Source: a virus
DNA: 60,984 nucleotides
Direction: 5' to 3' (one strand)
Virus record (IMG/VR): IMGVR_UViG_3300009161_000006
Span: 1 to 60,984 of that record
Shown one piece after another: positions 1-60,984 of the stretch. The notes below the pieces were generated by a model. The model did not search any database, had not been told where the DNA came from, and saw nothing but the letters and a program-made list of their open reading frames with translations. The translations under genes and the position numbers were made by a program. The first letter of the stretch is position 1, and each line of letters opens with the position of its first letter.

Positions 1-123
1 AACTTTTGGGTTGACTCCAAGCTCGGAGCAAGTCCCATTACAAACAAATTACATTACCAACTTTAACTTTTTAACTCAGTATCTTCCTGATACTTATGAG
101 AAAGAATTTGAGCGTTATGGTAA
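1..123. repeat. Exact terminal repeat marking a circular genome
   Basis: The first 123 bases are identical to 60862-60984. The repeat lies wholly within the 5' part of the major capsid gene, with no intergenic or packaging-like signal. I read it as an assembly overlap of a circular or circularly permuted molecule, giving a unique length of 60,861 bp. Confidence 0.9.
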
Positions 124-1420
124 TAGAACAGTAGCTTCATTCTTACGTATGGTAGGAGCGGAGATGCCGTCAAACTCGGATATGATTAAATGGGCTGAAC
201 AAGGTCGTTTGCACACAAAGTACACAAACTGTGTTCCTGCTGCTGCTGCTGCTTCTAATACATCTGTATTTACTATTACAGACGCTACAATTACTTCGGG
301 TAATACAATCTCAATTCGTTTAGGTCAAACAGTTATGATTTTTGATAATGCTACGGGATTGTCAAACAAAGGAATCGTTATTGTTGCTCCTGCAGGTACG
401 GGTCCTACCTATACTATTACAGTTGCTTATTATGAGACAGGTGGTCAAACTTTTGCTGCTGCGTCTACTTGTTCTATTTGGGTATATGGTTCTGAATTTA
501 AAAAAGGAACAAATGGTATGTCAGGTTCTTTAGAGGCTGAAGATACTATTTTCTCAAATTCTCCAATTATCATTAAAGATAAGTATGCAGTAAACGGTTC
601 TGACATGGCTCAAATTGGTTGGGTTGAAGTGACTACTGAGAATGGTGCTACAGGATACCTTTGGTACTTAAAATCAGAACACGAAACTCGTCTACGTTTT
701 GAAGATTATCTTGAAACTGCAATGGTTGAAGCGATTCCTGCAGGTGCAGGTTCGGGTGTTGCTACTCAGGTAACATTTACATCAGCGGGTAACAAAGGTT
801 CAGAAGGTATCTTCTATGTAGTAAATGACCGTGGAAACGTATGGGGTGGTGGTAATCCAACAACTCTTTCTGATTGGGACACTGTTATCTCTCGTTTAGA
901 TAAGCAAGGTGCTATTGAAGAAAACGTAGTATTTGTTAATCGTGATTTTGGATTTGACATTGACGATATGTTAGCTGCACAAAACTCTTATGGAGCAGGT
1001 GGTACTTCTTATGGTCTATTTGACAATGACAAAGACATGGCATTAAATTTAGGATTTACAGGATTCCGAAGAGGTTATGACTTCTACAAGACTGATTGGA
1101 AATACTTAAATGACCCAACAATGCGTGGAGGTATGCCAACAGGTGCAATCGCAAGTGGAAACATCACAGGATTACTTGTTCCTGCAGGTTCTACAAATGT
1201 ATATGACCAAGTTATGGGTAAAAATGCAAAGCGTCCTTTCTTACACGTTAGATATCGTGCTTCTGAAGCAGAAGACAGACGATACAAAACTTGGATGACA
1301 GGTTCTGCCGGAGGTGCTCAAACTAGTGACTTAGATGCAATGGAAGTTAACTTCTTGTCTGAGCGTGCTGTTTGTACTTTAGGTGCGAATAACTTTGTTT
1401 TATTCCGATACGGAGTTTAA
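1..1420 (+). CDS. Major capsid protein, crAss-like (3' part; start at 60842)
   Basis: Joined across the circle (60842-60861 plus 1-1420) this is 479 aa starting MAILASPTFG. It forms the icosahedral shell. Residues about 39-63 hold the stretch EKEFERYGNRT...SFLRMVGAEM, which I recognise from crAss-like phage capsid proteins of HK97 fold. A Thr/Ala/Gly-rich stretch at about 75-170 may be an inserted surface domain (inference). It follows the scaffold gene directly, with an A-rich leader, and is followed by a strong terminator, as expected for the most abundant virion protein. No frameshift is seen across the join. Confidence 0.85.
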   Translation, partial: TFGLTPSSEQVPLQTNYITNFNFLTQYLPDTYEKEFERYGNRTVASFLRMVGAEMPSNSDMIKWAEQGRLHTKYTNCVPAAAAASNTSVFTITDATITSGNTISIRLGQTVMIFDNATGLSNKGIVIVAPAGTGPTYTITVAYYETGGQTFAAASTCSIWVYGSEFKKGTNGMSGSLEAEDTIFSNSPIIIKDKYAVNGSDMAQIGWVEVTTENGATGYLWYLKSEHETRLRFEDYLETAMVEAIPAGAGSGVATQVTFTSAGNKGSEGIFYVVNDRGNVWGGGNPTTLSDWDTVISRLDKQGAIEENVVFVNRDFGFDIDDMLAAQNSYGAGGTSYGLFDNDKDMALNLGFTGFRRGYDFYKTDWKYLNDPTMRGGMPTGAIASGNITGLLVPAGSTNVYDQVMGKNAKRPFLHVRYRASEAEDRRYKTWMTGSAGGAQTSDLDAMEVNFLSERAVCTLGANNFVLFRYGV

Positions 1421-1437
1421 TAATAATTTAATTTTCA

Positions 1438-1469
1438 AAAGGAGGGGCGCTTTGCTCCTCCTTTATTTT
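1438..1469 (+). terminator. Rho-independent terminator after the capsid gene
   Basis: Stem AAAGGAGG (1438-1445) pairs with CCTCCTTT (1457-1464), followed by ATTTTA. It lies 18 nt after the capsid stop codon. Confidence 0.8.
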
Positions 1470-1494
1470 AGTAACTAAATCAAATCAAATAATA

Positions 1495-2241
1495 ATGAAA
1501 AAAAACACAACATCAGTAGATAAGACCTACAAGCTAAAAAGCAATGCAACGCCAATCTCTTTTACGTTGCCATCAAGAAACACAACTAGGTATCCACTTC
1601 TTTATTTTGATGAAGAGAACAATATGAACAGAGCTTTGCGATATGCAAGAAATCAAAAATCACCATTTGAAGATGAACAAGACGGAAACTTTCTTCTTGA
1701 ACCAATAATCTTTGATGATGGATTTCTAAGTGTCCCAAGAACAAATCCTGTGCTACAGCAATTTTTACATTATCATCCATTAAATGGATTCGCTTTTGTA
1801 GAAGTAGATAAAACAATTGATGCTGCTCAGGAAGTTGAGATGCTAAACTTTGAAGTAGATGCATTGATTGAAGCTAGACAATTAACTATAGAGCAACTTG
1901 AAGTAGTAAGTAGAGTTATGTTCCAAAAAGATGTAACAAATGTATCAACTGCAGAATTACGCAGAGATGTATTGATTTATGCTAAAAGAGAACCTAAGTC
2001 ATTTTTAGAGATATTAAATGACCCTTTACTTAAACTGCAGTCTAATGTTCAAATGTTCTTCTCAAGCAATATATTACAATTTAGAAATGGACAGCGCGAG
2101 GTGTGGTATAATACTAAAAGCAATAAAAAGAAAATGATGACTGTACCATTTGGAGAAGACCCATTTGAAACAGTTGCTTTATATTTAAAGTCAGACGAGG
2201 GTATTGAGGTATTGAAGTTCTTAGAAATAAGTTCAAAATAA
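1495..2241 (+). CDS. Structural protein downstream of capsid
   Basis: A 248-aa soluble protein with no signal peptide or membrane segment, and no motif that I can tie to an enzyme. It contains a mixed charged region with likely helices at about 115-180. Its place right after the capsid gene and before the ring-like proteins matches a conserved crAss-like head or connector-associated protein. The role is inferred from position only. Confidence 0.6.
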   Translation: MKKNTTSVDKTYKLKSNATPISFTLPSRNTTRYPLLYFDEENNMNRALRYARNQKSPFEDEQDGNFLLEPIIFDDGFLSVPRTNPVLQQFLHYHPLNGFAFVEVDKTIDAAQEVEMLNFEVDALIEARQLTIEQLEVVSRVMFQKDVTNVSTAELRRDVLIYAKREPKSFLEILNDPLLKLQSNVQMFFSSNILQFRNGQREVWYNTKSNKKKMMTVPFGEDPFETVALYLKSDEGIEVLKFLEISSK

Positions 2242-2245
2242 TTAG

Positions 2246-2253
2246 TATATTTG
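2246..2253 (+). promoter_or_regulatory. Bacteroidetes -7 box (TATATTTG)
   Basis: TATATTTG followed by TAC, 33 nt before the 96-aa gene. It matches the TAnnTTTG sigma-ABfr consensus; no clear -33 TTG was assigned. Confidence 0.6.
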
Positions 2254-2285
2254 TACTTTATTAACCCATTTAAACTTTTTAAACG

Positions 2286-2576
2286 ATGGAAAAATTTTTA
2301 GGAATTACAGTAACAGGTCAACAAGTACAAATAGTATCTGCAACAGGTATTGTATTAATTGAGCAAGACTCTACAACAACAGTTGGGATTCATTACAAAT
2401 CATCTACAGGTACAGATGTTGTAACAATTACACATGCTACAGCAGGAGCAGGTGATGAAACTATGCGTGATGCAATTCAAAATGCAGTTGTTGCTGCTTT
2501 GACAACATCGTGGACAAATGTTTTATACACTGTTGAAAATTTACCTTATGCAGTATCAAATATTTCTATAGCGTAA
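2286..2576 (+). CDS. Small virion protein, possible capsid decoration
   Basis: 96 aa, rich in Thr, Val and Ala with predicted beta strands, and no Cys. It has its own promoter upstream and a terminator immediately downstream, suggesting separate high-level expression as for a decoration or auxiliary capsid protein. This is inference from position and regulation; no family is recognised. Confidence 0.5.
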   Translation: MEKFLGITVTGQQVQIVSATGIVLIEQDSTTTVGIHYKSSTGTDVVTITHATAGAGDETMRDAIQNAVVAALTTSWTNVLYTVENLPYAVSNISIA

Positions 2577-2599
2577 TATTAATTAATTTAGAAACAAAG

Positions 2600-2628
2600 A
2601 GGCGCTTTAATAGAGTGCCTTTTTTTTT
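2600..2628 (+). terminator. Rho-independent terminator
   Basis: Stem AGGCGCT (2600-2606) with AGTGCCT (2614-2620) is followed by a long T run. The next promoter starts within a few bases. Confidence 0.85.
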
Positions 2629-2630
2629 AT

Positions 2631-2638
2631 TATCTTTG
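2631..2638 (+). promoter_or_regulatory. Bacteroidetes -7 box (TATCTTTG)
   Basis: TATCTTTG followed by TAAAA, 16 nt before the 329-aa gene and directly after a terminator. It restarts transcription of the connector/tail operon. Confidence 0.7.
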
Positions 2639-2653
2639 TAAAAAGAATAGCGT

Positions 2654-3643
2654 ATGTCTGTAATGATAAACTCCGTAAGAAACACTGTAATAGCCATATT
2701 AAATAAAAATAACTATGGATATATTTCTCCATCTGATTTTAATTTATATGCAACTAATGCGCAAATGGAACTTTACGAAGAGTATTTTAGTAGCTATAAT
2801 AAATCAATATTAGCTGAAAATGCAAGGTCATCAGGTTCTGATTACGCAGATATTAGTAAACCTATTATGGAAGTAATGGAAGGTTTTTTAGAAAGTGATT
2901 TCATTTTCCCACAACTTTCAACTTCAGGTAATCTAACTAATAATTTTTATCTTCCATCACCAACTACTGTTGGTAGTTCTGCATATATGATTAATAAAGT
3001 AATTGTATATACAAAAAAAATAATTAATGGAACAAACACTTCACAATCCAACTTTCAATTAATAGATGCAACAGTAAACTTTCCTGCTTTAGGCGTTAAA
3101 GTTGGAGATATTGTTTTAAACTTAACAACATTCCAAAGCTCTACTGTACAGTCTTTAACTACTTCAGTAGATACATTAGACTTACAAGATAATATTTTTC
3201 AGAATTTATTAGCAGGAGAAAAATATGCAATATATTCAGGTTCAAATTATTCTGAAGCTGAAAAGGTTTCAAATAGTAAAATACTTTTATTGCAAAATTC
3301 ATCGATTACAAGTCCAACATTGATGTATCCATCTTATACAAATATAAGTGATTATATGTCTTTATATCCTATAAGCATACAGGGTTATGGAGCAGTAAGA
3401 AATGATTATTTTAGATATCCTAAAGACCCTAAATGGACATATATTTCTTTAGCAAATGGTGAGCCTGTATTTGACCAATCACAACTTGATTACCAAGACT
3501 TTGAATTACCAATTGAAGATGGGTATAAGTTAGTAATGAAGATATGTCAGTATTGTGGAGTATCAATTCGTGAAGCGGATGTTGTTCAATATGCAATGGC
3601 TCAAGAACAACATGAACAGCCATCATTTAGTATGCAACAATAA
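2654..3643 (+). CDS. Ring/adaptor-like connector protein
   Basis: 329 aa. The N-terminal helical region (about 1-80) is followed by a beta-rich middle and a C-terminal helical part ending in a Gln-rich tail. It resembles the first of the two consecutive head-tail ring proteins of crAss-like phages, and its gene precedes a similarly sized partner by 10 bp. Starting with MSVMINSVRN just after a -7 box, it heads the tail operon. The assignment rests on synteny and overall resemblance. Confidence 0.6.
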   Translation: MSVMINSVRNTVIAILNKNNYGYISPSDFNLYATNAQMELYEEYFSSYNKSILAENARSSGSDYADISKPIMEVMEGFLESDFIFPQLSTSGNLTNNFYLPSPTTVGSSAYMINKVIVYTKKIINGTNTSQSNFQLIDATVNFPALGVKVGDIVLNLTTFQSSTVQSLTTSVDTLDLQDNIFQNLLAGEKYAIYSGSNYSEAEKVSNSKILLLQNSSITSPTLMYPSYTNISDYMSLYPISIQGYGAVRNDYFRYPKDPKWTYISLANGEPVFDQSQLDYQDFELPIEDGYKLVMKICQYCGVSIREADVVQYAMAQEQHEQPSFSMQQ

Positions 3644-3653
3644 ATAGTAAAAT

Positions 3654-4577
3654 ATGACATATATATCACAATACGAATATTATGAAAATAATGGTAATAA
3701 CCCTGAAGACTTAAATTGGGGGTCTTATCAATATGTTAGTTTAGCTGATGTTGTAACTAATTTTCTTTTAATGTATTCGGGAAACCACTCATTAGTAAAT
3801 AATGAGGAGAGGTTCAAGATATTGTTCCACGCAAAGCGTGCTGTTCAAGAGCTTAACTACGATGCGTTTAAAGAGATAAAAGTTTTAGAACTAAATGTTC
3901 CAAATACATTACGATATATTCTACCATCTGATTATGTAAATTGGGTAAGGATATCGGTATATGAGAATGGCGTTCTAAGACCATTAAGTGAAAACATACA
4001 GACATTATCTTCAGGAGCATACCTTCAAGATAACCTTTCAAATATATTGTTTGACCAAAATGGAAATGCTTTATCTCCTCAGAACTCAGCTATAGATTAT
4101 GATAGAATTACAGGAACAAAAAAATCAATCTATCTAAACAAAGGGAATCAATTTGATAATCAAGCAGGGTATAATGTAGATGGTTTTTGGTATTTTGATT
4201 ATGCAATTGGAACAAGATATGGACTGAATACAGAGACCGCAAATGCTAACCCTACATTTAATGTAGATAAAAAGGCAGGTGTGATTAATTTTGATTCAGG
4301 AATGTCAGAGCGATTATGTATTCTTGAATATGTTTCAGATGGTATGGAGAATGGAGACAATTCTCTAATAACAATAAATAAATTATTTGAGGCTTATATT
4401 TATGCTTACATAAAATATGAGGTTTTAAACGCTAAATTCGGCGTTCAAGAATATGTTATTCAAAGAGCCAAAAAAGATAAGCAAGCATTATTAAGAAATG
4501 CTAAGATAAGAATAAGTAATATTCACCCCGGAAGACTTTTAATGAACTTAAGGGGCTTAGATAAAATACTAAAATAG
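3654..4577 (+). CDS. Ring/tail-tube-like connector protein
   Basis: 307 aa. The segment at about 60-115 (a helix ending in NYDAFKE, then a short strand and PSDYVNWVRIS) is typical of gp4-like adaptor/ring proteins in podoviruses. The C-terminal half is helical and basic (residues about 250-307). It lies between the first ring-like protein and the giant tail protein with 1-10 bp gaps, so it very probably forms part of the neck. Confidence 0.6.
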   Translation: MTYISQYEYYENNGNNPEDLNWGSYQYVSLADVVTNFLLMYSGNHSLVNNEERFKILFHAKRAVQELNYDAFKEIKVLELNVPNTLRYILPSDYVNWVRISVYENGVLRPLSENIQTLSSGAYLQDNLSNILFDQNGNALSPQNSAIDYDRITGTKKSIYLNKGNQFDNQAGYNVDGFWYFDYAIGTRYGLNTETANANPTFNVDKKAGVINFDSGMSERLCILEYVSDGMENGDNSLITINKLFEAYIYAYIKYEVLNAKFGVQEYVIQRAKKDKQALLRNAKIRISNIHPGRLLMNLRGLDKILK

Positions 4578-4578
4578 T

Positions 4579-7500
4579 ATGCCGAAATTTAGTAGGAATT
4601 TTGTTGCAGGAAAAATGAACAAAACTTTTGATGAAAGAGTTGTTCCAAATGGCGAGTACATTGACGCTATGAACGTGCGTATGGGTTCAACGGAAAACTC
4701 TGAATTTGGAGTTATCGAAAACACAAAAGGAAATGTTCCGTTAACAGCCTTAAAATTTCTAAATACTCCTTTAAGCGTAGATGCAAGGTGCATTGGTGCT
4801 TATGAAGATGGAGCAATGGAGACAGTATATTGGTTTGTACATGACCCAAATTTTCCATTAGGACTAACGGGTAAGCTTGACTTACTTGTATCTTTTAACA
4901 CAAATAATTCATTCCTTACTTATCACGTTATCACTATAGATAATGGTGGTAACATAAATACAACTCTAAATTTTAATCCAAAGTATCTTATTACAGGAGT
5001 AAATAAAATAGAGAACTTATTATTTTTTACGGATAACTATAATGCTCCAAGAGTAATAAATATAAATAGAAATTATGCTGTGCCATCAGGTGCTCCATTA
5101 ACAGATGCGGGTGGTATTGCAGCAGCATTGCTACTTGAAGAGTCACTACTTGTTATTAAGAAGCCACCTACTGAGTCTCCAACTGTTCAATTATTAAATA
5201 CTGTTGGTCAACAAAACTTTTTAGAAGAGAGGTTTATATCATTTGCTTATAGGTATTTATATGCTGATGGAGAGTATTCAGCTACTTCGCAGTGGTCTGA
5301 TATTGCTTTCGCTCCAAATGGATTTGAGGTAACTGTAGAGGCATACTTAAATGAGGGAATGATAAACTCATTTAATGCTTGTAAGGTAACTTACTATACA
5401 GGTGACTCTCTTGTTGTTGGTATAGATTTATTATTTAAGCAGTCAGAAAGCAATATAATTAAGATAATTGAAAAACAAAATAAACAAGACTTAGGGATAC
5501 CAAATAATATATATACATCAATAAGCTTTGATAATAGTAAGATATTTACTACTCTTCCTGAGTCTGAGTTATTAAGGTTATATGATAATGTCCCAAGATT
5601 TGCTCAAGCACAAACCCTTATGGGTAATAGGCTAATGTATGGTAATTATATTGAAGGATATGACTTAGTGACTTCACTTGGAAACCCTGTTCAATTTACT
5701 TATGAGACAGCGTTAATTCAAGAGGTAATAGGATTTGAAGCATTATTAACGTCAAAACAAACATCAACGTATCTTATTGACGGCAGTCATACTGTTCCAT
5801 TTTCAATATTAAGAATAGACTTTGCTAACTTAATTCCATATGCGTCTAATTTAATAGCAGGAGCTTCTATTGGAATTAGCATTGAGTTTATTCATGAAAG
5901 TTTTACAGGCAGTCCATTTTTAATGGGTGTGACACCAAATACTTTTGTGTCAGCTACATTTTTTTTAACATCAAGTTATAGTAGTCCATATGATTTAGCA
6001 CAAAGTGTTGAGTTCCAAGATTGGATTGGTACGGTTGCTAATATACTTCCTGTGTATGACCCTATCCCTTCAAATCCAACATCTTGCGATGGGTATACAT
6101 TGACTGATAGATTTAATTGTTTAACGCCCGTAAATTTAGCGTTTAATTTTGAAAAAAGAGCGGCAGGTATTAATGCTGTGGCTGAACCAATAAAAATAAT
6201 ATCAAGTAACCTAAATAGTTATATAGACTTGCAGATAGTTGCAACTAAATACGAACAATTAACTAGTCCGGGAACTTATGGATATGAGTATTATCAGATA
6301 ATAGATGAGTTTGTTACATTTTCAAAAGTTGGGCAAATAAGAAGTTTGCATAGCAATAGAGGATATGAGGTGGGAATAGTTTATATGGATGATTTCCTTC
6401 GTTCATCAACAGCTCTTGTTTCAGTTGACAATACTGTTTATACTCCTTGTTCTTCATCTGTAAATCAAAACTCAATAAGGGTAACTATACCTACTTCACA
6501 AGTAGCTCCATATTGGGCAACTAGATATAAGTTTGTAATAAAGCCTGACCAAGAAGGATATCAAACAGTATACTCAACATTACTTTATATAGATACCGCA
6601 AATAACAGCTTATATTGGTTTTTACTTGAGGGAGAAAATCAACAAAAGGTTGAGGTAGGAGATAGGCTTATTGTAAAAAAAGACTCAAATGGAGCAACAC
6701 AAGAATGTGTGTATACTACTGTTTTAGAAAAGGGCTCTCAAGCCTTTCCATTCCCGGGTGTATACATGAGATTAGAAACTATTAATTTTGCAGCAACAAT
6801 CCCATCTATACCTCCATATACAGACTCTAATAGTGGAGTAAAAATAACTAGAGTATATTGGTCTGAGCCCGGTGGCCCACCTTGGACTGACATAGATGTT
6901 CCTGCAGGTTCTGTTATAGGAATAATGGTATATACATATAGAAAAGGTACTTTTGACTGTAGTGAAAAAGAGGTAAATTCGTCACAATCGTATGTTTATT
7001 TTACTGCAACAAATGACTATAATAGTTTAGAAGATTGGTTTACATTTAATACTTCAACTATTATGTCAGCGCTAATAGCCCTTCCGTCTACCGGTATGAG
7101 TATCGTTTATATGGGAAGTTTTAATAATAGCGAATCAGCCATGAATACTTTTGTTACTGCGGGTGCAGCAGCTAATATAATGCGATTATATATTAATAGA
7201 GACCCTGCTGATAACCGCTTAACTTTTTGGATGTCAGGGACAGTTCAGTGTACTGTTTTTAGTGACTCAATTTCTAGGCTTGGATTTAAGATTAGTAGAG
7301 CACCTGTTAGTCCTGACTTTGTATTTGAGACAGCTCCAATAGATGCCTTGCCTGATGTATTCTTTGAAAACAATTTATCGTTTGGGATTACGTCTATTGG
7401 AGAGCATGAAGGAAATGTTCAAAATCAAGACTTTTTAATGGGACAACCTGCAATTATAAATACAGGGTTTTTCAATTGTTTTTCATTTGGAAATGGAGTG

Positions 7501-9432
7501 GAGAGTTATAAAATTAGAGACTCAATAATTGGTAGAGAGTTTAATCTTGGGGAAAGAGTAACCTCAGTCTCTGCGCAAGACTACAAAGAAGCGCATAGGT
7601 TCTCGGATATTACTTATAGTGGGGTATATAACCCTGAGTCAAATCTAAATAAGCTTAATGAGTTTAATTTAGGTCTTCTAAACTATAAATATTTAGAGTC
7701 ATCTTTTGGGTATATCTATATATTAGATGGTAGAGAGACTGATGTTTTATGTATCCAAGAAGATAAGATATCGTATGTATTAGCAGGCAAGAATTTATTG
7801 TCAGATGCAGGTGCAGGGCGAGCGCTACTTGCTGTACCTGAAGTATTGGGTACTCAGATTGCAAGAACTGAAAAGTTTGGCATAAGCCACAACCCTGAAA
7901 GTTATGTTCAATGGGGTGCTGATAGATATTTCACTGATGTAAAAAGAGGCGCTGTTATACAGCTCCAAGGAGACTCAGCACAAAACGATAAGTTACAGGT
8001 GGTATCAGAGTTTGGTATGCGAACATGGTTTAGAGATGAATTTATCTATTCACAGACTACACAGAAACTTGGAGGATATGACCCGTATATGAATGAATAT
8101 GTTTTGACTAGCAATGACATTAGTATCCCAATAGTAACGGAGTGTTTTGATTGCGACCAAGACAATACATTTTCAATAGACAACTCTTCTAACTCAACGG
8201 ATAGAGAGATAAATTATTGTATTGAATTAAATGATTGTATTGGAATTGGAACTATTACCATAGCAACAACATCTATATCTTTAGGAGGAAGCTTTACTGT
8301 ATCAGCTACCTATGATGGAACAACAACTTCAACATTAATAACAAGTGTCGGAATAGATACTGTTAGTTATAATGTAAATAATCCGTCTGTTCTTACTCTT
8401 GAAATTAATATAATTATATCTGCAGGTTCAACAATTGGATTTGATATAAACAATGAATGTCAAGAATGTGAAAAAATAAAACTAATTGAGGTAGTAATTA
8501 CTGATAATAGCAATGCAGGATTTTTCATTCATAATCAATATAACTATACTGATGTAACAATACCTTATACATCTCCATTACAGAGCAATCAAGTTACATT
8601 TGCTTCAGGTACAGCTGTTCCACTTGTTTCATATTATAATGCAGCGGTAGGATTCCAAGGACAGGGTAGCTTCCCTTACCCCGGAGTAGATATGACACTA
8701 TATACAAATAAAATTGGGTTTGATAACTATGACTTTATTGACCCTCCGAATAGATTTTTATGGACAACCACAAATATTAATTATCCAAATACACCTGCAG
8801 CTATAGCAACACTACTATCAATAGCAAATGTTGTGACTCCAATAGTAACTGTTGGAAATCAGAACTCCGCAGTTTTTTCTGTGCCAAGCTTATTTGATAA
8901 TCTTTATTTGATTTGGGACTTAAGAAGTACCACTGAGGTTGAATTATGTTATAGCGAAGTGAGTTGTGATGTCGCTTGTCTCGAATGCTCGGTTTGTGAG
9001 TGCGGAACATGGTTGGTAGTAAATAATACCGGAGAGTCTTATTTTGGTGTTCAGTATGTTAATTGTGATGGACTTAATGCTGTTATTGGAGAGTTTGACC
9101 CTGTAAGTTATACGTTCCCTAGAGACGCAGGTATATTTATATGTGCTAGGGACTTCCTTATCCCTGAGCGAATCCCCGGATTTACATATACATATATAGG
9201 TTGCTATTGTTGTGCAGAATGTCAGTCTTATAGCATATTTAACTCGGGAGGAGAAGATATAGCATTCACAGGTGAACTTCTATGCGGTGGAGGCGCAACT
9301 ACGCTTAATTTCCTTGCAGGACAAACATATGAATACTGTATGTCTAGTGTTATCTCGTACTTTGATGTGAGTTTAGGTATTGACTATGTTGAAAATCTAA
9401 TATTTACCCCGATAGAATGTAATTGCGGTTAA
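4579..9432 (+). CDS. Giant tail protein (tail stabilisation/muzzle-like)
   Basis: 1617 aa. The N-terminus (MPKFSRNFVAGKMNKTFDER) and the following NGEYIDAMNVRMGSTE are a widespread opening of P22 gp10-like and crAss-like tail-tip/muzzle proteins. The protein is beta-rich with Asn/Thr/Ser abundance. From about residue 1190 onward it is Cys-rich, with repeated CxxC-like pairs (for example CDVACLECSVCEC), suggesting small beta modules with disulfides or metal sites at the exposed end. It begins 1 nt after the ring protein stop. The role is inferred from family resemblance and order. Confidence 0.7.
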   Translation: MPKFSRNFVAGKMNKTFDERVVPNGEYIDAMNVRMGSTENSEFGVIENTKGNVPLTALKFLNTPLSVDARCIGAYEDGAMETVYWFVHDPNFPLGLTGKLDLLVSFNTNNSFLTYHVITIDNGGNINTTLNFNPKYLITGVNKIENLLFFTDNYNAPRVININRNYAVPSGAPLTDAGGIAAALLLEESLLVIKKPPTESPTVQLLNTVGQQNFLEERFISFAYRYLYADGEYSATSQWSDIAFAPNGFEVTVEAYLNEGMINSFNACKVTYYTGDSLVVGIDLLFKQSESNIIKIIEKQNKQDLGIPNNIYTSISFDNSKIFTTLPESELLRLYDNVPRFAQAQTLMGNRLMYGNYIEGYDLVTSLGNPVQFTYETALIQEVIGFEALLTSKQTSTYLIDGSHTVPFSILRIDFANLIPYASNLIAGASIGISIEFIHESFTGSPFLMGVTPNTFVSATFFLTSSYSSPYDLAQSVEFQDWIGTVANILPVYDPIPSNPTSCDGYTLTDRFNCLTPVNLAFNFEKRAAGINAVAEPIKIISSNLNSYIDLQIVATKYEQLTSPGTYGYEYYQIIDEFVTFSKVGQIRSLHSNRGYEVGIVYMDDFLRSSTALVSVDNTVYTPCSSSVNQNSIRVTIPTSQVAPYWATRYKFVIKPDQEGYQTVYSTLLYIDTANNSLYWFLLEGENQQKVEVGDRLIVKKDSNGATQECVYTTVLEKGSQAFPFPGVYMRLETINFAATIPSIPPYTDSNSGVKITRVYWSEPGGPPWTDIDVPAGSVIGIMVYTYRKGTFDCSEKEVNSSQSYVYFTATNDYNSLEDWFTFNTSTIMSALIALPSTGMSIVYMGSFNNSESAMNTFVTAGAAANIMRLYINRDPADNRLTFWMSGTVQCTVFSDSISRLGFKISRAPVSPDFVFETAPIDALPDVFFENNLSFGITSIGEHEGNVQNQDFLMGQPAIINTGFFNCFSFGNGVESYKIRDSIIGREFNLGERVTSVSAQDYKEAHRFSDITYSGVYNPESNLNKLNEFNLGLLNYKYLESSFGYIYILDGRETDVLCIQEDKISYVLAGKNLLSDAGAGRALLAVPEVLGTQIARTEKFGISHNPESYVQWGADRYFTDVKRGAVIQLQGDSAQNDKLQVVSEFGMRTWFRDEFIYSQTTQKLGGYDPYMNEYVLTSNDISIPIVTECFDCDQDNTFSIDNSSNSTDREINYCIELNDCIGIGTITIATTSISLGGSFTVSATYDGTTTSTLITSVGIDTVSYNVNNPSVLTLEINIIISAGSTIGFDINNECQECEKIKLIEVVITDNSNAGFFIHNQYNYTDVTIPYTSPLQSNQVTFASGTAVPLVSYYNAAVGFQGQGSFPYPGVDMTLYTNKIGFDNYDFIDPPNRFLWTTTNINYPNTPAAIATLLSIANVVTPIVTVGNQNSAVFSVPSLFDNLYLIWDLRSTTEVELCYSEVSCDVACLECSVCECGTWLVVNNTGESYFGVQYVNCDGLNAVIGEFDPVSYTFPRDAGIFICARDFLIPERIPGFTYTYIGCYCCAECQSYSIFNSGGEDIAFTGELLCGGGATTLNFLAGQTYEYCMSSVISYFDVSLGIDYVENLIFTPIECNCG

Positions 9433-9447
9433 GTAAAATAAAAATGT

Positions 9448-9455
9448 TAATTTTG
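9448..9455 (+). promoter_or_regulatory. Bacteroidetes -7 box (TAATTTTG)
   Basis: TAATTTTG, 20 nt before the start of the 60-aa gene. It fits TAnnTTTG. Confidence 0.55.
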
Positions 9456-9475
9456 CATAACTAATAAGCAATACT

Positions 9476-9658
9476 ATGCCGGCAACATATTTTTTAAATT
9501 CAGTAGATTTGGCAAGCGCTACATACATTTATAGTGACGCATCTATGTTATATGCAGCAGCAGAAGGGTACTATTCAGACGGCACCATTTGCAGGTATTG
9601 GTATCTTGACCTTGTTCTTGGATATTGGATATTAGAACCATTTACTTATTGTAAATAG
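9476..9658 (+). CDS. Small tail-associated protein
   Basis: 60 aa, Tyr/Ala-rich, with two Cys (residues 39 and 59). It resembles the Cys-containing modules at the end of the preceding giant tail protein and lies 2 nt before the next structural gene. It could be a detached C-terminal module or a small tail accessory. The function is unknown. Confidence 0.5.
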   Translation: MPATYFLNSVDLASATYIYSDASMLYAAAEGYYSDGTICRYWYLDLVLGYWILEPFTYCK

Positions 9659-9660
9659 AC

Positions 9661-10479
9661 ATGTTTAAAACACTTACATATAGCCCAAATGCACAAGGAT
9701 GGCCTTCATTCTATTCTTATAATCCTGATTGGATGATAGGCATGAATAATTATTTCTATTCATTTAAAGGGGGTAATTTATATAGGCATAGCGTAAACAT
9801 TAAAAGAAACACGTTCTATACCACATGGTGCGCACAAAACGTACCACCACTAGACCCATTTACCCCAACAGGACTTACAAGTGTATTAAATGACTTACCT
9901 CTTGAGAATAAATTATTTAAGACAATGGACTTGGTAGGTGATGCACCTTGGTCTGCAACCTTAACTACTGACTTACAATATACAGGGTATATAGAGCAAG
10001 CATGGTTTGAAAGGAAAGAAGCGACTTGGTTTGCATTTGTAAGAAATGATGGTGCAATACCAATGGGTCCACAAGAGTATCCTTTAAGAAGTGTAAATGG
10101 AATTGGCAATAGTTTATCAGTTGTATTTGGTGTAGGTACTGCAACTATAAACTTCTCAATAACCCCTCTTATAGCAATAGGGAGCATAATAAGCATTGGT
10201 GACATTGTTTACTTTTCAGCAGGTGCAATAGGCGCAGGTATAGTAACTAGTGTTATTCAGAACTATCCTTTAGGAGACAACTATATTATTATTGATACCA
10301 CTCCTATATGGACCACTCCTATCCCTACTCAAACGGAGTATTTCTTATTTAGTAAAAACTCAGTTGCAGAGTCACATGGTGTACTTGGTCATTACTGTTT
10401 ATTTACTCTTTCAAATAGTTTTGATACAAAAATAGAATTGTTTTCAGCAGAATCAGAGTTAATGAAAAGTTACCCTTAA
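9661..10479 (+). CDS. crAss-like tail/structural protein
   Basis: 272 aa. The N-terminal stretch with GWPSFYSYNPDWMIGMNN is one I associate with a conserved structural protein of crAss-like and marine Bacteroidetes phages, encoded next to the tail stabilisation protein. It is beta-rich with a hydrophobic Ile/Gly/Ala segment (about 150-205). It probably belongs to the tail barrel or tip. No enzyme motif is visible. Confidence 0.6.
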   Translation: MFKTLTYSPNAQGWPSFYSYNPDWMIGMNNYFYSFKGGNLYRHSVNIKRNTFYTTWCAQNVPPLDPFTPTGLTSVLNDLPLENKLFKTMDLVGDAPWSATLTTDLQYTGYIEQAWFERKEATWFAFVRNDGAIPMGPQEYPLRSVNGIGNSLSVVFGVGTATINFSITPLIAIGSIISIGDIVYFSAGAIGAGIVTSVIQNYPLGDNYIIIDTTPIWTTPIPTQTEYFLFSKNSVAESHGVLGHYCLFTLSNSFDTKIELFSAESELMKSYP

Positions 10480-10486
10480 TTTTTTA

Positions 10487-10494
10487 TATCTTTG
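10487..10494 (+). promoter_or_regulatory. Bacteroidetes -7 box (TATCTTTG)
   Basis: TATCTTTG followed by TAG, 34 nt before the 255-aa gene. It separates tail genes from cargo-like genes. Confidence 0.65.
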
Positions 10495-10528
10495 TAGTTA
10501 CTAAGAAAAATTACTAAAAAAATATAAC

Positions 10529-11296
10529 ATGGTAGGAGCAATAATAGGAATAGCATCAACTGTAGCGACAACAGCGATGTCTTTTGCCCAAGCAAATAAG
10601 CAAAAAAAATTACAGAAACAAGCAGAACAGGAAGCTGATAAAGCAATGTTCGCAGCTCGAAAGAGACTTGAGGTAAACTATATGGATGCATTATCCGTTC
10701 AAAAGGAGCCTTATGAGTTAGCGAGACAAGCAATGCTTGCTCAAGGAACACAGGCTACACAGGCAGGTCAAGAGTCTGAGAGAGGCGCTGCTGCAACTGC
10801 AGGACGAGTACAGATGGGGCAAAATGAAGCTCAAGGAGATATTAGAACAGCAATGGGCAAAGAGTTAACTGAGATTGAAAGATTAAAGGTTGCTGAAGAC
10901 GCTAGGCTAAGAGACTTAAATACACAACTAGATTTAGGCGAAGTTGAGGGTGCTCAATTGGCTGCTGCTAATGCTCAAGAAATGTCTGCTGCTGCTATGG
11001 AGCAAGGATTTGCAGGAGTTACAAGTGCAGCAACACAAGCGGCTAATTTGGTTCCTTTGTATGGGAAGCAAAAAACAGATACCGGTGGTTCAGGTGTCGT
11101 TGACACTAGAAATGCTGTGTTAAATCCAAAAGGAGTTCAATTAACGTCAACAGGTTCAAATATGCAATTTAATCCATTCGGAACAGGAATGCCTACTTTG
11201 AATCAAGACCAACAAAATCCATTTATGTATAATACTAACTTACAAAGTAATCCTATAAATCCTTTCTATCCTCAAATACAATTACCAATCCGATAA
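10529..11296 (+). CDS. Internal virion/cargo-like protein
   Basis: 255 aa. It begins with a hydrophobic Ala/Ile/Gly helix (residues 1-22), followed by a long Ala/Gln/Glu-rich helical region (about 25-170) and a Gln/Asn/Pro-rich disordered tail. This matches small ejected internal proteins of podoviruses (P22 gp7-like style). The two next genes are also candidates for ejected cargo. The call rests on composition and position. Confidence 0.55.
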   Translation: MVGAIIGIASTVATTAMSFAQANKQKKLQKQAEQEADKAMFAARKRLEVNYMDALSVQKEPYELARQAMLAQGTQATQAGQESERGAAATAGRVQMGQNEAQGDIRTAMGKELTEIERLKVAEDARLRDLNTQLDLGEVEGAQLAAANAQEMSAAAMEQGFAGVTSAATQAANLVPLYGKQKTDTGGSGVVDTRNAVLNPKGVQLTSTGSNMQFNPFGTGMPTLNQDQQNPFMYNTNLQSNPINPFYPQIQLPIR

Positions 11297-11309
11297 AACA
11301 AAATAAATA

Positions 11310-12812
11310 ATGGCAAAAACATTTTATAAATATCAAGAGCGTGACATTGACAGCCAAGTAAATTGGGCTGATATTGGTCTTGGTATGTCTGATATGATTA
11401 CAGACCAAGTCGCTGTAAGAAAAGCAAAGAAAGAGGCGTATGATGACGAGGTAAGGGCATTCAATCAATACTTAGATGAACACCCAACGGGAGATGATGA
11501 CAATTTAACTACATGGACATCTGCTTATTCATCGGATATGCAAAAGAAAATGTTAGATAATCAGAGGGCATTTAAAAATGGTATGATATCAGAAAGAGAT
11601 AATGTTATTTTTATGCAAAATGTTAAAAATGGAACAAGCACAATTTTTGATTTAGCTACAGAGTATCAAGCTGAGTATAAGGTGAAGATGGAAAGAATGA
11701 ACTCAACTGACCCATTAAATAAATCACAAGAAGCTGAGTCTTGGCTTATGGAACAAGCAGGGTCATATGATAACTATAAAACATCTAAGCCAATTATTGA
11801 CCCTAAAACAGGGTTGGTATTAATGAGCATGAAAAAAGCAGATGGTACATATGAAACCGTTTCTGCTGCTAATTTATCAAATAGAATAAAAGCAAAGTAT
11901 GACTACTTTGATTCAGATGGAGTTGCAACAAAAATTGAAGAGGGACTAGGAGACGAGATCGTTGGTGATTATGCAGCTGCAAAGAATAGATTGAAAACAG
12001 GTACCGTTACAGATACACAGGATAAGGCAATAAAAGAAGGTTTTGATAACGCATTAAAAAAGAGGATAGGCTCAGAATTAGTCAATCCAACATCAGTATC
12101 TTCAATACTAACAAACAATATATTGTTTGATGCCCAAGGAAATACTGTTGATTATAGCTTTACTTATGATAAGGCAGAGGCTGCAGCAGACCCATTTAAA
12201 ATATTAATGGTTGTCAAAGGAGGGGGAGACGGAATGCCAATCCCTGATTTCACAACAGAGAATGGTAAAAAACAACGAGAAGCAGCTCTTGAATATATGA
12301 CTGTGCAAACGATTGAAAAAATAGATAGAAAAGTTGGTAAGCAAGTTATTGCTGCTTTAGGAGATGCTCCTCCTGTTCAAAGACCATCTGATTGGTCTCT
12401 TGCAAATGCAGAGCAGAAAAAATTATTACTTGAAAAAGGCAGAAATGCAGGAGAGCAATTAGCAATTTTACTTACATCTCCAAATGCTAGTTTGGTACAA
12501 AATGCAGGAGCTAGTTTAAGTCAATTATATGGAGGAATATCAGGCCTTAATAAGACGGGGAAAGATATGAATATAACATTTGGAGGAAAGCAAAATAACT
12601 TTTCCGGGGCAGATGTAACTCCTCTCGCTTATGCGAAGTCGGTTTTAAATAGTCTTGGATTGACCGCTGATGAGCAAAGAGCGGCATTAACAACATTCCA
12701 ACAATATGCAGGGGATGCATTAAATGATAATAGTGCAACGGGAGTAGCAGCTCCAATTGAAACGGGGAAATATGACGAAGAGAAAAAGTTTAAATATTCT
12801 TGGGAGAAATAA
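11310..12812 (+). CDS. Internal virion/cargo-like protein
   Basis: 500 aa, mostly helical and charged, with no signal or membrane segment. The N-terminus (MAKTFYKYQERDIDSQVNW) resembles medium-size proteins encoded just before the giant cargo gene in crAss-like phages. It carries a Lys-rich end. No catalytic motif was recognised, and the inferred role is ejection apparatus or cargo. Confidence 0.5.
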   Translation: MAKTFYKYQERDIDSQVNWADIGLGMSDMITDQVAVRKAKKEAYDDEVRAFNQYLDEHPTGDDDNLTTWTSAYSSDMQKKMLDNQRAFKNGMISERDNVIFMQNVKNGTSTIFDLATEYQAEYKVKMERMNSTDPLNKSQEAESWLMEQAGSYDNYKTSKPIIDPKTGLVLMSMKKADGTYETVSAANLSNRIKAKYDYFDSDGVATKIEEGLGDEIVGDYAAAKNRLKTGTVTDTQDKAIKEGFDNALKKRIGSELVNPTSVSSILTNNILFDAQGNTVDYSFTYDKAEAAADPFKILMVVKGGGDGMPIPDFTTENGKKQREAALEYMTVQTIEKIDRKVGKQVIAALGDAPPVQRPSDWSLANAEQKKLLLEKGRNAGEQLAILLTSPNASLVQNAGASLSQLYGGISGLNKTGKDMNITFGGKQNNFSGADVTPLAYAKSVLNSLGLTADEQRAALTTFQQYAGDALNDNSATGVAAPIETGKYDEEKKFKYSWEK

Positions 12813-12838
12813 CCAAAAAAAATATAAATAATATATAA

Positions 12839-15800
12839 ATGAATGACCAAGCAATAAATGACGCATATCAAATGTTTTCGCAAGGCGGGTACAGTGGTTC
12901 TATTGACAATTTTAAGCAATTAATAGCATCTAATCCAAATGCGTTAAATGATTCTTATGAGATTTTTAAGTCGGGAGGTTATAGTGATGACATTGAATCA
13001 TTCAAGACGTTAATGGGTGTTTCAAATTCTTTTTCAAATCCTTTTATTAAAAAAAAAAGTCCCGGTGGGGTATCCATTTCGGCAGATGGTTCTTCGGAAT
13101 ATCTAACTAAAAACCAAATCGACAGAATTACCCAAATTGGCGCTGACCCATTGATTTTTGAGCTTGCAGCTAAACAGGCAGCAGAAGACAAAGAAAAAGC
13201 AAAGCAATTACAGGCTACAGGATTTCGAAAGGAAATGAAGGATGCAGAAGCTATTGAGCTTAGTGGAAAGGAACAGCCTTTAAGTAAGATATATGATGAA
13301 TATGATGATTTCTTTAATACTAAAAATCAACAGGCAACAGGTGTAAAAGCATTTATAGAGGGCCAAGATAGACCCTATGGTAGAAATGATTATAGTAAGA
13401 GTGTGTCTTTTGACCCCGGATTAGGTATAGCAGTAAACGATACTAGATATAGAGTAAAGGATGGCTTTTGGGAGCGATTAGTACAAGGGGATTCTAAATA
13501 TGAAAAGATAACAAATGCTTCAAGTATATCTGCTCTAAACAAAAGATACGATAGAGACTTATCAACTGATGTTGCTCCAATAGAAGTTAAGCCAAGTGTA
13601 ATAGACCCATTTCTTAGTGTTAATTCAGATTTTCTTTCTAAGACAGAAGAGGATGCTCAAACAGCTTTAGAAAACAAGTTTGGGGGCATGGGGTTTGAAT
13701 TTGAGCAAACAGGGTTTGGTACAGATTATATAAAGGTGACTCCTAAAAATGGCGCAGCGGCAATGACATTTTCATTTGATGAAAAATCAGGTGATGAGGC
13801 TGTTAGACTACAATCTTTTTTAAGAAACAATGCTTCATTTGAAAATGAGAATGCACTGTTGCCAACTATATTACAAAGTTTTATAGCAGACAATAGAGAT
13901 TTAAGCAAGAAACCGTATAGTTCAAATGAATATAAATTATTATTTGAAGAGCTAACTTATCTTCAAAAAAAAGAAGAGATATCAAGACGACAAAAAGAGG
14001 CATCGGGGTTTGCATTTTCTGACTATGGTATAGCAGGTTGGGCTGTTGGTTTAGTGTATGACACTGAAGAAACTAGAGAGAAGCTTGCGGAAAATGCAAA
14101 AATAATGCAAGATGATTTATACAATAGCGAAGAATGGAAGTTATTTAATACTGAGAAAAGTAAATTTGAACAACAGCAAGAAGATAGGTATTCACTACTG
14201 CTTGATGATTATGAAATAAAAAAACGAAACGGTGATTACGCAGGAGCGAGAGAGGCAAAGTTAGCGATTGAAAGTGGGTTTAGTAGAGATGTTATTGGAG
14301 ACAATGTTACAAATCTTTCAAACTCACAATATGACTTAATGAGCGCTAAGAATAACCTCGTTGCAAAGGAAACAAAATTACGAGAACAAGCATCAAAAGG
14401 TTTAATAACACAAGAACAATTTGATATTGGCGCAGAAGCTATTTTAGTAGAATCAAAAAAACTAGCTATTTCCGCAGAGAGTGTTGTTTCAAACCAAAAA
14501 AAAATGAACGCTCTTGCGGGAGTATATGCTACAGAAAAAGCAAAGTATGGTAGTTTTGGGAGTAACTTAGTTAATGCATTTGTGGTTGACGCAGCCGAAA
14601 TAATAGATAAATTTAACTATATAAGAAGAGGGGGTGTTGACGTGAACAATATGATAGGAGAAGGTATTATAGGCGCCCAATCTAGGATTATAACTCCGCA
14701 ACAAAAAGAATATTATAAAAATAAAGGATATAACGAAGAACAAATAAAAAACATAAGGATTAATCAAGAAGACTTGGCAGCTAGAAAGGATTTTAAAAAA
14801 TCAATTATACAGAGTTTTGGATCTGATTTAACAACTGAAGAGTCAAAGTCACAGCTTGGGTTTGTTGAAAATGCTTTAGTTGGTGTAGCAGCATCATTGC
14901 CTTCAATGCTAACAAGGGCTATACCTGTCGTGGGACAAGTAGCAGCATTTGCAAGTATGGCAAATATGTCATACAATGCGATTGAAGAAGAGATGCTTTC
15001 AGACCCTGACTTTGAAACGACAACAAAAGGAGAAAGGGCTTTAGTGGCTGTTCCATATGCAGCTGTTATGGGGTACCTTGAAAACCTTGGTATAAGTAAA
15101 ATGACAAAAGGACAATCAGCTCTTTTAGGAAAATATATTTTAGGAAATATGGCAAAGGCTCTTCCAAAAAAATTGGGTAGAGAAGTAATTGAAAATATAG
15201 TAAATAAAGAAGTTAAAAGTTTAGTTGGTAAAGGAGTATTAAAAGTTGTTGGTGGTACATTAGCAGAAGGAGAGACAGGAGCAATGCAAACATTAGTTGC
15301 CGACATTGGAATAAAAAAAGCATATAACTCTATAAGAGCTGCTTATACCGGTGAAGATTTAACAGAGCTAACAGGAGGCGAAGCATTTGGCACTCCTCAG
15401 TCTTTTTCAGAAGGTGCATTAGCAGTTGGTGAAGGAGCATTAGCAGAGGCAATAGGTGGTTTCGCTATGTCTACAGTTATGGTAGGAGCGCAGGGATTGG
15501 CTACAGGTAAAATATCTTTATATAACCAAGATGACTTAAAGTTTTTTGAGGACTTTTCTTCGGATGAAGAATTTAAGAAGCTTATTGTGACAAAATTAAA
15601 GACAGAAATGCTAGAAGGAAGAATGTCAAAGAGACAGGCGCAAGCTGCACTAAATGACATTGACTTAGTAGCGGGTGTATTTAATTCAATAGATGAGAAC
15701 CTACCTCAACAAGCAAAGCTTGAAGCCTTTAATTTAATAAATGAAAAACGAAGATTATTAATAGAGATTGAAGGTAAAGACCCGGCCTTAAGTAAAAAGA

Positions 15801-18800
15801 GAAATGATAGAATAGCTGAAATAAATACAAGGCTAGAGGAGCTACCTTCTCTTGTACAAGAAGATAACTTAGCAGATAGAGCGAGTGATATAGAATATGC
15901 ACTTGGAAGAGGAAGAGGCACATCAAAAACCGTAAGGATTGATGGTAAAAGGGTAAGTAGAGAAGAGGCAGAGACAGAGTTACAAACAATAATCACTAAA
16001 ATAGAAGAAAATGCCATTCAAAAGCAAACAGCAAGTGAAGTACTTGTACAGCCAACAACCACAATTGGCGAAGAAGTGGTCCAAGGAGAACCCACAACAG
16101 AACTTGAAGTCATTACCGAAGAAGGTCAAAAAAGAAAAGAAGAGTTAGAGTTAGCTTTATCGCAAGAAAGGAATGATAAAGGAACAATAACGGTTGGAGA
16201 TGAGATTCAAATTAGAAGAGCAGCAGAGCTAGAATTAGAGCAGTTAAATAAGTTAGCCCCTTTAACGCAAGAAGTGGTCCAAGGAGAACCCCAAACAGAA
16301 CTTGAAGTCATTACCAAAGAAGGTGAAGCCCAAGCACAAAGGTTCAAGGATAAAGAATATTTAACAGCTGAAGAGACATTAAATTTTAGCATAAATAACG
16401 CTAAGGAAAACATAGAAAATAGAATATTAAGATTTCAAAAATCAGAAGACCCCTCAAGCGAAGATTGGATAAAGTCGGAGAAAGAAGAATTGAATCAGTT
16501 AAACGAAAACCCATTAGCATATTTTGAATCTAAATTACAGCAAGAAATTACACGTAAGACACCTATACCTGAAAGAATAGGGTATTTTGAAATGATTATT
16601 AATGAGTTCAAAGCCGTAGAAAATGCTCAAGCCGCACCAACACAAGAATTAGCTCCTGTAACGCAAGAATTGGTCTCAGAGGAGGCAACACCACAAGCAG
16701 AGAATTTAACTATAAGAGAGGAGATGTCACTTGCAGCTGAAAAAGCTCAAGGAAAAAAGGGTAAAGCGCCTAGGGCAGCTAGAGTGCGAAAAGCCCCTGT
16801 AGTAACAGCACCTGCTCTTGAAGTTGAAGCAGCACCAATTGTTGTAGAGCCTACGCAGGAAGCTGTAGTAGCACCTGTAGTAACGGCACCTGTAACTGAG
16901 GCTAAGGAAGGCGCACCTACTAAGTTTTCGTGGGATAAAATTAAGGAGTATACGAGTGAAGTAATTAGAAGCATGAGACAACTTCAATTTTCTAAATTAA
17001 ACCCTTTACTTGAACTTAAAAAACCAAGCGCAGCTCAAATAATAGAGATAAAAGCTCTTCAAGCAAAAATAAAATCTGCAGATGCAGTATTAAATGCTAG
17101 AGAAAATAAAATAAAAGAGGACGAGAAGAAAGCTGAGAAGGGAGAACCTACTGATAAAAGCCCAAGGGTAAGTGGTGTCGACCAAAATGGTAAGCCTGCT
17201 GAGTTTGTTGTAGTTGTTAATGAAAAGAAACAAACAGTAAAAGTACAGCTTAAAAAAAGAGGAGACTCAGAATTAGCAAGGCAAAAAATAGAGTCTGATT
17301 TAAAAATACAAACTGACGATAAAGGAAGAAAGTTTGTTGAGACTCAAAATAAATCAAGGGTCTATATTGATGAGAAAGTTACACCACCTAAAGCTGTAGA
17401 GTTAACTGCATTTGGAGTTCCGGTAAGTACAAAACAAGAGTATAGTAAAGAAAATCCAAAAATAATAGAAAATGAAAATGATGCTATTGAAATAGAAAAA
17501 ATAAATAAAGATTTATATACAGAAAAAATTAGCAATCTAGATATAATTAAAGAAGGTGGTAAATGGGTTGTAAGAACACAAACTGAAGGACGCGAAGAGT
17601 TTACAGGTAAAACATTAAAAGAAGCTAAAGATTATCTTGCGAATCGTAATTTAGAAACAAGGGTCGTTGGATTTAAAGAAGCGAAAGCTCCTGTAACTGA
17701 GGTTAAAGCAGAAGCGCCAAAGGTTGAGGCTGTAGTTGAAACTAAAGCAGAACCTATAGTTGAACCTAAAGCAGAACCTGTTAAGAAGCCAACGGCAAAA
17801 GCTGAACCTGTAGTTTTAAATTTTAATGTAAAATCTACTACTAGAAATGGAATGGAAATTATTATCACTGATGACAATTCTTTAAGGATGGGTGATGAAG
17901 GTCAAGAGTTAAGTAAATTAAGAAGATATGGTAAAACTAAGCACTATATTAATGATGGTATACTTGGTGTTATAATTGAAGGTTTTTCCATGGATGGAAG
18001 AGAGGGAGGACGTACCATTGTAAATGTTAAAGTTCCAAATGGTTTTAATGAAACTATTTTTGAAGAGCTTGTAAAAGGAATTAATTATCCTGCTATGACT
18101 ACAGTTGCAGAAACAGAAAGAGTATTAGCAGAAATTAAAGATGCAATTCAAAAATCAATAATTGCTCCCGCTACAGCTACTCAAGCAACAACAGAAACTA
18201 CAAAAAAATCAACAGTAACGACTGAAGATAGAATGGGTGCTATTAATAGCATAAAAGAAGAGATAGAAGCAATAAATAAGGAAATAAAAGAAGCAAAAGA
18301 AAAGGCTAGAAAAGCTGTAAATGAAATTGAAGCAAAAATTCTTGATACTAAAAATGAAAATAAAAAAGAAGAGTTACAATTTGATATAGAAGAGATTGAA
18401 ACTCAACTTGAAGAAGACCTAGATGGACTTAAAGATGACTTAGACCGACAAATAGGAATGTTGAAAGAAGAAGTTGAGTCACTTAAAGATTTAGACCTTG
18501 AAAAACCTGAGAATAAAAAGACACTATTAAGTTATATAGATGGTGCTATTGCTGCACTCAATAGTTTAAATAAACTAACATACGCAAAACTTGATGCAGG
18601 AGTTACATTAGGAACATTGAAACTTATTTTAAAGGGAATACGTCAGATAGTTATAAAAACTAATGATTTTAATGTTGCTGTTAGAGCAATGGCAACTAAA
18701 TATAAAAGTAAGCATAAAAATGAAAACATAACCATTGATGAGTTTATTGAAGAAATTAATGATTATTTAGATTCAACGTATGTTGACCCACAATCTTATG

Positions 18801-21800
18801 AAGAGTCATTAGATAAAGATATTGATAAATTTACTACTGAAATTAAAAATGCAATAAGACAAGCTCAATCACAATCAAAAACCTTAAGAGAAAAAGCAGC
18901 TGCTAAAATTAAGGACATGCTCAAGGGTAAGTTTAAAAGTATATCAGCTGTTCACATGAGGTCAATTATGACAAGGCTTGTTAGTGTTAACGTGGAGAAT
19001 CAAACTCAGTATGATAAGTTCTTAGAATACGTTGAGAAAGTAATTGAGATTACAAACTATGATGCCAAGGTTAGAGAGGCAAATGTTAAAAGGAAAAAAG
19101 CTAAAGATAATACAATAGGCAATAACCCAAAACTTGGGGACCTTTCCCTTGACTTGCTTGGTTCACTGTCACGAATGTTGAACATCAATCCAAAGCTAAT
19201 ATCAAAAGAAGTTTTTGATTCTTATTACAACATAGTTGATGACCTTTCAAAAAGAACTACCATTTTATCTCCGGGAGAAAGAGCAGACCTAAATGAAAAG
19301 GTAAATGAAATTTTTGACAGCATTGAGCAAAATGAAGAGATGCTACCTAATTTAAAAGATGCGTATGATAACTATGCAGATAAGGTTGTAAAAAATGGAG
19401 TTGTAAATTATGCAAAGACATTGACTAAGATGCTAGAAGATGGTGTCATCAATAACAATGAATTTACTTTAATGAAAAAGTACAAGTCAAAGATAGTAGA
19501 TGCTAAGGTAAAAGTGAAGATGACTGAGCAAGAGATTGCTGATGAAAAAGCAGAGTTAATCAATGAGATAACAAATACTGCAATAACATTAGACTCTATT
19601 GTTGGTGATGAGTTTAGATTAGAAAGAGAGTTGGCAAAAAGATTAGCTAAACTTTTAACTAAAAAGTCACTTGAAAATTTAGATAATAAAGAGTTAAAGG
19701 ATTTAATTAAAATACTTGATAATATAAATAATGGGTTTGTATCTAAGTCTACTCAGCAAATGGTAGAGAAGTTAAACTCAAAAGAAAATGCCCCATTATT
19801 AGAAAAAAGTATTCCAAAATCTGTAAGGGGTATATTTAAAAGAATAAGTCAACGCATAAGGGACACTACGACACGAGATAAGTATGGTGTTAATGTAACA
19901 CCACTGTTTAATATAGATGAGCAGTTTGGTGACTTTAAAAATAAAAACATATTTAACTCTGTATTTAACCAATCAGCAGTAAGCCAACAACAATACCAAT
20001 CTGAAGTATCAGAAATCCAAGGTAAATTAGTAAAAGCAGAGTCTGCCATAGCATCTTCGTTTGATAGAAATGGAAATAAAATAGTACTATCTAAATTTAA
20101 AATGATGGTATATATGATGCAACTTGAACACGACTCAAATCCAAATAGTCAAAAAGGTGATAAAAGACAAGTACATCAAGCAATGGAGACTTTGGATGCA
20201 ACAATTAAGTTTGCAGAAACAAATAAAAAGAAAAGCAGATATACCAAAGAGGATATTGACCAAATGAAAGCTATAAAGGAAGAGTTTGGAAAAGAAACTG
20301 AAGAGTTTGAAGAAGATGGTAAGACTAAAAAGAAAATAATAGATATAGATAAGTTGTATAACTCTTTTAATAAAGCTGAAAAAAATGCGCTTAAAGTTTT
20401 TGATGAAGTAAATTCTTTAATGACAAAGAAATCCACCTATACAGCAACTGTAATAAATGGTAATAAGATAACTCCTTTAAAAAATTATATTTACTATAAT
20501 ACAATCTCTGACCCAAGTACAAGTGCAGAACAGGCGACAAATTTAATTAACAATATAAATAATAATATGAAGCCGGGCACTGAATCTAAAAACCTTCAGG
20601 AAAGAACCGGAAATGTTAGTCCTGTTAACCTAGACCCTTTCTTTGCTGTAAATAGTAGTGCTAAGTCAGTACTTATTAACTACCATATGACAGAGCCAAT
20701 AAGGACAGCTAGAAAAACACTTTTAAATGCAAGAAAAATACTAGAGAACAATAAAAAAGAAAAAATAGATGTTGGGGAACAATTTGATATTCTTTCAGTT
20801 ATTGAAGAAGCATACGAAACAGCAACTAGAGATTTACTTGAAAGAAATTTCGCTCAATCAAGTGCTACTCTCGAATACTTAACAAAGGCAGGATATAGAG
20901 CTATGCTTGGAAGTGTAACAAGGTCCACTGCCGAGTTAGTATCAAACGCAGCGTTTGTTAGTATAAACAATCCAAAGGACATGGCCGCAGGGTTTAAGTA
21001 TAGAGGTATAGCACACTCAGGTAGAGGTAAAAATATATTAACAAATTTAAAAAGTAAGGTAACATCAAGAAATTATCCTCAAGGTGGTCTTAGCAGTAAT
21101 TATGTAGATTTAAGTTCTTTTACAGATAGAACTACTAAAAATGGAAAGACAAGGTCAAAAATAGTCAATGGTGTCACACAAGTTTATGACTATACTGCGG
21201 GGGCTTGGGTTAACCTTGTTGAAACAGTAGCAGATAATCTAATATCAAGACCTGACCAAATTGTAATGAAGCAACTTTATTTTGGTACATTCTCTCGTGA
21301 ATTCAAAAAAGAAACAGGTATTGAGCCTGACTTTGATAAAATTGAAGCGAATGATGAAGAGTATATGGATAAATATAAAGACGCTTTAGAAAAAGCGACA
21401 GATAAAGCCGATAGTCAAACCGTAACTGCAGGGTCAAGTATGAACGCTTATATGGGTTCTTTGCAAAATATTGTAAGAAAAGATGACAATACTCCAAAAA
21501 AAATATTTAAAACATTCAATCAATTTATGAATAGATTTACTATTCAAGAATATATTACAGCAAGAAAAGGTGTTAATGCATTAATAGGGAGGGGAGGTAT
21601 GACTGAAGCAGAAGGCATCCAAGTTTTAGCAGCAGTTTCTGCAAGGATGACATTATATTTAACTCTTGGAAAAGTATTCTCAGAAGCACTAATGTATTTA
21701 GGTGGTGTAGCATTTGGATATGGAGACGATGATGAAGATGAAGATGAAAAAACACTTTTACAAACACTATATCAATCAGCAGTATCATCTGCAACAACAT

Positions 21801-22771
21801 TATTCTTTGGTAGAAACTTTGGTAACGCCGTTAGGGCATTTGAAAATGTAGGTATAGAGGAATTAAATAAATTATATGGCGAAGATATTGGTCTTAGAAA
21901 TGGAGAATATGACCCATTTAAAGACGCAGTACAATATAACCAATTCTCAAAGGCTGATGAAATACCTGATGTTCTTGCCCTTATGGCAGGTCCATTAGGC
22001 CCTGTAATTAATGCAGGTACACTTGGTATGAAACTAGCATTTAAAGAAGCTCCAACGGAAGATAGAGCAATTGAAACAAGGAGAAAGGAGTGGTATAGAT
22101 TAGGATTAGAAGCGGCAGGGTCTGTTGGACTTGTGCCTTTTTATAGAGATGTACGAAAAGTAACAATGGATTGGGTGTATGATGAATTAAAAACAGAACT
22201 AAAAGAAGATGCTGAGAAAAAAGAAATAACAGAAGCAGAAGATGCATCTACTTTAGAAACAAAAACAAATACACTAAATAGAATGAGGGGTACCTATAAA
22301 GATGAAACAAGTAGAAGCATAATAGATTATGAATTAAAAAAATTAAACGACCCTGAATTTAGGAAAGAAGAGAATAAGAAGGAAGACGATGAGAAAACAA
22401 GATTGGCAAAGAAATATGGATACGAATCAATGACTGAATTTGAGTATGATGACAAGGAAAAGTATGACAAAGTATTTGGTGATGACTCTCCTTATGGAAA
22501 GAGAATGGCTCCAATAGCAAAAATACGACGAGAACTAAATGCTAGAATAAAAGCTGATAAATTTGGAAAGCCTTATAATCCAACAGAGAGTTCTGCAACG
22601 CCACTAACGCCTAAAGAAGAATATGATAAAAGAGTAAAAGAATCATTGGGTAAAAAAGAATATAATAAAAAAGTAAAAGAATCATCTGAATATGAAGGAG
22701 GTGAATATGGAGGCAGCGGTTACGGAGGAAGTGGTTACGGGGGCAGCGGTTACGGAGGTAGCGGTTATTAA
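12839..22771 (+). CDS. 3310-aa giant virion/cargo polyprotein-like protein
   Basis: The largest gene, about 16 percent of the genome. The N-terminus has two degenerate ~31-residue repeats (AYQMFSQGGYSGSIDNFKQL near 10-29 and YEIFKSGGYSDDIESFKTL near 41-59). A hydrophobic region follows near 680-860. Residues about 1060-1670 are Pro/Ala/Glu-rich and disordered, with a coiled coil near 1800-1885. The C-terminal region (about 2680-3150) resembles segments of large polyvalent phage proteins, then an acidic run DDDEDEDE. It ends with a Gly-Gly-Ser-Gly-Tyr repeat tail. I saw no RNA-polymerase DxDxD motif. It is probably carried in the virion and ejected. Confidence 0.6.
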   Translation: MNDQAINDAYQMFSQGGYSGSIDNFKQLIASNPNALNDSYEIFKSGGYSDDIESFKTLMGVSNSFSNPFIKKKSPGGVSISADGSSEYLTKNQIDRITQIGADPLIFELAAKQAAEDKEKAKQLQATGFRKEMKDAEAIELSGKEQPLSKIYDEYDDFFNTKNQQATGVKAFIEGQDRPYGRNDYSKSVSFDPGLGIAVNDTRYRVKDGFWERLVQGDSKYEKITNASSISALNKRYDRDLSTDVAPIEVKPSVIDPFLSVNSDFLSKTEEDAQTALENKFGGMGFEFEQTGFGTDYIKVTPKNGAAAMTFSFDEKSGDEAVRLQSFLRNNASFENENALLPTILQSFIADNRDLSKKPYSSNEYKLLFEELTYLQKKEEISRRQKEASGFAFSDYGIAGWAVGLVYDTEETREKLAENAKIMQDDLYNSEEWKLFNTEKSKFEQQQEDRYSLLLDDYEIKKRNGDYAGAREAKLAIESGFSRDVIGDNVTNLSNSQYDLMSAKNNLVAKETKLREQASKGLITQEQFDIGAEAILVESKKLAISAESVVSNQKKMNALAGVYATEKAKYGSFGSNLVNAFVVDAAEIIDKFNYIRRGGVDVNNMIGEGIIGAQSRIITPQQKEYYKNKGYNEEQIKNIRINQEDLAARKDFKKSIIQSFGSDLTTEESKSQLGFVENALVGVAASLPSMLTRAIPVVGQVAAFASMANMSYNAIEEEMLSDPDFETTTKGERALVAVPYAAVMGYLENLGISKMTKGQSALLGKYILGNMAKALPKKLGREVIENIVNKEVKSLVGKGVLKVVGGTLAEGETGAMQTLVADIGIKKAYNSIRAAYTGEDLTELTGGEAFGTPQSFSEGALAVGEGALAEAIGGFAMSTVMVGAQGLATGKISLYNQDDLKFFEDFSSDEEFKKLIVTKLKTEMLEGRMSKRQAQAALNDIDLVAGVFNSIDENLPQQAKLEAFNLINEKRRLLIEIEGKDPALSKKRNDRIAEINTRLEELPSLVQEDNLADRASDIEYALGRGRGTSKTVRIDGKRVSREEAETELQTIITKIEENAIQKQTASEVLVQPTTTIGEEVVQGEPTTELEVITEEGQKRKEELELALSQERNDKGTITVGDEIQIRRAAELELEQLNKLAPLTQEVVQGEPQTELEVITKEGEAQAQRFKDKEYLTAEETLNFSINNAKENIENRILRFQKSEDPSSEDWIKSEKEELNQLNENPLAYFESKLQQEITRKTPIPERIGYFEMIINEFKAVENAQAAPTQELAPVTQELVSEEATPQAENLTIREEMSLAAEKAQGKKGKAPRAARVRKAPVVTAPALEVEAAPIVVEPTQEAVVAPVVTAPVTEAKEGAPTKFSWDKIKEYTSEVIRSMRQLQFSKLNPLLELKKPSAAQIIEIKALQAKIKSADAVLNARENKIKEDEKKAEKGEPTDKSPRVSGVDQNGKPAEFVVVVNEKKQTVKVQLKKRGDSELARQKIESDLKIQTDDKGRKFVETQNKSRVYIDEKVTPPKAVELTAFGVPVSTKQEYSKENPKIIENENDAIEIEKINKDLYTEKISNLDIIKEGGKWVVRTQTEGREEFTGKTLKEAKDYLANRNLETRVVGFKEAKAPVTEVKAEAPKVEAVVETKAEPIVEPKAEPVKKPTAKAEPVVLNFNVKSTTRNGMEIIITDDNSLRMGDEGQELSKLRRYGKTKHYINDGILGVIIEGFSMDGREGGRTIVNVKVPNGFNETIFEELVKGINYPAMTTVAETERVLAEIKDAIQKSIIAPATATQATTETTKKSTVTTEDRMGAINSIKEEIEAINKEIKEAKEKARKAVNEIEAKILDTKNENKKEELQFDIEEIETQLEEDLDGLKDDLDRQIGMLKEEVESLKDLDLEKPENKKTLLSYIDGAIAALNSLNKLTYAKLDAGVTLGTLKLILKGIRQIVIKTNDFNVAVRAMATKYKSKHKNENITIDEFIEEINDYLDSTYVDPQSYEESLDKDIDKFTTEIKNAIRQAQSQSKTLREKAAAKIKDMLKGKFKSISAVHMRSIMTRLVSVNVENQTQYDKFLEYVEKVIEITNYDAKVREANVKRKKAKDNTIGNNPKLGDLSLDLLGSLSRMLNINPKLISKEVFDSYYNIVDDLSKRTTILSPGERADLNEKVNEIFDSIEQNEEMLPNLKDAYDNYADKVVKNGVVNYAKTLTKMLEDGVINNNEFTLMKKYKSKIVDAKVKVKMTEQEIADEKAELINEITNTAITLDSIVGDEFRLERELAKRLAKLLTKKSLENLDNKELKDLIKILDNINNGFVSKSTQQMVEKLNSKENAPLLEKSIPKSVRGIFKRISQRIRDTTTRDKYGVNVTPLFNIDEQFGDFKNKNIFNSVFNQSAVSQQQYQSEVSEIQGKLVKAESAIASSFDRNGNKIVLSKFKMMVYMMQLEHDSNPNSQKGDKRQVHQAMETLDATIKFAETNKKKSRYTKEDIDQMKAIKEEFGKETEEFEEDGKTKKKIIDIDKLYNSFNKAEKNALKVFDEVNSLMTKKSTYTATVINGNKITPLKNYIYYNTISDPSTSAEQATNLINNINNNMKPGTESKNLQERTGNVSPVNLDPFFAVNSSAKSVLINYHMTEPIRTARKTLLNARKILENNKKEKIDVGEQFDILSVIEEAYETATRDLLERNFAQSSATLEYLTKAGYRAMLGSVTRSTAELVSNAAFVSINNPKDMAAGFKYRGIAHSGRGKNILTNLKSKVTSRNYPQGGLSSNYVDLSSFTDRTTKNGKTRSKIVNGVTQVYDYTAGAWVNLVETVADNLISRPDQIVMKQLYFGTFSREFKKETGIEPDFDKIEANDEEYMDKYKDALEKATDKADSQTVTAGSSMNAYMGSLQNIVRKDDNTPKKIFKTFNQFMNRFTIQEYITARKGVNALIGRGGMTEAEGIQVLAAVSARMTLYLTLGKVFSEALMYLGGVAFGYGDDDEDEDEKTLLQTLYQSAVSSATTLFFGRNFGNAVRAFENVGIEELNKLYGEDIGLRNGEYDPFKDAVQYNQFSKADEIPDVLALMAGPLGPVINAGTLGMKLAFKEAPTEDRAIETRRKEWYRLGLEAAGSVGLVPFYRDVRKVTMDWVYDELKTELKEDAEKKEITEAEDASTLETKTNTLNRMRGTYKDETSRSIIDYELKKLNDPEFRKEENKKEDDEKTRLAKKYGYESMTEFEYDDKEKYDKVFGDDSPYGKRMAPIAKIRRELNARIKADKFGKPYNPTESSATPLTPKEEYDKRVKESLGKKEYNKKVKESSEYEGGEYGGSGYGGSGYGGSGYGGSGY
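16073..16324 (+). repeat. Two 54-bp direct repeats inside the giant gene
   Basis: 16073-16126 and 16271-16324 are near-identical, both encoding a VVQGEP.TELEVIT.EG peptide 66 codons apart. They lie in the disordered Glu-rich linker and indicate internal duplication. Confidence 0.8.
22691..22768 (+). repeat. 15-bp tandem repeats encoding GGSGY
   Basis: Four to five copies of a 15-bp unit of the type GGAGGCAGCGGTTAC end the giant gene. They give a Gly/Ser/Tyr tail that resembles adhesive or phase-separating low-complexity peptides. Synonymous third-base differences show the peptide repeat is older than a fresh slippage event. Confidence 0.75.
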
Positions 22772-22798
22772 AAAAAAAACAAACAAATATAATTAAGA
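22772..22798. other. Convergent junction of the two transcription blocks
   Basis: Only 27 bp separate the stop codons of the rightward and leftward blocks. It holds an A10 run, which gives a T run for leftward transcripts, and an A/T-rich weak dyad. A TATATTTG box (22791-22784, minus strand) also occurs here and would read antisense into the giant gene; its relevance is uncertain. Confidence 0.5.
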
Positions 22799-23218
22799 TT
22801 AAAATCTAATATATTTAAAATCTTTTTGTTTGTCATAGTAAGCCATCAGCTCCATATCATTGGTTGATTTTGCCCTAGCTTGTCTGCCACTAAATTTAAC
22901 CTGTCCAATTAAGTTGTTTATTTGTGCATATATAATGCCATCTTCACACGCCCATATTACCACGGGGTTTAATCTTTTGTCAGATAGCTTAACAAGTTTT
23001 CTTAAAGCAATGGGGAGTGGGTAAGCATTGGCTATTGTTTTGATACGACCCTTAACCTCAACATAAGCTATTAAATTTTTATCTTTATCAAAGACCTTAT
23101 AGTCTATATCAAATTGGCCTAGCTTTTCATATGAACCATTAAATATACTGACAAATTTTTCTATAGCGAATTTTTCTCTTTTTAAGTCTTCTTCTACTTC
23201 AAAAATCGTCATATTCAA
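22799..23218 (-). CDS. PD-(D/E)XK-fold nuclease-like protein
   Basis: 139 aa. Residues about 36-57 (QFDIDYKVFD then YVEVKGR) give the D...E-V-K core of PD-(D/E)XK nucleases, with a conserved Gly-Arg after the Lys. A helix with basic residues follows. It is the last gene of the leftward block, after a VRR-NUC and a helicase, so a resolvase or end-processing nuclease in replication/recombination is likely. MTIFEVEEDL two codons downstream is an alternative start. Confidence 0.6.
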   Translation of the reverse strand: MNMTIFEVEEDLKREKFAIEKFVSIFNGSYEKLGQFDIDYKVFDKDKNLIAYVEVKGRIKTIANAYPLPIALRKLVKLSDKRLNPVVIWACEDGIIYAQINNLIGQVKFSGRQARAKSTNDMELMAYYDKQKDFKYIRF

Positions 23219-23393
23219 TTGATTTAAAAATTAATCTTAATTCTGTCATTAACACTTTTATTTCTTTTTTCGCTTCTTCATATTCTTTATCGCATATGGT
23301 CTCATATAAAACAGTCAATGAATCATATTGGATACCAATAAGGTATGCAATCCTGTCTGCTCGCTCTACTTCCTGTCTTCTTTTTTCATCCAT
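23199..23393 (-). CDS. Hypothetical small helical protein
   Basis: 64 aa from the Met at 23393 (MDEKRRQEVE), chosen over an upstream in-frame Met three codons earlier. It is charged and helical throughout. It overlaps the start of the nuclease-like gene by 20 nt, indicating translational coupling. The function is unknown. Confidence 0.55.
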   Translation of the reverse strand: MDEKRRQEVERADRIAYLIGIQYDSLTVLYETICDKEYEEAKKEIKVLMTELRLIFKSIEYDDF

Positions 23394-23418
23394 AATATAC
23401 AAAAAGAAACGAAGTTAA

Positions 23419-23676
23419 TTAATTATTTGATTTTTCATACCCTTTTACTATTTTAGTTTTTACTCCGTGAGTATCTAATTCTTTTATTCTATACTCTTGC
23501 AGTGTACTTACCACACCTTTTTCTTTTTTTACTTCTATAAAGAAAGCATCGCAATTTTTAGGTAATACAAGTAAATCAGGTATACCATTTTTGTTGGTCT
23601 TGATAAGTTTTATTACATAGTACCCTTGACTCTCAAGCTCTTTAATTATTTTAGATTGTATTTGTTGCTCAGTCAT
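23419..23676 (-). CDS. VRR-NUC domain nuclease
   Basis: 85 aa, the size of a stand-alone phage VRR-NUC. In order: an N-terminal helix with a Glu (EQQIQSKIIKELESQGY), then KNGIPDLLVLP with the catalytic Asp, FIEVKKEKG with the E-x-K pair, and a QEYRIKEL helix with the family Gln. Stand-alone VRR-NUC proteins of phages act on branched DNA such as Holliday junctions (family knowledge). It lies just downstream of the SNF2-like helicase, a common pairing. Confidence 0.8.
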   Translation of the reverse strand: MTEQQIQSKIIKELESQGYYVIKLIKTNKNGIPDLLVLPKNCDAFFIEVKKEKGVVSTLQEYRIKELDTHGVKTKIVKGYEKSNN

Positions 23677-23885
23677 ATCTCTTCGTCATCTCTAACCATT
23701 TTTACATTCATTCCATAAAAAGCAAAAAACAAGTCAAAACTTCTAACAACAGTTCTTCTGTTTATGTTTTTATTATTACTGAAATACCAATTTCTAAAAA
23801 TTAAATATTCTTGATGTGTTAATTGTTCTCCTGAAGCTATTTCATTTTGCTTGTCAATAGCAAGTTTTGTAAATTCATCTGTCAT
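23673..23885 (-). CDS. Hypothetical protein between helicase and VRR-NUC
   Basis: 70 aa, helical, with alternating hydrophobic and charged residues. It overlaps both neighbours by 4 nt (ATGA junctions), so it is translated with the SNF2-like helicase and VRR-NUC nuclease and may assist them. No family was recognised. Confidence 0.6.
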   Translation of the reverse strand: MTDEFTKLAIDKQNEIASGEQLTHQEYLIFRNWYFSNNKNINRRTVVRSFDLFFAFYGMNVKMVRDDEEI

Positions 23886-25342
23886 AACATCTCTTTTTTA
23901 AAATGGCTAATGGTATAATCTTTCTTCTTTATTACTGTTTTATATATATCTTTTTCAATTCCTCCATTTGTAAAAATCCAATACACATCATTATCTAATC
24001 TATCTTTAGTTGTCATTCTATCTTTGCTTTGCCAATAACTTGTTGCACTAAAGTCAATGTTATAGTACACCAAGCACTCTGCATTCCTTAATGATATACC
24101 TTCTCTACCTGACACTATCTGAAGCGCTATGTTTTTATTTGTCTCATCAAAAACACTTAGCTCTGTTGTCAAGTTATCCGCACCAAAAACTTGACTTAAT
24201 GCATTCAATTCTTCTTTAAATTTATAAAATATTCCGATCTTTTTACCATTAAATTTTTCTTTTATAAATTCTGCCTTTGATAAATCAATAATCATAGAGT
24301 TCCCACTTTCAAACTTTATCGTTCCTGAGTATAGTTGGTGAAGCTTCATCATTAACTTAACTGAAGTGTCTGCCAATATAACTTCATCCTTACCTTCAAC
24401 AACTAAGTCTTTCTTTAACTTATCTATTATTTTATAAGTAGATTGTTTTAAGTCAACATACATAACGTGTTCTGATGTCTGAACTTGAAACCCTGCCTCT
24501 AATTGAGTATAGTTAATGGTATATGGTTTCATTTTCTCAAGTATAGACGGCAATCCTTTTGAGTAGTCCCTAATAAAAAGTCCATTGATTTTTTTTTCGG
24601 TTATGGTTACATAGGAACTGCAAAACTTATAGAAACTAGCGAACTCACGGAATGGGTTAGTTGGTATACCATACACCTGATGGTACATCTGAGAATAACT
24701 CTCCGGCGTTGGTGTTCCCGAAAGTAAAATCACCATTGGGTTGTGTGCTTTAATTAACTTCTTCACTATCATAGCTCTTTGCGAAGGCTTTGGGAAAGCA
24801 CCCATACCATGGGCTTCATCTAAAATAATAAGGTCCCAAGGTATGTCAGGGTCTATCGTATGTAAGCTTTCATAGTTTATTACGCATAAAGAGAATGAAG
24901 GTTTCAATGTATCAAAGTCTGCTTCAATTGAACTGATAGCTTTCTTCTTAGTAACAAATAAAACATCTTGCGCTCTTACTTTATCGGCTATGCCAAAGCT
25001 TGTAAGTGTCTTACCTGTTCGCACTTCCATTGCTAGATATAAGAACCTATGTTCAAGTATAATGTCTTTACCCTTTGATATAATATCCTTTTGATAATCT
25101 CTAAACGTAAACTTATTTGATTCTAAATCTTTCATGGCTAAATCTTTATAGTAAATAATGCCGTCTGCTATACTCTTGATAATAGCATCACTCTTATTAT
25201 ATTTATGCACCTCAACATCAATGGCCGTTTTTCCTCTGCCCACCTTAGTAATTGTTTTTGCATCAACAATAGACTGCAATGTCTCACAGTACTCTAACAT
25301 ATATTGATTGCTACGGCCACTTATTCTCTCAATCATTGACAC
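23882..25342 (-). CDS. SNF2-like superfamily 2 helicase
   Basis: 486 aa. Helicase motifs in order: FRDYQKD (80-86), Walker A EVRTGKT (106-112), DEAH box LIILDEAHG (171-179), SGT motif III (208-210), then GREGISL and SYWQSKDRM for motifs V and VI near 425-450. The compact two-RecA-domain layout matches phage SNF2/DEAD-type helicases that help replication or recombination. The GKT is preceded by Val-Arg rather than the usual Met-Gly. The start overlaps the primase-helicase stop by 14 nt. Confidence 0.8.
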   Translation of the reverse strand: MSMIERISGRSNQYMLEYCETLQSIVDAKTITKVGRGKTAIDVEVHKYNKSDAIIKSIADGIIYYKDLAMKDLESNKFTFRDYQKDIISKGKDIILEHRFLYLAMEVRTGKTLTSFGIADKVRAQDVLFVTKKKAISSIEADFDTLKPSFSLCVINYESLHTIDPDIPWDLIILDEAHGMGAFPKPSQRAMIVKKLIKAHNPMVILLSGTPTPESYSQMYHQVYGIPTNPFREFASFYKFCSSYVTITEKKINGLFIRDYSKGLPSILEKMKPYTINYTQLEAGFQVQTSEHVMYVDLKQSTYKIIDKLKKDLVVEGKDEVILADTSVKLMMKLHQLYSGTIKFESGNSMIIDLSKAEFIKEKFNGKKIGIFYKFKEELNALSQVFGADNLTTELSVFDETNKNIALQIVSGREGISLRNAECLVYYNIDFSATSYWQSKDRMTTKDRLDNDVYWIFTNGGIEKDIYKTVIKKKDYTISHFKKEML

Positions 25343-27734
25343 TTGATTTTTTCCTTATTATAATCCATCTACCTCTTGCATCACGACCTTCTTCAGGAGC
25401 CACACCTTCCTTGAACAGTGCGTATGAAGATAACCATTTGTAAAATTTAGTCCTACTCATAGACATTCTTGAATGCGGTCCATAGTCAGGATATTCTCTA
25501 ACAAAGTTATCATACAAGTCATTTTTATATAATCTAATATCTGCATCTAAAACAATCTCTCTATCTTGGTCATCAATCAATCCACACCATTCTATAAACT
25601 CGTGACTTGTTTCTGCTGATAGCTGTCTTATTTTTAAGTTTACGAATTTTGATTTAACCAATCCTGTTACTAAAAAGTTTTGTAGGTTGTTCAGCATATA
25701 GTTATCAAACTCACACCAATCATCATCGTTCCAATCTCCAAACATTAATTTACCAAACTCATCCAATGGCGTATATGTTTTGGTATAGTGCTGATGCAAC
25801 TCCAACTCCCACTTCCTTCTTGCAAATGAATTACCTGCTCCTTTGATAGCATAGTTTGTAGTTATAGCAATCTTTGGTGACTTACTGAATGGTATCTTTA
25901 TCGCATCTTTATTCTTCTTCTCTAAGGTCATACCCTCTGTTACAACACTGAACAATCTCTCAAAGTCAAAGTGTTTCTTGACATCATCGAAGCATAGTAT
26001 CTGAGTGTCTGCTGACACCAACTGATAAGCAAATGAGCGTTCAAAAGCAAAGGACTTACCATCTATAACTACAAGTTTCTTCATGCAATTTAGTGAGTTC
26101 ATAAACAATCCCTTTCCTGTACCTCCTTCAGGGTTGTCACTAATCACCTCATCATTTAATATGATAGCCGGGCAGAATGATAAGTTCTTGTATCCGTGTA
26201 ATAAGAATCCGATCGTGCTCTCCATTGTACTTATTCTATTCTCATCTTGATTACATATGTTTCTAATAAATACTTTATAATCAAAATTATCACTTACCGA
26301 ACATCTATTAAAGTTCCTATTTATTATGTGGTCCTTCCAAACGTATCCACCCAAATCTAAATAGTCAATGGTTGTTATCTCAGTACCTGTGATTTTAACA
26401 GCGCAGTTCTTATAGTACAGGTAAGCTGATGTCTTTGTGTCCTCTATGAAATAGATGTCTATCGTAGATAGTAGAGATAGAAACTCTTCCTTAAAAAACC
26501 TAGTGTTATCGGCAAAGTAATTATATATCCCAATGTCATCTAACTCTAATAGTTGCGTAAGTATAAAGTCCTTTATTTCTTTCTCAGATGTATGGTCAAT
26601 TAAATTATTAGTAACCTTTACAAACACATAACTCTTCCCTCCTTCCGGACAGTATTTATAAAACCCTGAGTCTTCTAAAAACTTCTTGAATAGTATGTGT
26701 ATCATTTTAATAACACCCTTGTCATTTTTAGACCAAAATACTTGCTGTGAATTTTCTTCTTCTACTTTATTTAATACTGAGTCAATCAAGTCAACATCAA
26801 AACTTGAGGCTTGTAGCTGACTCTTTATTTCTTTTCTTGATACTCCTCTTCTTAACTTTTCTTTTATTTGACTAATCCTCTCATCATCCTCATAGTACTT
26901 TGTTCCAAAGCTTGATGTGTTTCTATAAGCAGAGTCTATTGTCATTGATATTTCTGAGACAGTAAAGTCATCCGTTGCATATTGGTTTAGAATATAAGAT
27001 GCAAGACTCTTGTTCACTCCAAATTCATTAAATGCCATAGCAAGTATAAACGTATTGTGATTACGCTGCCCATCTATCATTGGATACTTCTTGCTCCACC
27101 ACTTAACTAATATCTCCACAATCTTATTCTCATCTGTAATTGGTATAGTTGCAATGTCTCTATGCTTAATTACTTCATTGTATTCTATCTCTTCTATCTT
27201 GTCCCATATCGAAGAGTTCTCGTTAACGTGAATTAAGGGGTCATAGGACTCATAACAGACACGACTGATGTTCTTGCTTGTATTATCAAAGTAAGGCGAG
27301 TTAAAGTGCTTCTCAAGCGAATTAAAGTAGTTTGTATGGTTGTCTATTTCTTTTGGTATCTTAACTAATACTTTCAATCCATTTCCTGATGGAGATATAA
27401 ATACTGAGAAAACATATTTACTCTTTGTAAGCATCTCTTTATCCTGCAATAAATCTTTTTGTTTTGGGTATCCATCAAAATCCAAGCAGATAAGACCACT
27501 ATGTTCAATGATTGATGTATCCGCTCGTTTGTTGAATGTACCACTGAAACAAATTGACGGAAGCAACTTTTTCATTTCATTACGCTCACTCTTATCTTTT
27601 TCTAATCGTATCTTCTTAACTAACTCCTTAGTAGCTCCAACCTTTATTCTTTCTAATATCTGATGAACCTCACGATAGAAAGGTGTGTTGGTATCTTTTA
27701 TACTTTTAAATATGGTAATGCTGTATGTGTTCAT
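25329..27734 (-). CDS. Primase-helicase (VirE-N/BT4734-like plus SF3-type ATPase)
   Basis: 801 aa. The N-terminal third has the VirE-N/BT4734-like signature LICLDFDGYP (81-90) and FISPSGNGLKVLVKIP (112-127). The DxD pattern suits an archaeo-eukaryotic-type primase. The C-terminal part holds a helicase ATPase: Walker A EGGTGKG (about 536-542), Walker B ILCFDDV, and sensor-like PKIAITTNY followed by an Arg-rich segment. It is probably the main replication initiator and fork enzyme. With no DNA polymerase seen, it may recruit the host replisome (inference). The coding region includes a long helical linker. Confidence 0.8.
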   Translation of the reverse strand: MNTYSITIFKSIKDTNTPFYREVHQILERIKVGATKELVKKIRLEKDKSERNEMKKLLPSICFSGTFNKRADTSIIEHSGLICLDFDGYPKQKDLLQDKEMLTKSKYVFSVFISPSGNGLKVLVKIPKEIDNHTNYFNSLEKHFNSPYFDNTSKNISRVCYESYDPLIHVNENSSIWDKIEEIEYNEVIKHRDIATIPITDENKIVEILVKWWSKKYPMIDGQRNHNTFILAMAFNEFGVNKSLASYILNQYATDDFTVSEISMTIDSAYRNTSSFGTKYYEDDERISQIKEKLRRGVSRKEIKSQLQASSFDVDLIDSVLNKVEEENSQQVFWSKNDKGVIKMIHILFKKFLEDSGFYKYCPEGGKSYVFVKVTNNLIDHTSEKEIKDFILTQLLELDDIGIYNYFADNTRFFKEEFLSLLSTIDIYFIEDTKTSAYLYYKNCAVKITGTEITTIDYLDLGGYVWKDHIINRNFNRCSVSDNFDYKVFIRNICNQDENRISTMESTIGFLLHGYKNLSFCPAIILNDEVISDNPEGGTGKGLFMNSLNCMKKLVVIDGKSFAFERSFAYQLVSADTQILCFDDVKKHFDFERLFSVVTEGMTLEKKNKDAIKIPFSKSPKIAITTNYAIKGAGNSFARRKWELELHQHYTKTYTPLDEFGKLMFGDWNDDDWCEFDNYMLNNLQNFLVTGLVKSKFVNLKIRQLSAETSHEFIEWCGLIDDQDREIVLDADIRLYKNDLYDNFVREYPDYGPHSRMSMSRTKFYKWLSSYALFKEGVAPEEGRDARGRWIIIRKKSSVND

Positions 27735-27877
27735 GTTTATGTCGTTTTTATGTCGGATTCGATATCATCAAATCCTTTATTAATAAGGGTTGTGTCTTTA
27801 ATGTCGATTTTATTTCTTAATTGTAATGAAAAAAAAATAATATAATAGATATATATATATATAGTAATATGTAGAGT
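27735..27877. promoter_or_regulatory. AT-rich leader with three TGTCG motifs
   Basis: 143 bp between a terminator and the primase-helicase. TGTCG(T/G/A)TTT-like motifs lie at 27740, 27751 and 27802, with an (AT)n tract at 27850-27863. The same pairing of motifs and AT tract recurs at 43055-43183, before groEL. No TAnnTTTG box was found for the leftward gene, so this may be its regulatory region. Confidence 0.45.
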
Positions 27878-27905
27878 AAAAAAAGGGGAAATAGACATCT
27901 CCCCC
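27878..27905 (-). terminator. Rho-independent terminator after SSB-like gene
   Basis: Read leftward, GGGGG...CCCC (27905-27885) is followed by a T7 run (27884-27878). It separates the recombination genes from the primase-helicase group. Confidence 0.8.
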
Positions 27906-27933
27906 TTAATTAATCGATAATTAGAATCTCTAC

Positions 27934-28227
27934 CTAAAATGGCAGGTCATCGTTAGCGCTTGATATAGCGTCTTTCTTTTTAGGTGCTTCTGCTTTTGGT
28001 GTATCAGAATCTTGCTTCTTTGGTTCGTATACGTCTAACTCCATATAGGGGTTACCACTACGTCCATACTTTGCGTTGAGGTTTACCCAACCACCTTTCT
28101 CATGCTTACGCATGAATGTTATAGCATCATCAACCTTGATTGATACTCTTCCGATAACGAAATCGGGCGCATTCTCTTGTCTTTTGAACGAGAAGCCTTC
28201 TGCAAAGATTTTTTCGTCTTGTGCCAT
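27934..28227 (-). CDS. SSB-like single-stranded DNA-binding protein
   Basis: 97 aa. The small body (about 1-68) has alternating strands with aromatic and basic residues. A Lys/Pro-rich linker then leads to an acidic tip NDDLPF, closely matching the DDDIPF tip by which SSB proteins dock partner enzymes. It is shorter than bacterial SSB (about 170 aa). It sits with an annealing protein and exonuclease, and would coat ssDNA and recruit host repair or replication proteins. Confidence 0.65.
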   Translation of the reverse strand: MAQDEKIFAEGFSFKRQENAPDFVIGRVSIKVDDAITFMRKHEKGGWVNLNAKYGRSGNPYMELDVYEPKKQDSDTPKAEAPKKKDAISSANDDLPF

Positions 28228-28335
28228 TTTACTTTGTTTTAAATTTACCCCAATCTAGTTTAATCATCCTGAATACCTTTGGGGCTAAATAAACAGGTTG
28301 ATACGTTGAGCATTGTACACTACTCATACGGTTTC

Positions 28336-29076
28336 TTAAAATAGTTCCTCTTGAACAAAATAATTGTCAATGTTCTCAGTTGAGTCACTACTAAAGTATT
28401 TCTTATATACCTCGATTGCTTTGCCTACCTTCTGCTCGCCACCAAGTATAAAGTTCTCTGTTGGTGTATAGATTCCCAATTGCTTTGTAAGCTTATCTAT
28501 AACATAGAACACTAATGGCTTACCAAATAACGTCTGATATATATAACACTGAGAGTCATAGTTGTATGATTTTGCTGACCACTTGAATTTATTTATATCA
28601 CTTGTGGTCTTTAAATCTATGATGCAGTCATCTGTTATTATATCTGCCTTACCCTTCCACATCATACCTTGTATCTCTCCAATCGCCGGCACTTCATATT
28701 GGTTCCCATCTTTGTATATCTGCTCGAAAAAAGAAAAGTTTCCTGTCATAACCTTTACCAAGTCTTCTATCTCCTCCTTCTCTTTCTTAAGTAAACAAAA
28801 ATCAAGGTTATTTGTTTTTACAAACTCCTTATACTCTTTGGTAAGCCTAGTACCTGTATCAATATATTTAAAGTCAACCGCCTTATCAGGCTCAAGAATT
28901 AACTGATGGAAGTACCTTCCTGCAGCAAAACTCTTGTTGTCTCCTCTATAGGACCCGTATAACTTTGGATTAGATAGAAGAACACCTATGTCAGAGTTAG
29001 ACATGTATTGCTTACCAATACCTCCATAATACTCTTGGTCATTTCTTAAAAGCTCTATTACTTCTTCGTGCTTCAT
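28336..29076 (-). CDS. RecE-like PD-(D/E)XK exonuclease
   Basis: 246 aa. The N-terminus YMSNSDIGVLLSNP is the Ser-x-Ser/lariat-like opening of phage exonucleases. GKADIITDDCIIDLKTT gives the D...D-x-K active site, and YDSQCYIYQTLFG supplies the following Gln/Tyr helix. This fits the exodeoxyribonuclease VIII-like (DUF3799-type) family, resecting dsDNA ends. It lies 1 nt from the annealing protein gene, forming a two-gene Red-like recombination unit. Confidence 0.8.
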   Translation of the reverse strand: MKHEEVIELLRNDQEYYGGIGKQYMSNSDIGVLLSNPKLYGSYRGDNKSFAAGRYFHQLILEPDKAVDFKYIDTGTRLTKEYKEFVKTNNLDFCLLKKEKEEIEDLVKVMTGNFSFFEQIYKDGNQYEVPAIGEIQGMMWKGKADIITDDCIIDLKTTSDINKFKWSAKSYNYDSQCYIYQTLFGKPLVFYVIDKLTKQLGIYTPTENFILGGEQKVGKAIEVYKKYFSSDSTENIDNYFVQEELF

Positions 29077-29077
29077 A

Positions 29078-29725
29078 TTAGTCTTGCTTTATTAAATTAG
29101 ATATTTCTTTTTTCACATCTGCGCCGATGGTGTACTTGATAGTGAGTTGTTGCATTAGCTTATCTAATCCAATCTCTTTGTTTAGATATACATACTTCGC
29201 AACCTTCTCCCAATTTTCAGTACCTTTCTTAAGAGCCTCTAATACAACCTCTTTCTTAGCAGGTGCAACTACAGTGGCAGTCTCTGATTCAGGTAAGTCC
29301 TCACCGGCATAGATATAAATGCCCAAGCCAAACATAGCTAAGTTCTTAACTAAGCACCTCATTAATGTTTTGTTGATATCAAACATTGTAGCAGCATCAA
29401 CAGTCTTCTCTCCGTATCTTGTTTGATAAGCATATGACTGAGCTAACATTGATTTGTTTGCTCCATCCATAACAGGAAGCCACATTTCTAAAGATTCTCC
29501 TTCTATAGTTACCTCTGTCATTACCATGTATCCAAGTGCTTCATCATAGAAGTATGGCTTGTTAGTACTGATATCTGATATTACTCTATAAGAAGCATCA
29601 GGGAAGGACTTCTTTGCCTCACTCCAAGCCCAAGCCCAAGATAAATAGGTTAGGTTACTTTTCTTTTCTACTTTGTCGTTTACATTGATAGCCGACAATT
29701 TTTCAAACGTTGTGTTTGTTTTCAT
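29078..29725 (-). CDS. Single-strand annealing protein (DUF1071/Sak-like)
   Basis: 215 aa. The motif NLTYLSWAWAWSEAKKSFPD near residues 24-43 is characteristic of the DUF1071-type annealing proteins, followed by VTIEGES and a KTLMRCLVKNLAMFGLGIYIY segment, also typical. These proteins pair complementary ssDNA during phage recombination (family knowledge). It is the partner of the adjacent exonuclease and upstream of the SSB-like gene. The C-terminal 60 residues are helical and less conserved-looking. Confidence 0.8.
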   Translation of the reverse strand: MKTNTTFEKLSAINVNDKVEKKSNLTYLSWAWAWSEAKKSFPDASYRVISDISTNKPYFYDEALGYMVMTEVTIEGESLEMWLPVMDGANKSMLAQSYAYQTRYGEKTVDAATMFDINKTLMRCLVKNLAMFGLGIYIYAGEDLPESETATVVAPAKKEVVLEALKKGTENWEKVAKYVYLNKEIGLDKLMQQLTIKYTIGADVKKEISNLIKQD

Positions 29726-29737
29726 TTTTATTTAGAT

Positions 29738-30040
29738 TTAATTGATTACTGATTTTTCTATTCCGTTAATAATAAATGTGTAGTCTGCATCTTCTGCTAA
29801 CCTTTGAGTCACAATGTTTATACCATGAATTACTGAATTATGACTGATGTCGTATCCATTATCTTTCATGTGTTTTTGTATATACATTATACGCATTGGT
29901 CTATGGAAGCAAAGATAGTAAAGAAGATGTCTCGCATCTACTAACTCTCTATTTTTAGACTTTACAAATAACTCTTCCTTTTTGATACCCATCAAAGATG
30001 ATATCGTATTTACATACTGATTAAAGATTTCTTTTTTCAT
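29738..30040 (-). CDS. DnaA domain IV-like DNA-binding protein
   Basis: 100 aa. VDARHLLYYLC (34-44), an Ile-rich helix, then ISHNSVIHGI (65-74) matches the signature helix-turn-helix of the DnaA C-terminal domain (ARxxxxYL...H.tVlhai). No ATPase domain is present. It could bind DnaA-box-like sites at the phage origin or regulate transcription. A second protein of this type is encoded at 32134-32490. Confidence 0.65.
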   Translation of the reverse strand: MKKEIFNQYVNTISSLMGIKKEELFVKSKNRELVDARHLLYYLCFHRPMRIMYIQKHMKDNGYDISHNSVIHGINIVTQRLAEDADYTFIINGIEKSVIN

Positions 30041-30261
30041 TTTTCTTTTTGTATAGATGAATAGCTATATGCTATAAGAAGTATCCCACTTATAATCATT
30101 ATAGCAATAAAAAATATTGACATTAACACTGTTCCAAATACCTCAAAGGTATTAGTTGAAATGATAATTGATTCCCATAATACTCTTACTAAAAAGTAAA
30201 AGCAAAAAATATACGGCACAATTAGGGTAAGGCTTAATAGCCCTGCTGCGATTCTTTCCAT
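30037..30261 (-). CDS. Small two-helix membrane protein
   Basis: 74 aa with two hydrophobic segments (about 6-31 and 41-66) and a short basic/acidic cytoplasmic end. It overlaps the DnaA-like gene by 4 nt and is the first gene after a leftward promoter. The function is unknown; early membrane peptides of this kind can act in superinfection exclusion (speculation). Confidence 0.6.
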   Translation of the reverse strand: MERIAAGLLSLTLIVPYIFCFYFLVRVLWESIIISTNTFEVFGTVLMSIFFIAIMIISGILLIAYSYSSIQKEK

Positions 30262-30294
30262 TTGATTTTGATTTAGATTTGATTAATAATAGTA

Positions 30295-30302
30295 CAAATA
30301 TA
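30295..30302 (-). promoter_or_regulatory. Leftward Bacteroidetes -7 box
   Basis: Reads TATATTTG on the minus strand, 33 nt before the membrane protein gene. It would drive the DnaA-like, annealing protein, exonuclease and SSB-like genes down to the terminator at 27878. Confidence 0.6.
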
Positions 30303-30337
30303 GTTTAACTATATTACATTTCCTAATTTATTTTGAT

Positions 30338-30559
30338 TTATTTTGTAAAAGTTTTAGTATAGTAGTCTTCACCACTAACCCAATACTCATAATTCCCAAC
30401 GTCTTTACTTTTTTTCAATTTATTTCCGTGAGCCTCAACTATTTTTTCTTTATCTATTTCTAATAGTCTGTCTCTGTTATTCCAAAACCACCCATAAAAT
30501 TCATCAGGGTTTAATTCTGCAAACATTTTGTTTACTTCTTGCATTGCTGTCTGTTTCAT
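30338..30559 (-). CDS. Hypothetical MKQTA-type small protein
   Basis: 73 aa. It is paralogous by eye to the product of 31164-31424: both begin MKQTA, share KE(K/Q)IV(E/D)A in the middle, and end near (D/N)YY(T/N)(K/E)TF. The role is unknown; such pairs are common in Bacteroidetes phage early regions. Confidence 0.6.
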   Translation of the reverse strand: MKQTAMQEVNKMFAELNPDEFYGWFWNNRDRLLEIDKEKIVEAHGNKLKKSKDVGNYEYWVSGEDYYTKTFTK

Positions 30560-30560
30560 G

Positions 30561-30791
30561 TTACTCTAAGTTTAAGTTATAATTATTTAATGTCTCTCTG
30601 ATTGATTCTCTTATCTTATCAGCCATATCTCTCTCAGCTTCTGTAGCTTCTCTGTTGTCAATGGCTCCATACTTTGCTATACCTCTCAATTCTTGGTCTA
30701 AATCCCACATAGCTATCTTCCATTTGTATCCATCTAATGCAGTCCTTGCATCGTCTTGTTCTTCAAATTCATACTCAATTATTACTTTCAT
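30561..30791 (-). CDS. Hypothetical acidic protein
   Basis: 76 aa, acidic and helical, starting MKVIIEYEFEEQDDARTALD. The pattern of an initial strand followed by a charged helix recurs in small phage accessory proteins. It is 4 nt overlapped by the zinc-ribbon-like gene upstream. No family was recognised. Confidence 0.6.
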   Translation of the reverse strand: MKVIIEYEFEEQDDARTALDGYKWKIAMWDLDQELRGIAKYGAIDNREATEAERDMADKIRESIRETLNNYNLNLE

Positions 30792-31183
30792 TTGTCCTGT
30801 TTTTTAATTAATAAACTATCTCTGTATGCTATCTCTTTGTTAATGATATCAAGGTGCCAATCAGCACCACCATAGTCAAGTATTGCCTCTAGGTAGTCAT
30901 CATCCATATCAGCTATGGCTATCCAAGTTAGTGGTTGCTTACCATCCTTACCTCTACTACCTCTTGTTGCATATTGTCTGACAAGCTCAAAGTCATCGTC
31001 TGCATAGACATAATAAGTTTCAATCTTATCCATATCCATTGCACCATACCTTTCATACTCATTGCCACCATCTGCCATAGCATCATTGGGGCAACCACAT
31101 GTTACATAGTCATGCCTATGTCTACTTACTAATACCTCATTACACTCAAGGCATTTTACTGAGTTATATACTATCTGTTTCAT
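30788..31183 (-). CDS. Zinc-ribbon-like protein
   Basis: 131 aa from the Met at 31183 (MKQIVYNSVKCLECNEVL). I chose this start because it keeps only a 20-nt overlap with the upstream gene, and the upstream extension has no similarity to a typical N-terminus. CLEC (10-13), then H-x-H-D-Y-V-T-C-G-C (20-30), form a CxxC...CxC zinc-ribbon-like N-terminus. An Asp-rich domain follows. The function is unknown. Confidence 0.6.
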   Translation of the reverse strand: MKQIVYNSVKCLECNEVLVSRHRHDYVTCGCPNDAMADGGNEYERYGAMDMDKIETYYVYADDDFELVRQYATRGSRGKDGKQPLTWIAIADMDDDYLEAILDYGGADWHLDIINKEIAYRDSLLIKKQDK

Positions 31184-31424
31184 TGTCCGTGTTTTTAAAG
31201 GTTTCATTGTAGTAATTTTCAGCCATTCTATTATAGAATCTACTTTGTCTATCTGATTGTTGGTCTGACCTTCCATCTCTATAAGCATCAACTATCTGCT
31301 CCTTCTCCATTTCTTTTACTTGTTGTATTAATGAATCTAATTGTTCCCATTCTATTTCACAAAATTGTGGGTCACCATATGATTCTAATTCTTTACCTAA
31401 CCATTCTACTGCTGTTTGTTTCAT
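31164..31424 (-). CDS. Hypothetical MKQTA-type small protein
   Basis: 86 aa from the Met at 31424 (MKQTAVEWLGKELES). The upstream Met is rejected because the region before 31424 forms a hairpin and an A-rich leader. Coiled-coil-like in the middle (EQLDSLIQQVKEMEKEQIV), it is a paralog of 30338-30559. Confidence 0.65.
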   Translation of the reverse strand: MKQTAVEWLGKELESYGDPQFCEIEWEQLDSLIQQVKEMEKEQIVDAYRDGRSDQQSDRQSRFYNRMAENYYNETFKNTDNETDSI

Positions 31425-31444
31425 ATCATTTCTATTTAAGTAAT

Positions 31445-31461
31445 GGGGCAACTTTTACCCC
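31445..31461 (-). promoter_or_regulatory. Leader hairpin before MKQTA gene
   Basis: Read leftward, GGGGTAA-AAG-TTGCCCC forms a 7-bp stem (one G-T pair) 21 nt before the start codon. The position matches the TYRA-loop hairpin family, but the sequence differs. Gap 31425-31639 otherwise holds only A/T-rich DNA and the dyad listed next. Confidence 0.45.
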
Positions 31462-31584
31462 TTATCTTTTATTGTTTTGTTATGCTATACTTCGCCAAAG
31501 GTGGTTAAAATTGGTAGTTTTGGCTACATATAGGTTTTAATTGCTATTAATATGAAAATATCATACTTTCTGCAATATAAAACT

Positions 31585-31636
31585 GTCACATATATTAGCT
31601 AGAATTGTGACAAAAAGGTATAAATAGCTAATATAT
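31585..31636. repeat. Nested inverted repeats in intergenic DNA
   Basis: GTCACA (31585-31590) pairs with TGTGAC (31606-31611), and ATATATTAGCT (31590-31600) is complementary to AGCTAATATAT (31626-31636). The mutually exclusive stems sit just after the 125-aa gene stop on the leftward strand. They could be a terminator, an attenuator-like element or an operator. Confidence 0.5.
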
Positions 31637-31639
31637 TAG

Positions 31640-32017
31640 TCACATTCCTTTTGCAATCATGTTTAATATTTCTTCTCTCTCCTCATCAGTTAGTCTAACA
31701 GGTAAGTTATACTCTTCCTTATTTTCTAATCTACATCTCTCTACCTCTTCCCATAATGAAATGTCATCATAGCAAATTGGATTGCCATCTTTATCCATGG
31801 CTTGGTATTCGTCACCATCAGATTCTCTCTCCCATAAATACCAATCTATCCAATCTGCTCCTTCTTTACCATAGTAAACATTTAATAGAATATCTATTAC
31901 TTCATTAGAGTCATCTGAGAAATTAATAAGGTCTATGCCTAAATAATATAGTTCGTTAATTTTATTAGATTTATCCCTAATCTTATTAAGGATATGTATA
32001 AATACTTCTTGCTTCAT
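31640..32017 (-). CDS. Hypothetical acidic phage protein
   Basis: 125 aa, acidic, with several Trp/Tyr residues in the middle (WIDWYLWERE near 55-64) and a helical C-terminus LTDEEREEILNMI. The composition suggests a soluble regulatory or inhibitor-type protein. No family was recognised. Confidence 0.6.
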   Translation of the reverse strand: MKQEVFIHILNKIRDKSNKINELYYLGIDLINFSDDSNEVIDILLNVYYGKEGADWIDWYLWERESDGDEYQAMDKDGNPICYDDISLWEEVERCRLENKEEYNLPVRLTDEEREEILNMIAKGM

Positions 32018-32133
32018 TTGTCTTGTTATTAAAAGATTAGTTAATCAAGCTTCCTATATAAATACATTATTATTCTCGTGTAAATGTAATCACGCAATTG
32101 CTTTAGTTTTTTCATAAGTCACTTTTTTTTTGG

Positions 32134-32490
32134 TTAATAATAATTGTTTTTAATCTGATTCTTTATCTTTTCTAAAGTCTTTATATCATCACACTCCAAT
32201 ATCTTTGTCCTCAATGGAGTATAATATTGACGAGCAACAAACATCTCCCTTAGCTCTCTAGTATGAAGCAAATAGATTGGGTCTTTAGCCTTGTACCATA
32301 CATTATGATTTGCAATCCCATGCAAAACTGTTGCGTGAGTTTGATTAAACATCCTGCCTATGCGTGATAGCGATAACCCATTATTTCTTAGCAAATTGTA
32401 AATATAGTATCTCTTGTATAACACATGTCTATATCTACTTTTTACTTTCAAATCATTTACGTTTATGTATTCAATAATCTCTTCTATCAT
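32134..32490 (-). CDS. DnaA domain IV-like DNA-binding protein
   Basis: 118 aa. RYRHVLYKRYYIYNLLRNNG, then LSLSRIGRMFNQTHATVLHGI (about 38-58), is the DnaA C-terminal helix-turn-helix signature, better preserved than in 29738-30040. No AAA+ domain is present. It may recognise DnaA-box-like sites at the phage origin or compete with host DnaA (inference). Confidence 0.65.
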   Translation of the reverse strand: MIEEIIEYINVNDLKVKSRYRHVLYKRYYIYNLLRNNGLSLSRIGRMFNQTHATVLHGIANHNVWYKAKDPIYLLHTRELREMFVARQYYTPLRTKILECDDIKTLEKIKNQIKNNYY

Positions 32491-32501
32491 ATTTCTATGT
32501 T

Positions 32502-32690
32502 TTAATAATCCATACCATAATCTGCTAGGTCTAATGGTGAAATGTTTCCACTCTCTAATATGTCCATTAGCCCATGAAATAATTTGCCTCCCTCAAGTCC
32601 CCTGTCATTCATATCTGTTATGAACTTACCTGAATGCTCATGACAATAGTCAATTGCATCATCTAATGTTGTCTCTTCTGTTATCTTCAT
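32502..32690 (-). CDS. Hypothetical small acidic protein
   Basis: 62 aa from Met at 32690 (MKITEETTLDDAIDY); the upstream Met would add only a Lys-rich stretch overlapping the previous gene more deeply. Asp/Glu-rich and helical. Unknown function. Confidence 0.5.
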   Translation of the reverse strand: MKITEETTLDDAIDYCHEHSGKFITDMNDRGLEGGKLFHGLMDILESGNISPLDLADYGMDY

Positions 32691-32877
32691 CTTTTTTTGT
32701 TTTTTTATAGTCAATAATAAATCCTACTGCCACAATGATATTCATACCAAAGGACATTAATATCTCATGGATATCAGCATATACATTCGTTGATAGATGT
32801 ACATGACCAACCATCCAAAAAGGTATGGATAAGTTTTGGCTCACCCATACCAATAGATACCTTACAAAGTGTTTCAA
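32659..32877 (-). CDS. Small membrane protein
   Basis: 72 aa with two hydrophobic segments (about 3-25 and 42-56) and a strongly charged C-terminal tail KKTKKDEDNRRDN. It overlaps the secreted-protein gene upstream by 4 nt and the acidic gene downstream by 32 nt. Possibly an envelope-modifying or exclusion protein, judging only by topology and company. Confidence 0.5.
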   Translation of the reverse strand: MKHFVRYLLVWVSQNLSIPFWMVGHVHLSTNVYADIHEILMSFGMNIIVAVGFIIDYKKTKKDEDNRRDNIR

Positions 32878-33326
32878 GGAGCAACCACATAGTTATATGC
32901 ACTTGTGCTTCCTGACATCTTAAATTCATATGTTACTATGCCACATGTTGCATCGTTGATTCTTATCTTTATTGATGAAGCAGTCTTAAAGCTAGAAAAT
33001 ATCTCGTGTGTTGTTAGATTGTCCATAAAGAATAATGTCCTGTTGTCCTCAGAAACAGAGCAATCTAATATATTATATTTTTGATATACCCCGTTAACTA
33101 AAAAAGACATGTCCACATTGACTCCCTCGTCACATATGTATACACCACCAATATAAAAAGATATTTCATTATTATAATTCTCAAGTTTTAAAAATTGATT
33201 TTCATAACCATTAGTATGTGCAATTTTATATGGAGCATCAAATCCATTATCAACTGTTTTGTATATCCATTGTGCACTTGCTGTATAGCTTAGTGCTAAT
33301 CCTATTGTCATTAATAAAGTTTTCAT
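32874..33326 (-). CDS. Secreted/periplasmic protein with signal peptide
   Basis: 150 aa from the Met at 33326. MKTLLMTIGLALSYTASAQW is a textbook Sec signal peptide ending in the Bacteroidetes-typical AQ cleavage site. The mature part is beta-rich with four Cys, suggesting disulfides. An A-rich leader with AACTAAAAACTAAAATT precedes the chosen start. An exported early phage protein suggests modification of the host envelope or blocking of superinfection (inference). Confidence 0.7.
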   Translation of the reverse strand: MKTLLMTIGLALSYTASAQWIYKTVDNGFDAPYKIAHTNGYENQFLKLENYNNEISFYIGGVYICDEGVNVDMSFLVNGVYQKYNILDCSVSEDNRTLFFMDNLTTHEIFSSFKTASSIKIRINDATCGIVTYEFKMSGSTSAYNYVVAP

Positions 33327-33403
33327 AATTTTAGTTTTTAGTTTATTTTGTTTCGTTTTGCATTGCAAATTTGTAAATATAATTGTAAGTTAAAGCTCCC
33401 CCT

Positions 33404-33422
33404 GAATTGGTGTTGCCACCAA
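33404..33422 (-). other. Intergenic stem-loop
   Basis: ATTGGTG...CACCAAT forms a 7-bp stem between the DUF3846-like and secreted-protein genes. There is no T run, so it is not an obvious terminator; an RNA-stability or leader role is possible. Confidence 0.35.
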
Positions 33423-33464
33423 TCTATTCTGTCAGCGAATGACACGTTATAATTTTCCATATGC

Positions 33465-33746
33465 TTAGTTTATAAATTTTGAACTGATTAATAATACATC
33501 TCCGACAATATAATCATCGGGAAGACCTGCTAATTCTGTTGCAATAATGTTTGGCTTTAGATTGTTCATTTTGCCCTCTTCATTTACAACTAATATTACC
33601 CCGTCTTTTAAGTATACAAGCTCAACGTATCCACCTACACAGGCTTGCATTTCGCTAAGAGTTACATGAGACTCATTGAACTCCATTGTTCTTGTGGTAC
33701 CATCTGATAAAATCAATGTACCATTTGCTTTTGTGTTTTTTTCCAT
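33465..33746 (-). CDS. DUF3846-like protein
   Basis: 93 aa. The pattern QACVGGYVELVYLKDG, then ILVVNEEGKM, LKPNIIATELAG, DYIVGDVLLI matches the DUF3846 family, small phage/plasmid proteins of unknown role. Length is typical. The family is often found next to anti-restriction or recombination genes. Confidence 0.7.
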   Translation of the reverse strand: MEKNTKANGTLILSDGTTRTMEFNESHVTLSEMQACVGGYVELVYLKDGVILVVNEEGKMNNLKPNIIATELAGLPDDYIVGDVLLISSKFIN

Positions 33747-33795
33747 AATTTGATTAGATTAAATGTAAAGATAGTTCATTTGCACCAATAATTGT

Positions 33796-34155
33796 TCATA
33801 ACTCTGCTGTAAAATCACAACCCCCTTGTTCTTTAATGCAATCTCTTATCTCTCTACCCAATAGCAAGTCGGCATAGTTACTCAATTCTTCAGTAGTAAA
33901 GAATGGTTTAATCATCTCATCATTGTAGCCATTATTGTTCTTAAAGAACTCTACAATTACATCGTACTTAGACCCTAAACTCTCCTCTATACTTTTAATC
34001 TCATTCTCCACCTCTTCTAGATGTTCCTCTTCATTGAAGTGATAATCAATGTACTCAGGTTGGCACTTATGTCCACCAAACCTACTTGCCGCTTCACTTG
34101 ATTGCAGCGCGAACCAAAACTTACCATTGATATCGCCTGCATAATATCTGCCCAT
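33796..34155 (-). CDS. Hypothetical protein, virus-associated family
   Basis: 119 aa. The opening MGRYYAGDINGKFWFALQSSE is one I recognise from small proteins in phages and large algal viruses (GDIxGKFWFxxQ pattern). A long acidic helix follows, and CDFTAEL ends the protein. The biochemical role is unknown. It is the gene next to the HNH insertion, 2 nt from its stop. Confidence 0.6.
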   Translation of the reverse strand: MGRYYAGDINGKFWFALQSSEAASRFGGHKCQPEYIDYHFNEEEHLEEVENEIKSIEESLGSKYDVIVEFFKNNNGYNDEMIKPFFTTEELSNYADLLLGREIRDCIKEQGGCDFTAEL

Positions 34156-34157
34156 AA

Positions 34158-34628
34158 CTAATTGATTTTTAGATTGTTAAACTTATTTACTATATTCCCA
34201 ACTGTTCTATGGTTTGTACCATATTGTTTTGCAATTTTTCTCATTGATATTCCTTTTTTAATTAAATTATTCCACTCTTTGTAGAATTTATTATTTCCTT
34301 TATCTTTTAATCCTGTATATGGTTTATGTAAACCAATATCGTATGCGTGTTTTGTGTTTTCACTTATTGTATGCCATTCTAAATTTTCCACACGATTATC
34401 ATTTTTAATTCCGTTTATATGATTAACGGTTTCTTTACATTGTGGATTTGGTAAATATGCAATAGCTACAAGTCTATGAATAAAATAATCTTTATTACTT
34501 ATTCTAACTTTAACATACCCTTTATGTCCTGTTTTAGATTGTTTAAGTTCTGTAAGTTTATTAAACTTTCTTTTACTAAATACTTTGCCTTCTTTAGTAA
34601 TAAAATAATCTTTTTCTATTTCTACCAT
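34158..34628 (-). CDS. HNH homing endonuclease with NUMOD4 and HTH
   Basis: 156 aa from the Met at 34628 (MVEIEKDYFITKEGKVFS), placed 17 nt after its own -7 box. An N-terminal NUMOD4-like strand pattern is followed by the HNH core FIHRLVAIAYLPNP, then TVNHINGIKNDNRVENLEW (about 83-112). A C-terminal helix-turn-helix (ISMRKIAKQYGTNHRTV) should give site specificity. The free-standing gene lies between two accessory genes. A longer upstream reading frame exists but lacks motifs. Confidence 0.8.
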   Translation of the reverse strand: MVEIEKDYFITKEGKVFSKRKFNKLTELKQSKTGHKGYVKVRISNKDYFIHRLVAIAYLPNPQCKETVNHINGIKNDNRVENLEWHTISENTKHAYDIGLHKPYTGLKDKGNNKFYKEWNNLIKKGISMRKIAKQYGTNHRTVGNIVNKFNNLKIN

Positions 34629-34644
34629 AACATTTGTTTGTTTG

Positions 34645-34652
34645 CAAAGATA
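34645..34652 (-). promoter_or_regulatory. Leftward Bacteroidetes -7 box for HNH gene
   Basis: TATCTTTG on the minus strand, about 16 nt before the HNH start, giving an almost leaderless transcript. It suggests the endonuclease gene moves with its own promoter. Confidence 0.65.
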
Positions 34653-34762
34653 CAAAACAATATGGTAATTACTAATACCTTCCCATAACTTATAATTTAT
34701 TAAATTTTGCTTACTCTGTAAGGTTTTCAGCATCCCCTTTGCACTCGTGATAGAGATACTCA

Positions 34763-35674
34763 TCAAACGCCATACATAGCTATCTCCTTAGATACTTTGC
34801 CGGTGTCTATGAACATCTGAAACTTTCTGCCAAGTTTTATTATACTCTTAACCTTATCTAAGTTTCCATTATACATTATAATTAATAGTGGTGTTACTTT
34901 TTTCATAAACGCATTATGATTTCCATTTGGATTGTTCACACTATAATCTACCAACATATAAAATAACTCATACCTCCTAATCATTTGTTTAACATTCTCA
35001 AACTTAGATGGCAGTCTAAACTCAAGCACCCCCTCATTCACATCAAACTCTTTTACAAGAGCGACCTGATACTTATCATGACACCCATGCCAATCCCAAT
35101 ACTTCTCAGTAGACTCCATTCGTCTATTGTTACAGCAATATTTTGTCCGCAACCTATGTCTATATAAAGCATATATGAGCCCACTATTTTTTCTTACGGA
35201 CTCCCTCAGTTTGTCACCACTCCACCCATTGACACCTATTGTTATGTGACCACCACATGAGTCATCACTCGGACTGAAATTATCATCTATAATTTTCTCT
35301 GCCTTGTAAAACATATCGAACACTTTGTTCCTCCACATACCTCTCGGCAATAGTGGTAGTATATGCGTTACAGCCTCATATCCACATGAACTATCGTACT
35401 CAAATCCACAGAACATTTCATGCTCATGTAGCGCCTCTTCGTCTAACTCATTTTTCTCCACCTCAAATCCTATTGTAAACCTTGACTGATACCCTGCTAA
35501 TTCATCGAACTCAATGTTCTTTCTCTTTGATATCGGTAGCCCATTTATATCTGTCTGCCACTTAGTCTTGTTCAACTTTAATGGATAAGCTTTATTATGG
35601 TATCTCACAACCTCACCTCTAATACTCTGATTTGTCTTGGTGTAAATAACACCTGACTTTTCACATTCTGTCAT
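34763..35674 (-). CDS. Amidoligase-like enzyme (glutamine-synthetase fold)
   Basis: 303 aa. Motifs of the Amidoligase_2 (COOH-NH2 ligase) family in order: first-strand FTIGFEVEK (66-74), DSSCGYEAVT (94-103), CGGHITIGVNG (140-150), Tyr/Arg helix YALYRHRLRTKYC (168-180), and VLEFRLPS (216-223). The paired acidic residues and His would bind ATP-Mg, and the Arg the substrate. It shares this motif order with the protein at 37436-38644, and GAT-II and JAB genes lie between. It is predicted to form amide bonds; the substrate is unknown. Confidence 0.7.
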   Translation of the reverse strand: MTECEKSGVIYTKTNQSIRGEVVRYHNKAYPLKLNKTKWQTDINGLPISKRKNIEFDELAGYQSRFTIGFEVEKNELDEEALHEHEMFCGFEYDSSCGYEAVTHILPLLPRGMWRNKVFDMFYKAEKIIDDNFSPSDDSCGGHITIGVNGWSGDKLRESVRKNSGLIYALYRHRLRTKYCCNNRRMESTEKYWDWHGCHDKYQVALVKEFDVNEGVLEFRLPSKFENVKQMIRRYELFYMLVDYSVNNPNGNHNAFMKKVTPLLIIMYNGNLDKVKSIIKLGRKFQMFIDTGKVSKEIAMYGV

Positions 35675-35694
35675 ACATTTAGATTTAATTTGAT

Positions 35695-36144
35695 TTATAA
35701 TTTACCTTCGTCTACATAAGAGTAATATCCTTTTGACGTAACGATTACATGGTCTAATAGCCTTAAGTCCATTATCTTACACGCTTCATTTAATTTTTTA
35801 GTTAAGGCATCATCTTGCTCACTTGTTTTCAAAGCACCACTTGGATGATTATGACTCAGTATTATTCCTGTTGCTCCACAATTTAATGCCGTCACTAAAA
35901 TCATTCGTACATCTATTACAGTTGAGGTTATCCCACCTTGACTAAGTTTCTGCCAACCTATTGAACGATTTGCTTGATTGAAATAAATTACTATTGAACT
36001 CTCACAATAGTCTAATGTGTCCTCATCATACATCTTCTTCAATAATTTATAGCTGTCATCAGACCCCTTAATCTGAGTCGTAACAATCCCCGATGCCTTG
36101 TACTTCAGTGTAATCTCAGGCATATCACTCTTGTATTCTTTCAT
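35695..36144 (-). CDS. radC: RadC-like JAB/MPN domain protein
   Basis: 149 aa, the length of a stand-alone RadC JAB domain. An upstream Glu (CESSIVIYFN), then SHNHPSGALKTSEQD (H-x-H-x-x-S-G...D) gives the JAMM metal site, and LLDHVIVTSKGYYSY ends it, all typical of RadC. Eukaryotic JAMM proteins cut isopeptide bonds; RadC-type function is unsettled. Its place between two amidoligase-like genes allows a role in reversing amide conjugation, or it may be the common phage RadC gene unrelated to the neighbours. Confidence 0.75.
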   Translation of the reverse strand: MKEYKSDMPEITLKYKASGIVTTQIKGSDDSYKLLKKMYDEDTLDYCESSIVIYFNQANRSIGWQKLSQGGITSTVIDVRMILVTALNCGATGIILSHNHPSGALKTSEQDDALTKKLNEACKIMDLRLLDHVIVTSKGYYSYVDEGKL

Positions 36145-36156
36145 AAGTCTATTGGT

Positions 36157-36414
36157 TTAAGATTTAAAATAAAGCTCACCTACACTAAAGTATCTATCTA
36201 CGCTTTGATTCTCCACTATTGTTACCATAGAGCCATTGTTCAATCCATCAATATAGTATTGAGCGAATTGGTCACTTGAATCCTTTAGTAAATCAATCAC
36301 GTTATCTTTTGGTACTCTTGTTACACCACTCATTGGCGTGTGAGTAAATGCAATTCTAATCATTGGAAATACATTTCCGATTATGTTTCTGTAATGTCCC
36401 GCTTGTGGTTTCAT
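36157..36414 (-). CDS. Hypothetical protein in amidoligase cassette
   Basis: 85 aa from the Met at 36414 (MKPQAGHYRNIIGNVF). I chose this start because a hairpin and an A-rich leader (AATTAAAAACTAAACTT) directly precede it. It contains MIRIAFTHTPMSGVTRVPKDNV and ends YFSVGELYFKS. No family was recognised. Its place between GAT-II and RadC makes it a candidate carrier, substrate or accessory of that cassette (speculation). Confidence 0.5.
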   Translation of the reverse strand: MKPQAGHYRNIIGNVFPMIRIAFTHTPMSGVTRVPKDNVIDLLKDSSDQFAQYYIDGLNNGSMVTIVENQSVDRYFSVGELYFKS

Positions 36415-36431
36415 AAGTTTAGTTTTTAATT

Positions 36432-36447
36432 GTGGCGTTAACGCCAC
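36432..36447 (-). promoter_or_regulatory. TYRA-loop leader hairpin (GTGGCG-TTAA-CGCCAC)
   Basis: A perfect 16-bp dyad 18 nt before the 36414 start codon. Stem arms differ from the sister hairpins at 39191 and 39471 but pair perfectly, indicating covariation. Confidence 0.65.
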
Positions 36448-36479
36448 TTTTGGTTTTCGTGCGTTATGGATGCGACACC

Positions 36480-36496
36480 CCCCTCGTGATAGCGAG
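36480..36496 (-). other. Stem-loop after GAT-II stop codon
   Basis: CCTCG-(6 nt)-CGAGG immediately follows the GAT-II gene on the leftward strand. There is no clear T run. It may protect or end the upstream transcript. Confidence 0.4.
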
Positions 36497-36497
36497 G

Positions 36498-37409
36498 TTA
36501 GAATGGGACAGTCTCACACGTAGCGCAAATCACAGCCTTCCAATCTTCATTGTACTTTGCACCCGTGTTTAAACAGCTCTCACATTCATCTTCTTTTTGT
36601 AACGCATTGTAGTGGTCTGCCTGACAATACTCACAAGTGCCAAACTCTATTTCATTCTCCTCACATAGCGTCATGCCACAGTCGTAGCAAATCTCATCGT
36701 ATATATGCTCGTCTCTTGGTATATCTTTTTGCTTTTTTGTAGCAGGTTGCGACCAAGCGTATGAAGAGCCATACGATTGACCATATACGTTTCCCGGAGT
36801 ATATCCAACGCTACTACCAAGCGACCCTCTGTAGACTTTTGTTCCACCATAGTCAACATAGTTACTGACATACTTATATGAACCATTGGAGAACCAACAG
36901 CCATTAGCCCAATGCCCTGCTTTCTCATTGACAATAGCATATTCATTATTGGTATTCAAGAATACTAATTTGCTACCACCTATGAAGCCCTCAAGCATAT
37001 CAAGTATTATCTCATTGTACTCAAATCCCTCCGTGAAATTCTTGAGCACTACCTCGTTGAACATATAGGTATCCGAATAGTCCTTACTCGTAGGGACATC
37101 GTATATCATTCCGTTATGCACAAATCCTAAGTTATCATTGACCAAGAACGGATGACAATTTGTTTCATCAATCTTTCCGTGAGTACTGATTCGAAAATGT
37201 ATTACTATGTTTCGCTTACCATAACTCTTTTTTACCCTACTATATTCCTGATAGAACACCTCAAAGCTCTTCAACTCCTTGAATGTTTTCATTTGTTTTT
37301 TGTTGTCGATATATAACAAACCGGCACCATCGCCATTGTTATCCCAACAGTTTTTTAGTAGCTCTCTCTTAAGAGTAGCTTCTTTCTTATTCAAAATTGC
37401 TATACACAT
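36498..37409 (-). CDS. Class II glutamine amidotransferase with zinc-ribbon tail
   Basis: 303 aa. MCIAILN gives the N-terminal nucleophile Cys2. Further GAT-II marks are NNGDGAGLLY (24-33), VIHFRISTHGKIDETNCHPF (69-88, Arg73 and the THG loop), and GFVHNGMIYD (95-104, Asn-Gly of the oxyanion hole). A Tyr/Gly/Ser-rich linker leads to four CxxC-type pairs in the last 65 residues, probably zinc ribbons. It would release ammonia from glutamine. Flanked by amidoligase-like genes, it is a likely nitrogen donor for them. Confidence 0.8.
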   Translation of the reverse strand: MCIAILNKKEATLKRELLKNCWDNNGDGAGLLYIDNKKQMKTFKELKSFEVFYQEYSRVKKSYGKRNIVIHFRISTHGKIDETNCHPFLVNDNLGFVHNGMIYDVPTSKDYSDTYMFNEVVLKNFTEGFEYNEIILDMLEGFIGGSKLVFLNTNNEYAIVNEKAGHWANGCWFSNGSYKYVSNYVDYGGTKVYRGSLGSSVGYTPGNVYGQSYGSSYAWSQPATKKQKDIPRDEHIYDEICYDCGMTLCEENEIEFGTCEYCQADHYNALQKEDECESCLNTGAKYNEDWKAVICATCETVPF

Positions 37410-37435
37410 ATTTATTAGATTAAATTATTAATTAA

Positions 37436-38644
37436 TTACGCTCCTACTTCATCATTATTTATTGAGTTACTCAACCCATCACTTTTAATTTTGCTTACAT
37501 CAATATTGTCAAGCACCTTGTTATTATACATCTTAGAGTATTGTATGAATTTATTAACCTTAGTTAGCAACTGCGATTGAGTATAAATTAACCTCAAGTG
37601 CTTGTATAACTTAGACCTCTGATTGACAATCATCTTGAGTACATCAACCTCCGAAGCATTGATATTGGTCATTATTATCCTCATTAAGTCACGTCTCCAA
37701 AGTAAATTTTTGATAGATTTTACAGAGGAAGGTAGCCTTATCTCCACCCTATTATTCTTGATATAAAAAGATGAGTATTTATCTCTCGTATAGAAGTACT
37801 CTTGCTTCTTCTTAGCTTTAGAGTATGTCTTATCGAGCCTATTCTCATACATTGAATAGAGCAGTGGTATAAACCCACTCATGCCCTCAAATAATTCATC
37901 AGGTGAATACTTAGTTGATGACACATTTATATGACCCCCACAATTTTCAGATGACTTGGCATTAATTAAGGTCATTAAGTCGGGGTCTTTTATATCATTG
38001 TCCATATCATTAGTGAACAAGTCAAAGGTCGGACTGACCAACTCATAGCCAATACAGCTATCTAATGACCCGTCATTCTCCTTGCCCCAACCTGTTCTAT
38101 CGTACACATCTCTATAGTATATTCCACAGGCATCGCCATCTTCCTTCTCCACCTCGAAGCCAACCCTCCAAACTGTTTTCTCAGTGGACTTGTCCCTTCG
38201 TGATAGCGATTGATAACTTGCATTATTTTCCGATTGGTCATCATCATCATCCGACTCATAATTTGAATCATAGTACTCATCTCGTCTGTCTGACCAATAG
38301 ATGCCATGGTCATTTGCTACGTCGCTGTCGGCATAAACTTCACCCCTACATTCTATTGATTCATCTCTGCAGAAGTATCCCTGAGCTCTTCTTGATACGT
38401 ATCCATATTGGCATCTATGGTTCTCTGTATCTATCCACTCATCATGATACTCTGAGTATGCTATGCTCTCATTACCTTCAATAAATGTACTGCCAAAATA
38501 TTCAGTATGCACATCATCATTTAGACACCATTCGTTCTCCATATCGGTCAAGGTACAGTCTGATTTCAACTCCCAAGTCCCATCGTGTAGTTCTACACAT
38601 AATTCTGCGGGGTGTACGTCCCCATTGCTTACCATTATATTCAT
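37436..38644 (-). CDS. Amidoligase-like enzyme with Cys/Tyr-rich N-terminal region
   Basis: 402 aa. Residues 1-150 hold repeated Cys/Trp/Tyr/Asp modules and an acidic run SDDDDDQ. The catalytic part follows: WRVGFEVEKEDG (159-170), NDGSLDSCIGYELVSP (190-205), ENCGGHINVSS (233-243), YENRL...YFYTRDKY, and NRVEIRLPSS (298-307). This is the Amidoligase_2 order and the same as in 34763-35674, so the two are paralogs. The N-terminal region may recognise the conjugation target (inference). Confidence 0.7.
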   Translation of the reverse strand: MNIMVSNGDVHPAELCVELHDGTWELKSDCTLTDMENEWCLNDDVHTEYFGSTFIEGNESIAYSEYHDEWIDTENHRCQYGYVSRRAQGYFCRDESIECRGEVYADSDVANDHGIYWSDRRDEYYDSNYESDDDDDQSENNASYQSLSRRDKSTEKTVWRVGFEVEKEDGDACGIYYRDVYDRTGWGKENDGSLDSCIGYELVSPTFDLFTNDMDNDIKDPDLMTLINAKSSENCGGHINVSSTKYSPDELFEGMSGFIPLLYSMYENRLDKTYSKAKKKQEYFYTRDKYSSFYIKNNRVEIRLPSSVKSIKNLLWRRDLMRIIMTNINASEVDVLKMIVNQRSKLYKHLRLIYTQSQLLTKVNKFIQYSKMYNNKVLDNIDVSKIKSDGLSNSINNDEVGA

Positions 38645-38688
38645 AATAAATTTAATTTAATTGTTGCCTACTCTATTAGGTTTTCAGC

Positions 38689-39165
38689 TTACCCTTTATT
38701 GATTAAAAAATATCTTGGCTGATGAAAATCATCAAATCCATAGTCTTGCATTGAAATTATTGTTGTCCAACCTGCCTTCATAATTTCGTAGTGAGTTTGA
38801 CTTCTGCCTTCTCCTTCCGACCACGCTCCCAAAGTATACCAATCCTTATCGAAGAACTCTTCTATCTCTTGTTCTGATAGTTCTTCTTTAAATCTGTAGG
38901 TGGTTTTCCCATCAATTACATTGTAAATTTCGTTGCCTGATGCGTCTTCAAAAGAAAGTACACAATCATTGAAATCAATTTCATCAAAAGTGTAATAGGT
39001 ATATGTTGTTCCTTCACAACAAGGGCAACCACTTTCTATTGAAACATATTCTATACCTTCGTTTATTTCATCACAATTTCTTGCTATGATACATATGTGT
39101 TTATTTTCAATTCTCACATTATTGTCATGATAAATCATAAGCCACGACGTTATTTTTTCTTCCAT
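38689..39165 (-). CDS. Hypothetical acidic protein
   Basis: 158 aa, with a CPCCEG cluster (about 48-53) and many acidic and aromatic residues. The C-terminus has Trp/Gly-rich segments (WYTLGAWSEGEGRSQTHYEI). The start is fixed by the leader ATTAATAATTAAAAATTAG and the hairpin at 39191. No family was recognised. Confidence 0.6.
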   Translation of the reverse strand: MEEKITSWLMIYHDNNVRIENKHICIIARNCDEINEGIEYVSIESGCPCCEGTTYTYYTFDEIDFNDCVLSFEDASGNEIYNVIDGKTTYRFKEELSEQEIEEFFDKDWYTLGAWSEGEGRSQTHYEIMKAGWTTIISMQDYGFDDFHQPRYFLINKG

Positions 39166-39190
39166 ACGTTCTAATTTTTAATTATTAATA

Positions 39191-39206
39191 GTAACCTCGA
39201 GGTTAC
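39191..39206 (-). promoter_or_regulatory. TYRA-loop leader hairpin (GTAACC-TCGA-GGTTAC)
   Basis: A perfect dyad 26 nt before the 39165 start. The flanks (AAATCAAA on one side, TATTAATAATTAAAAATTAG on the other) are identical to those of the hairpin at 39471, while both stem arms have changed together. Confidence 0.75.
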
Positions 39207-39223
39207 TTTTGATTTATACTATT

Positions 39224-39445
39224 TTATTCATTGTAGTCATCGTAAATAGTAATCCTATACTTATTCAAAATAAGTGGTGCTTGTGCATTTTTCATAAGTT
39301 CCATTAATTCCTCTATAGTATTGATTTCTATTATCAATTCTTCTTCATCATATTCATTTAGTTCAGTTCTTACAATAAACTTAGAAGCTTCTTTGTAATA
39401 AGCCTTTGCAGTACCCCACGATGCACATTTTAACATAAATTCCAT
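39224..39445 (-). CDS. Hypothetical small protein
   Basis: 73 aa; a strand-helix pattern (FIVRTEL...EELIIEI...EELMELMKNAQ...YRITIYDDYNE), highly acidic in the second half. It is preceded by the same 28-nt leader as the 158-aa gene. Unknown function. Confidence 0.6.
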   Translation of the reverse strand: MEFMLKCASWGTAKAYYKEASKFIVRTELNEYDEEELIIEINTIEELMELMKNAQAPLILNKYRITIYDDYNE

Positions 39446-39457
39446 ACTTTCTAATTT

Positions 39458-39739
39458 TTAATTATTAATAGTGGTTTCAAAACCACATTTGATTTCAATT
39501 GTTACTTCATCCATTGCGCCCTCGAGTGACAGTGAGTCCAAATCAGCGAACCGACTCGCACAATAGCCCTGCCATCGAAGACCGTTCTTTGTAGTCCCCT
39601 TGTTATTCACACCGGAGATGATGAACGTCCTCTGCTCGAATCCATTGATGAACTCATCAAGGACATAATACTCTCTACCATTCACGACCTTTGCCCCTTC
39701 AGGTAACTTCTTATCATTGATACACGTTACCTTTCTCAT
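39458..39739 (-). CDS. Hypothetical protein with CGFETT tail
   Basis: 93 aa. The opening MRKVTCINDKKLPEG and a later RWQGYCASRF resemble a small-protein family common in Bacteroidetes phages. The last residues EIKCGFETTINN are encoded by a palindrome (39471-39486) that is also the leader hairpin of the next gene. A truncated relative lies at 41162-41256. The start overlaps the 69-aa gene by 4 nt. Unknown function. Confidence 0.65.
   Translation of the reverse strand: MRKVTCINDKKLPEGAKVVNGREYYVLDEFINGFEQRTFIISGVNNKGTTKNGLRWQGYCASRFADLDSLSLEGAMDEVTIEIKCGFETTINN
39471..39486 (-). promoter_or_regulatory. TYRA-loop leader hairpin (GTGGTT-TTGA-AACCAC)
   Basis: A perfect 6-bp stem with TTGA loop read leftward, 26 nt before the 39445 start and overlapping the last codons of the 93-aa gene. 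The same stem recurs at 41162, 41572 and 42075. Confidence 0.75.
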
Positions 39740-39945
39740 CTTATATTTAGATTACTAAATATCCATTCTTCATCAAAGCGAAGCAGGTCATTTAGTTGTG
39801 TCTCACTAATCCCATTCTCGAATAGCTCTTCGATTAATGAAACGAAATCATCTTCCTTGCCCTCACTTATTATTCTGTCTTTGGTTTCTTCTGCACCACC
39901 CCACGCATCAAATTGTCTTAAGTTAATCTCGCTTGTTACTCTCAT
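39736..39945 (-). CDS. Hypothetical small acidic protein
   Basis: 69 aa, helical and acidic (MRVTSEINLRQFDAWGGAEE). The pattern FDAWGGA...LIEELF...LNDLLRF is common in phage early proteins of unknown role. Coupled by a 4-nt overlap to the 93-aa gene. Confidence 0.6.
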   Translation of the reverse strand: MRVTSEINLRQFDAWGGAEETKDRIISEGKEDDFVSLIEELFENGISETQLNDLLRFDEEWIFSNLNIR

Positions 39946-39957
39946 AATTTCTGTTTT

Positions 39958-40158
39958 TTATTGGTTTATATGTTCTATTAAAAATAATTTTCTAGTCCAT
40001 TCCTCATCCTGCATTATAACATCAAGGAACATTTCACCCGTCTCTTCGTCTAAATAGACTTCATAATGAACTATACCGAAATCATCTGACCACAGGTCGA
40101 TAATAAATGATGTAGTTAGTGCGCCCATTGGTAACTCTTCTAATACTTTATACTTCAT
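39958..40158 (-). CDS. Hypothetical small protein
   Basis: 66 aa, mixed strands and acidic residues (YLDEETGEMFLDVIMQDEEW). The leader TTACTAAAAAATAGAACTT is of the A-rich type. Unknown function. Confidence 0.6.
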   Translation of the reverse strand: MKYKVLEELPMGALTTSFIIDLWSDDFGIVHYEVYLDEETGEMFLDVIMQDEEWTRKLFLIEHINQ

Positions 40159-40170
40159 AAGTTCTATTTT

Positions 40171-40323
40171 TTAGTAGGTATAAATTTCTTCTTCTTCGCA
40201 TACTTGACTATTAATCTCAATAAGATATAACATCTCCATACACTCATCATAAGACCCTCTCATGATTGTTCCGAATTGGTCATCAATTAGACACCAATCG
40301 TTTGTTGATTTGATTACTTCCAT
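40171..40323 (-). CDS. Hypothetical 50-aa protein
   Basis: Begins MEVIKSTNDWCLIDDQFGTI and ends in EEEEIYTY. Its ATG shares one base with the stop codon of the upstream lipoprotein gene (TAATG), arguing for a real, translationally coupled gene. Unknown function. Confidence 0.5.
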   Translation of the reverse strand: MEVIKSTNDWCLIDDQFGTIMRGSYDECMEMLYLIEINSQVCEEEEIYTY

Positions 40324-40499
40324 TACTTTGCAGTTTTTTGTTGATTGTGAATACTATTTACCTGTCCGTATGCGTCACATTCTACATACTTTCGCCCATT
40401 ATTGCAACTCGTTAACACAACTAATAACACAATCGCTATTAGCATTGCTATTTTTATGCAGAACAACTGCACATAAATGTTCTTTGATAATCTTTTCAT
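40323..40499 (-). CDS. Small lipoprotein
   Basis: 58 aa. Basic start MKRLSKNIY, hydrophobic core about 11-29, then lipobox LTSC (Cys32) followed by NNGRKYVECDAYGQ. The mature peptide is about 27 residues. An A-rich leader (ACTAAAAACTAAAAGAA) precedes the ATG. It could alter the outer membrane during infection, such as superinfection exclusion (inference). Confidence 0.55.
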   Translation of the reverse strand: MKRLSKNIYVQLFCIKIAMLIAIVLLVVLTSCNNGRKYVECDAYGQVNSIHNQQKTAK

Positions 40500-40523
40500 T
40501 TCTTTTAGTTTTTAGTTGTTGGT

Positions 40524-40865
40524 TTATATTATATTATAGTAGTGACTTAAGTATTCTTTAGCCATATATCTAACATCTCGGATACTATATCCTTGATTAT
40601 CTATTGCATTTCCATTCCTATAAACTGATTGTGTAGATGTCTTTGGATAAATAGCCATTCTATAAATATGGTTGAAGCATTTACTATTTGTCACCCCATA
40701 AATAAGAATTATGTTTATATCATCGTACTCTACAGAGTGATTTATAAACTCTTTCACATCGGAGTTATAATCCAATATACTTTTACGCTCAATTTCAACC
40801 TGTGCCAAAAAGGTTCCTGCTAGCATTTCATCCCATCTCATTTCTAATTCGCTTTCTGATTTCAT
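40524..40865 (-). CDS. Hypothetical protein
   Basis: 113 aa. The C-terminal part YRNGNAIDNQGYSIRDVRYMAKEYLSHYY is a pattern seen in small phage proteins; the N-terminus is helical. Leader CAATTAAAAACTAAAAGAA precedes the ATG. Unknown function. Confidence 0.55.
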   Translation of the reverse strand: MKSESELEMRWDEMLAGTFLAQVEIERKSILDYNSDVKEFINHSVEYDDINIILIYGVTNSKCFNHIYRMAIYPKTSTQSVYRNGNAIDNQGYSIRDVRYMAKEYLSHYYNII

Positions 40866-40870
40866 TTCTT

Positions 40871-41020
40871 TTAGTTTTTAATTGTTATTATTTTGAATTT
40901 ATTTTTATTGTGACTCCCTTGAGCCACCAATTGATTGCGCTTATAATAGCATAGCGCCATACTATAAAAGTAATAGGTCTCACATATAGAGCCATTTACA
41001 TATTGTAGTTGGTAGGTCAT
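40871..41020 (-). CDS. Hypothetical 49-aa protein
   Basis: Begins MTYQLQYVNGSICETYYFYS and continues MALCYYKRNQLVAQGSHN. The YVNGSI...YYFYSxAL...NQL.AQGSHN pattern is one I recognise from small Bacteroidetes phage proteins. It overlaps the upstream peptide stop by one base (TAATG). Confidence 0.5.
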   Translation of the reverse strand: MTYQLQYVNGSICETYYFYSMALCYYKRNQLVAQGSHNKNKFKIITIKN

Positions 41021-41115
41021 TATGGTTTAGTTTTTAAGTTATTGTATACATACACAATCATAAATAATGATAAAATCATTAAGCAAACACCAATACACGT
41101 TGTTACATTTTCCAT
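41020..41115 (-). CDS. 31-aa single-span membrane peptide
   Basis: One hydrophobic segment (about 6-23) and a short Lys-containing tail; its stop overlaps the next start. Small size makes the call tentative. It is the first gene after the hairpin at 41162. Confidence 0.35.
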   Translation of the reverse strand: MENVTTCIGVCLMILSLFMIVYVYNNLKTKP

Positions 41116-41161
41116 TTCATTTAATTATTAAATTATAAATACTATTTTTTTAAGTTGAACT

Positions 41162-41177
41162 GTGGTTTTGAAACCAC
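41162..41177 (-). promoter_or_regulatory. TYRA-loop hairpin (GTGGTT-TCAA-AACCAC)
   Basis: Perfect stem, 47 nt before the 41115 start codon. It lies at the end of a truncated copy of the 93-aa gene. Confidence 0.65.
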
Positions 41178-41256
41178 AATCGATTTCATTCTCATTGGGG
41201 CGCACGTCCCCTGTGACAGTGAGAGCATTCATCTCCACCCTCGCACCCTTAATTTG
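41162..41256 (-). pseudogene. Truncated relative of the 93-aa gene (3' end)
   Basis: A 34-codon frame starting at 41233 encodes NALTVTGDVRPNENEIDCGF-KTT. It aligns without gaps to the last 24 residues of the 93-aa product (DSLSLEGAMDEVTIEIKCGF-ETT). DNA matches include GTGACAGTGAG and the palindrome. The 5' two thirds of the gene are absent. Gap 41116-41320 holds nothing else that I can identify. Confidence 0.5.
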
Positions 41257-41320
41257 TTTGTACGTATTAATTTACCTTCAAAGAAGAAGCCCCAAATTTC
41301 ATAGAGCCCCTCAATTCTAA

Positions 41321-41548
41321 TTATTCGGCTTTCCATAAGTTCCATTTATTAGATTGGTTTATACTATAGCGTTCATTAAATTGCGCTTGCGTCACTTCCC
41401 ATATCTCCACATTCTCATTAAAAGCCACTTCCACCACGAACTCATGGTTTTCGGGGTTATTAACATTATCCTCCCAAGCAGTTTGTGAGAGTGAATTGCA
41501 CCCTGCACAAAGTGACAGGACTAAAAATATTTTTATTGTTCGTTTCAT
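41321..41548 (-). CDS. Small lipoprotein
   Basis: 75 aa from the Met at 41548 (MKRTIKIFLVLSLCAGCNSL), with lipobox CAGC. Chosen over an upstream Met because the hairpin (41572) and an A-rich leader lie between. The mature domain has a strand-rich VVEVAFNENVEIWEVTQAQF segment. It is probably anchored in the outer membrane; the role is unknown. Confidence 0.6.
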   Translation of the reverse strand: MKRTIKIFLVLSLCAGCNSLSQTAWEDNVNNPENHEFVVEVAFNENVEIWEVTQAQFNERYSINQSNKWNLWKAE

Positions 41549-41571
41549 TTTTTTTTTATTAAAGTAAAAAT

Positions 41572-41587
41572 GTGGTTTTGAAACCAC
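41572..41587 (-). promoter_or_regulatory. TYRA-loop leader hairpin (GTGGTT-TCAA-AACCAC)
   Basis: Perfect stem 24 nt before the lipoprotein start codon; non-coding here, so conservation cannot be due to a protein. Confidence 0.75.
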
Positions 41588-41611
41588 ACTATAAAAAATA
41601 TTCGTATACGC

Positions 41612-41640
41612 AAAAGCACCCTGTAAAACAGGGCGCTTTA
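41612..41640 (-). terminator. Rho-independent terminator after first left-arm gene
   Basis: Read leftward, AAAGCGCCCTG-TTTTA-CAGGGTGCTTTT is an 11-bp stem with one G-T pair and a short T run. It may cut expression between the promoter-proximal 178-aa gene and the rest, or allow partial readthrough. Confidence 0.75.
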
Positions 41641-41662
41641 ATTATTCGTTTGTTCGTTTGTT

Positions 41663-42199
41663 TTACCCTTCTATCATGGTATCCATTTTGCGTTTAAGCA
41701 ATACAATAACTGCTTGAATTTGCGCCTTTGTTAGTGTACTTGTCAATTCGTCCTTATCGTTAATTGATAATTTTGACTCACCGAAAGTTAATTTTAGCTT
41801 AAATTCTTCCTTTTCTTTCGTTGGCGTATCGGTAGCGAATTTCAAAAAGTCCTGCACATTGTAGGAATCCCGAACTGAAGCTAAATAAGCGCCTTGCTTA
41901 TCGGCAAATTTATTTGCCTTAATTAATCGGTAACACCACGACTTTTCTTGAAATCCCAAGTATAAAAAGAAATCTTCCATTGTCCATTCAACGTCTGCGA
42001 CCTTGAAAAACTGTTTACATTCTTTAGTTTTGAAGTATTCAGCGCTTTCACTTACTAATTTCGCAAGACACATTGTGGTTTCAAAACCACACTTAAAACC
42101 TTGCGTTACGGCTGAATTAAGTTCGCTAATTTCTTGAGCGTTAATTCCTTTTCTTGCATTGTTCACTGCTTTGCTTTCATTCGTTGTTAATGTTTTCAT
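41663..42199 (-). CDS. First leftward gene; hypothetical regulatory-type protein
   Basis: 178 aa. The N-terminal half includes LNSAVTQGFKCGFETTMCLA, sharing the CGFETT peptide and its palindrome with other loci. The middle (WTMEDFFLYLGFQEKSWCYRLIKANKF, about 71-97) looks like a helix-turn-helix or recognition helix region. The C-terminus is a charged helix. As the first gene after the divergent region, and separated from the rest by a terminator, it suits an immediate-early regulator (inference). Confidence 0.55.
   Translation of the reverse strand: MKTLTTNESKAVNNARKGINAQEISELNSAVTQGFKCGFETTMCLAKLVSESAEYFKTKECKQFFKVADVEWTMEDFFLYLGFQEKSWCYRLIKANKFADKQGAYLASVRDSYNVQDFLKFATDTPTKEKEEFKLKLTFGESKLSINDKDELTSTLTKAQIQAVIVLLKRKMDTMIEG
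42075..42090 (-). repeat. TYRA-loop palindrome inside coding sequence
   Basis: GTGGTT-TTGA-AACCAC read leftward, encoding CGFETT in the 178-aa gene. It is directly followed by an in-frame ATG (MCLAKLVSE), so an internal start is possible. Confidence 0.55.
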
Positions 42200-42259
42200 A
42201 ATAAATAAAATTAAGTAATAAATAAAATTGTTTGATGTTCAATACCTTATCGAACACAA

Positions 42260-42267
42260 CAAAGATA
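42260..42267 (-). promoter_or_regulatory. Leftward early promoter -7 box
   Basis: TATCTTTG on the minus strand, 61 nt before the first leftward gene. It is the main promoter candidate for the left block. Confidence 0.65.
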
Positions 42268-42746
42268 GTACAATAATCGGATATAGAAAGTATAAAACTA
42301 AAATAATTTACTTTTTTTATTTGCCTATGTCCTGAAAGCCCCGCCACCACTACGTTTCAGGGTTAAAAAAAGTTTTGTTCCGTATGTTATGTTAGTGGTT
42401 TTGATAGGATAGGCAGGGCTTAAACCCTTACTGCTACTACGTTTCAGCGCTTTTAGTGTGCTTGTCCCTTGCTATATTGAATCGTGTGTGCGTGTGCGTG
42501 GCTAGTATGTACGGGTGTGTGTGCGTGTGCGTGTGTGCGTGTGCGTGGGTGCATACGTGGGCGTATGTGCGTGTGCGTTACGTGTGTGCGTGTGTGTGCG
42601 TGTACGCATGGGAAAAAGCCAAAAAAACGAGCAATGACGGGGCTTTCAGCACCCCACTGCCCTAAAAAAATGTCGTTTCCGTGCGTGGACCGGCGACGCC
42701 ATACCATACCATCATCCAACTACTACTATTATCTAATAAAATTTTA
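42268..42746. other. Candidate replication origin / divergent control region
   Basis: About 480 bp without genes between divergent promoters. It contains a 12-bp direct repeat ACTACGTTTCAG (42349-42360 and 42436-42447), and a 12-bp inverted repeat CTGAAAGCCCCG / CGGGGCTTTCAG (42332-42343 and 42638-42649) that brackets the GT/GC tract. A local hairpin CCTGAAA...TTTCAGG spans 42331-42361. GC content is visibly higher than anywhere else. Transcription direction switches here. No initiator box was proven. Confidence 0.5.
42484..42611. repeat. Alternating purine-pyrimidine GT/GC tract
   Basis: About 128 bp, almost wholly GTGTGCGTGTGCGT-type dinucleotides with short interruptions. Such sequence can adopt Z-DNA under negative supercoiling (established property). 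Long open frames across it in several directions are repeat artefacts. Confidence 0.8.
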
Positions 42747-42754
42747 TACCTTTG
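42747..42754 (+). promoter_or_regulatory. Rightward promoter -7 box (TACCTTTG)
   Basis: TACCTTTG followed by TAAC, 23 nt before the first rightward gene; matches TAnnTTTG. Confidence 0.65.
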
Positions 42755-42776
42755 TAACTCACTAAAACAAAAGATT

Positions 42777-43025
42777 ATGTACGGAAAAAATTTAGGTAGT
42801 ATTTACGGAATAATGGACGATGGACTAACTGTAAAGGACGGTAGATTGATTAACAATAGACCAAATGGGAAGAACGGAATTGAGAAAGCTTGTGAGTTAA
42901 AGAAGGCTATAAAAAAGGCTGAGAAGATTAGTATGATATCTGAAGGAGTTGCTTTAGGGGATATGAAAGCAGAGATGAGAGAGGAGGGAATGGGTATGAT
43001 TATGCCATTTAAGTTTAAAAGATAA
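42777..43025 (+). CDS. First rightward gene; hypothetical protein
   Basis: 82 aa from ATG 42777 (MYGKNLGSIYGIMDDGLTVK). The longer upstream frame runs through the promoter and is rejected. The second half is a Lys/Glu-rich helix, with a Met-rich end EGMGMIMPFKFKR. It has its own promoter and terminator, so it is a monocistronic immediate-early candidate. No family was recognised. Confidence 0.6.
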   Translation: MYGKNLGSIYGIMDDGLTVKDGRLINNRPNGKNGIEKACELKKAIKKAEKISMISEGVALGDMKAEMREEGMGMIMPFKFKR

Positions 43026-43029
43026 CAAT

Positions 43030-43069
43030 CGACACTACTTTGTGTTGATTTTAGTGTCGTTTTTATTTT
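43030..43069 (+). terminator. Rho-independent terminator
   Basis: CGACACTA (43030-43037) pairs with TAGTGTCG (43052-43059), followed by TTTTTATTTTT. Confidence 0.85.
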
Positions 43070-43071
43070 TG
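43064..43071 (+). promoter_or_regulatory. Possible -7 box (TATTTTTG) overlapping terminator
   Basis: Matches TAnnTTTG and is followed by TAAC, but lies in a terminator T run and 217 nt before groEL, so it may be fortuitous. Confidence 0.35.
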
Positions 43072-43254
43072 TAACTAACTGATTATTAATACTTTATTCT
43101 TTTAATGTCGATTATGTCGATTTTAAAGAGAAAATAGAATGAGATAAAACTATATATAGTAATAATATATATATATATATATAGGGAAAAATTAAATTGA
43201 CATTAAGGTTTTAATATAAAAAAAAATAAATTTCTATTATATTATAAATTGGTA
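43072..43254. promoter_or_regulatory. AT-rich groEL leader with TGTCG motifs
   Basis: TGTCGATT-type motifs at 43106 and 43115 (plus 43055 in the terminator), then (AT)n at 43151-43183 containing TATATAGTAAT. The same arrangement lies before the primase-helicase at 27740-27863. Confidence 0.45.
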
Positions 43255-43262
43255 TATCTTTG
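43255..43262 (+). promoter_or_regulatory. groEL promoter -7 box (TATCTTTG)
   Basis: TATCTTTG, 26 nt before the groEL ATG. It matches the strongest form of the motif in this genome. Confidence 0.75.
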
Positions 43263-43288
43263 CGTCAATAATTTAATCAAATATAAAT

Positions 43289-44899
43289 ATGATAGATAGT
43301 GCAGGGTATTCACCCAAGAACTTACATTTCGGCGAAGAGGGCCGAAAGAAACTAATCAAAGGAGTAACAACAATGTCTAATGCTGTGAAGAGCACATTAG
43401 GACCGGGCGGTAATACTGTTTTAATAGAGTCGGTAAATCACTTACGTGGTATAACTGTAACTAAGGATGGTGTAACTGTTGCTCGTTCTATAGATTTGTT
43501 AGACCCTGTTGAGAATTTAGCGGTACGTATGATGAAGGAGGCTGCGGACCAAACTGCAACGAGTGCAGGAGACGGTACGACTACGGCTATTGTATTAACG
43601 GAGTCATTGGTATTGGGTGGATTGGAGTTAATAACTATTGACCACAACAGAACGGAGGTTTTGCGACAGCTATCGGAGATAACTAATAAGGTGGTGGAGA
43701 GATTGCGAGATAAGTCTACTGATGTAACGGATGATATGATAGTTGACGTTGCTACTATATCTGCGAACAATGACAGGAGTATAGGAACGATAATAGCTGA
43801 GGTATATGGTGACGTTGGTAAGACGGGCATGGTAACGGTTGAGCGTTCACAGACATCTGACACATATTCAGAGACGACAACGGGTATTAAGGTAGACAGG
43901 GGGTATAGTTCGCCATTATTCATTAATGACCAAAAGCGAGACGAGTGTATATTTGAGGACACCATGATATTGGTAGCTGACGTAGACATAAATAATATCT
44001 TACAGATAGAGAACATATTAAAGCCAATTATAAATGAGGGCAAGAAATTATTAATTATAGCTCCGTGTAATGCGAATGTGGTGAACACATTGGCGGCAAA
44101 TGTAATGAAGGGTAATTTGAAGGTATGTGTAGTAGCTCCTCCAAATTTTGGATATAAGCAACATGAATTAATGCAAGACATCGCCATAAGTGTTGGAGCT
44201 ACTTATTTTAGTGAGGGTACGGGTGATGATTTGAGTCATATTACTTATGATGATTTGGGTCATGCTGCCAAGGTTATAATCGGAAGGGAGAAGACTGTTA
44301 TATTAAAGTCAAGTGAAAACATAAACCAATCCGACATTGACGAGAGGGTAAAGCAATTGCGAGATGCTCATACACTTGCAAAGCGGAAAGATGACAAAGA
44401 CTTTATTATTGAGCGCATAGCGTCATTAACGGGTGGTATAGGTGTAATATTTGTTGGTGGCAATACTGACTTGGAGCAGAAGGAGTTGTATGACAGGGTT
44501 GATGATGCTGTGTGTGCTGTTCGTTCTGCATTAGAGGAGGGTATATTAGCAGGAGCAGGTAAGGCTTTGTATGAGATTAGCTTCGATGATTTTTTTGATG
44601 GCAAGTTGAGTAAGGAGCAAGAGGTAGCGTGTATTATTTTAAGGGAAGCCTTAAGGTCTCCATTGGTTCAGATATTAAATAACGCAGGGTTATTCGTTGA
44701 GAAGATTTACAGTGGTGATATTGCAGATGGCCATGGTTACAACTTAAAGACATCTGAGATGGGTGACTTGATTGAGATGGGTGTCATTGACCCACTAAAA
44801 GTTACTCGTAGTGCATTACAGAACGCAGTTAGTGTAGCTACTACAATACTAAGCACAAATGCCATTATTACAATGGCACGAACATATGAGTCACAATAA
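43289..44899 (+). CDS. groEL: Phage-encoded chaperonin GroEL
   Basis: 536 aa, near full length (E. coli 548). Conserved chaperonin landmarks: STLGPGGNTV (35-44), VTKDGVTVA (57-65), ATP-site GDGTTT (94-99), the apical segment GYSSPLFIN, LLIIAPCNANV and the PNFGYKQ region, GGIGVIFVGGNTDLEQKE, and RVDDAVCAVR with the catalytic Asp (D398 equivalent), then LEEGILAGAGKAL. The C-terminal GGM tail is missing. It should form the folding chamber, with GroES as lid, for capsid or other phage proteins. Codon use looks like its neighbours. Its stop overlaps the HNH start. Confidence 0.95.
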   Translation: MIDSAGYSPKNLHFGEEGRKKLIKGVTTMSNAVKSTLGPGGNTVLIESVNHLRGITVTKDGVTVARSIDLLDPVENLAVRMMKEAADQTATSAGDGTTTAIVLTESLVLGGLELITIDHNRTEVLRQLSEITNKVVERLRDKSTDVTDDMIVDVATISANNDRSIGTIIAEVYGDVGKTGMVTVERSQTSDTYSETTTGIKVDRGYSSPLFINDQKRDECIFEDTMILVADVDINNILQIENILKPIINEGKKLLIIAPCNANVVNTLAANVMKGNLKVCVVAPPNFGYKQHELMQDIAISVGATYFSEGTGDDLSHITYDDLGHAAKVIIGREKTVILKSSENINQSDIDERVKQLRDAHTLAKRKDDKDFIIERIASLTGGIGVIFVGGNTDLEQKELYDRVDDAVCAVRSALEEGILAGAGKALYEISFDDFFDGKLSKEQEVACIILREALRSPLVQILNNAGLFVEKIYSGDIADGHGYNLKTSEMGDLIEMGVIDPLKVTRSALQNAVSVATTILSTNAIITMARTYESQ

Positions 44900-45374
44900 G
44901 TGTAAGAAATGTGGAAAAGATTTTATTCCTGAAAAGGGATTAGTAAGTCATTGTAGCTTATTTTGCAGGAACTCAAGGCCTTGTACTGAAGAAACAAAGT
45001 CTTTAAAGAGTAATGTGATAAAAAAAAATTGGGCTGATGGAGTGTATGCAAATACTGATTGGAGCAAAGTAAATAGTAATCCTGATAAGATAAAAAATCA
45101 AATTGAGACATGGGAGAAAAAGATAAATGATAGGTTATTAAATGGTGAGCCTTTGCATGTACAAACAGTAAGAAAAATATTAAGAAAAAGGCGCGGTGAT
45201 TTTTGTTATATATGTGGTCTATCAGATTGGTTAGGGAATAAAATATCTCTTGAGACTCATCACATTGATGGCAATAATAAAAACAATACTATAAATAACT
45301 TACAAATACTTTGTCCAAACTGTCATTCACAAACTAATAATTATAGAGGTAAAAACATAAAACAAAAAAAATGA
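44886..45374 (+). CDS. HNH endonuclease between groEL and groES
   Basis: 162 aa from ATG 44886, overlapping the groEL stop by 14 nt. An N-terminal zinc-finger-like segment (CKKCGKDF...HCSLFC) is followed by helices and a C-terminal HNH core: CYICG, LETHHIDGNNKNN, NNLQILCPNCHS (CxxC...HH...N...CxxC...H). It is a free-standing homing-type nuclease. Its TGA overlaps an ATG (ATGA at 45371-45374) that begins the old groES 5' end, so the HNH gene fits neatly into the coupled operon. Confidence 0.85.
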   Translation: MSHNKCKKCGKDFIPEKGLVSHCSLFCRNSRPCTEETKSLKSNVIKKNWADGVYANTDWSKVNSNPDKIKNQIETWEKKINDRLLNGEPLHVQTVRKILRKRRGDFCYICGLSDWLGNKISLETHHIDGNNKNNTINNLQILCPNCHSQTNNYRGKNIKQKK

Positions 45375-45392
45375 AACCAATCGGGAAATACA
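45371..45392 (+). pseudogene. groES: Remnant 5' end of groES, displaced by GIY-YIG insertion
   Basis: ATG followed by codons for KPIGKY, the same residues as in the intact groES (LKPIGKY at 46085-46105). The 19 bp 45374-45392 equal 46089-46107. Translation from this ATG would now run out of frame into the nuclease gene and stop after about 35 codons. Confidence 0.8.
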
Positions 45393-45402
45393 AAAAAAGT
45401 TG

Positions 45403-45410
45403 TATATTTG
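45403..45410 (+). promoter_or_regulatory. GIY-YIG gene -7 box (TATATTTG)
   Basis: TATATTTG five bases before the ATG of the nuclease, giving a nearly leaderless transcript. It lies inside the inserted segment. Confidence 0.6.
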
Positions 45411-45414
45411 TAAT

Positions 45415-46089
45415 ATGGAAAATAATAAGGTTGTATATCTACACAGAAAAAAAACAGACAATTCTGTATTTTATGTAGGTATGGGGAATATGAAAAGAGC
45501 CTATTCTAAACAAAGGTCTGTATGGTGGAATAAAATAGTTGATAAATATGGATATATAATTGAAATATATAAAGACGGATTAATTAAAGAAGATGCTTTT
45601 AAAATAGAAATAAATCTTATTGAGAAATATGGTAGAATAGATTTGAAAAATGGTCAGCTTATTAATCAAACAATCGGTGGGATTACCGTAGAAGGATTAT
45701 GTAATAAAGTTTTAAATAAAAAAAGTAAATCTTTAAAGGCCGTAGTAAGAAATAAAGAATGGAATAATAAAATATCTAATTCTTTAAAAGGTAAGGCTAA
45801 AACAAATATCCATAAAGAAAATTTATCTAAAGCAAATCTAGGTAAAAAACATACAGAAGAAACTAAAGAAAAAATGAGATTATCTAATAAATCAAAAACA
45901 ATAACAGCAAAGGCAATATCTTGTTATGATTATTATTCAAATGAGATTCTTTTTAATTTTGATTCTATTAGAAATGCAGCAAAAGAATTAGGTTGTAAAG
46001 AAACTTCTATATGTAATAATTTATCTAATAGAAGTCGTAGTATTAACAGTAAAACATTAAATAAAAAAATAAAATGCATAAAAATTTAA
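45415..46089 (+). CDS. GIY-YIG homing endonuclease with NUMOD modules
   Basis: 224 aa from ATG 45415. The N-terminal domain has the VYLHRKK...FYVGMG pattern (a GIY-YIG variant), then WWNKIVDKYGYIIEIYKDGL and EDAFKIEINLIEKYG with the catalytic Glu. The C-terminal part has a NUMOD3-like segment LGKKHTEETKEKMR and a NUMOD1-like FNFDSIRNAAKELGCKETSI DNA-binding unit. The last codons overlap the rebuilt groES start (46074) by 16 nt. Confidence 0.85.
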   Translation: MENNKVVYLHRKKTDNSVFYVGMGNMKRAYSKQRSVWWNKIVDKYGYIIEIYKDGLIKEDAFKIEINLIEKYGRIDLKNGQLINQTIGGITVEGLCNKVLNKKSKSLKAVVRNKEWNNKISNSLKGKAKTNIHKENLSKANLGKKHTEETKEKMRLSNKSKTITAKAISCYDYYSNEILFNFDSIRNAAKELGCKETSICNNLSNRSRSINSKTLNKKIKCIKI

Positions 46090-46343
46090 AACCAATCGGG
46101 AAATACATTATTGTAAAAAATATTGACGAAGAGATTAAGACTGAGTCGGGATTAATTTTATCGGGGGAAGACGCAAGTCAGTTAAGATATAAACGTGCGA
46201 CTGTTCAGTGTTCAGGCACTGATGTGGCTAACATAAAAGAGGGCGATGAGATATATTACGACAAGGGTCGTAGTTTCACGATGATAATCAATGACATTCA
46301 GTGCACCATAATTGTAGAGGGGGACGTAGTGGTGGTCTTATAG
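46074..46343 (+). CDS. groES: Phage-encoded co-chaperonin GroES
   Basis: 89 aa, slightly shorter than E. coli GroES (97). NLKPIGKYIIVKNI (4-17) is the first strand. IKTESGLILSGEDAS (about 21-35) is the mobile loop with the hydrophobic SGLIL tip that binds GroEL. KRATVQCSG, then IKEGDEIYYDKG and a C-terminal VVVVL strand complete the ring fold. The start ATG (MHKN) is newly formed by the GIY-YIG insertion; the ancestral start was at 45371. It is the partner of the upstream groEL. Confidence 0.9.
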   Translation: MHKNLKPIGKYIIVKNIDEEIKTESGLILSGEDASQLRYKRATVQCSGTDVANIKEGDEIYYDKGRSFTMIINDIQCTIIVEGDVVVVL

Positions 46344-46781
46344 TTCGTTAACGGTCCTTTTCTTACCTTTAAAAGTCTTATTCATTTCCATTATCATATT
46401 CCTATAGACTTTGTCGGTGTACTTGACATTTTTATTAAACATTGTATTGCTTTTACCCATAGGTATTTCGTTACCGCTTAGTAGGTTGTAGATTAATTTA
46501 ATTAGGCAGCTTGTTTTGTAAGGCAGGGTATATACTGCTCTACTTCCTTTGAATCCTCTACGGAACAAAACTATCCATCCATCTCTTAGCAATTGGTCAA
46601 ACCTAGTCACGTTCCAACTCATAAGTGAGTCAAACTCTTTAAACTTATCTTTATCAAAGTAGTGTTCTGAATTCAAGAACAGTATCATATCAAGGTCTGC
46701 TTGGGTCAAACCATACCTTTCTTTAACATAATATCTTATTACTCTCCAATACTTAAGATAATCATCAGTTATTTTTCTCAT
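46338..46781 (-). CDS. Winged-helix DNA-binding protein, lone leftward gene
   Basis: 147 aa. YYVKERYGLTQADLDMILFL, then FDQLLRDGWIVLFRRGFKGSRAVYTLP give a MarR-like winged helix (helices then a wing with basic residues), followed by a Lys-rich C-terminus. A similar gene occurs near structural genes in crAss-like phages (recollection). It is the only leftward gene in the rightward block and overlaps the groES end by 6 nt. A role in switching the block to late expression is plausible. Confidence 0.65.
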   Translation of the reverse strand: MRKITDDYLKYWRVIRYYVKERYGLTQADLDMILFLNSEHYFDKDKFKEFDSLMSWNVTRFDQLLRDGWIVLFRRGFKGSRAVYTLPYKTSCLIKLIYNLLSGNEIPMGKSNTMFNKNVKYTDKVYRNMIMEMNKTFKGKKRTVNEL

Positions 46782-46806
46782 TTTATTTTATTTGATTTAA
46801 TTTTAT

Positions 46807-46814
46807 TACTTTTG
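46807..46814 (+). promoter_or_regulatory. Rightward -7 box (TACTTTTG)
   Basis: TACTTTTG followed by TAAA, 35 nt before the 113-aa gene, in the 67-bp divergent gap behind the winged-helix gene. Confidence 0.6.
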
Positions 46815-46848
46815 TAAAGATAAATCAATTATTTAAAAAATAAAAGTT

Positions 46849-47190
46849 ATGTTAACTCCTAGAAATAAAAGAGTAAAAAAAGAAACAGTTATAGATACTT
46901 TTACGCCACAAAAACTAACGGCTACAGAAACTAAAACAGTTTTTAGACGTGATGGGGTTACACCTAGAAAAACTATAGCTAAAGATTACACAAACACTTA
47001 TGATGACAAAGGATATATGGCTAAGAGAAGTGATATAACACAGGTTGTAAAAACAAAATACGATAAAAAGGGAGAGTGGACAAAACAACATATAAAAGGA
47101 TATATACCAAAAGATGAATATAAGCTATCTAAAATAAGACCAAATGGAGATACGCCATTATCAGACTCTCCAACAGTTAACCCTAAATAA
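46849..47190 (+). CDS. Hypothetical basic protein
   Basis: 113 aa, Lys/Thr-rich with short repeats of the KT(V/I)...T type and a Pro-rich end. No hydrophobic core. It heads a run of small basic proteins that may be virion-internal or DNA-associated. No family was recognised. Confidence 0.55.
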   Translation: MLTPRNKRVKKETVIDTFTPQKLTATETKTVFRRDGVTPRKTIAKDYTNTYDDKGYMAKRSDITQVVKTKYDKKGEWTKQHIKGYIPKDEYKLSKIRPNGDTPLSDSPTVNPK

Positions 47191-47220
47191 TTAATAATTA
47201 ATAGCTAAAAACTAAAAACT

Positions 47221-47844
47221 ATGTACTCACAACAAGAAAAAGATAAAATGGCGATGAAGAACGCCACTATTGATAAGTTCGCTGCAAGAGGCGGCGGCGA
47301 AGATACGGGCGGCGGAAGCGATACAGGCGGCGGCGGCGGAGGCGATAGAACTAATCGTGGTGATAGAATGGCAGCAAGAGGACAAAGAAAAATAGGTAGT
47401 GGAGTAGAAAAAATAAGTGGTGATAGAATGGCAGCAAGAGGACAAAGAAAAATAGATAAGGGAGAAGAAAAAATAGTTAGGGCTACAGAAAAATTAGGTG
47501 ATAAATTAATAAACAAATCCGATAGGGCAGAAATTAAATTAGGAAGAATCGAAAAAAGAGCGGGTGAATTTCCTACATTAGGTCAATCTGAACGAATATC
47601 AGCTCAAACATCAAAAGCTAATAAAGCATTTGAAGATAGAGTGGCATTTTTGGAGACTCCTAAATATCGTACTATGAATTCAAGCCGTATGCCTACTCAA
47701 CCCGCCGGGCCATTCGACAAATCTGATGTCAATTTAACAAGTAAAAAGCAAGCAAAAGGCTTGGAAAAAATAAATAAAGGCGAAAGATTAGTGAAAAAAG
47801 GAACAATGCTTTCGGCTAAAATTAATAATAGAAGAAAAGGATAA
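47221..47844 (+). CDS. Gly-rich and 20-aa-repeat protein
   Basis: 207 aa. A Gly/Asp/Thr-rich stretch (about 22-44) is followed by two tandem copies of GDRMAARGQRKI...EKI and then Lys/Glu/Arg-rich helical repeats (EKI, GEKL-like) to the end. Strongly basic. The leader GCTAAAAACTAAAAACT precedes the ATG. Probably structural or nucleic-acid-associated; no family was recognised. Confidence 0.55.
   Translation: MYSQQEKDKMAMKNATIDKFAARGGGEDTGGGSDTGGGGGGDRTNRGDRMAARGQRKIGSGVEKISGDRMAARGQRKIDKGEEKIVRATEKLGDKLINKSDRAEIKLGRIEKRAGEFPTLGQSERISAQTSKANKAFEDRVAFLETPKYRTMNSSRMPTQPAGPFDKSDVNLTSKKQAKGLEKINKGERLVKKGTMLSAKINNRRKG
47357..47455 (+). repeat. 60-bp period tandem duplication
   Basis: 39 bp at 47357-47395 recur at 47417-47455, giving an exact 20-codon repeat unit in the 207-aa gene. 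Near-perfect identity suggests a recent duplication. Confidence 0.8.
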
Positions 47845-47863
47845 AAACTAAAAACTAAACACT

Positions 47864-48121
47864 ATGCCACCAAATGACAAAAAAAATTCTACAGAGGACA
47901 CTAAGATGACTGTTGAGAAAATGGCGTTTAATAACAAGGCTATAGAGGCGATTCAAAAAAATGCTGCTGAAAGAGATGCGTTAAGGAAAAAGAATAAAGA
48001 GATTTCTGATGCAGCACGCGCACGAAGAAAGGCTAATAGAGGTTCAAGCGGAAGTAGAGATAGTTTAAAGGGATTATCAGTTCTTGGTGGCGCCTTTGCG
48101 GGCACAAGTGGTGTAAGCTAA
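47864..48121 (+). CDS. Hypothetical helical protein
   Basis: 85 aa, Lys/Ala/Arg-rich helix (about 25-65) then a Gly/Ser-rich tail. Leader AAAACTAAAAACTAAACACT. Its stop overlaps the next start (TAATG). Unknown function. Confidence 0.55.
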   Translation: MPPNDKKNSTEDTKMTVEKMAFNNKAIEAIQKNAAERDALRKKNKEISDAARARRKANRGSSGSRDSLKGLSVLGGAFAGTSGVS

Positions 48122-48411
48122 TGGCAACTAAAGAAAATATGAAATGCAATAGCCCGGTTCCTTCAAATAGGCCGGGCAAAAAGAAAATGGTCAAGGCTTG
48201 CAGTGGTGGTGTTGAGAAGCTTCTTCATTTTGGCGCAAAGGGTTATGGTAATAACTATAGTCCTGTAGCAAGAAAAAGTTTTAAGGCAAGACACAGTTGT
48301 GATACTGCAAATGACAAGTTAACACCAAGGTATTGGGCCTGCAAAAATCTATGGGCAGGTCCGGGTGGTTCAACTACTCCTAATCCAAGTAATCGTAAAG
48401 GAAAATACTAA
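48121..48411 (+). CDS. Small conserved phage protein with Cys residues
   Basis: 96 aa. MKCNSPVPSNRPGKKKMVKA, then HFGAKGYGNNYSPVARKSFKARHSC and RYWACKNLWAGPGG form a pattern I recognise from a family widespread in marine and Bacteroidetes phages. Four Cys and His suggest metal binding or disulfides. Lies among virion-region small proteins; function unknown. Confidence 0.6.
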   Translation: MATKENMKCNSPVPSNRPGKKKMVKACSGGVEKLLHFGAKGYGNNYSPVARKSFKARHSCDTANDKLTPRYWACKNLWAGPGGSTTPNPSNRKGKY

Positions 48412-48548
48412 TGAAAAAAATAATTGAGAAAGCAAAGCAATACGAGTCTAAGAAATCATTAGACGGTAAGATGAAATTCTTAAAAGGGAATGTTGGCAAA
48501 GTTGTAAAAGATAGCGTTAATAAAAAACCAAAAGTTTCAAAAGTATAA
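48411..48548 (+). CDS. 45-aa basic peptide
   Basis: MKKIIEKAKQYESKKSLDGK and a Lys-rich remainder. The ATG overlaps the upstream stop (TAATG) and the next gene follows 4 nt after its own stop, so it is probably real. Unknown role. Confidence 0.5.
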   Translation: MKKIIEKAKQYESKKSLDGKMKFLKGNVGKVVKDSVNKKPKVSKV

Positions 48549-48552
48549 AGAT

Positions 48553-48816
48553 ATGGCAACTCAAAAATTTATGGGTAGTAATCAGTTAATCGATAGATTA
48601 GCATCTCAGGTAGGCAGTAAAGAAACAGCTATAGCTATTTTGCAAAGGCGCGGACATCTAAAAGAAGATGGAAAGACATTTACTGAAGAGGGATTAAAAA
48701 GAAATTCAATGACTGCATCTGAAAGAGCAAAAGATAGGGCATCTAAAAGAACAGGTGAGCCGATAAGTAATTTTACTTATGACCCTAGAAAAAATACGGC
48801 AAAAAAGATAAGATAA
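48553..48816 (+). CDS. Small conserved phage protein
   Basis: 87 aa. LIDRLASQVGSKETAIAILQRRGHL, then TFTEEGLKRNSMTASERAKDRASKRTG and FTYDPRKNTA resemble a family common to crAss-like and marine phages. The helical front and Arg/Lys-rich middle suggest nucleic-acid contact or packing in the virion. No enzymatic motif. Confidence 0.55.
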   Translation: MATQKFMGSNQLIDRLASQVGSKETAIAILQRRGHLKEDGKTFTEEGLKRNSMTASERAKDRASKRTGEPISNFTYDPRKNTAKKIR

Positions 48817-48822
48817 TTTTAT

Positions 48823-48830
48823 TATCTTTG
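48823..48830 (+). promoter_or_regulatory. Rightward -7 box (TATCTTTG)
   Basis: TATCTTTG followed by TAAAA, 15 nt before the 56-aa gene. Confidence 0.65.
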
Positions 48831-48845
48831 TAAAAATAAAATCAA

Positions 48846-49016
48846 ATGAAAGGACTAGGAGACGCTATTGAAAAAATAACAACTACTACAGGAATTAAAA
48901 AGGTAGTAGACACTGTTTCAAAGGCTGTAGGTAAAGATTGTGGGTGCAGTAAAAGAAAAGAAGCATTAAACAATCCTAATTTACTTGTAAATAAAATGTT
49001 TAACCGTAAAAAATAA
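48846..49016 (+). CDS. 56-aa conserved small protein with DCGC motif
   Basis: MKGLGDAIEKITTTTGIKKV, then VGKDCGCSKRKEALN. The CGC-S-KRK motif after an amphipathic helix is typical of a tiny protein family found in many aquatic Bacteroidetes phages. The first gene after a promoter. Function unknown. Confidence 0.6.
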   Translation: MKGLGDAIEKITTTTGIKKVVDTVSKAVGKDCGCSKRKEALNNPNLLVNKMFNRKK

Positions 49017-49020
49017 AATT

Positions 49021-49245
49021 ATGAAGACCAAAAAGATTGTTGAAAAGAAAACAGGAGAGAAATATACTTCCAAGATGGCAATGGCTAAACACGAAAAGGG
49101 TGAATCAAAATCCATGAAAAAGAAAGAGTTAAAAAATATGGCCTTTAACATTAAAGAAGCTAGCAATCAAAATTTAACTGCAGGCGCAAGAAATAATTAT
49201 GCGAAAAACGCACAAGCAGATATGAAAAATACTAAAAAAAAATAA
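49021..49245 (+). CDS. Hypothetical Lys-rich protein
   Basis: 74 aa, about a quarter Lys, with Met/Lys/Glu-rich helical segments and Asn/Ala-rich end. 4 nt after the previous gene and 3 nt before the next. Unknown function. Confidence 0.55.
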   Translation: MKTKKIVEKKTGEKYTSKMAMAKHEKGESKSMKKKELKNMAFNIKEASNQNLTAGARNNYAKNAQADMKNTKKK

Positions 49246-49248
49246 GCC

Positions 49249-49722
49249 ATGCCAAATTTAAAACTTCAAGTAAGTAGAGCTCTGTCTGTTACACCTTCAG
49301 ACGATACGAATATACCAATGCCAAGCCTTATTCTACAGGGTACTGCTAGTTCAGCTTCTCCATTTAAACTTATAGATAACACTGTAGACTTTATTGCATT
49401 GGGAGTTCAGGTCGGTGATACTGTATATGCTAATGTATTAGGTGCAATGGTTACAAATGTAGATAGCGCTAATGTTTTGACTTTAAATTTAGATATTATA
49501 TCGGGTGGCGGAGACGCTTACGAATTATATTCAGGCACAAATATGTCAGGAACAATTGAGCCATCAGTATTATATGTTGGACAAAGTGGAGACCTATCTG
49601 TTGTAACAGCAGGAGGTGACAATGTTACCTTTGTGAATATTCCATCGGGGTCTTTTCTTCCTATTCAAGTTATAAGGGTTTTAACTTCAACAACGGCATC
49701 TAAAATTATAGCTCTTTGGTAA
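49249..49722 (+). CDS. Virion-surface-type beta protein
   Basis: 157 aa, beta-rich with Thr/Val/Ser and Gly. Segment FKLIDNTVDFIALGVQVGDTVY is mirrored by one in the ring-like protein at 2654 (QLIDATVNFPALGVKVGDIV), suggesting a shared small beta fold. Directly upstream of the BspA-like gene (TAATG overlap), so probably a fibre or adhesin base (inference). Confidence 0.55.
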   Translation: MPNLKLQVSRALSVTPSDDTNIPMPSLILQGTASSASPFKLIDNTVDFIALGVQVGDTVYANVLGAMVTNVDSANVLTLNLDIISGGGDAYELYSGTNMSGTIEPSVLYVGQSGDLSVVTAGGDNVTFVNIPSGSFLPIQVIRVLTSTTASKIIALW

Positions 49723-50723
49723 TGATACAGATAGGGATAAATATAGCAGTCAATGGAGAGTCTAGTGCAGCACCTTTGCCTCCTCCTCCTCCTATATATT
49801 TCACTACTACATGGACTACTACAATTCCAAACGAAACTATCACTCTACCCTATGATGCAGCAGGTACTTATTCAGGAACTATAGATTGGGGAGATAACAA
49901 TATAGATGTAAATAGTTTTGCTAACAGTTCTCATACTTATGCCTTAGCAGGCACTTATACTGTTGAGATAATTGGTGATTGTATAGGGTGGAATTTTGGT
50001 TCCTATGGAAGTGCAACTTATATTACATCGGTAGTACATTGGGGGCAGCTTGAGTTAGGTGCTAATAATGGAGGGTATTTTAATAGTTGCACTAACTTAG
50101 ATTTATCATTAGTATCTGATATCCTTAATTTACAAAATATAACTACTCTTTATCAAATGTTTGCCAATTCAAACACAATTACAATAAATAATATTAATCT
50201 ATGGAATACAGCACAGGTCACTAGTATGAGTAGTATGTTTAATGGTGCAACTAATTTTAATCAAGCGTTAAGTTTTAATACAGACAATGTTAATGATATG
50301 AATAGTATGTTCTATAATGCATCTTCTTTCAATGGTATATTAAGTTTTAATACAGAGAATGTTAATGATATGGGTAATATGTTCTATAATGCATCTTCTT
50401 TTAATCAACCATTGGCTTTTGTTACCGGGGAAGTTGTAAATATGAACGCTATGTTTTATGGTGCAACTAATTTTAATCAAAACATAGGAGCTTGGGATGT
50501 ATCTAATGTCAATGATTTTCAAGATTTCATGGCTAGTAAAACACCTGCCACTTTCTCTACTGCTAACCTTGATGCTATCTACAATGGATGGTTTTTATAT
50601 GATGTGTTATATGGGTTGAGCCCTGTTGATTTTGGCACAGCAAAATATTCACCTGCAGGTATAGTAGGCAGGGCAATTCTTACAGGTGTCTATTTATGGA
50701 ATATTAATGATGGAGGATTGTAA
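49722..50723 (+). CDS. BspA-like repeat protein, receptor-binding candidate
   Basis: 333 aa from ATG 49722, chosen because it overlaps the upstream stop (TAATG). After an N-terminal anchor and PPPPPP linker, a PKD-like segment (GTIDWGDNN...HTYALAGTYTVEI) occurs. Then come at least five 20-25-residue DUF285/BspA-type repeats with the core MxxMFxxAxxFNQ (about 170-270). Such repeats form leucine-rich-repeat-like surfaces used in adhesion. Between two near-identical DNA repeats it may vary by recombination. Confidence 0.7.
   Translation: MIQIGINIAVNGESSAAPLPPPPPIYFTTTWTTTIPNETITLPYDAAGTYSGTIDWGDNNIDVNSFANSSHTYALAGTYTVEIIGDCIGWNFGSYGSATYITSVVHWGQLELGANNGGYFNSCTNLDLSLVSDILNLQNITTLYQMFANSNTITINNINLWNTAQVTSMSSMFNGATNFNQALSFNTDNVNDMNSMFYNASSFNGILSFNTENVNDMGNMFYNASSFNQPLAFVTGEVVNMNAMFYGATNFNQNIGAWDVSNVNDFQDFMASKTPATFSTANLDAIYNGWFLYDVLYGLSPVDFGTAKYSPAGIVGRAILTGVYLWNINDGGL
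50274..50397 (+). repeat. Near-identical DNA repeats in BspA-like gene
   Basis: Segments of about 50 bp containing AATGTTAATGATATG and ATGTTCTATAATGCATCTTC recur at about 50285-50335 and 50357-50402 with a 72-bp (24-codon) period. Confidence 0.75.
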
Positions 50724-50745
50724 TTAAATATAAACAAACAATATT

Positions 50746-50910
50746 ATGCATAAAAACTTTCTAGCAGCTTTTTATTTTTTATTTGGATTTATCACTTCAT
50801 TTTCAATGATGTTGAGTGATGGTGAGCTTTATGTAAAGCTTGGAGGTTGTACTCTTTTTTTTTATTTGGCTTTTAGCCTTTTAGATGCCCTTGAAGATAT
50901 AGCCCCATGA
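50746..50910 (+). CDS. 54-aa membrane protein of lysis cassette
   Basis: Two hydrophobic segments (about 5-22 and 34-48). Its stop overlaps the holin start (ATGA). Could be a holin partner or antiholin; no family was recognised. Confidence 0.55.
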   Translation: MHKNFLAAFYFLFGFITSFSMMLSDGELYVKLGGCTLFFYLAFSLLDALEDIAP

Positions 50911-51368
50911 GAACACAACTATTCATATTATTGACGAACATTCGTTTTGCATCGACAAAATTATTTGGAATTATTGGAGCTTTCTTTTTACCTATTACAG
51001 GGATACTTTTTTTAATTGGCTTCGCTATAGTAATAGATACGTTAACAGGAATTTGGAAGTCAAAGAAACTAAACATCCCTATTACATCTAGGAAACTTAG
51101 TGCTATCATATCTAAATTAATGCTATATGAAGTCGCTGTTATTTTGTTCTATTTAATAGATAGGTTTATACTCAATGATATTATTTTAACATTCTTTTCA
51201 GTACCTTTGATGCTAACTAAGATACTTTCATTAGTTTTAGTGTCTATAGAGGTTATGAGTATATCAGAAAATTACAAGGCAGTAAAAGGCATTGATTTGT
51301 GGCAGGCTATGAAGCTATTATTTGCAAGGGCTAGGGATATTAAGCAGGATATAGATACAATAAAATGA
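50907..51368 (+). CDS. Holin (phage holin 4-like)
   Basis: 153 aa. Hydrophobic segments at about 20-46, 65-85 and 95-113, with the motif DTLTGIWKSKKL followed by SRKLSAIISKLMLYEVAVIL and a late SIEVMSISENYK. This order (DxxTGixKa... SrK...K...Y) is characteristic of Phage_holin_4/Bacteroidetes holins. It would permeabilise the inner membrane at lysis. It is flanked by small membrane peptides and a cell-wall enzyme. Confidence 0.8.
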   Translation: MRTQLFILLTNIRFASTKLFGIIGAFFLPITGILFLIGFAIVIDTLTGIWKSKKLNIPITSRKLSAIISKLMLYEVAVILFYLIDRFILNDIILTFFSVPLMLTKILSLVLVSIEVMSISENYKAVKGIDLWQAMKLLFARARDIKQDIDTIK

Positions 51369-51439
51369 TAAGAAAACTATTTAAGTATTTGAACTTCCTA
51401 CAGCAGGAAAAGATTAAAGCAATGATATACAGAGCATGA
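51365..51439 (+). CDS. 24-aa peptide in lysis cassette
   Basis: MIRKLFKYLNFLQQEKIKAM plus four residues; linked to both neighbours by ATGA overlaps. Amphipathic basic helix. Very short, so tentative. Confidence 0.35.
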   Translation: MIRKLFKYLNFLQQEKIKAMIYRA

Positions 51440-51570
51440 AATACGCCGCATATATATTATCTGTTTTTAGTATCTTGATGATATTTGAGCACTACTTATT
51501 AAAAAAAGAAAATAAATTTTTGAGAGATGAACTACACAAGAGAACAGATAGAGATAGCAGTCAAGAATAA
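51436..51570 (+). CDS. 44-aa single-span membrane peptide
   Basis: MKYAAYILSVFSILMIFEHY gives one N-terminal membrane helix, then a charged tail KKENKFLRDELHKR. It overlaps the next gene by 44 nt in another frame, like nested spanin or antiholin genes. Role uncertain. Confidence 0.4.
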   Translation: MKYAAYILSVFSILMIFEHYLLKKENKFLRDELHKRTDRDSSQE

Positions 51571-52114
51571 GGGCTATGTTTGGTTTAACAGCCCCAAAGA
51601 CTATGATGTTAATATTGTAGGTATTAGAAACCTAAAGCCCGGCAAGAAGGTCACAAACGAATTCGATGACACCTTAACTTTGTCGTACAAAATAAACGGA
51701 GTTTGGCAGTACCACGAGTGGAAAATAACTACTGACCCCGGCAAAAAACCTACAGAAATATTAAGACAATCGAAAGGAGTAGCTAGACTAAAGACCGGTC
51801 AATACAGAGGGGTATATAGTGTGTCTATGCATAATGGGAAGTATGAGGCTTTATGTCAGCGTCTTGGTAATGTCACTGTATATAGAGATAATAACAAGGA
51901 CACTGTGTATGATGAGAAGATAACAGAGACAGGAATGTTCGGTATCAATATTCATCGCTCATCTATCTACAAAGACCCAACTTACGTGGACTACTTTTCA
52001 GAGGGGTGTCAAGTTTTTAGATTCAACTCAAATTTTGTCGAGTTCATGAAAATTATAAACAAGGCTAAGGCAGCATTCGGAAATAAATTCACTTATACTT
52101 TAATTGAGCTATGA
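51527..52114 (+). CDS. YkuD-like cell-wall enzyme / lysin candidate
   Basis: 195 aa without a signal peptide. GMFGINIHRSSI (136-147) and SEGCQVF (158-164) give His...(x14)...S-x-G-C, the L,D-transpeptidase/YkuD active-site spacing with His143 and Cys161. The N-terminus KNKGYVWFNSPKDYDVNIVG and LTLSYKINGVW are conserved in a Bacteroidetes phage family. Position right after the holin suggests peptidoglycan hydrolysis by carboxypeptidase-type activity. It could instead modify the wall. Confidence 0.6.
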   Translation: MNYTREQIEIAVKNKGYVWFNSPKDYDVNIVGIRNLKPGKKVTNEFDDTLTLSYKINGVWQYHEWKITTDPGKKPTEILRQSKGVARLKTGQYRGVYSVSMHNGKYEALCQRLGNVTVYRDNNKDTVYDEKITETGMFGINIHRSSIYKDPTYVDYFSEGCQVFRFNSNFVEFMKIINKAKAAFGNKFTYTLIEL

Positions 52115-52239
52115 AAATAGAAGTAAATAAAAAGATAAAGCCAAAAGTAAAGCGTGCAAATATTCATGCAAAGAGTAAGACTTCTAAATTGAAGTCAAGT
52201 AAGAATTACAAGAAAACATATACAAAACAAGGGAGATGA
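52111..52239 (+). CDS. 42-aa Lys-rich peptide
   Basis: Almost half Lys/Arg, with no hydrophobic residues to speak of; ATGA overlaps on both sides. May bind nucleic acid. Unknown role. Confidence 0.4.
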   Translation: MKIEVNKKIKPKVKRANIHAKSKTSKLKSSKNYKKTYTKQGR

Positions 52240-52523
52240 GAAATTTTTTAGCAGGTACGACTAAAGGTAAGTCTAAAACGGCAAAGTATTATCATGAAAA
52301 TCCTGAAGCGAGAGAGAAGAAGGTTAAATATGATATGAAATATCATGATACTGAAGAACGTAGAGAATATAGAAGAGACCTTCAGCGTATAAATAGAAAG
52401 AATGGTACAGCAGGAAACCATGACGGAAAAGACGTAGCCCATGTATCTAAAACAAAAACAGTATCTCAATCTCAATCTGCAAATAGAGCAGATAAAAAAA
52501 GAAACTTTTTCAAAAAGAAATAA
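52236..52523 (+). CDS. Small basic conserved phage protein
   Basis: 95 aa. TAKYYHENPEAREKKVKYDMKYH...ERREYRRDLQRINRK...GNHDGKDVAHVSKTK is a pattern common to small proteins near virion genes of marine phages. Highly charged; possibly DNA-associated or capsid-internal. The function is unknown. Confidence 0.55.
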   Translation: MRNFLAGTTKGKSKTAKYYHENPEAREKKVKYDMKYHDTEERREYRRDLQRINRKNGTAGNHDGKDVAHVSKTKTVSQSQSANRADKKRNFFKKK

Positions 52524-52996
52524 TGAAACTATCGTATATCCTTGTGGTCTTTTTAAGCGCTCTAATGTTACTTGGATGCTCAAGTGAACGCTTGGCACAA
52601 TACCATTATAAAAAAGCTCTTAAACACGGCTTAAAGGTTATTCAAGACTCTGATACCATAACAATAAACACAATAGATTCTATTCCTGTAATAATAAATG
52701 ATACTATCGTATGGGAGAAGTATTTTACCACTAAGGATACTATAGTTAAGTTCAATAATATTTACGTTCCTAAAACTAGGTGGCAAACAAGAATTGAGTA
52801 TCGTTATAAGACCAAAGTTCTTAAGCAAGATGTGCTTAAATACAAGTATATTTATAAAGACTCAAAGCAAAGGGCAAAAGAAAAACGTGGCATTAATTGG
52901 CAGTTATTTTTTTGGGGAGTATTGACAGGGGCAATCCTTTTAGTTGTTATTTCTTTTGTTTGGAGAATGTTTATTAAAAAAGCATTATATTTGTGA
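52523..52996 (+). CDS. u-spanin-like lipoprotein
   Basis: 157 aa. MKLSYILVVFLSALMLLGCS is a lipoprotein signal with lipobox Cys19. A periplasmic strand-rich middle follows, and residues about 125-150 form a C-terminal membrane helix (WQLFFWGVLTGAILLVVISF). Outer-membrane lipid anchor plus inner-membrane helix is the topology of unimolecular spanins such as T1 gp11. With holin and lysin genes upstream, outer-membrane disruption is the likely job. Confidence 0.65.
   Translation: MKLSYILVVFLSALMLLGCSSERLAQYHYKKALKHGLKVIQDSDTITINTIDSIPVIINDTIVWEKYFTTKDTIVKFNNIYVPKTRWQTRIEYRYKTKVLKQDVLKYKYIYKDSKQRAKEKRGINWQLFFWGVLTGAILLVVISFVWRMFIKKALYL
52986..52993 (+). promoter_or_regulatory. Rightward -7 box (TATATTTG)
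   Basis: TATATTTG at the 3' end of the spanin gene, 27 nt before the next start. Opens the terminase/portal operon. Confidence 0.6.
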
Positions 52997-53020
52997 CAAA
53001 ATTAACTTAAATCAAATAAA

Positions 53021-53284
53021 ATGGGTAAGATAGAAAACAACGATGTTCAAGATGTTATTTTTGTAACAGAGGAAGAATTAAAAAACATCAGAGAGATGAA
53101 TAGTGATTTTTCTAAAGCAAAAATGAATCTTGGTGATTTAGAATTGCAAAAGTATAGCTTGATAAAATACATAGATGGTATCAAGGATGTTTTTACAAAG
53201 CACGAAAAGACATTAATGGAAAAGTACGGCAATGATGCTGTAATAAACATTGAGACAGGAGAAGTAACAAAAAAACAAAATTAA
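53021..53284 (+). CDS. Hypothetical coiled-coil protein
   Basis: 87 aa. Helical core FVTEEELKNIREMNSDFSKA to KYSLIKYIDG, then a basic helix and IETGEVTKKQN. This opening-and-ending pattern (TEEEL...INxxTGE) is frequent in small phage proteins of unknown role. Confidence 0.55.
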   Translation: MGKIENNDVQDVIFVTEEELKNIREMNSDFSKAKMNLGDLELQKYSLIKYIDGIKDVFTKHEKTLMEKYGNDAVINIETGEVTKKQN

Positions 53285-53285
53285 T

Positions 53286-53627
53286 ATGACACCGGGAAAA
53301 TTTATTGGAACATTATTCCAATCGAGAGATACAATGCATATAGCACATCTTCAAACTACTTCATTTGCAGAACATAAAGCATTAAACGCTTATTATGATG
53401 GAATACTTGATTTAACTGATACATTTACAGAAGCGTATTTTGGTCGTAATAAAAGAGTTGAAATAACTATTCCTGAATCAAAAAACACAGATGCTATTTC
53501 TCATTTAAAAGACCTACGTTCAACTATAGATTCAGAAAGAAATAATTATCCTTCAGAGTTACAAAATATTATGGATGAGATGCTTGGGTTAATAGATAAG
53601 ATTTTATACTTATTAACTTTAAATTAA
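53286..53627 (+). CDS. Dps-like-pattern phage protein (DUF5856-like)
   Basis: 113 aa. TLFQSRDTMHIAHLQTTSFAEHKALNAYYDGILDLTDTF and a later helical hairpin resemble small helical-bundle proteins (DUF5856-type) of Bacteroidetes phages. The H...H-x-Q...H arrangement recalls ferritin/Dps helices, but metal binding is unproven. It precedes the terminase genes. Confidence 0.55.
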   Translation: MTPGKFIGTLFQSRDTMHIAHLQTTSFAEHKALNAYYDGILDLTDTFTEAYFGRNKRVEITIPESKNTDAISHLKDLRSTIDSERNNYPSELQNIMDEMLGLIDKILYLLTLN

Positions 53628-53633
53628 AAAAAA

Positions 53634-53873
53634 ATGGGAAAAATAAGCACATATGCCGTAGCTGTACCTGTATTAAGTGACCTACTAATAGGAACAGAGG
53701 TACCATCAAATAATGAAACTAAAAATTTTTTAATTTCAAGTTTATTACAATTATTACCAAGTGCTGTATTGACTTTGCCTACTTATGCATCTAATGCTGC
53801 TGCTTTAGCAGGAGGTTTAGTTCAAGGACAACTTTATGCTAGCGCTTCAGGAGTAGTGTCCATTGTATTATAA
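53634..53873 (+). CDS. Small virion-associated protein
   Basis: 79 aa, Ala/Leu/Ser-rich. MGKISTYAVAVPVLSDLLIG...NNETKNFLISSLLQLL is typical of short N-terminal modules attached to fibres in related phages. Here it stands alone. Role unknown. Confidence 0.5.
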   Translation: MGKISTYAVAVPVLSDLLIGTEVPSNNETKNFLISSLLQLLPSAVLTLPTYASNAAALAGGLVQGQLYASASGVVSIVL

Positions 53874-53878
53874 TTAAT

Positions 53879-54106
53879 ATGGAAATAAGAAAAATTTCTA
53901 TTGGTCCTGACTATAAAGGTGGGGCAATGCACTATATCGTAGGGCAAAAAATATTAAACGACACTAACGAGATACATGTAATAAAGTTTGAGGATTCAAC
54001 TCAGTCTATAAAAATATATATCATCAACGAAGCAAATGAAATACTTTTGTGGAAAGAATTTACGCATAACATTCCAATTTCTATTGAATATAATATATTC
54101 TATTAA
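53879..54106 (+). CDS. Conserved hypothetical protein before terminase
   Basis: 75 aa. MEIRKISIGPDYKGGAMHYI...ILNDTNEIHVIKFE is a pattern I recognise from a small protein preserved near terminase genes of crAss-like and marine phages. Beta-rich; its stop overlaps the next start (TAATG). Unknown function. Confidence 0.6.
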   Translation: MEIRKISIGPDYKGGAMHYIVGQKILNDTNEIHVIKFEDSTQSIKIYIINEANEILLWKEFTHNIPISIEYNIFY

Positions 54107-54672
54107 TGAAATCACCATTTTACTTTATTGTTGAGTCTTTAATAAATAAAAGGTACAACAATACAAAATCCATTAGTGGACTCGATGTTATTATAAGTAC
54201 ATCTGAAGAAGACTATATATCTTCAAACAGGCTTGCTAAAGTAATAGAGGTACCATTAGGGTATTCAGGTCCAATAACTCCCGGAGACATATTACTTGTT
54301 CATCATAATGTTTTTAAATTTTATTATGATATGAGGGGTAGGCAGAAAAGCGGAAAAAGTTTTTTTAAGGACAATATCTTTTTTGTTGAGCTAGACCAAT
54401 TTTTCATGTACCAAAAAGATGGTGTATGGAATGCTTATGATAAGTATTGTTTTGTAAAGCCAATAGATGCTATTGACTCTTACATAAAAAAACCTTTTAG
54501 CAATGAGCCATTAATGGGTGAGATGCTATATCCAAATGATTACTTAATTTCAAAAGGAATAAATAAGGGGGATATGGTATGTTTTTCTCCCGATAGCGAA
54601 TATGAGTTTACTGTTGACGATGTTATGATGTATAGAATAATAGATAGTCAAATAACAATTAAATTAAATTAA
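54106..54672 (+). CDS. Possible GroES-fold protein of virion module
   Basis: 188 aa. ISGLDVIIST (23-32) resembles a mobile loop, NRLAKVIEVP a following strand, and GDILLVHHNVF (about 61-71) the GD-x-hh strand of chaperonin-10 folds. The C-terminal 70 residues add a further beta region. The resemblance is by eye only. Alternatives are a capsid-assembly or packaging accessory. TAATG overlaps on both sides tie it to the terminase operon. Confidence 0.45.
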   Translation: MKSPFYFIVESLINKRYNNTKSISGLDVIISTSEEDYISSNRLAKVIEVPLGYSGPITPGDILLVHHNVFKFYYDMRGRQKSGKSFFKDNIFFVELDQFFMYQKDGVWNAYDKYCFVKPIDAIDSYIKKPFSNEPLMGEMLYPNDYLISKGINKGDMVCFSPDSEYEFTVDDVMMYRIIDSQITIKLN

Positions 54673-54953
54673 TGGATACAAAAGAAATAAAATTAAGAAT
54701 AATTGCAGCAGGTCATAAAGCGGTTGAGCAACTAATAAAAGTTGCAGAAGAAAACATTATTAAAGTAGATTCTGAAGATGAATTGGCAGCAGATAGATTA
54801 AAAAATGCTGCTATGACAAAAAAGTTAGCGATATTTGATGCTTTTGAGATACTAAATAGAATAGAATCAGAGAGAGAGGGAATTGAATCCTTAGAGAAAG
54901 GAATAAGTAAAACGGATACTAAACAAGGATTTGCTGAAAGAAGGTCAAAATAA
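54672..54953 (+). CDS. Small terminase subunit candidate
   Basis: 93 aa, wholly helical and charged, with a coiled-coil-like middle (AADRLKNAAMTKKLAIFDAF). Directly upstream of the large terminase, its size and helicity match crAss-like small terminase subunits that recognise DNA and oligomerise. The sequence has no clear HTH, so the call rests mostly on position. Confidence 0.6.
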   Translation: MDTKEIKLRIIAAGHKAVEQLIKVAEENIIKVDSEDELAADRLKNAAMTKKLAIFDAFEILNRIESEREGIESLEKGISKTDTKQGFAERRSK

Positions 54954-54993
54954 TATATGTTGTGTACAAAAAGATTTTGTACCCGCAACGACA

Positions 54994-57177
54994 ATGTCCC
55001 ACAAAAATAGGGCAAGGTCTTGGTTATATGGGTATAATGAGAAGCATGACATTATTGTTATTTCAAAGAATGGTCAAATAGGTGAAATAGTAAATATATC
55101 AGGAATAAACATTGGGCTGCCACCTGTACCTGATAAAGTATATAAAAGAAGCGAAGTTAAAGCTGAACAATATTGGCAAAGAGAAGAATTGCCAAGAGAG
55201 TTATTAAAGATACCATCAATTTTCATTTGGAATGAAATGCCTTCTCAATTTAAAGACAGGTGGGTAGATTATATTGAGAATGAATTTGATTGTAGAGAAT
55301 CAGGATTTTGGTTCTATAATAATGGAGTGCCTACATACATAACGGGTTCTCATTATATGTATTTACAATGGGCAAGTATTGATGTTGGGTATCCTGATTT
55401 TAGAGAAGCAAATAGAATCTATTGGCTTTTTTGGGAAGCTTGTCGTGCTGATACTCGTTCTTTTGGAATGATATATCTAAAAATAAGAAGGTCAGGATTT
55501 TCTTTTATGTCATCTTCGGAATGTATTAATGTCGCAACTCTTGCAAGAGATGCTAGGGTTGGTATCTTATCAAAGACAGGAGCTGATGCTAAAAAGATGT
55601 TTACAGATAAGGTAGTTCCAATTAATAGTAGGCTTCCATTTTTCTTTAAGCCAATTATGGACGGAATGGATAAGCCAAAGACTGAATTAGCATTTAGAAT
55701 ACCGGCATCAAAGATTACTAAGAAAAACATGTATAATGCTGAGGCGAATGACCTTGATGGATTAGATACAACTATAGATTGGAAGAATACAGAAGACAAC
55801 TCTTATGATGGAGAAAAACTATTATTTCTAGCACATGATGAAAGTGGTAAATGGACTAAGCCAAATAATATAAAAGAAAATTGGAGAGTTACCAAAACTT
55901 GTCTAAGATTAGGTTCTAAAATTATTGGTAAGTGTATGATGGGTTCAACATCAAATGCTCTATCAAAAGGAGGGAGTAATTTCAAGGATATATATGAAGA
56001 CTCGAATGTTTCTCATAGAAATGCAAACGGTCAAACAAAAAGCGGACTCTATGCTTTATTTATACCTATGGAGTGGAACATGGAAGGATTCATAGACCTA
56101 TACGGTTCACCTGTATTCAATGCTCCTGAAACTCCAATTATGGGAGTAGATAAATTGCTAATAAAAAATGGAGCTATTGATTATTGGGAAGCTGAGGTAG
56201 ATTCTTTGAAAAGTGATGCTGATGCCTTAAATGAATTTTATCGTCAATTCCCAAGAACAGAGTCTCATGCTTTTAGAGATGAAAGTAAACAAGCTATTTT
56301 TAATCTTACAAAGATATATCAACAGATAGATTACAACGACTCAACAATAAAAGGACATCATACTACTCGTGGAAGTTTCCATTGGTTAGATGGTATTCAG
56401 GATACTAAAGTTGTTTGGACACCTGACAATAGAGGTAGGTTCTTAGTAAGTTGGATGCCTAATAAGTCTATTCAGAATAATGTATATAATAGAAATGGAG
56501 TTTATTACCCCGGAAATGAGCATATAGGTTCATTTGGGTGTGACTCTTACGACATATCGGCAGTAGTAGGTGGTAGAGGTTCTAATGGTTCTTTGCATGG
56601 CATGACTAAGTTTCATATGGACGAAGCTCCTACAAATGAATTTTTCTTAGAGTATGTAGCAAGACCACAAACAGCAGAGATATTTTTCGAAGAGGTATTA
56701 ATGGCTTGTATTTTTTATGGTATGCCTATACTAATAGAAAATAATAAGCCTAGATTATTATATCATTTCAAAAACAGAGGGTATAGAGGGTTTTGTATGA
56801 ACAGACCCGACAAGTTATATTCTAAATTATCAAAAACAGAACGGGAGTTAGGTGGTATACCAAACTCATCTGAAGATGTAAAGCAATCGCACGCATCAGC
56901 AATTGAGTCTTATATTGAGAAGTTTATAGGTATGGATTTAGTTGGAACGTATAGAGATTCAGATGAAATAGGAACTATGCCATTTACAAGAACATTAGAG
57001 GATTGGGCTAAATTTGATATAAATGATAGAACAAAATTTGATGCTTCAATTAGTTCGGGATTAGCTATAATGGCAAATCAAAAACATATATATATACCTG
57101 AGAAAAAAGAATCAAAAATTAGCATTACCTTTGCAAGATACAGTAATGATGGAAACAACAGTCAATTAATCGAATGA
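54994..57177 (+). CDS. terL: Large terminase subunit (TerL), crAss-like
   Basis: 727 aa from ATG 54994 (MSHKNRARSWLYGY). The frame extends upstream into the small-terminase gene without an ATG. ATPase domain: adenine/Walker-A-like KIRRSGFS (163-170), typical of crAss-like TerL, and Walker B LLFLAHDES (276-284). RNase H-like nuclease: GCDSYDIS with the first Asp, and a terminal QSHASAIESYI region. FWFYNNGVPTYITGSHYMYLQW is a further family hallmark. It drives DNA into the prohead; the stop overlaps the portal start. Confidence 0.85.
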   Translation: MSHKNRARSWLYGYNEKHDIIVISKNGQIGEIVNISGINIGLPPVPDKVYKRSEVKAEQYWQREELPRELLKIPSIFIWNEMPSQFKDRWVDYIENEFDCRESGFWFYNNGVPTYITGSHYMYLQWASIDVGYPDFREANRIYWLFWEACRADTRSFGMIYLKIRRSGFSFMSSSECINVATLARDARVGILSKTGADAKKMFTDKVVPINSRLPFFFKPIMDGMDKPKTELAFRIPASKITKKNMYNAEANDLDGLDTTIDWKNTEDNSYDGEKLLFLAHDESGKWTKPNNIKENWRVTKTCLRLGSKIIGKCMMGSTSNALSKGGSNFKDIYEDSNVSHRNANGQTKSGLYALFIPMEWNMEGFIDLYGSPVFNAPETPIMGVDKLLIKNGAIDYWEAEVDSLKSDADALNEFYRQFPRTESHAFRDESKQAIFNLTKIYQQIDYNDSTIKGHHTTRGSFHWLDGIQDTKVVWTPDNRGRFLVSWMPNKSIQNNVYNRNGVYYPGNEHIGSFGCDSYDISAVVGGRGSNGSLHGMTKFHMDEAPTNEFFLEYVARPQTAEIFFEEVLMACIFYGMPILIENNKPRLLYHFKNRGYRGFCMNRPDKLYSKLSKTERELGGIPNSSEDVKQSHASAIESYIEKFIGMDLVGTYRDSDEIGTMPFTRTLEDWAKFDINDRTKFDASISSGLAIMANQKHIYIPEKKESKISITFARYSNDGNNSQLIE

Positions 57178-59669
57178 AAGATACGATAATAGATATAACC
57201 TCTGCTTCATTCCCAAGTCAGTTAGCAACGGACAGCGAAAAAGCAACAGAAAAATTTGGGCTCCAAGTAGGACAAGCTATTCAGTATGAGTGGTTTAGAA
57301 AGGATGGTGGGTCCTGTAGATTTTATAGTCAATGGAAAGATTTCCATAGGTTAAGGTTGTATGCAAGAGGGGAGCAATCCATAGCAAAATATAAAAACGA
57401 GCTAGCAATAGATGGTGATTTATCATACTTAAATTTAGATTGGACACCTGTTCCTATACTTCCTAAATTTGTAGACATTGTAGTTAATGGAATGTCTGAT
57501 AGATTATTTAAGGTTAAGGCATACTCTCAAGACGCAATGTCTCAACAAAAGAGAAGTAAGTTTCAAGATATGGTTGAGGGACAAATGGTAGCCAAAGTCC
57601 CACTTGAGATTATTCAAGAGAAGACAGGGGTTGACCCATTTATTATGCCTCCCGAGCAGTTGCCTAAAACAGATGAAGAGCTAGCTCTTTTCATGCAAAT
57701 AAACTACAAGCCTGCAATTGAGATTGCTGAAGAAGAAGCTATTAATACCATATTTGATGAGAACCATTATCAAGACATTAGAAAAAGAGTAGACTATGAT
57801 TTGGCAGTAATAGGGATTGGTATAGCAAAGCATGAATTTTTATTAGGTTCAGGTGTTTCTATTTCATATGTAGACCCTGCAAATGTAGTTTACAGTTATA
57901 CTGAGTCTCCTACTTTTGATGACTGCTTTTATTGGGGTGAAATAAAAACACTTCCAATTACAGAGTTATTAAAAATCAAGCCTTCTTTAAAGAAAGAAGA
58001 ATTAGAGAAAATATCTAAAAGCAGTCAAGGGTGGTATGATTACTATAATGTATCTCAATTCTACGAGAATAGTCTTTTTTATAAAGACACTTGTACGTTG
58101 CTTTATTTTAATTACAAGACAACAAAAAAAATAGTATACAAAAAGAAATTACTTGAGGGTGGTGGAACGAGAGTGATTGAAAAAGATGATACATTCAACC
58201 CTCCGGTTGAAATGATGGAAGAGAACAATTTTGTTAAGATTGAAAAAACAATTGATGTTTGGTATGATGGGGTAATGGTTATGGGAACAAACATAATTAT
58301 AAAGTGGGAGATGTCGGAAAATATGGTTAGACCTAAGTCAACTTCTCAGCATGCTCTTCCAAACTATGTTGCTACCGCCCCACGTATGTATAAAGGAAAC
58401 ATTGAATCTTTAGTTAGACGAATGATTCCATTTGCAGATTTGATACAGATAACACACTTGAAGCTACAGCAAGTTATTGCAAGGGTAGTGCCTGATGGTG
58501 TATTTATTGATGCGGATGGTTTAAATGAGGTTGATTTAGGAACGGGTGCCGCATATAATCCTGAAGATGCACTAAGGTTGTATTTTCAAACGGGTAGTGT
58601 TATTGGAAGAAGCTACACTCAAGAGGGTGATTACAATAATGCTAAAGTTCCAATTACTCAATTAACTTCAAACTCAGGATTAAGTAAAACTCAAATGCTC
58701 ATATCTAACTATAATCATTATATGGATATGATTCGTTCTGTAACAGGATTGAATGAGGCGAGAGACGGAAGTAATCCTGACCCCAACTCATTGGTTGGTG
58801 TTCAGAAGCTTGCTGCATTAAATTCAAATACAGCTACAAGACATATCCTTGAAGGGGCCTTATATATTTATAGGAGTTTAGCAGAGGCGTTAACGTATAG
58901 AGTTGGAGATATATTGCAGTATGCAGATTTCAAAGATGACTTTGCAAATAAGATTGGAAAATATAATGTTTCAATATTAAATGATATTTCGGATTTATAT
59001 ATTTATGATTTTGGAATTTTTATTGAAGTATCTCCTGATGAAGAACAAAAAGCACAGCTTGAAGCAAATATACAAATGGCTTTATCTAAAGGAGATATAA
59101 ATCTTGAAGATGCAATTGATATTCGTGAGTTAAGAAATCTTAAGCTTGCTAATCAATTGTTAAAGATGAAGAGAACTCAAAAGCAAGATAGAGAAAGTCA
59201 AAATCAAATGCAGATGCAAGCAATGCAGGCACAGCAACAATTAAAGTCTCAAGAGCTAGCAATGCAAACTGCTATGCAAAAGATACAAATGGAGTCTGAG
59301 GCAAAAATGAAATTAAGAGAAGCTGAGGTTAACTTTAATATCCAACAATTAACAGCAGAGGCTCAACTTAAAAAAGACCTAATGGCTGTAGAGTTTGATT
59401 ATAATATGCAGCTAAGTGGTCTTACTCAAAACAATTTGAAAACCCGAGAGGATGAGAGAGAAAATGCTAAGTCAAAAAGAATAAGTCAGCAGAATACCGA
59501 GCAATCAAAATTAATAAACCAACGGAAAAATAATTTACCTCCTCAAGACTTTCAGTCTAATCAAAATAACATAGATGGATTTGATGTGTCTCAATCTAAA
59601 CCAATGACTTTTGAGTCAAATGAAGATAGTTTAGATGGATTTGATATGAGTGAATTTTCACCTCGTTAA
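57174..59669 (+). CDS. Portal protein, crAss-like
   Basis: 831 aa. YSQWKDFHRLRLYARGEQSI, then LDWTPVPILPKFVDIVVNGMSDR (about 80-110) is the signature opening of crAss-like portals. A middle with RDGSNPDPNSLVGVQKL and the C-terminal Gln/Met-rich coiled coil (about 655-780), plus repeated DGFDxS boxes at the end, follow. It forms the dodecameric DNA gate at the head vertex. TAATG-like overlap with terL shows one operon. Confidence 0.85.
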   Translation: MKDTIIDITSASFPSQLATDSEKATEKFGLQVGQAIQYEWFRKDGGSCRFYSQWKDFHRLRLYARGEQSIAKYKNELAIDGDLSYLNLDWTPVPILPKFVDIVVNGMSDRLFKVKAYSQDAMSQQKRSKFQDMVEGQMVAKVPLEIIQEKTGVDPFIMPPEQLPKTDEELALFMQINYKPAIEIAEEEAINTIFDENHYQDIRKRVDYDLAVIGIGIAKHEFLLGSGVSISYVDPANVVYSYTESPTFDDCFYWGEIKTLPITELLKIKPSLKKEELEKISKSSQGWYDYYNVSQFYENSLFYKDTCTLLYFNYKTTKKIVYKKKLLEGGGTRVIEKDDTFNPPVEMMEENNFVKIEKTIDVWYDGVMVMGTNIIIKWEMSENMVRPKSTSQHALPNYVATAPRMYKGNIESLVRRMIPFADLIQITHLKLQQVIARVVPDGVFIDADGLNEVDLGTGAAYNPEDALRLYFQTGSVIGRSYTQEGDYNNAKVPITQLTSNSGLSKTQMLISNYNHYMDMIRSVTGLNEARDGSNPDPNSLVGVQKLAALNSNTATRHILEGALYIYRSLAEALTYRVGDILQYADFKDDFANKIGKYNVSILNDISDLYIYDFGIFIEVSPDEEQKAQLEANIQMALSKGDINLEDAIDIRELRNLKLANQLLKMKRTQKQDRESQNQMQMQAMQAQQQLKSQELAMQTAMQKIQMESEAKMKLREAEVNFNIQQLTAEAQLKKDLMAVEFDYNMQLSGLTQNNLKTREDERENAKSKRISQQNTEQSKLINQRKNNLPPQDFQSNQNNIDGFDVSQSKPMTFESNEDSLDGFDMSEFSPR

Positions 59670-59687
59670 TTATTAATTATTTTTGTA

Positions 59688-59695
59688 TAACTTTG
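59688..59695 (+). promoter_or_regulatory. Rightward -7 boxes before scaffold/capsid
   Basis: TAACTTTG (59688) and TATTTTTG (59678) lie 22-32 nt before the scaffold gene. One of them probably drives scaffold and capsid expression. Confidence 0.6.
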
Positions 59696-59716
59696 TAAAA
59701 AATTAAATCAAATAAA

Positions 59717-60829
59717 ATGGAAATTAAAGTAAGAGCAATCGGTGACGTAGAAACAAAAAGCGTTGCACAAATAGAAGAAGAGCTTCTAGTTAAGCACGAA
59801 GAATCACTATCAACAGATAATGTGGTCCAAGAGCAAGAACAAGAGCAAGAGCAAGAAGTAACTCAAGTTGAACCACAGGAAGAGTCCTATGAGGAAGAGT
59901 TGAGTGAAGAAAAAGTTCTTTCATATATTGGAAAAAGATATAATAAAGAAATTAGTTCATTTGATGAACTGATGGCGGAAAGGCAATCTAGTGAAGAAAT
60001 CCCTTCAGATGTAGCGGCTTATATGAAATATAAGAAAGATACAGGAAGAGGATTTGAAGATTTCATAAAGTTAAATAAAGATTTTGACAATATGGACTCG
60101 GATGGTTTAATAAAAGAGTATCTACAATCTACGAATTCAGAGTTGGATTCCGATGATATAGATGCATTGATGGAAGATTATCAATATGATGAGGACATCG
60201 ATGATGACTCTTTTATTAAGAAAACAAAGATTGCAAAGAAGAAGGTTATTGGGGAAGCCAAGAAATACTTCAATCAACAGAAAGAACAATACTCTGTTCC
60301 TATTGAGTCAATAGGAGTTGGTGTTCCGGATGAAGAAAAAGAAATATACGAGGCATACAAACAATACACCAAAGAAGCGGCGACTATTGATGAATCAAAC
60401 AGGCGTAAGCGCGAATGGTTTGACCAAAAGACAAGTGAGGTTTTAAGCGATGATTTCAAAGGTTTTGATTTCAATATAAACGACAAAAAACTTTCATTTT
60501 CTCCCGGCAATCTAAGCGAGATTAAAAAGAATCATGCAACACCTCAGAACTTTATAAATAAGTTTTTAGATGAGAATGGTTTAATGAAAGACGCAGAAGG
60601 ATACCATAGGTCGTTAGCTATGGCAATGAACCCCGACAAGTTTGCTAAGTTCTTTTACGAACAAGGACAAGCTGATGCTACTGATGATGTTACACGTAAG
60701 ATTAAAAACATAAACATGTCTGAACGTAAGATGTCTGAAGCTAGTACGAAGGTTGATGGAATGCAGGTCAAGTCTCTAAGCCCTGAGTCCGGTAACGGAT
60801 TAAAAATTAGAAGTATGAAAAGAATTTAA
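59717..60829 (+). CDS. Scaffold / head-assembly protein
   Basis: 370 aa, highly acidic at the N-terminus with an EQEQEQEQEQE-type run (about 35-45), then charged helices and a basic C-terminus SGNGLKIRSMKRI. Composition, length and location between portal and capsid genes are those of a podovirus scaffold. The basic tail would bind the capsid inner wall. No protease motif was seen. Confidence 0.7.
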   Translation: MEIKVRAIGDVETKSVAQIEEELLVKHEESLSTDNVVQEQEQEQEQEVTQVEPQEESYEEELSEEKVLSYIGKRYNKEISSFDELMAERQSSEEIPSDVAAYMKYKKDTGRGFEDFIKLNKDFDNMDSDGLIKEYLQSTNSELDSDDIDALMEDYQYDEDIDDDSFIKKTKIAKKKVIGEAKKYFNQQKEQYSVPIESIGVGVPDEEKEIYEAYKQYTKEAATIDESNRRKREWFDQKTSEVLSDDFKGFDFNINDKKLSFSPGNLSEIKKNHATPQNFINKFLDENGLMKDAEGYHRSLAMAMNPDKFAKFFYEQGQADATDDVTRKIKNINMSERKMSEASTKVDGMQVKSLSPESGNGLKIRSMKRI

Positions 60830-60841
60830 AACTAAAACAAA

Positions 60842-60984
60842 ATGGCTATATTAGCATCACCAACTTTTGGGTTGACTCCAAGCTCGGAGCAAGTCCCATT
60901 ACAAACAAATTACATTACCAACTTTAACTTTTTAACTCAGTATCTTCCTGATACTTATGAGAAAGAATTTGAGCGTTATGGTAA
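60842..60984 (+). CDS. Major capsid protein 5' end (partial; continues at base 1)
   Basis: ATG at 60842 after the A-rich leader AAACTAAAACAAA, 12 nt past the scaffold stop. The first 47 codons match the gene that continues at bases 1-1420 of the circle. See the entry at 1-1420. Confidence 0.85.
   Translation, partial: MAILASPTFGLTPSSEQVPLQTNYITNFNFLTQYLPDTYEKEFERYG
60862..60984. repeat. Copy of bases 1-123
   Basis: Exact duplicate of the window start, produced by linear display of a circle. Confidence 0.9.

Follow-up and report, generated by a model that had tools for sequence, protein, structure and literature searches.

Two predicted glutamine-synthetase-fold ligases of deep divergence share a cassette with one glutamine amidotransferase in an uncultured phage

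Background

What might a phage make with two putative amidoligases arranged around a single glutaminase, and on which target would they act? Cassettes of this kind are already known: ligases accompanied by a class II glutamine amidotransferase (GAT-II) occur in phages of the phiEco32/LUZ24/PSA-HP1 type. More generally, glutamine synthetase (GS)-like ligases with a glutamine amidotransferase recur across unrelated phage lineages, with no demonstrated substrate in the literature surveyed.

Here we analyse such a cluster in IMG/VR record IMGVR_UViG_3300009161_000006, an uncultured phage probably infecting a Bacteroidota host; the whole stretch of 60,984 nucleotides is referred to as the window. 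Our best explanation, to which we assign a probability of roughly 0.6, is that the cassette forms amide bonds, most likely on a host carboxylate, with glutamine as the nitrogen source. New here are the two types of cassette within one lineage of ~60-kb phages, and the joining in the window of the ligase of one type (A) to the ligase and GAT-II of the other (B-GAT-II). The types yield minimal gene sets, namely B plus GAT-II, or A plus a fusion of GAT-II to GGACT, a domain of the gamma-glutamyl amine cyclotransferase family. The layout of two ligases and one glutaminase is a repeated one, and the link to Bacteroidota points to hosts with checkable wall chemistry.

Results and discussion

A five-gene cluster on the minus strand

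The five-gene cluster described in the original prediction was recovered in full, with all five open reading frames confirmed at 34763-38644 on the minus strand (Table 1). The intergenic gaps of 26 bp (B/GAT-II), 83 bp (GAT-II/85-aa gene), 12 bp (85-aa gene/RadC) and 20 bp (RadC/A) fit a single operon. The 85-aa frame starts at an ATG; an alternative GTG-started form of 96 aa runs into a palindrome upstream. PADLOC returned no defence match.

Table 1 Features of the cluster and its downstream neighbour
Feature	Coordinates	Strand	Evidence
B, predicted GS-fold amidoligase, type-2 family, 402 aa	37436..38644	-	IMG/VR relatives, AF2, Foldseek, invariant residues
GAT-II, class II glutamine amidotransferase, 303 aa	36498..37409	-	PF13230, GlmS alignment, conserved residues
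85-aa protein, function not assigned, probably passenger	36157..36414	-	IMG/VR relatives, distribution
RadC-like JAB-domain protein, 149 aa, probably passenger	35695..36144	-	PF04002, 2qlc alignment, distribution
A, predicted GS-fold amidoligase, type-1 family, 303 aa	34763..35674	-	IMG/VR relatives, AF2, Foldseek, invariant residues
HNH endonuclease, directly downstream of A	34158..34766	-	phrog_59, 2.4e-40

A and B are predicted to share the glutamine synthetase fold

The Amidoligase_2 motif order originally read from the sequence is present in both ligases: GFEVEK is common to the two, with EYDSSCGYE, CGGHITIG and LEFRLPS in A and ENDGSLDSCIGYE, CGGHINVS and VEIRLPS in B. In single-protein scans neither ligase matched a Pfam family at E < 1, and PHROG gave nothing or one weak match; because A and B alone are without a Pfam match, the motif reading outdid the single-sequence HMM scan. 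Relatives of B do reach PF12224 (Amidoligase_2): of 28 aligned, 10 match it at E <= 0.1, the strongest at 2.2e-5, and one relative (L036) scores 19.7 bits where the cut-off is 22. The gathering score is not reached by A or B. Judged by sequence, A and B are a distant outgroup to PF12224, reached through relatives only.

The AF2 model of A has a pLDDT of 94.8 and a pTM of 0.93. For B the model represents the core (approximately residues 138-376, pLDDT >90) without the N-terminal ~135 residues, which are acidic and aromatic-rich. When the models were compared with the PDB using Foldseek, the top 50 matches of each were all glutamine synthetases, GmaS, GS-like enzymes or YbdK, with best E-values of 1.9e-5 for B and 1.5e-4 for A and low TM-scores (~0.25-0.36). 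Given these E-values, the dominance of the GS family among the top matches and the motifs, both models are assigned a common GS fold, as the motif reading had led us to expect. A sequence profile of the ligases compared with PDB chains gave chance matches only.

The acidic residues of ATP/Mg type that such a fold calls for are likewise kept in A and B and invariant in 68 relatives. The metal/nucleotide residues of the ExE, D.S..GxE, GGH and E.R motifs are the same in 68/68 aligned members of both types, and they occur in the same order in LUZ24 gp18. In A the positions invariant across the 68 are E71, E73, D94, S96, E100, H143, R174, E218, R220 and R234. Those invariant in B are E164, E166, D191, E201, H238, E301 and R303, with 1 added to B positions to count the initial Met.

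Homology between the two ligases is evident by BLASTP (E = 1.9e-10), and a B-family profile detects the A gene in 41/41 A-type phages, with E-values from 1e-18 to 1e-37. Their earlier description as paralogous holds in a deep sense only, since the tree places them in two clades with support 100/100. These deep, separate clades led us to reject a recent duplication.

A complete class II glutaminase

GAT-II matches PF13230 (E 5.4e-5), and its profile aligns to the GlmS glutaminase 1xff, catalytic motif included. The protein has the class II features, namely an N-terminal Cys, a Gln-binding Arg and Asp and an oxyanion Asn-Gly. Conserved in 24 relatives are C, HFRxxTHG, HP, HNG and D, with C1, R72, N98-G99 and D112 invariant (numbering after Met removal). 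The assignment as a class II amidotransferase with a Cys2 nucleophile and a zinc-ribbon-like CxxC tail is thus upheld, with all catalytic residues in place.

Two cassette types in one phage lineage

We found 219 relatives of A and 50 loci with relatives of B in IMG/VR. The related phages compared are uncultured and of ~60 kb, and their cultured kin infect Flavobacterium and Cellulophaga; for the closest cultured relatives (elemo, Cellulophaga phages) there was no A or B match among the matches listed. The cassettes are of two types, A with the GAT-II-GGACT fusion (type 1) and B beside a plain GAT-II (type 2), the latter sometimes as B-GAT-B', with its two Bs falling in different subclades. GAT-II is present at 44/50 B loci and 67/83 A loci, the remainder being mostly cut by contig ends, and almost every intact type-2 locus has it next to B. 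GGACT is fused to GAT-II in 8/8 type-1 proteins scanned; its Pfam model (PF06094, gamma-glutamyl cyclotransferase) matched 36/36 type-1 and 5/11 type-2 records tested and had no match in the window. In type-1 loci, the conserved frames that separate A from GAT-II included no common additional enzyme. A genome-collection scan yielded one partial match, on a contig of an Erythrobacter-labelled MAG.

Only the window, among the phages compared, combines A with B-GAT-II, and it does so without GGACT. Its nearest colinear relative (L222) has neither A nor the neighbouring HNH gene at the corresponding place. Two relatives of near-complete size are without a ligase and one is without both ligase and GAT-II, which marks the cassette as accessory. 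Apparently the types have been exchanged within this one lineage. A known phage with the other arrangement is MW202828 (Podoviridae sp. ctfjg026, Manatee Spring), with identities to the window of 76% for TerL, 61% for GroEL and 47.5% for the A-type ligase; it differs in having a type-1 cassette, A being followed directly by GAT-II-GGACT, and a search of it for B and RadC found neither.

Likeness to known cassettes

A "peptidoglycan modification cassette" has been described in PSA-HP1, RIO-1, phiEco32, 7-11, PA11, tf, LUZ24, PaP3 and CW02 (PMC5498523, drawing on Hardies 2013 and Iyer et al.), with genes for ligases, GAT-II, ATP-grasp and gamma-glutamyl cyclotransferase (GGACT). Action on peptidoglycan was proposed for it, with no demonstration for any member in the literature surveyed. 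Like the window, it joins GS-like amidoligases to GAT-II, and two different ligases to one GAT-II: in LUZ24 we identified gp16 as PF14395, gp18 as PF12224 and gp19 as GAT-II, so that two ligases around one GAT-II are found in LUZ24, in B-GAT-B' loci and in the window. LUZ24 gp18, an Amidoligase_2 protein (PF12224) as is UFV-P2 ORF23, carries GFEVE, DGSL, a CGGH-like His motif and EFR in the order seen in A and B, and the A/B profile aligns to gp18 with hhalign at E 2.4e-5, although identity is ~15% and neither A nor B reaches PF12224 alone. The second ligases differ, PF14395 in LUZ24 and the A family in the window; hhalign of A5 against gp16 aligned the GGH motif only. The podovirus cassette also has RimK/ATP-grasp and GGCT/GGACT, both lacking in the window. 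PF08443 (ATP-grasp) matched nothing in the window or in 24 relatives, with positive controls detected, but a divergent ATP-grasp could escape detection, since even LUZ24 gp21 fits none of the ATP-grasp models well. The lineages differ too, that of the window being kin to Flavobacterium and Cellulophaga phages.

The OM43 phages MEP401 and MEP402 carry an amidoligase (PF12224) and GATase pair (PMC10580990), adjacent as in type 2; their GAT-II is 40-42% identical to that of the window and their ligase matches our profile at E 7e-7. They differ in having a single ligase and belong to another phage family and host. In a P. aeruginosa phage, two evolved lineages had missense changes in the amidoligase gene as well as in the GAT gene (PMC11450229), which suggests that the two work together.

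Proposed function and alternatives

Amide-forming chemistry is likely. GAT-II, an Ntn-hydrolase acting through Cys2, would convert glutamine to glutamate and ammonia; with Mg-ATP, the ligases would turn a carboxylate into an activated acyl phosphate, which would yield the amide on attack by ammonia or, in the case of one of them, by an amine. B and GAT-II would form the conserved functional pair. A, the second and anciently diverged ligase, whose usual partner in related phages is the GAT-II-GGACT fusion, was apparently added to the window cassette, perhaps travelling with the HNH gene, and may draw on ammonia from the sole GAT-II present. The target is most likely a carboxylate on host material, and peptidoglycan stem peptides are our leading, if tentative, candidate; the host would be altered to the benefit of the phage, for example against superinfection. 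Against this explanation stand the low TM-scores, the failure of A and B to match Pfam models singly, the lack of ATP-grasp and GGACT matches in the window, and the accessory distribution of the cassette. The original prediction of a modification pathway on peptide, wall or virion components agrees with the pathway proposed in the literature for related cassettes; none of the three is singled out as the target by our results, and the early-type location of the genes counts mildly against the virion.

A less probable though still appreciable alternative is that the ligases make a small gamma-glutamyl amine or amide, degraded by GAT-II and the type-1 GGACT, for nitrogen scavenging, signalling or anti-defence. 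The fusion of GGACT to GAT-II in every type-1 protein scanned and the GGACT domain in every type-1 record tested speak for it, as do PDB matches to GmaS (gamma-glutamylmethylamide synthetase) and YbdK; however, the window and several type-2 phages are without GGACT, the window proteins scanned included no recognisable transporter, regulator or enzyme of amine metabolism, and the podovirus gene set has been interpreted as wall modification (PMC5498523). A further reading, somewhat more doubtful, is a hybrid system, in which the two deeply diverged ligases share one glutaminase and the recycling cyclotransferase has been lost, giving a doubly modified or non-removable amide on a Bacteroidota-specific target; such a modification would be one not yet described.

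It is improbable that the region is decaying and A a non-functional stray beside a homing endonuclease, as the missing GAT-II-GGACT partner and the absence of A and HNH from the colinear relative might indicate, because A is full-length, keeps all invariant residues in a confident model, and lies operon-like behind the preceding gene. Hypermodification of DNA, with a ligase amidating a modified base or adding an amino acid to one, is very improbable: amide chemistry occurs in some known phage base modifications, and LUZ24 and MEP402 have the cassette close to replication genes, but PF00303 (thymidylate-synthase/hydroxymethylase type) is absent from the window and 24 relatives, and the window proteins scanned included no recognisable base kinase or other enzyme of base modification.

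Equally slight is the chance of protein amidation or conjugation, on host or phage proteins, with RadC as de-conjugating JAMM peptidase in a ubiquitin/Pup-like tagging system. A JAB-domain gene does lie within the cluster, and three related phages likewise have one between A and GAT-II. The protein is RadC-like, as originally proposed (PF04002, E 4.5e-36), and of the JAMM motif E...HxHx7SxxD it has HNHPSGALKTSEQD, retaining HxH and D; but the upstream Glu apparently reads Gln in the window (2qlc alignment) and L222, and Tyr in L069. With the JAMM glutamate seemingly gone, the isopeptide cleavage once suggested is unsupported. RadC occurs in 2/49 related genome records, and the 85-aa protein (16 relatives in IMG/VR) is present without any amidoligase in two relatives of near-complete size; none of the proteins conserved alongside the ligases is small and tag-like. 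Being rare, or found without ligases, both proteins are probably passengers, and their distribution led us to drop them from the pathway in which they had been placed. The nearest plasmid relatives of the RadC-like protein are in Bacteroides.

A two-ligase variant of a known phage cassette

The cassette at 34763-38644 is real, and is a variant on a previously described cassette type. All five ORFs of the original prediction were found in place, tightly spaced, in a single direction and within a minus-strand block of small genes. They encode two amidoligases (A and B), a class II glutamine amidotransferase (GAT-II), a RadC-like protein and an 85-aa protein.

Features of the cassette and its surroundings
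Feature	Position	Strand	Remark
HNH gene + ligase A	34158-35674	minus	fill the spot where L222 has neither
Ligase A	34763-35674	minus	303 aa
RadC-like	35695-36144	minus	
85-aa protein	36157-36414	minus	
Palindrome GTGGCGTTAACGCCAC or AGTAACCTCGAGGTTACT	36432-36447, 39190-39207		20-30 bases upstream of minus-strand ATGs
GAT-II	36498-37409	minus	
Ligase B	37436-38644	minus	402 aa
B N-terminal region	38240-38644	minus	~130 residues
Palindrome TGTGGTTT(YR)AAACCACA	39470-39487, 41161-41178, 41571-41588, 42074-42091		four near-identical copies
GroEL gene	43289-44899		phrog_5725, 1.4e-131
DUF285-repeat protein	49716-50723		1.5e-38

Ligases and amidotransferase

Searched singly against Pfam, A and B matched no model. 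Relatives were collected from viral contigs (50 loci for B; 219 for A, 80 of them kept), and some of the B relatives match PF12224 (Amidoligase_2; best 2.2e-5) as well as PHROGs labelled 'amidoligase enzyme' (2.3e-10). Combined into one profile, the two families align with LUZ24 gp18, a PF12224 member that scores above the PF12224 cut-off, through four motifs, all in order (E 2.4e-5). Invariant in the 68-member alignment of both families (A numbering) are G69, E71, E73, K74, D94, S96, G98, E100, C140-G-G-H143, R174, E218, R220 and R234. AlphaFold2 models A with a mean pLDDT of 94.8 and a pTM of 0.93, and B with a core above 90 and its first ~135 residues without a model. The entire Foldseek top 50 against the PDB, for A and B, consists of glutamine synthetases, GS-like enzymes and YbdK, with low TM-scores (about 0.25-0.36), so that the kinship is distant. 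The glutamine-synthetase fold, as judged from these matches, and the acidic residues, on both of which the original prediction hung, are present in A and B. The N-terminal region of B and its relatives carries repeated acidic, W/Y-rich units such as YHDEWIDTENHRCQYGYVSRR; it differs widely in length among relatives and yields no confident model.

GAT-II starts MCIAIL, which leaves Cys2 as the N-terminal nucleophile. In the alignment of its profile with the glutaminase domain of GlmS, HFRIATHG...HPF...HNGII stands against HTRWATHG...HPH...HNGII, and the catalytic and glutamine-binding positions do not vary in 24 relatives. The tail, predicted to be a zinc ribbon, does contain CxxC pairs.

Two cassette types

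GAT-II is present in 44 of the 50 B-type loci, usually within 50 bp, and most loci lacking it are interrupted by contig ends; eight have the arrangement B-GAT-B', whose two Bs belong to different subclades. A-type loci carry GAT-II in 67 of 83 cases, typically 0.4-5 kb downstream. A GGACT domain was found in all eight A-type GAT-IIs scanned, and an ORF with GGACT, 337-411 aa long, in 36/36 A-type records tested and in Podoviridae sp. ctfjg026 (MW202828). Stand-alone GGACT occurs in 5/11 records of the B type; none was found in the window. No second ligase family was seen in 41 A-type records and no A in 17 B-type records; the window is the sole record found with both. Recent duplication is rejected as the source of the pair, since A and B form two clades with 100/100 support.

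The compared records were picked for their homology and do not form independent samples. Among them, most of the window's terminase lineage carries the A type, two (L005 and L221) the B type, and some no ligase. Of seven records that were selected by terminase and reach at least 54 kb, six have ligase and GAT-II together; two further records, picked by the 85-aa gene, had no ligase. From this mixed distribution it follows that the cassette is common but accessory in the lineage and that the types appear to have been exchanged.

One B-GAT-B-GAT locus (L029:2948-8031) has a second GAT-II of 360 aa, whose longer C-terminal part resembles a diverged cyclotransferase domain; a GGACT match is absent from that record. 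Between A and GAT-II, 24 A-type loci encode a ~190-aa protein (for example L060:2386-2961), the N-terminal part of which matches PF23790 Kyano_Gp96 (5.5e-10).

Origin of the arrangement

The closest colinear relative, contig L222, has in this order GAT-II (67%), the 85-aa gene (87%), RadC (74%), two small ORFs and the 119-aa gene, with A and HNH both missing; it shares the 93-aa gene as well. No ligase was found in its 39.5 kb, its B presumably lying past the contig end. The simplest reading is that A came in next to an existing B-GAT-II cassette, perhaps together with the HNH gene; alternatively, A and HNH were lost in L222.

RadC and the 85-aa protein are best treated as neighbours of the cassette. 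RadC occurs in 2/49 related records and in three A-type loci, all of one sub-group; its relatives are frequent on plasmids, the best from Bacteroides. In an alignment with 2qlc, the RadC of the window has Gln in place of the Glu of HETI, as does that of L222, and the RadC of L069 has Tyr. If this Glu is the JAMM general base, the window's RadC is unlikely to be a JAMM protease. Most of the 16 relatives of the 85-aa protein have no ligase in the fetched stretch.

Proposed mechanism and known cassettes

Beyond the observed folds, residues, linkage and distribution, we infer the reaction steps from established family chemistry. GAT-II would convert glutamine to glutamate and ammonia, the ligase would use ATP to turn a carboxylate into an acyl phosphate, and ammonia or an amine would close the amide. 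B and GAT-II by themselves would form a glutamine-dependent carboxylate-amidating enzyme; A, usually partnered by a GAT-II-GGACT fusion, may make a gamma-glutamyl linkage reversible by GGACT. The window's A has no such partner. The function proposed for the cassette is plausible.

A 'peptidoglycan modification cassette' of gamma-glutamyl amidoligase, second amidoligase, ATP-grasp, GGCT and GAT has been described in phages PSA-HP1, RIO-1, phiEco32, 7-11, PA11, tf, LUZ24, PaP3 and CW02 (PMC5498523). UFV-P2 has this gene set with an HNH gene separating ligase from GAT (PMC3890496). OM43 phages have PF12224 and a GATase, and the paper on them refers to Iyer 2009 on modification of the cell wall and on superinfection exclusion (PMC10580990). 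In a P. aeruginosa phage, two evolved lineages acquired missense mutations in amidoligase and GAT genes alike (PMC11450229). We found no experimental substrate for such cassettes in the literature examined.

Phage lineage and palindromes

The window is a virus record of 60,984 bases. Dozens of ~60-kb environmental contigs encode a terminase with 73-82% identity to the window's, and the terminase of MW202828 reaches 76%. Other terminase relatives among 50,697 public phages come only from phages of Bacteroidota (best 44%), namely Flavobacterium 'elemo', Cellulophaga, Tenacibaculum, Maribacter and Azobacteroides phages. The window's GroEL chaperonin is 61% identical to that of MW202828, where a small gene annotated chaperonin 10 kd adjoins it. 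A protein with DUF285 repeats is encoded at 49716-50723.

The TGTGGTTT(YR)AAACCACA palindrome, for whose four copies shuffling gives an expectation of 0.01, was absent from all 240 fetched loci. Several copies stand directly upstream of minus-strand starts, and one falls within ORF 41663-42199. The palindromes GTGGCGTTAACGCCAC and AGTAACCTCGAGGTTACT take the same position with symmetry preserved, but differ in sequence.

Follow-up and report, generated by a model that had tools for sequence, protein, structure and literature searches.

In the record of an uncultivated virus we found an endonuclease gene lodged in the first codons of groES, and we consider it probable that this gene belongs to a mobile homing unit whose dedicated site is the 5' end of phage groES. 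Such a unit would carry the remnant of an old groES start, then a promoter and a gene for a GIY-YIG-type endonuclease, and finally a new start codon for groES, usually along with one to four extra codons. The whole record (60,984 bases, referred to here as the window) was analysed, and the relatives compared with it were metagenomic contigs. Close relatives have empty sites, the same anatomy recurs at the same site in five other lineages, and the nuclease has spread more recently than the genes next to it.

Layout of the locus and empty sites in relatives

The genes from groEL to groES lie on the + strand. The groEL gene (phage Cpn60, 536 aa, positions 43289-44899; Pfam PF00118, 1e-53) is overlapped at its tail by the start of an ORF for an HNH endonuclease (162 aa, 44886-45374; PF01844, 22.8 bits against a cutoff of 21.4). 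The TGA stop of the HNH ORF overlaps the ATG of a dead groES start in an ATGA (45371-45374), the coupling that the earlier note on this DNA had described. This remnant, or stub, is 22 nt long (45371-45392, + strand; -44 to -23 relative to the nuclease start codon) and consists of the ATG and the first copy of a 19-mer, AAACCAATCGGGAAATACA. The frame from its ATG reads MKPIGKY and then continues into unrelated sequence without groES, giving 35 residues in total. The nuclease gene follows (45415-46089, 224 aa). It begins with an ATG at 45415, a longer alternative being a TTG at 45400, and its PHROG match and motif residues point to a GIY-YIG-type homing endonuclease with a NUMOD-like C-terminal DNA-binding part.

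The functional groES (46074-46343; Pfam Cpn10 PF00166, 1.8e-09) overlaps the nuclease gene by 16 nt. Its new ATG (46074) lies within the 3' end of the nuclease gene and gives the N terminus MHKNLKPIGKY, both as had been read before, so that a working groES ORF with a rebuilt start was preserved despite the insertion. The second copy of the 19-mer (46089-46107, + strand, an exact match) is in frame in this gene and begins on the final base of the nuclease stop codon. The 19-mer is present exactly twice in the window (45374-45392 and 46089-46107), on the two sides of the nuclease gene where it had been reported. By chance 0.02 matches were expected, two copies were obtained in 0/100 shuffles, and no further match was found in the whole window at up to three mismatches.

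On the other side of groES, a convergent ORF (46338-46781, - strand) overlaps the end of the gene, and its counterparts adjoin groES in other carriers. It has a weak match to PHROG 17028, a family of unknown function, and the ORF at the equivalent position in MW202828 is annotated as 'repressor protein'. A long alternating tract of the GTGTGC type was seen 5' of groEL (42484-42620), and the ORF pattern near the start of L142, also 5' of groEL, suggests a similar tract there.

The stretch between the two 19-mers, i.e. the minimal inserted unit (696 bp, 45393-46088, + strand), was absent from the relatives L001 to L014. The closest of them, L001 and L002 (amino-acid identity of 90-91% in groEL and 93% in groES), have neither nuclease, and their groES start ATGAAGCCAATCGGGAAATACATT lies 2 nt past the groEL stop, giving the junction groEL-TAATATGAAGCCAATCGGG. 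L003 to L014 have the HNH gene, lack the second nuclease and have a single groES start, ATGCAACCAATTGG. The earlier note had claimed that the nuclease gene was inserted into the start of groES, and had proposed to look in relatives without it for a single copy at a direct junction. This is what was found, with the one start following groEL in L001/L002 and HNH in L003-L014, and none of the nuclease-free relatives L001-L014 carried both copies. A site that is occupied in some genomes and empty in their relatives fits the pattern of a free-standing homing endonuclease gene.

In more distant relatives the slot between groEL and groES is occupied by a wide variety of small ORFs. Varied cargo genes were seen there in L022, L026, L132, L133 and L140, including a putative AsnA-like ORF of about 281 aa, and this variety indicates that the slot is a hotspot for gene gain. 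The HNH gene of the window (44886-45374) is probably a second mobile nuclease at the same junction. The window is more similar to L001/L002, without HNH, than to L003-L014, with HNH; by eye its HNH is strongly diverged from that of L003-L014, despite groEL being about 89% identical. Across all collected loci, groES-start stubs without a groES frame were found only 5' of the nuclease family, the exceptions being one unrelated chance match and one contig end.

Recurrence at the same site and possible roles of the remnant

Using the nuclease protein, the 19-mer and the family motif as queries, we located the nuclease family (61-71% identical) at exactly the same groES site in L141, L142, L150, L151 and L152, where the L150 lineage also includes L146, L147 and L149 and comes from two samples. 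In scans of viral sequences, which rest on short patterns and may miss divergent members, the motif YGRIDLKNGQLIN matched these lineages only among 2.9 million contigs, and a groES start followed by Lys was found in unit carriers only. No relative was found in the bacterial genome contigs searched. The gene 5' of the unit is HNH in the window, groEL in L141, L150 and L151, and other ORFs in L142 and L152. The upstream remnant is kept in four of the five other lineages (L141, L142, L150 and L151) and is missing from L152. With the window this gives five units in which a displaced groES start stands together with a functional replacement.

In the six lineages the groES start overlaps the nuclease end by 16, 16, 4, 10 and 10 nt, or, in L151, follows it after a 2-nt gap. 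The N termini of GroES read MHKNL-KPIG, MSKNL-KPIG, MSKF-QPIG, MSL-KPIG and MAL-KPIG, and MRAIG, of normal length, in L151. GroES of E. coli starts with MNIRPL, and a few extra N-terminal residues are therefore likely to be tolerated.

We infer that the endonuclease most likely recognises and cuts the conserved first groES codons (ATG AAA CCA ATH GGN AAA TAY) of phages without the unit. Repair from a carrier would then copy the unit into the cut groES, with recombination in or near the 22-nt groES-start homology on the left side and in groES on the right side. The old start of the recipient would be reduced to a stub from which GroES is no longer made, and groES would restart at the ATG in the 3' end of the nuclease gene, which probably makes the insertion nearly harmless. 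In this mechanism groES survives because the unit would carry its own start codon. That a 22-nt stub could suffice as left homology is relevant in view of the great variability of the gene 5' of groES. One-sided events with microhomology are known from intron homing in T4 (PMC2988022). With the carried start and the 22-nt stub as markers, the boundaries of homing repair can be tested.

Between remnant and nuclease gene we found TATATTTG (45403-45410, + strand), which fits the Bacteroidota -7 promoter element (TAHHTTTG). The element is present in all five stub-bearing units, always with exactly four bases between it and the start codon of the nuclease. Elsewhere in the window this spacing to a start codon was found at one other place, inside the nuclease gene itself. 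A distant homologue in L153/L154 has a similar layout, with TATAATTG, four bases and ATG. Both the consensus and the spacing to the transcription start are taken from PMC6847099; in Flavobacterium johnsoniae the G of the -7 element is at -5. With this G at -5, the transcript would begin directly with the start codon and would be leaderless. The gain of coupling to the endonuclease that the earlier note had read for groES is possible; as the unit has its own putative promoter, the nuclease could be expressed independently of the operon.

A tentative possibility is that the remnant serves as an operator, to which the nuclease binds and so represses its own leaderless promoter. I-TevI of T4 does this by binding a copy of its homing site 5' of its promoter, an operator which resembles the homing site at 15/20 bases (PMC2988022). 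The remnant lies immediately 5' of the promoter at a fixed spacing in all five units, and it is still close to the consensus of natural groES starts (15-19 of 19 bases) though it no longer codes for GroES. However, if the remnant were refreshed from each recipient at each homing, it would be conserved equally well. An operator role concerns the function of the remnant and does not exclude that the whole is a homing unit. Slightly more doubtful is a reading in which both copies are functional, the downstream one rebuilding the N terminus, the upstream one being homology arm and operator at once, and the repeat permitting precise loss. If true, the stub would serve as a minimal homology arm in the invasion of genomes whose upstream genes are unrelated, and the near-identical direct repeat would allow a precise loss that restores the original groES.

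The repeat itself could also be a 19-bp target-site duplication left by a one-off insertion in this phage or a recent ancestor, which we regard as unlikely. In its favor, the copies of the window are identical (19/19) and both match the single copy of the nearest relative at 18/19 positions. However, stub and rebuilt copy are identical in the window only. They share 14/19 bases in L141, 15/19 in L142, 15/19 in L150 and 11/19 in L151, as compared to a mean of 14.6/19 for random pairs of natural groES starts, 0.9% of which are identical. The same arrangement thus exists in four lineages with copies differing at 4-8 of 19 positions, and in a fifth lineage without the remnant. Because of these differences the repeat is not simply a fresh 19-bp duplication, and the claim that the insertion in the window had itself duplicated 19 bp was not supported as it stood; target-site duplication was also rejected as a general cause. 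Transposons leave identical repeats at each insertion, whereas four of the five repeat-bearing lineages have non-identical copies and the site is the same every time. We know of no GIY-YIG enzyme whose staggered cut leaves a 19-nt overhang, which also counts against a one-off target-site duplication. I-TevI cuts 23 and 25 nt from its insertion site, 2 nt apart (PMC2988022). A unique insertion event is thereby largely refuted.

For a homing unit, either the repeat belongs to the unit, or the stub represents the old start of the recipient and the other copy is derived from the donor. The exact identity in the window could stem from a recent homing event, from recombination within the repeat or from two natural alleles that happened to be alike. 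We compared the rebuilt copies with those of the nearest empty relatives. In L141, 6 of the first 24 bases differed as compared to 22/225 (p = 0.037), an excess that would be expected for a donor-derived tract. The corresponding values were 1/24 as compared to 27/225 in the window, and 0/24 in L152. These counts are suggestive of a foreign tract at the rebuilt start of L141 only, the starts of the window and L152 looking native. Such a mixture may be due to repair tracts of varying length.

Spread, decay and apparent loss of the unit

Identities between the six lineages are 61-78% (protein) and 71-82% (DNA) for the nuclease, as compared to 48-73% and 55-69% for groES. Synonymous sites were assessed by comparing codons at identical amino acids with shuffles within each amino acid. 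The synonymous-codon identity of the nuclease exceeded the saturation level in each of the 15 pairs (z 2.4-6.2), even where groEL or groES was saturated; the low GC3 of the nuclease (0.12-0.24 as compared to about 0.4) is a confounder here, for which the within-amino-acid shuffles are the sole correction. In most pairs groES was at saturation, and groEL was at saturation or slightly above it, except for L150-L152. By this test the nuclease spread more recently than its flanks. groEL firmly rejected the best tree of the nuclease, and the nuclease did not reject that of groEL (AU p = 0.16); the alignment of the nuclease is not long enough for such a rejection, and it is therefore the synonymous-site comparison that carries the case for horizontal spread. 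The simplest reading of these data is that the nuclease was exchanged after the carrier phages had diverged. An alternative is that it is ordinary cargo, inherited vertically in the groEL-groES slot, and that the groES-like sequence 5' of it is a coincidence. This would suit the many different small ORFs of that slot in relatives but is highly improbable, since other cargo ORFs leave a single groES start, stubs occur with the nuclease only, and the silent sites of the nuclease are less diverged than those of its flanks.

The unit of L152 lacks the stub, the promoter and about 24 residues of the nuclease, and looks degraded. A further state was seen in L056, which has no nuclease and whose groES start reads ATGAAACCA-ATGTCATTAAAGCCC-ATAGG. 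This start (L056:2104-2140, ATGAAACCAATGTCATTAAAGCCCATAGG) has two in-frame ATGs, and its middle 15 bases together with ATAGG match the rebuilt start of L150 at 20/20 positions. L160, a near relative of L056, has the plain start ATGAAACCAATAGG. The groES start of L056 is a probable scar from deletion of a nuclease unit, to judge from this match. Extended groES starts without a nuclease were also found in L103 and L045, which may be loss scars or naturally longer N termini. Empty, occupied, degraded and lost states thus all appear to be represented in comparable genomes, which makes insertion, decay and loss directly traceable.

Recoding of CCA to CCC in the rebuilt start was considered as a form of self-immunity and rejected, as CCC is also found in unrelated loci and the window is not recoded. 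CCC was present in 2/5 carriers and 5/91 others (Fisher p = 0.04; p = 0.0007 when presumed loss scars are included among the carriers), which is a hint only.

Identity of the nuclease and comparison with known systems

The nuclease matches PHROG 314 'homing endonuclease' (3e-16), has weak NUMOD1/NUMOD3 matches in its C-terminal part, and has annotated homing endonucleases among its homology matches. The Pfam GIY-YIG model was matched neither by the window protein nor by its family. By motif reading, VYLH...FYVG, which resembles the GIY...YIG strand pair, together with R28, E65 and N84 is invariant in the six members and three distant phage homologues; Y8, H10, F19-Y20-G22, R28, E65 and N84 are common to homologues from Proteus, Flavobacterium and other phages. 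One of the homologues (L239) has a weak LEM-3_GIY-YIG match (0.0016). The AlphaFold model of the nuclease was poor (mean pLDDT 52), and a search of solved structures with the nuclease gave chance matches only. We assign the nuclease to the GIY-YIG type with good but not complete confidence.

Nearest in logic are endonuclease ORFs of fungal mitochondria (mORFs) that come with replacement gene ends, as described for atp6 of Allomyces and for atp6, atp9, cox2 and nad3 of Glomus (PMC3630166). There too an endonuclease ORF within a conserved gene brings a replacement end, the native end is left as a displaced remnant, and the host gene stays usable, as groES does here. The fungal mORFs replace the 3' end, i.e. 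the C terminus, of mitochondrial genes, whereas the phage unit replaces the 5' end with the start and first codons, and it duplicates only about 22 nt, unlike the mORFs. By analogy, the groES unit can be regarded as their mirror image.

The nearest known in kind are the Seg nucleases of T4, which are likewise free-standing phage GIY-YIG genes beside conserved genes and spread by cutting and copying (PMC2988022), as is presumed for the groES unit. The seg genes are intergenic and cut hundreds to thousands of bp away (PMC2988022), whereas the gene described here lies within the first codons of its presumed target and carries the new start of that target, which Seg does not. The known free-standing endonucleases of T4 sit between genes, unlike the groES unit. 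I-TevI of the T4 td intron is also a GIY-YIG nuclease with a modular DNA-binding part, and has a sequence like its homing site just 5' of its own promoter (PMC2988022). However, there is no intron here, and groES is repaired by a new start codon and not by splicing. In the literature searched, which covered a minority of subscription papers, no description of such an arrangement at groES was found; one jumbo-phage genome paper came up as mentioning both a homing endonuclease and groES. The groES unit is a new variant among free-standing GIY-YIG homing elements, and supplying a new start would join introns and inteins as a means by which a homing endonuclease can reside within a conserved gene and leave it intact.

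Distant homologues of the nuclease were located at other sites. In the Proteus phage vB_PmiM_ZX7 (L239, MZ424863) a NUMOD-containing GIY-YIG homologue, 37% identical over 161 aa, lies between terS and terL (L239:417-1178), and its 3' end overlaps the terL start by 23 nt. The site differs from that in the window, but here too the nuclease gene overlaps the start of the next gene, and it possibly reflects the same start-rebuilding habit at another gene.
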